From Microbacteriaceae bacterium (GTDB lineage: Bacteria > Actinomycetota > Actinomycetes > Actinomycetales > Microbacteriaceae): a DNA stretch of 10,386 nt. The notes beneath the pieces are model-generated. The model worked only from the letters and a program-made list of their open reading frames with translations, had not been told where the DNA came from and ran no database searches. The stretch lies in contig JAODAU010000452.1 of the NCBI GenBank assembly GCA_025463615.1, forward strand, positions 1-10,386, in the 5' to 3' direction. Shown here in pieces: positions 1 through 10,386 of this stretch. The stretch's first letter is position 1. Every line of letters starts with the position of its first letter. The position numbers and the translations under genes were made by a program.

Positions 1-795
1 ATCGTCGAGAACCTGTTCTACTCGTTCACCGACTGGACGGGATTCGGCTCCGAGTTCTCCTTCATCGGGGTGCAGAACTTCGTGCGGCTGTTCGCGGACC
101 AGCAGACGCTGCAGGCGTTCTGGAACACGATCGTGTTCACCGTCTGCAACGCGCCCCTCCAGATCGGGCTCGGGCTGCTGCTCGCCGTGACGCTGAAGAG
201 GCCCGGCAGGTTCATCAGCGTGCTGCGCACGATCATCGTGCTGCCGATCGCGATCAGCGGCGTCGTGCTCGGCTTCCTCGGCACCGTCATCTTCGATCCC
301 AACTCCGGCATCCTGCGGGCGATGTCCGAGGCCCCCGGTCTCGGATTCCTCGCGCAGAACTGGCTCGGCAACGCCAACCTGGCGATGGCCAGTGTGGTCG
401 CCATGAACCTCTGGCAGTGGACCGGGTTCACGATGCTGATCTTCCTCGCGGGGCTGTCCACGATCCCCTCGGAGCTCTACGAAGCCGCCACCCTGGACGG
501 CGCGGGGCCGTGGGCGCAGTTCCGCACCATCACCTGGCCGCTGCTCGCCCCCGCAGCGACCATCAACATCGTGCTCACCCTGATCGGCGGATTCAAAGTG
601 TTCGACATCATCTACGTGCTCACCCAGGGCGGCCCGGGGACGGCGACGGAGTCGATCGTGATGCGGGTCACCTCGGAGGGCGGGTTCGCCCGGTTCGGGT
701 ACGCCTCGGCCATCGACTTCACGCTCACCGCGGTCATCCTGGTCGTGGCCCTCGTATCGCTCGTGCTCCTGCGCCGGCGGGAGATCGACGCATGA
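1..795 (+). CDS. Carbohydrate ABC transporter permease, MalF/UgpA type (5' partial)
   Basis: This is one of two inner-membrane channel subunits of a CUT1-type sugar ABC importer. The reading frame is open from base 1 with no start in view, so the N-terminus lies to the left. 264 residues are visible against roughly 290-310 usual for the family, so only the cytoplasmic tail and first membrane helix should be missing. The visible part has several hydrophobic segments and the EAA loop that docks on the ATPase: E-A-A at fragment residues 161-163, G167, I177 and P180, followed by a TWPLL stretch. An N-P/A-F-W-N-T-type segment (AFWNTIVFT) opens the permease domain. The stop codon overlaps the next start by ATGA (792-795), so the two permeases are translationally coupled. 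Family assignment is firm. The substrate cannot be read from the sequence; the neighbouring glycosidases suggest an oligosaccharide. Confidence 0.93.
   Translation: MVENLFYSFTDWTGFGSEFSFIGVQNFVRLFADQQTLQAFWNTIVFTVCNAPLQIGLGLLLAVTLKRPGRFISVLRTIIVLPIAISGVVLGFLGTVIFDPNSGILRAMSEAPGLGFLAQNWLGNANLAMASVVAMNLWQWTGFTMLIFLAGLSTIPSELYEAATLDGAGPWAQFRTITWPLLAPAATINIVLTLIGGFKVFDIIYVLTQGGPGTATESIVMRVTSEGGFARFGYASAIDFTLTAVILVVALVSLVLLRRREIDA
779..783 (+). promoter_or_regulatory. Ribosome binding site of the second permease
   Basis: GGGAG lies inside the end of the first permease gene, 8 nt before the ATG at 792. It supports this internal start rather than the longer frame that opens upstream. Confidence 0.6.
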
Positions 796-1643
796 GCGCG
801 AACCGCTCTCAGCGGCGGGCGCGGACGCGTGCCGTCGAGCTCGTGCGGCTGCTGCCGGCCATCGTCTGGGCCGTCATCATCCTGGTGCCGCTGGTCTTCC
901 TCGTCTTCATCTCGGTGCGAACGACGGCGGCGTACGGCCGCGCGCCGCTCGCGTTCCCGGAGTCGCTCGAGATCGGCAACTACGTCACGGCGTGGAACCA
1001 GGGCGCGATCCCGATCGCGTTCGTCAACACCCTGGTCATCACGGCGGCCTCCATCGTGGGAGTGGTGGTGCTCGCCTCGCTCGCCGCGTACGGGATCGCG
1101 CGCTGGCTCGGCCCCGGCGGCGGCGGGTTCTACGTCTACTTCGTGCTCGGGCTCATCGTGCCGTTCCAGTTGGGGCTACCCCTCCTCTTCAAGATCTTCG
1201 CCGGCGCCGGTCTGACCGACACCCTCCCCGGAGTGATCATCGTGCAGGTCGGTGCAGGCCTGCCCCTTGCGGTGTTCCTCTATACGGGCTTCCTCCGCTC
1301 GGTGCCCCTGGAGCTGGAGGAGGCGGCGCGCATCGACGGCGCCGGCGATGTCCGCACGTTCGTCAGCATCGTGTTCCCGCTGCTGCGACCGGTGACCGCG
1401 ACCGTGGTGATCCTCACCGCGATCACCGTCTGGAACGACCTGGTGGTGTCGCTCTTCTTCCTCTCCACGCCGGGCAACCAGACGCTGCCGTTGGCCACGA
1501 TCGGATTCCGCAGCATCATCTCCAACAACCAGCCGGTGATCTTCGCCTGCGCGGTCATCACCGTGCTCCCGATCATCGTGCTGTTCATCGTGCTTCAGCG
1601 GTTCTTCATCTCGGGTCTCACCCAGGGCGCGCTCCGCGGCTGA
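792..1643 (+). CDS. Carbohydrate ABC transporter permease, MalG/UgpE type
   Basis: This is the second membrane subunit of the CUT1 sugar importer, 283 residues, a normal length for MalG-like proteins. A basic N-terminal tail (residues 1-14) precedes the first membrane helix at about 19-41. A family-typical N-Y segment follows at 63-64, then further hydrophobic helices. The EAA loop reads E-E-A-A-R-I-D-G-A with E177-A179, G183, I193 and P196. The C-terminus ends QRFFISGLTQGALRG (269-283), the characteristic MalG tail. The ATG overlaps the upstream stop as ATGA and has a GGGAG motif 8 nt ahead. Neither the ATPase nor the binding protein is in the window; actinobacteria often use a shared MsiK-type ATPase encoded elsewhere. 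The gene is followed after 35 nt by the GH99-like gene, probably on the same transcript. Sugar specificity is unknown. Confidence 0.95.
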   Translation: MSANRSQRRARTRAVELVRLLPAIVWAVIILVPLVFLVFISVRTTAAYGRAPLAFPESLEIGNYVTAWNQGAIPIAFVNTLVITAASIVGVVVLASLAAYGIARWLGPGGGGFYVYFVLGLIVPFQLGLPLLFKIFAGAGLTDTLPGVIIVQVGAGLPLAVFLYTGFLRSVPLELEEAARIDGAGDVRTFVSIVFPLLRPVTATVVILTAITVWNDLVVSLFFLSTPGNQTLPLATIGFRSIISNNQPVIFACAVITVLPIIVLFIVLQRFFISGLTQGALRG

Positions 1644-1662
1644 CACGCATGACACTCTCTTC

Positions 1663-1668
1663 GAAAGG
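1663..1668 (+). promoter_or_regulatory. Ribosome binding site of the GH99-like gene
   Basis: GAAAGG ends 10 nt before the ATG at 1679. It favours that start over an in-frame ATG at 1649, which has no comparable motif and would add ten polar residues. Confidence 0.5.
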
Positions 1669-1678
1669 CAACCAACGC

Positions 1679-2839
1679 ATGACCCGTCCCACTGTCCTGG
1701 CCTACTACTTCCCGGGATGGCACCCAGACGAACGACTCTCGGAGCGCTACGGCGAGGGTTGGACGGAGTGGGACCTCCTGAGGGCCGCCCGCCCGCGCTT
1801 CCCCGGTCACCGCCAGCCGAGGGTGCCCGCGGACGGATACCTGGACGAGTCGGACCCCGCGGTGATGGCGGGCAAGGTCGACCTGGCCGCCGACCACGGC
1901 GTCGACGCCTTCCTCTTCGACTTCTACTGGCACGATGACGGCCCGTTCCTCGAGGGCGCGCTCTACCGCGGCTACCTCGAGGCGCCGAACAGGGACCGGA
2001 TCGGGTTCGCGCTGATGTGGGCGAACCACGACTGGGTGGAGATCTTCCCCGCCGACCACGACGAGCACGCGGTGATCACGCCGGGCGCGGTGGGCAGACC
2101 CGCCTTCGACGCCATGGTCGACCACGTGATCGAGCACTATTTCTCCCAGCCGGAGTACCTGACGGTCGACGGCAAGCCGTTCTTCTCGATCTACGAGATC
2201 GGGTCGCTCATCGAGGGGCTCGGCGGGGTCGAGGAGGCACGCGCCGCCCTCGAGGACTTCCACCGCAAGACCGTGGCCGCCGGGCATCCGGGACTGTACC
2301 TGGATGCCACGGTCTGGGGTTTCGGCGTGCTCCCCGGCGCCGTCACGACCGCGGAGCCCGAGGAGCTGATCCGCACCCTCGGCTTCGCCTCCGCGAGCTC
2401 GTACGTATGGGTGCATCACAGCGACGTCTCCGCCAAGTCGTTCCCGGTCGTGGAGTGGGACGCGGTGGCGGATGACGCGTTCGACGCGTACGCGCGCTAT
2501 GCGACCGAGCTCGGCGTGCCGTTCATCCCGAACGTCACCGTCGGGTGGGACTCGAGCCCGCGCACCGACCAGGGGCTGCCGTTCCAGCCGGTCGGATACC
2601 CCTGGTATCCCGTGATGGACGCCTCGCCGGCCCAGTTCGAGCGCGGGTTGAGACGCGCCGTCGAACTCCTCGACGGGCACGACCTGGCGCACCCGATGCT
2701 CACCATCAACGCCTGGAACGAGTGGACCGAGGGTTCCGCACTCGAACCGGACACCGAGCACGGCACGGGCTACCTCGATGCGCTGCGAACCGTGCTCGGC
2801 ACCGCATCCGAGGCGGCGCGGAACGAGGATGTCGCCTGA
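1679..2839 (+). CDS. GH99-like / WbsX-family protein
   Basis: This 386-residue protein has the Glyco_tran_WbsX fold, annotated as 'glycoside hydrolase family 99-like'. It opens with a strand ending YYFPGWHPDE (residues 9-18), then GWTEW (27-31), a typical F-x-G-H-x-Q-P segment (41-47), D-F-Y-W (81-84) and M-W-A-N-H-D-W (113-119). Near the C-terminus is N-A-W-N-E-W-T-E-G (344-352) followed by L-E-P-D (355-358). True GH99 endo-alpha-mannosidases carry two catalytic glutamates three residues apart in an EWHEG-type motif; here E348 and E351 keep that spacing but the histidine is threonine. No signal peptide is visible, so it is probably cytoplasmic. WbsX homologues are often tied to polysaccharide synthesis, but the position behind two sugar permeases argues for catabolism. 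The exact reaction is unknown. Its last 70 nt overlap the convergent beta-propeller gene. Confidence 0.85.
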   Translation: MTRPTVLAYYFPGWHPDERLSERYGEGWTEWDLLRAARPRFPGHRQPRVPADGYLDESDPAVMAGKVDLAADHGVDAFLFDFYWHDDGPFLEGALYRGYLEAPNRDRIGFALMWANHDWVEIFPADHDEHAVITPGAVGRPAFDAMVDHVIEHYFSQPEYLTVDGKPFFSIYEIGSLIEGLGGVEEARAALEDFHRKTVAAGHPGLYLDATVWGFGVLPGAVTTAEPEELIRTLGFASASSYVWVHHSDVSAKSFPVVEWDAVADDAFDAYARYATELGVPFIPNVTVGWDSSPRTDQGLPFQPVGYPWYPVMDASPAQFERGLRRAVELLDGHDLAHPMLTINAWNEWTEGSALEPDTEHGTGYLDALRTVLGTASEAARNEDVA

Positions 2840-3780
2840 CGCTGGCCGTCGAGTTCGAGCCGGGTCTCGCGCCCTCCGATCACCCACTCCGTGAGGTACA
2901 CGGTGCCGTCGTCGCGCACCGCGATGCCGTGCGGGCTGTTCAGGATGCCGTCGACCAGCGCGGGGCGCCGGGCCGCGCCGCCGTCCCGCTCGTCGTTCGG
3001 CCAGCCCGGCCGGGAGTGGGTCGCCGGGTCGATGGGGATGATGGCCGTGACGCGATCCGCCGGATCGACCGCGAGGAGGGCGCCGAACAGGTCGGTGACG
3101 AGCAGCTCGGCGCCGCGCACGGCGATCGAGCTGGGGCTCGTCATGACCGGGTCCTCCAGCGCGCGCACGAACGACCCGTCGAGGTCGAACCACACGAGCC
3201 GACGGTTGCCGCGATCCGCGACGACGATGATCGGCTCACCGCCCCGCGTGTCCACCGCCACGCCGTGCGGGCAGTCGAAGGCTGCGCCCGATTCCGAGCC
3301 ATCGATGGTCAGCGACGAGCCATCCGGGCGCACCAGGTGCACCAGGCTCTCGCCGTACCCGTCCGCGATCCAGAGGTCGCCCCGATGCGGGCCGGCGGTG
3401 ACGATCGCCAACGATGTCGGCGCCCAGCGCTCCGATTCGCCTGCGGGAATACCCGGCCGGCGGATGCGCCGGGTGCTCCGGGTCGCGACATCGAGCGCGA
3501 GCACCTGGCCGCCGGGATCCGCGATCCAGAGCGTGCCGGGGTCGATCGACGGCTCCGAGAGGATGCCGTGGCACTCGGCGGTCGGCGTCGCGATCCGCTC
3601 GACCGCGCCGGTCGCCTCGTCGATGAGCGCCACCCCGCCCCCGCCGCGCTGGGCCACCACGAGTCGGCCGTCGGCGGCGATCGCGGCACCGGAGTGCGAC
3701 CAGGCGTCGGGTCGATCGTCGAGGTCGTGCCGCAGCGTCGTCCACCGGGTGCGGCGGCCCGAATCAGTGGTCAGTTCCAC
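2770..3780 (-). CDS. NHL/SMP-30-like beta-propeller protein, coupled to the P450
   Basis: This 336-residue protein looks like a six-bladed beta-propeller of the NHL/SMP-30 kind. Repeating blade signatures include LWIAD at 84-88 and 136-140, HGVAVD at 172-177, an NHL-like ADRGNRRLVWFD at 188-199, LLVTD at 226-230, and HGIAVRDDGTVYLTEW at 284-299. Histidines 71, 172 and 284, each followed by glycine, recur at equivalent blade positions, as in metal-binding propeller lactonases and amidating lyases. No signal peptide is seen. The chosen start is GTG at 3780, which overlaps the P450 stop by 10 nt; a longer open frame runs on to 3939, but its added residues are Arg/Ala-rich shadow sequence of the P450 gene. 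The last 22 residues lie in the overlap with the GH99-like gene and look like a non-conserved tail. It could be a lactonase/hydrolase acting on the P450 product, or only a binding or scaffold protein. Confidence 0.8.
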   Translation of the reverse strand: MELTTDSGRRTRWTTLRHDLDDRPDAWSHSGAAIAADGRLVVAQRGGGGVALIDEATGAVERIATPTAECHGILSEPSIDPGTLWIADPGGQVLALDVATRSTRRIRRPGIPAGESERWAPTSLAIVTAGPHRGDLWIADGYGESLVHLVRPDGSSLTIDGSESGAAFDCPHGVAVDTRGGEPIIVVADRGNRRLVWFDLDGSFVRALEDPVMTSPSSIAVRGAELLVTDLFGALLAVDPADRVTAIIPIDPATHSRPGWPNDERDGGAARRPALVDGILNSPHGIAVRDDGTVYLTEWVIGGRETRLELDGQRQATSSFRAASDAVPSTVRSASR

Positions 3781-4958
3781 GCGACCATCACCGCCCCGGC
3801 CTCGTAGGTGGCCACGGGGTTCGCGAACGGCAGGGGCTCGAGCTGGTCGGCGTGCATGAGCCTGAGGTCGGGCGCCGCGGCGATCAGCTGCCCGATCCCT
3901 TCGCGGATCTCGAGGCGCGCGAGCTGCTGGCCCACGCATCCGTGCGGTCCGTGGCCGAAGCCGAGGTGGCCGAACGCGTCACGCGTGATGTCGAACTCGT
4001 CGGGCTGCTCGTACTGGCGCTCGTCGTGGTTGGCGGCGACCGGTGAGACCGCGACCGTCGTGCCCGCGGGGATCGCCGTTTCGTCCAGCTCGACATCCTC
4101 GGTGGCGGTGCGGGGGAACAGTGTCACGAACATCGCGCCGACCCGCATGAACTCCTCGACCGCGGTCGTCATATGCTCCGGCCCGTCGCGCAGGATCGCG
4201 AGCTGGTCGGGATGGGTGAGCAGCGCCGTCATGGCGGTGGAGATGAGGTATGCCACGGAGTCGCGGCCCGAGGTCATCAGCACGAACAGGACGCCCTCGA
4301 CCTCGGACCGCGTCCATTCGCCGGCGAGCAGGTGAGTGGCGACATCCTCGCCCGGGTCGTGCTCCCTGGCGTCGAGCACCCGCCGCACGAAGTCGAACTG
4401 CTGCTGCAGGGTCGTCTGTTCCGTGACGAAGAGCGTGGCGAACTCGGGATGCAGCTCCGTCGGCACACCGAGCACGAGGCAGTGGGTGCGGGCAGAGATG
4501 GGTGTCGCGTAGTGCTCGAAGAGGTCCGCGGGCTCGGCGCGGGCGAGGAACTCCTCCAGCTGGGACCGGACGATCTCGCGCACCGCCTCCTCGCGGGCGC
4601 GCACCGCGCGCACCGAGAACTGCGAAAGCACGGCCCGCCGCATCCGAAGGTGCTGATCGCCGTCCAGCGACAACAGGTTCGCGACCTCGAGGGAGGCCTT
4701 CGCGGCCGCGTCGAGAGGGCTCGGCTCGCTCTCGGGCATGGGGTGGGGCAACCGCGACACGGTGAGCGTGAACCGGGGGTCGGCGAGCACGTCGCGTGCG
4801 AGGGCGTGCCGGGTGACGATGAGGCCCTCGTGCCCGTCAGGGTAATGGAGCGGGGTGGCCGGCGCCTCGTCGCGCCACACGGCGAGCGTCGGGGATGGCG
4901 CGAGCGGCGTGCCATCGGTGGGCAGGGTGCGATCGCCGTGGAAGGGGCAGCCGGTCAT
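3771..4958 (-). CDS. Cytochrome P450 (class I, ferredoxin-dependent)
   Basis: This is a soluble bacterial P450 of 395 residues, the usual length, with no membrane anchor. The heme loop is F-G-H-G-P-H-G-C-V-G at 334-343, making Cys341 the thiolate ligand. The K-helix E-x-x-R is E269-R272, followed by PRTA at 282-285 and a P-D-E-F-D-I-x-R meander at 319-326. The C-helix heme-propionate region is H103-L-R-M-R-R. The I-helix oxygen-activation motif is S-G-R-D-S at 230-234, so the acid (D233) is kept but the usual threonine is serine (S234). The start overlaps the reductase stop by ATGA and has GAGAGG about 8 nt upstream. The gene is third in a ferredoxin-reductase-P450-propeller operon, so its redox partners are supplied together with it. 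The substrate is not deducible; the sugar-gene context raises hydroxylation or O-demethylation of a carbohydrate as a possibility. Confidence 0.97.
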   Translation of the reverse strand: MTGCPFHGDRTLPTDGTPLAPSPTLAVWRDEAPATPLHYPDGHEGLIVTRHALARDVLADPRFTLTVSRLPHPMPESEPSPLDAAAKASLEVANLLSLDGDQHLRMRRAVLSQFSVRAVRAREEAVREIVRSQLEEFLARAEPADLFEHYATPISARTHCLVLGVPTELHPEFATLFVTEQTTLQQQFDFVRRVLDAREHDPGEDVATHLLAGEWTRSEVEGVLFVLMTSGRDSVAYLISTAMTALLTHPDQLAILRDGPEHMTTAVEEFMRVGAMFVTLFPRTATEDVELDETAIPAGTTVAVSPVAANHDERQYEQPDEFDITRDAFGHLGFGHGPHGCVGQQLARLEIREGIGQLIAAAPDLRLMHADQLEPLPFANPVATYEAGAVMVAWN

Positions 4959-6085
4959 GCGAGGGTCCTCTCGGGTGGGGTGCTCGCGGAGCGAGCGATG
5001 CGGAATTCGCGCGGCATGTTCCAGCCGACGAGTCCCTCGGTCCGTCCCTCTCGCCGCGCCGCGATCACGAAGCGATCGCCGTCGGCGTCGCCCGCGACGG
5101 TCTCGAGTTCGGCATCGGGGCCGATGCGACCGTGCACAAGGATGCGCGTGCCGAACAGGGTGGTCCAGAAGAACGGCGTGATCGCGTCGGACGCGGCGCC
5201 GGTGACGAGCCGCCTGGCCACCGCCTGCGCCTGCTCGATAGCGTTCTGCTGGTGCTCGACGCGCGTCGGCGCGCCGGTGGAGGCATCCACCCAGGCGGCC
5301 ACGTCACCGACGGCGTGGATGTTGTCGCCCGCGCGCCCGCTCTCGTCGCAGACGACGCCGTCGGAGAGGTCGAGGCCCGAGCCGCTCAGCCATTCGACGG
5401 CGGGCTTGCATCCGATCGCCGCGACGACGACGTCGGCCGGAACCCGGATGCCGGAATCGAGCGTCACTCCGGCAGCGTCGGCCGACGCCACGACAGCGCA
5501 CGTCTGCACCCGTACGCCGTTCGCCGAGAGCAGCGCGGCGATGCGGCCGGACATCCGCGTGCCCAGCGCCCCGAGGCTCAGGCTGTCGCGCCGGGCGAGC
5601 AGCGTCACCTCGAGGTCGGCGGACCGCGCCGCGGATGCCAGCTCGCACGCGAGGATGCCCGCGCCGATGATCGCGACCCGCTCCGCCCCGGCGAAGGCGC
5701 CGCGCAGCTCGAGCGCATCGTCGATGGTGCGCAGGCTGCGCACGCCCGCGAGCGCGGGCCGGCGGGCGGTCGCACCGGTGGCGATCACGAGTTCGTCGTA
5801 GTGAAGGGTGGTCGCGCTCAAGTGGACTTCGCGGCGCGCACGGTCGAGGGCCGTCGCTTTCGCGCCGAGAAGCAGTTCGATGTCGAGCCTCGCGAGCTCG
5901 GCGTCATCCCGGATCCGCGCGTCATCGCGCTCGCCCGCCAGCACCTGCTTGGAGAGCATCGGCCGGCTGTACGGCACGTGCGATTCGCCGCCCACGAGCG
6001 TGATGCGCCCGGTGAATCCCTCGTCGCGCAGCGCCTCGGCGGTGGTGAGGCCGGCGAGGGAGGCCCCGACGATCGCGACGTGCAC
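4955..6085 (-). CDS. FAD-dependent NAD(P)H:ferredoxin reductase
   Basis: This 376-residue flavoprotein is of the rubredoxin/putidaredoxin-reductase type and passes electrons from NAD(P)H to the ferredoxin encoded just upstream. The N-terminal dinucleotide fold has V-G-A-S-L-A-G-L (6-13) for FAD, then PYSRPMLSK (38-46) and ATGA (102-105). A second Rossmann motif G-A-G-I-L-A-C-E-L-A (141-150) binds NAD(P)H; its third glycine position is alanine (A146). The FAD-closing motif A-V-G-D is at 258-261 and R-V-E-H-x-x-N-A at 275-282. The C-terminal reductase domain contains TPFFW at 303-307. The start is GTG at 6085, chosen because the beta-strand begins at once and GGAG sits 7 nt ahead; a longer frame up to 6202 adds only Arg/Ser/Pro-rich sequence overlapping the ferredoxin gene. 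It lies 4 nt after the ferredoxin stop and shares ATGA with the P450. Cytoplasmic. Confidence 0.95.
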   Translation of the reverse strand: MHVAIVGASLAGLTTAEALRDEGFTGRITLVGGESHVPYSRPMLSKQVLAGERDDARIRDDAELARLDIELLLGAKATALDRARREVHLSATTLHYDELVIATGATARRPALAGVRSLRTIDDALELRGAFAGAERVAIIGAGILACELASAARSADLEVTLLARRDSLSLGALGTRMSGRIAALLSANGVRVQTCAVVASADAAGVTLDSGIRVPADVVVAAIGCKPAVEWLSGSGLDLSDGVVCDESGRAGDNIHAVGDVAAWVDASTGAPTRVEHQQNAIEQAQAVARRLVTGAASDAITPFFWTTLFGTRILVHGRIGPDAELETVAGDADGDRFVIAARREGRTEGLVGWNMPREFRIARSASTPPERTLA

Positions 6086-6089
6086 GGCG

Positions 6090-6281
6090 CTACTCCGAGA
6101 GGCGGATGGCGCGCGCCGGGCAGAGCGAGGCCGCGCGGCGGGCGAGCGGCCGTTCGGCCTCGGACGGATCGGGCTCCAGCACCATGACGATCCCGTCGTC
6201 ATCCTGGTCGAACAGCTCGCCGGCGGCGAGAACGCACTGCCCTGCCCCGACGCAGGCCGACGTATCGGCGATGATGTGCAC
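6090..6281 (-). CDS. Small [3Fe-4S]-type ferredoxin for the P450
   Basis: This is a 63-residue one-cluster ferredoxin, the electron carrier between the reductase and the P450. The ligand pattern is C10-V-G-A-G-Q-C16 followed by C54-P55, that is C-x5-C-x37-C-P, with Ala13 where a [4Fe-4S] ferredoxin would have its second cysteine. Three cysteines with a replaced second ligand are typical of the ferredoxins that serve actinobacterial P450s. An acidic stretch (D25-D29) follows the first two ligands. The start is taken as GTG at 6281 because family members begin immediately before the first beta-strand and GAGGAG lies 4 nt upstream; GTG at 6293 or TTG at 6305 would add four to eight residues. It is the first gene of the operon and reads away from the divergent AraC gene. 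Other P450-like redox enzymes could share it. Confidence 0.93.
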   Translation of the reverse strand: MHIIADTSACVGAGQCVLAAGELFDQDDDGIVMVLEPDPSEAERPLARRAASLCPARAIRLSE

Positions 6282-6347
6282 GCGGCTCCTCACTGATGTC
6301 CTCAATGCAATATCCGCTTATTCAGGGCGGGTTTCTAGGGGTATGTT
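6282..6347. promoter_or_regulatory. Divergent promoter region between the P450 operon and the araC-type gene
   Basis: This 66-bp gap between two diverging genes is the only place in the window where the ferredoxin-reductase-P450-propeller operon can start, so its promoter and any AraC-type operator should lie here. Its centre (6304-6323) is noticeably AT-rich (13 of 20 bases) for this genome. On the plus strand TTATTC (6318-6323) and TATGTT (6342-6347) are 18 bp apart and could be weak -35/-10 boxes, which would place transcription start near the ATG at 6354. No convincing long inverted or direct repeat for the regulator was found by eye. The promoter function is inferred from gene layout. 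Confidence 0.5.
6286..6291 (-). promoter_or_regulatory. Ribosome binding site of the ferredoxin gene
   Basis: GAGGAG on the minus strand lies 4 nt before the GTG at 6281. It is the strongest Shine-Dalgarno match in the operon and decides against the upstream GTG/TTG starts. The spacing is somewhat short. Confidence 0.5.
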
Positions 6348-7268
6348 GTGTCCATGTCGCCCGATGTTGAACCCGTGCCGAGGATCGGCGTGCGCGAGCG
6401 GCTCGCCGTGCTGCAGGATTTCGGCATCGCGGCGGAGGAGTTCCACGGCTACACCAGCCCCGTGCTGCAGCTGCACGGCATCGACGTCGTGCTGCTCACC
6501 TTCGTGCTGCGGGGCACGGGACGGCACGTGCTGGATGACACGGAGCACGGGATCCTCGGGCCGTCGTTCGCCGTGACCCGCACGGGTGAACGGCACGGCC
6601 TCATCACCGACGGCGACGAACTGGACGTGGTGAACGTCTACCTCGACCTCGACGCTCGACCCATCGAGCCGCTGGGCTCCGAGCTGGATCCCGCACTCGC
6701 CACCCTCTTCCCGGTGGGTGCCTCGCCCCGGGTGCGGCTGCCGCAGGTGACGCTCGACGACGTGCCCGCCGTCCGTGCCGTGCTGGACCTGCTCGTGCGC
6801 GAGACGCGGTCGCCGGCTTTGGGAACGGGCGAGGCGCTCGTCGCCCTGCGCCGCGTGCTGCTCATCGAGTGCGCGCGGGCGCTCGCCGCACACGGCTTCC
6901 TGCCGGGACGACGCGCGGCGAACCGGGCGGATGTCGCGGTGGACACGGTGCGCGCCCACCTGGACCGCACGTTCACGGAGCGCCAGACGCTCGCCGAACT
7001 CGGCGTGCTCGCCCACCTCGAACGCACCTACCTCTCCCGCGCCTTCGCCGCCCGCATGGGCGAGACGATCTCGGACTACCTCACTCGACTGCGTGTGGGG
7101 TACGCCATGTCACAGCTGCGATCGACCGACCTCGGCATCGCCGAGGTCGCAGGCGCGGCCGGATTCCGCGACCTCTCCCACTTCGGGCGAACCTTCCGGC
7201 GAACCACCGGAGTGTCACCCCGCGAGTACCGTCGCGGGGCTCAGGGCCAGTCGTCCAGCTCGAGGTGA
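6348..7268 (+). CDS. AraC-family transcriptional regulator
   Basis: This is a 306-residue regulator of the AraC/XylS family. Residues about 20-130 form a cupin-like effector-binding region (for example HGIDVVLLTFVLRGTGRHVL at 43-62). The C-terminal DNA-binding domain has two helix-turn-helix units: TLAELGVLAHLERTYLSRAF at 214-233, and the classic IAEVAGAAGFRDLSHFGRTF at 264-283 followed by F-R-R-T-T-G-V-S-P-R-E-Y-R. The start is taken as GTG at 6348, which has AGGGG 6 nt upstream; ATG at 6354, two codons in, is an equally possible start. It is divergent from the ferredoxin operon across 66 bp and so is its likely regulator, typically an activator responding to the pathway substrate. The last 28 nt overlap the convergent GH95 gene. 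The effector is unknown; a sugar would be common for the family. Confidence 0.93.
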   Translation: MSMSPDVEPVPRIGVRERLAVLQDFGIAAEEFHGYTSPVLQLHGIDVVLLTFVLRGTGRHVLDDTEHGILGPSFAVTRTGERHGLITDGDELDVVNVYLDLDARPIEPLGSELDPALATLFPVGASPRVRLPQVTLDDVPAVRAVLDLLVRETRSPALGTGEALVALRRVLLIECARALAAHGFLPGRRAANRADVAVDTVRAHLDRTFTERQTLAELGVLAHLERTYLSRAFAARMGETISDYLTRLRVGYAMSQLRSTDLGIAEVAGAAGFRDLSHFGRTFRRTTGVSPREYRRGAQGQSSSSR

Positions 7269-9625
7269 CCGCCGGTCTCCAGCTGAACGGTGACCCGACG
7301 ATCGCCCCACCGCACCGTGACCTCGCCCGACCCGGCGTGGCGGTCGAGCGCGACGCGGGTCGGCCGGCCGGCATCCCACTCGATCGCGACCTCGATGCCG
7401 CCGCGGGCCCGCAGCCCGCGAACCGAACCTCCGGCCCAGCCCGGCGGCAGGGCCGGGAGCACATGGATGGCGTCGCCGTGGCTCTGCAGCAGCAGCTCGG
7501 CGACGGCGGCGGGGAAGCCGAGGCTGATGTCCACCTGGAAGGGGGAGTGCGCGCGCAGCAGCGTGGGCACGAGCCCGCCCCAGGCCCAGTGTTCGGCGCC
7601 TTTCAGGTCCGGGTCGCCCGGGCGCTCGAGTGTCGCGTGCATCACGCGCTCGGCCGCCGCGCCGTCGCCAAGGCGCGCGCGCAGCGCGATCGACCACGCC
7701 CACGGCCAACCCTCCGACGGATGCGTGCGCCCCGACACGAAGGCGCCCGCGGCGGCGGCGAGCCCCGGCTGGCGGTCCACATCGATTCGCCCGAGCGGGT
7801 AGAGGCCCACCAGTGCGGAGAAGTGCCCGTGCGCAGGGTTGGGGTCGGCCCGGTCGACGTGCCACTCGCGGATGCGGCCGTCGGCGCCAACGGCATCCGG
7901 CTCGATGCGCACCAGGGCCGCCTTCGCCCGGTCGACGATGTCGTCGTCGAGCCCGAGCACGGCGGCCGCGTCGACCGTGTCCTCCAGCACCTGCGAGATC
8001 AGCGCGCGGTCTATCGCCGTGCCCCGATCCAGGGCCGCGGCCGCGTCGCCGTGCACGAAGTGGTTCTCGGGCGACGTCGACGGGTTGGTGAGGAGCCAGC
8101 GTCCGCCGTCATCCTGCAGCCAGTCCAGGGCGAACGCCGCCGCGCCGCGCAGCACGGGCCACGCGCGCTCGCCGAGCCACCCGGCGTCGAGGCCGAAGCG
8201 GTAGTGCTCCATGAGGTGGGTCGTGAGCCAAGTGCCGCCGGTCATCCAGATGGCCCACGCCGGGTCGCCGTGGCCCATGCCGACGGGCAGCGGCCAGCCC
8301 CACAGGTCGGTGTTGTGATGCCCCACCCAGCCGTCGGCGTCGTAGAGCTCGCGGGCCGCGACCGCGCCGGTCCGCTCCATGACCTCGAGCAGGTGCACGA
8401 GCGGCTCCACCGTCGCGCCCAGCCCCGTGGACTCGGCGCCCCAATAGTGCATCTGCACGTTGATGTTCGTGGTGTAGTTCGACGACCACGCCGGCCGGAT
8501 GTCGTCGTTCCACAGCCCCTGCAGGTTCACCGCCGGGCCGCCCGGGCGGGAGGCCGCGACCAGCAGGTAGCGCCCGTACTGGAACAGGGCCGGCGCGACC
8601 ACGGCGTCGGTCGGATCGGCCGGCAGGCGATCGACCACCATCTCCTCGGGCGTGCCGTCCAGCAGCAGAGCGGCCGAGGCGAGCAGCGGGCGCACGTCGT
8701 CGACGTGGCGCTCGAGCGCGGCATCCTGTGCCAGGGCGGCGCGTGCACGAGAGCGCGCGCGGTCGACGTGGGCGGATGCCGCGCCGATCGGCTCCCGCCC
8801 CGCGAACCAGTCCTCCGCACCCGTCGACGACGAGATCGCGACCCGCACGAAGCGCGCCCCGCGCACCTCGACGCGGCCGCCCCGAATGACGACCTCGCCG
8901 TCAGTGTCCAGCGCGGCACACGCCGCGGCGAACGGCTCCCACTCCTCGGTCGCACGATCGGCGGGATGCCCCGGCCGCACCGCATCGCCGCGCCAGCGCA
9001 TCGCGTGCTCCTGCGGTTCGTGCAGCGGAGCGCCATCCACGGGCACCTCGATCGCGATCGCCAGTCCGTCCGGGGATTCCGAGACACCGAGGTCGCGAAG
9101 CCGCGTCGTGAGCTCGAGTTCCACGTCGAAGGCCCCGCGCGCCGCGCGGAACTCGGCGAAGATCGCCTCGTCGGGGCGGCTCGCCCAGGTGCGGCGGGTG
9201 AGCTCGACCTCGCTGTTGTCCACGTCATCCCGGTACACGGCGTCCTCGAGGTCGAGGGTCCTGCCGACGAAGGTGGGCGCGTCCCCGCCCAGCCGGAACC
9301 GGGCGCGCAGGTCGACGTAGGGAAGGAATTCCTGGCTGTAGGTGCCCTCGAACGGCATCAGCAGGGCCTCGGCGTCATCCGGCCGCCCATCACGGATCGC
9401 CGCGCGCACCTCGGCGAGGGCCGCGGGCCCGGCCCCGTTTCGCAGGAGCGCGTCGAGCTCGTCGCGCCACGCGGTCGGGGTGCCCGACCACACGGTGCCG
9501 TCGTTGACCTGGAGGTGGAACGACTCCACGCCGCCGAGGATCATCGCCCCGAGGCGTCCGTTGCCGACCGGCACGCCCTCGATCCAGCGGCTCGGCGGGC
9601 CCTCCCAGCGCAGTCTGCGGGTCAT
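7241..9625 (-). CDS. Glycoside hydrolase family 95 (alpha-L-fucosidase/alpha-L-galactosidase-like)
   Basis: This 794-residue inverting exo-glycosidase should release alpha-linked L-fucose or L-galactose. The N-terminal beta-domain begins W-I-E-G-V-P-V-G-N-G-R-L-G-A-M (14-28) and has N-D-G-T-V-W-S-G (41-48), both GH95 hallmarks. The (alpha/alpha)6 barrel contains N-L-Q-G-L-W-N (367-373), N-Y-T-T-N-I-N (383-389) with the conserved Asn pair N387/N389, T-S-P-E-N (517-521) with the probable general acid E520, G-H-F-S-A-L-V-G-L-Y-P (600-610), E-G-W-P-W-A-W (638-644), and P-F-Q-V-D (695-699) with the conserved Asp699. After this Asp the usual G-N-F-G reads I-S-L-G, a departure that may affect specificity. 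No signal peptide is seen, so it likely acts in the cytoplasm on imported oligosaccharides. The start overlaps the esterase stop by ATGA, with GAGAGG 8 nt upstream. Its end overlaps the AraC gene by 28 nt. Confidence 0.93.
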   Translation of the reverse strand: MTRRLRWEGPPSRWIEGVPVGNGRLGAMILGGVESFHLQVNDGTVWSGTPTAWRDELDALLRNGAGPAALAEVRAAIRDGRPDDAEALLMPFEGTYSQEFLPYVDLRARFRLGGDAPTFVGRTLDLEDAVYRDDVDNSEVELTRRTWASRPDEAIFAEFRAARGAFDVELELTTRLRDLGVSESPDGLAIAIEVPVDGAPLHEPQEHAMRWRGDAVRPGHPADRATEEWEPFAAACAALDTDGEVVIRGGRVEVRGARFVRVAISSSTGAEDWFAGREPIGAASAHVDRARSRARAALAQDAALERHVDDVRPLLASAALLLDGTPEEMVVDRLPADPTDAVVAPALFQYGRYLLVAASRPGGPAVNLQGLWNDDIRPAWSSNYTTNINVQMHYWGAESTGLGATVEPLVHLLEVMERTGAVAARELYDADGWVGHHNTDLWGWPLPVGMGHGDPAWAIWMTGGTWLTTHLMEHYRFGLDAGWLGERAWPVLRGAAAFALDWLQDDGGRWLLTNPSTSPENHFVHGDAAAALDRGTAIDRALISQVLEDTVDAAAVLGLDDDIVDRAKAALVRIEPDAVGADGRIREWHVDRADPNPAHGHFSALVGLYPLGRIDVDRQPGLAAAAGAFVSGRTHPSEGWPWAWSIALRARLGDGAAAERVMHATLERPGDPDLKGAEHWAWGGLVPTLLRAHSPFQVDISLGFPAAVAELLLQSHGDAIHVLPALPPGWAGGSVRGLRARGGIEVAIEWDAGRPTRVALDRHAGSGEVTVRWGDRRVTVQLETGGHLELDDWP

Positions 9626-10386
9626 GTGTCGTGCCTCTCAGTCATGCCGAACGTGTCTCGGAGCGCTGCCAGCCCCCCGCGGAGGTCGGCGGTCCCCCCG
9701 GATTCGTGGCCCGCGCCCGGCCACTCGCGGTAGACGACGGGAGCGGCGTACGCGGATGCCGCGGCCGCAGCCGTCTCGGGCGGGCAGATGTCATCGTCGA
9801 GCCCCGCGGTGATCCAGCCGGGTGCCGTCGCATGCCGCGCCGACGTGACGCCATCGACGTAGGCGAGGGTGCGAGCGACCGCGTCGACGCGCTCCGGGTG
9901 CTCGGAGAGATAGCGCCGCAGCTCGAGCCACGGCCCGGCGCTCGCCCGGCGCAGGGCCCCGGGTGCGTCCGTGAGGAAGGGGGACTGGGCGAGCACAGCC
10001 ACCAAATCGGGCACAAGTGCACCGACGCCCAGGGCGATTCCGCCCCCCTGACTGTTGCCGATCACCGCCACGCGGGAGGGGTCGACCTCATCGAGCGTGC
10101 GCACCGCCTCGACCGCCCGGGCGCCGTCGACGAGCACTCCGCGGTAGTAGTAGCGCTCCGCGTCGGTGATGCCGTCGAGCAGGTGGCCGGCGCTGCCGCC
10201 GCCCTGCTGCCACGTGCCGAGGGTGAGGTGCGCGAACCCGGCGGCCGACCAGGTGAGGTCGTCGATGGGGTCGAGTCGCCCCGCGCCGTAGCCGTTGGCG
10301 TGCACGACGACGGGGAGCGCGCCGCCACGGTGGCGCGGCATCCGCAGCCACGCCGAGACCCGCCGGCCGCCCGCGCCGGTGAACGT
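9622..10386 (-). CDS. Acetyl xylan esterase / cephalosporin-C deacetylase family (CE7, AXE1), 5' partial
   Basis: This alpha/beta-hydrolase should remove acetyl groups from oligosaccharides. The frame is open to the window edge, giving 254 visible residues against about 320 for the family, so some 65-70 N-terminal residues are outside. An ATG at 10341 is internal: the 15 residues before it continue the family pattern (T-F-T-G-A-G-G-R-R-V-S-A-W-L). Fragment numbering: V-V-V-H-A-N-G-Y-G (26-34) forms the oxyanion region, then Y-Y-Y-R-G (79-83), the nucleophile elbow G-N-S-Q-G-G with Ser112, D-D-D-I-C-P-P (197-203) with the probable catalytic Asp198, and G-A-G-H-E (224-228) with His227. The classic R-G-x-x-x-D-G segment is present at 82-88. 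The stop overlaps the GH95 start by ATGA, so deacetylation and exo-hydrolysis are co-expressed. CE7 enzymes are usually cytoplasmic and accept short acetylated sugars. Whether this copy has a signal peptide cannot be seen. Confidence 0.92.
   Translation of the reverse strand, partial: TFTGAGGRRVSAWLRMPRHRGGALPVVVHANGYGAGRLDPIDDLTWSAAGFAHLTLGTWQQGGGSAGHLLDGITDAERYYYRGVLVDGARAVEAVRTLDEVDPSRVAVIGNSQGGGIALGVGALVPDLVAVLAQSPFLTDAPGALRRASAGPWLELRRYLSEHPERVDAVARTLAYVDGVTSARHATAPGWITAGLDDDICPPETAAAAASAYAAPVVYREWPGAGHESGGTADLRGGLAALRDTFGMTERHDT
9634..9639 (-). promoter_or_regulatory. Ribosome binding site of the GH95 gene
   Basis: GAGAGG on the minus strand, inside the end of the esterase gene, is 8 nt before the ATG at 9625. 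It confirms a coupled start rather than a separate promoter. Confidence 0.5.

What the first reader, a model, noticed from the sequence alone, without database searches (positions are those of the whole stretch)
3771..6281. Complete P450/ferredoxin/reductase trio embedded in a glycan-utilisation neighbourhood: candidate carbohydrate O-demethylase or oxidase
Seen directly: one operon encodes all three parts of a class I P450 system, with sugar permeases and a GH99-like gene on one side and GH95 and CE7 genes on the other. Known: in marine Bacteroidetes (Zobellia, Formosa) a P450 with its ferredoxin and ferredoxin reductase demethylates 6-O-methyl-D-galactose inside an agarose/porphyran locus. 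Also known: some GH95 enzymes act on L-galactose or L-fucose in pectin (RG-II), a polymer that also carries 2-O-methyl-fucose, 2-O-methyl-xylose and acetyl groups. Inference: this could be an actinobacterial version that oxidises or demethylates a methylated sugar during breakdown of a decorated glycan. Proximity is the only link; a separate terpenoid or aromatic pathway is a real alternative.
Basis: partly seen in the sequence, partly recalled or inferred. Interest (0 to 1): 0.7.

Follow-up and report, generated by a model that had tools for sequence, protein, structure and literature searches.

The report
P450 system tied to rhamnose use
A relative of Microbacterium carries a complete oxygen-using P450 enzyme system whose close relatives sit again and again beside genes for using the plant sugar rhamnose, so it probably oxidises a decorated (perhaps methylated) sugar, a job known for a P450 in seaweed-degrading marine bacteria.

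Summary
The trio is real: P450 (3771-4958), ferredoxin reductase (4955-6085) and three-cysteine ferredoxin (6090-6281) form one minus-strand operon; an NHL propeller gene (2770-3780) probably belongs too. The GH95/CE7 neighbours do not recur (0 of 37 related loci), but the sugar link holds and sharpens. In 24 genomes carrying a relative (49-76% identical), the P450 lies within 10 kb of L-rhamnose isomerase, mutarotase or GH78 rhamnosidase in 18 of 24 (0.42 expected). Other P450s of those genomes: 0 of 27 within 20 kb, against 19 of 24. Of 13 further loci, 10 hold a GH78 or GH78-like gene. Nine of 37 run ferredoxin-reductase-P450-sugar transporter-rhamnosidase; ten have a RhaS-type importer. 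Best reading: a CYP105/107-like P450 used in rhamnose-type sugar catabolism, most likely O-demethylating a methyl-L-rhamnose or similar sugar. Oxidation of a rhamnoside's aglycone is a live rival. Against demethylation: the two formaldehyde-dehydrogenase families tested are absent near the P450 and missing from most carriers. The window itself holds no rhamnose gene, and one divergent relative sits in a linalool-type cluster. Substrate and reaction are not shown. New variant of a known kind.

The parts
6090..6281 (-). ferredoxin, three-cysteine (CxxAxxC...C, 3Fe-4S-type) single-cluster
   Evidence: PF13459/PF13370; motif CVGAGQC in all 32 ferredoxins found: the window's and those of 31 of 37 relatives' loci
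4955..6085 (-). FAD/NAD(P)H ferredoxin reductase (Pyr_redox_2; TodA/BphA4/putidaredoxin-reductase-like)
3771..4958 (-). cytochrome P450, class I, CYP105/107-like; haem loop GFGHGPHGCVG, I-helix SGRDS
   Evidence: PF00067; model pLDDT 92.6; PDB relatives
2770..3780 (-). NHL beta-propeller protein, probable fourth gene of the operon (GTG start overlaps the P450 end by 10 bp)
   Evidence: PF01436; relatives in 5 of 24 loci, 0 of 13 further loci; model pLDDT 92.1
6348..7268 (+). AraC-type regulator, divergent from the P450 operon
   Evidence: PF12833; its cluster also lies beside the cassette in L036, L037, L050
1..795 (+). sugar ABC permease, 5' end outside window
   Evidence: PF00528; 54% identical copy in L047
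792..1643 (+). sugar ABC permease
   Evidence: PF00528; 56% identical copy in L047
1679..2839 (+). GH99-like 'WbsX' protein; no signal peptide by a crude hydropathy check
   Evidence: PF14307; 53% identical copy in the P450 locus L047
7241..9625 (-). GH95 alpha-L-fucosidase/L-galactosidase-type enzyme; no signal peptide by a crude hydropathy check
   Evidence: PF22124; PDB 2rdy, 4ufc; not found near relatives
9622..10386 (-). CE7/AXE1 acetyl esterase, 5' end outside window
   Evidence: PF05448

Best explanation
A complete class I P450 system (reductase to ferredoxin to P450) used in carbohydrate catabolism. A sugar ABC transporter brings in a small rhamnose-type sugar or rhamnoside, cytoplasmic glycosidases open it, and the P450 oxidises a decoration that blocks further use: most likely an O-methyl ether on L-rhamnose (for example 3-O-methyl-L-rhamnose) or a similar 6-deoxy sugar, giving the free sugar and formaldehyde. 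The sugar then enters the RhaM/RhaI/RhaB/RhaD route. Shown: gene make-up, operon layout, conserved linkage to rhamnose genes in relatives, conserved active-site motifs. Inferred: that the sugar itself is the substrate, that the reaction is demethylation, which methyl sugar, and that the window's copy keeps the relatives' function (the 10.4-kb window holds no rhamnose gene).
For: 18 of 24 carriers have the P450 within 10 kb of RhaI, RhaM or GH78 (expected 0.42), 19 of 24 within 20 kb (0.73), 21 of 24 within 50 kb (1.62). Control: 0 of 27 other P450s of the same genomes within 20 kb. 10 of 13 further loci hold GH78 or GH78-like genes. The one-strand run ferredoxin-reductase-P450-binding protein-permease-permease-GH78 occurs in 9 of 37 (L027, L033, L073-L078, L082); in L081 a GH78 gene ends 2 bp before the P450. 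In ten loci the partner is a RhaS-type importer (one representative scanned, over the TIGR02637 cut-off), with LacI, an aldo-keto reductase, a creatininase-family protein, and RhaM within 11 kb; 8 of these ten have no GH78 within 20 kb, which points to a monosaccharide-level substrate. In L037 a sugar-binding-protein gene directly precedes the ferredoxin. The GH78s checked show no evident signal peptide (crude). The window's permeases, WbsX and NHL recur with the P450 and RhaI/B/D/M in L047. Motifs xGxD(S/T)xAY and MFxTxFxRT are kept in the window and 35 of 37 relatives (not L035, L047). Precedent: P450 plus ferredoxin plus reductase demethylates 6-O-methyl-D-galactose (PMC10033563, passages). 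The nearest solved P450, StvP2, works on an O-methyl group (PMC7481197, passages). Terminal 3-O-methyl-rhamnose occurs in bryophyte and fern arabinogalactan-proteins (PMC6918356, PMC12209756, passages).
Against: No rhamnose gene lies in the window. TIGR03451 is in 0 of 24 carriers at E<=1e-100 and TIGR02819 over cut-off in 6 of 24, none near the P450; the RuMP route and the 13 further genomes' detoxification genes were not tested. 8 of 37 loci show no rhamnose gene within about 20 kb (L031, L032, L035, L037, L038, L080, L083, L084; L084 is cut by a contig end). Six loci, two of them GH78-linked (L079, L081), have no ferredoxin nearby. L035 sits in a linalool-dehydratase/CoA cluster. L047, the locus that ties the window's own neighbours to rhamnose, departs from the family motifs (AH, SLF). 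The closest relatives with context (L036, L050) have apiose- and tetritol-type genes nearer than the rhamnose genes. RhaI is common in the genus (276 of 361), so mere co-occurrence means little. 3-O-methyl-rhamnose is reported absent from angiosperm arabinogalactan-proteins.
Confidence: 0.45

Rival explanations
1. The P450 acts on the aglycone: rhamnosides of plant terpenoids or phenolics are imported, rhamnosidase releases the sugar for growth, and the P450 hydroxylates the freed aglycone to detoxify it or start its degradation.
For: GH78 is in the P450's own gene run in 9 of 37 loci and directly upstream in L081. The nearest solved P450s act on bulky natural products and drugs. L035 pairs ferredoxin, P450 and NHL with linalool dehydratase, alcohol and aldehyde dehydrogenases, CoA-transferase and thiolase.
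Against: Apart from L035, no aromatic or terpenoid catabolic set was recognised among the neighbours scanned (not every gene was scanned). Ten loci couple the P450 to a rhamnose-monosaccharide importer, 8 of the ten without GH78 within 20 kb. L035 is the relative whose I-helix (DN, AR) and K-loop (PFVGLF) motifs depart most, which suggests a shifted substrate.
Confidence: 0.25
2. The P450 oxidises a sugar but not a methyl ether: it hydroxylates a ring or branch carbon of an unusual sugar (apiose- or rhamnose-type), perhaps giving a hemiacetal or lactone that the NHL propeller or the AKR/creatininase pair then processes.
For: In L050 the gene converging on the P450 is ApnL-like (215.6 bits, well under its cut-off of 750), with a GH140-like gene and a Dak/TIM/RpiB set nearby. 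The NHL family has 35 invariant columns over 38 sequences, including H71, D88, D140, Y142, H172, H284 and E298, as expected of an enzyme. No formaldehyde gene of the two families tested is linked.
Against: NHL is in only 5 of 37 loci and the ApnL-like gene was seen only in the L036/L050 pair. I know of no P450 that hydroxylates a free sugar ring (recalled).
Confidence: 0.15
3. Separate pathway: a terpenoid or xenobiotic P450 that happens to sit among sugar genes.
For: CYP105-type P450s are often promiscuous (recalled). L031, L032, L035, L038, L080 and L083 show no rhamnose link within about 20 kb.
Against: 19 of 24 against 0 of 27 other P450s within 20 kb; the linkage recurs with different gene orders on several branches of the P450 tree.
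Confidence: 0.08

Closest known systems
6-O-methyl-D-galactose demethylase system of marine Flavobacteriia
   Same: All three parts of a class I system in one locus among sugar-degrading genes; proposed removal of a methyl ether from a sugar.
   Different: Host phylum and linked sugar (rhamnose in relatives, instead of galactose/porphyran). The P450 resembles actinobacterial CYP105/107 enzymes. The zinc alcohol dehydrogenase gene that marks the marine locus (PMC10033563) is not in the window. Kinship with CYP236 could not be tested; reaction unproven.
StvP2 (PDB 6m4p, streptovaricin methylenedioxy-bridge P450)
   Same: Best solved match (35-36% identity, Foldseek E 4e-26); works on a substrate's O-methyl group (PMC7481197, passages).
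   Different: Antibiotic biosynthesis; product is a bridge, not a free hydroxyl plus formaldehyde; its I-helix and K-loop stretches differ.
CYP105 / CYP107 P450s (MoxA, CYP105A1, CYP105N1, PikC)
   Different: 27-34% identity in the rows shown; solved complexes hold steroids, macrolides and drugs.
Actinobacterial L-rhamnose/rhamnoside utilisation clusters (GH78, RhaI, RhaB, RhaD-ADH, RhaM, RhaS-type importer)
   Same: Most relatives of the window P450 are beside or inside these.
   Different: No P450 member turned up in the paper searches made; the window stretch itself lacks rhamnose genes.
PAL, the NHL-propeller lyase of peptide amidation (PDB 3fvz)

Membership tests
Class I bacterial P450 system | P450 with haem-cysteine loop and I-helix acid-alcohol pair | tested here: met
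   GFGHGPHGCVG and SGRDS in the window
Class I bacterial P450 system | FAD reductase and Fe-S ferredoxin in the same operon | tested here: met
CYP236A sugar demethylases | sequence or structural kinship with the marine enzyme | tested here: inconclusive
   The lists shown (60 of 463 sequence hits, 50 of 1666 fold hits, 50 VIA rows) settle nothing about CYP236; no CYP236 sequence was available to compare
CYP236A sugar demethylases | releases formaldehyde from a methyl sugar | not testable with these tools
   needs enzyme assay
CYP236A sugar demethylases | locus among glycan-use genes | tested here: met
   window; rhamnose genes in 29 of 37 relatives' loci
CYP105 or CYP107 family | at least about 40% identity to members (nomenclature rule recalled) | tested here: inconclusive
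   27-34% to the solved members shown; members without structures not compared
L-rhamnose utilisation cluster | rhamnose-specific genes beside the P450 | tested here: inconclusive
   In 29 of 37 relatives; none inside the 10.4-kb window, whose surroundings are not held
PAL-type lyase (NHL protein) | NHL propeller with the lyase's metal-binding histidines | tested here: inconclusive

The most novel reading that the evidence does not exclude
An actinobacterial family of sugar O-demethylases, evolved from CYP105/107-like stock separately from the marine Flavobacteriia enzymes, that opens methylated L-rhamnose (such as the 3-O-methyl-rhamnose caps of moss and fern arabinogalactan-proteins) to the ordinary rhamnose pathway. 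In some lineages it may work with a PAL-like NHL propeller that resolves the oxidised intermediate, a two-step logic like that of peptide amidation.
Probability: 0.35. Interest if true: 0.78.

Novelty: new variant of a known kind. Interest (0 to 1): 0.62.

Why it matters
P450s are rarely tied to primary sugar metabolism (recalled); the one case met in the paper searches made here is methyl-galactose removal in seaweed-degrading bacteria. An actinobacterial counterpart linked to rhamnose would show that oxidative unblocking of methylated sugars also happens outside the sea and arose from a different P450 stock, and would give enzymes for sugars such as acofriose (3-O-methyl-rhamnose) whose methyl ether a glycosidase cannot remove. 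The hypothesis is directly testable with one purified trio.

Tried and rejected
Whole-genome context of the window: none held. Genome-wide co-occurrence of P450 and RhaI: uninformative, since 276 of 361 genomes of the genus have RhaI; distance was used instead. GH95/CE7 linkage: nothing similar in the fetched stretches of 37 relatives. Formaldehyde genes: TIGR03451 0 of 24 at E<=1e-100 (weaker matches not listed); TIGR02819 matches at E<=1e-50 in 10 of 24 genomes, over cut-off in 6, all far from the P450 or on other contigs; this counts against demethylation. CYP236 is not named among the sequence and fold rows shown, which excludes nothing. WbsX: no solved relative at E<=0.01. NHL fold: designed Pizza propellers, streptogramin B lyase, PknD, PAL, TRIM and DFPase all match, so no assignment. 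Extra flanks of G485, G503 and G083 (L054-L059) were only gene-called, four genes of G503 excepted (no sugar enzyme). Papers: methyl rhamnose plus P450 plus demethyl, 0; WbsX searches, 0; L-rhamnose plus P450 plus Microbacterium plus rhamnosidase, 0; some searches gave little (passages of PMC8371827 seen mention P450s and polysaccharide methyl groups only as a possibility). PAL structure paper not held. My gene caller is a heuristic that missed some genes (for instance the P450 of L038 and several ferredoxins) and calls some spurious small ones (one opposite-strand ORF each inside the runs of L075 and L076, ignored); tblastn filled in. The expectation treats genomes as independent, which they are not. 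In the control, 13 of the 27 other P450s lie on contigs without any marker and were counted as not near, as was the family P450 of G368; the nearest other P450 is 24 kb away (G485).
Full report
Observation. The trio is at the stated place. On the minus strand the order is ferredoxin 6281-6090, reductase 6085-4955, P450 4958-3771, with a 4-bp gap and a 4-bp overlap; then an NHL propeller 3780-2770 that overlaps the P450 by 10 bp. A divergent AraC gene starts 66 bp from the ferredoxin. Permeases and a GH99-like (PF14307) gene lie on one side, GH95 and CE7 on the other, as stated. The ferredoxin has the three-cysteine motif CVGAGQC...C, as do the 31 others found (31 of 37 related loci; L031, L032, L079, L080, L081 and L083 have none nearby). 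The P450 has the haem loop and the I-helix acid-alcohol pair.

Family. One search lists relatives from 98% (then 90, 84, 80%) down; the names given, where any, are mostly Microbacteriaceae genera. At E<=1e-100 a relative is present in 10 of 398 genomes of the family of G001, 15 of 366 of its genus, 6 of 66 of the genus of G380 and 9 of 347 of the order. After removing repeats this gives 24 plus 13 = 37 P450 loci (identity 49-76% and 48-61%). All 37 were fetched at up to 20 kb, some cut by contig ends.

Neighbourhood. Gene calling and clustering with Pfam and NCBIfam scans of chosen representatives show L-rhamnose genes as the recurrent neighbours: L-rhamnose isomerase (TIGR02635), rhamnulokinase-like, RhaD-ADH (TIGR02632), mutarotase (PF05336), RhaS-type importer (TIGR02637), GH78 rhamnosidases and LacI regulators. 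Mapping RhaI, GH78 and RhaM over the 24 carrier genomes puts the P450 within 10 kb of one of them in 18 of 24 (0.42 expected for random positions), within 20 kb in 19 of 24 (0.73), within 50 kb in 21 of 24 (1.62). The other P450 genes of the same genomes (27 at E<=1e-10) are within 20 kb in 0 of 27 (Fisher p about 9e-10, ignoring relatedness; 13 of the 27 lie on contigs without a marker, the nearest other one is 24 kb away). In the 13 further loci, 10 hold a GH78 or GH78-like gene: 8 by similarity to the scanned GH78 clusters and L079 and L081 by Pfam (L079 weak at 77.9 bits). In all, 29 of 37.

Layouts. Nine loci have ferredoxin, reductase, P450, binding protein, two permeases and GH78 in a row on one strand (L027, L033, L073-L078, L082). 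In L081 a GH78 gene ends 2 bp before the P450. Ten loci (L039-L046, L048, L049) have a RhaS-type importer, LacI, an aldo-keto reductase and a creatininase-family protein, with RhaM within 11 kb in all ten; 8 of the ten have no GH78 within 20 kb. L037 has a sugar-binding-protein gene directly before the ferredoxin. L047 has the P450, NHL, WbsX and both permeases (50-56% identical to the window's) together with RhaI, RhaD, RhaB and RhaM, and so ties the window's own neighbours to rhamnose. In a crude hydropathy check the GH78s show no signal peptide, while one of three binding proteins checked (L033) has a lipoprotein-type signal (the other two starts look truncated): import first, then hydrolysis inside the cell is the likely order.

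Exceptions. Eight of 37 loci show no rhamnose gene within about 20 kb: L031, L032, L035, L037, L038, L080, L083 and L084 (the last is cut by a contig end after a transporter of the GH78-operon type; L031's genome has GH78 at 22 kb and RhaI at 34 kb). L035 is in a set with linalool dehydratase/isomerase, alcohol and aldehyde dehydrogenases, CoA-transferase, enoyl-CoA hydratase and thiolase. The motifs xGxD(S/T)xAY and MFxTxFxRT are kept in 35 of 37 relatives and the window; L035 departs strongly (DN, AR, PFVGLF) and L047 mildly (AH, SLF). L036 and L050, the closest relatives with context, have a GH42, a GH140-like gene, an ApnL-like protein well under its model's cut-off, and a Dak/TIM/RpiB set nearest the P450, with GH78 at 9.4 kb and the rhamnose cluster at about 40 kb.

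Mechanism. Committed reading: transporter-fed, cytoplasmic oxidation of a rhamnose-type sugar, most likely demethylation. Natural candidates exist: terminal 3-O-methyl-rhamnose in moss, liverwort, hornwort and fern arabinogalactan-proteins, though not in those of angiosperms (PMC6918356, PMC12209756, passages). The precedent is the marine methyl-galactose system (PMC10033563, passages). The coupling to a monosaccharide importer and mutarotase in ten loci argues for the sugar rather than an aglycone. The lack of linked or universal formaldehyde dehydrogenases of the two families tested argues against demethylation and keeps the rivals alive.

Limits. No substrate was tested. The window has no rhamnose gene in its 10.4 kb, so function is carried over from relatives at 48-76% identity. 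CYP236 was not compared directly. Related genomes are not independent samples.

Noticed in passing
L035:3587-18638: A divergent relative of the ferredoxin-P450-NHL cassette lies in a linalool dehydratase/isomerase, ADH, ALDH, CoA-transferase, ECH and thiolase cluster: a possible actinobacterial monoterpene pathway with a repurposed P450.
   Followed up: partly
L039-L046, L048, L049 (e.g. L040:6644-8364): An aldo-keto reductase plus creatininase-family pair sits between the P450 and the RhaS-type rhamnose importer in ten loci; its role in sugar use is unclear.
   Followed up: no
L050:340-9333 and L052:7114-11508: Near the P450 in the closest genome: ApnL-like protein, Dak kinase, TIM, RpiB and SDR; about 16-20 kb away, GH127, an OiaX-like RuBisCO-like protein and an OiaK-like kinase. 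The three apionate-pathway names (ApnL, OiaX, OiaK) are below their models' cut-offs. Looks like apiose- or tetritol-type catabolism.
   Followed up: partly
L047:10946-12767: Split transketolase (287 and 322 aa) in the same strand run as the WbsX, NHL and permease genes, in the locus with rhaI/B/D/M and the P450.
   Followed up: no
window:2770-2839: The convergent WbsX and NHL genes overlap by 70 bp at their 3' ends.
   Followed up: no
window:2770-3780: NHL family with three invariant histidines (H71, H172, H284) in the 38 sequences aligned; a possible lyase or lactonase partner of a monooxygenase.
   Followed up: partly
window:1679-2839: GH99-like WbsX family is large (3458 hits at E<=0.001 among 7997 candidates scored) yet has no solved relative at E<=0.01.
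   Followed up: no
L081:2232-5342: DUF5722 protein in the same strand run as a GH78 gene and the P450.
   Followed up: no
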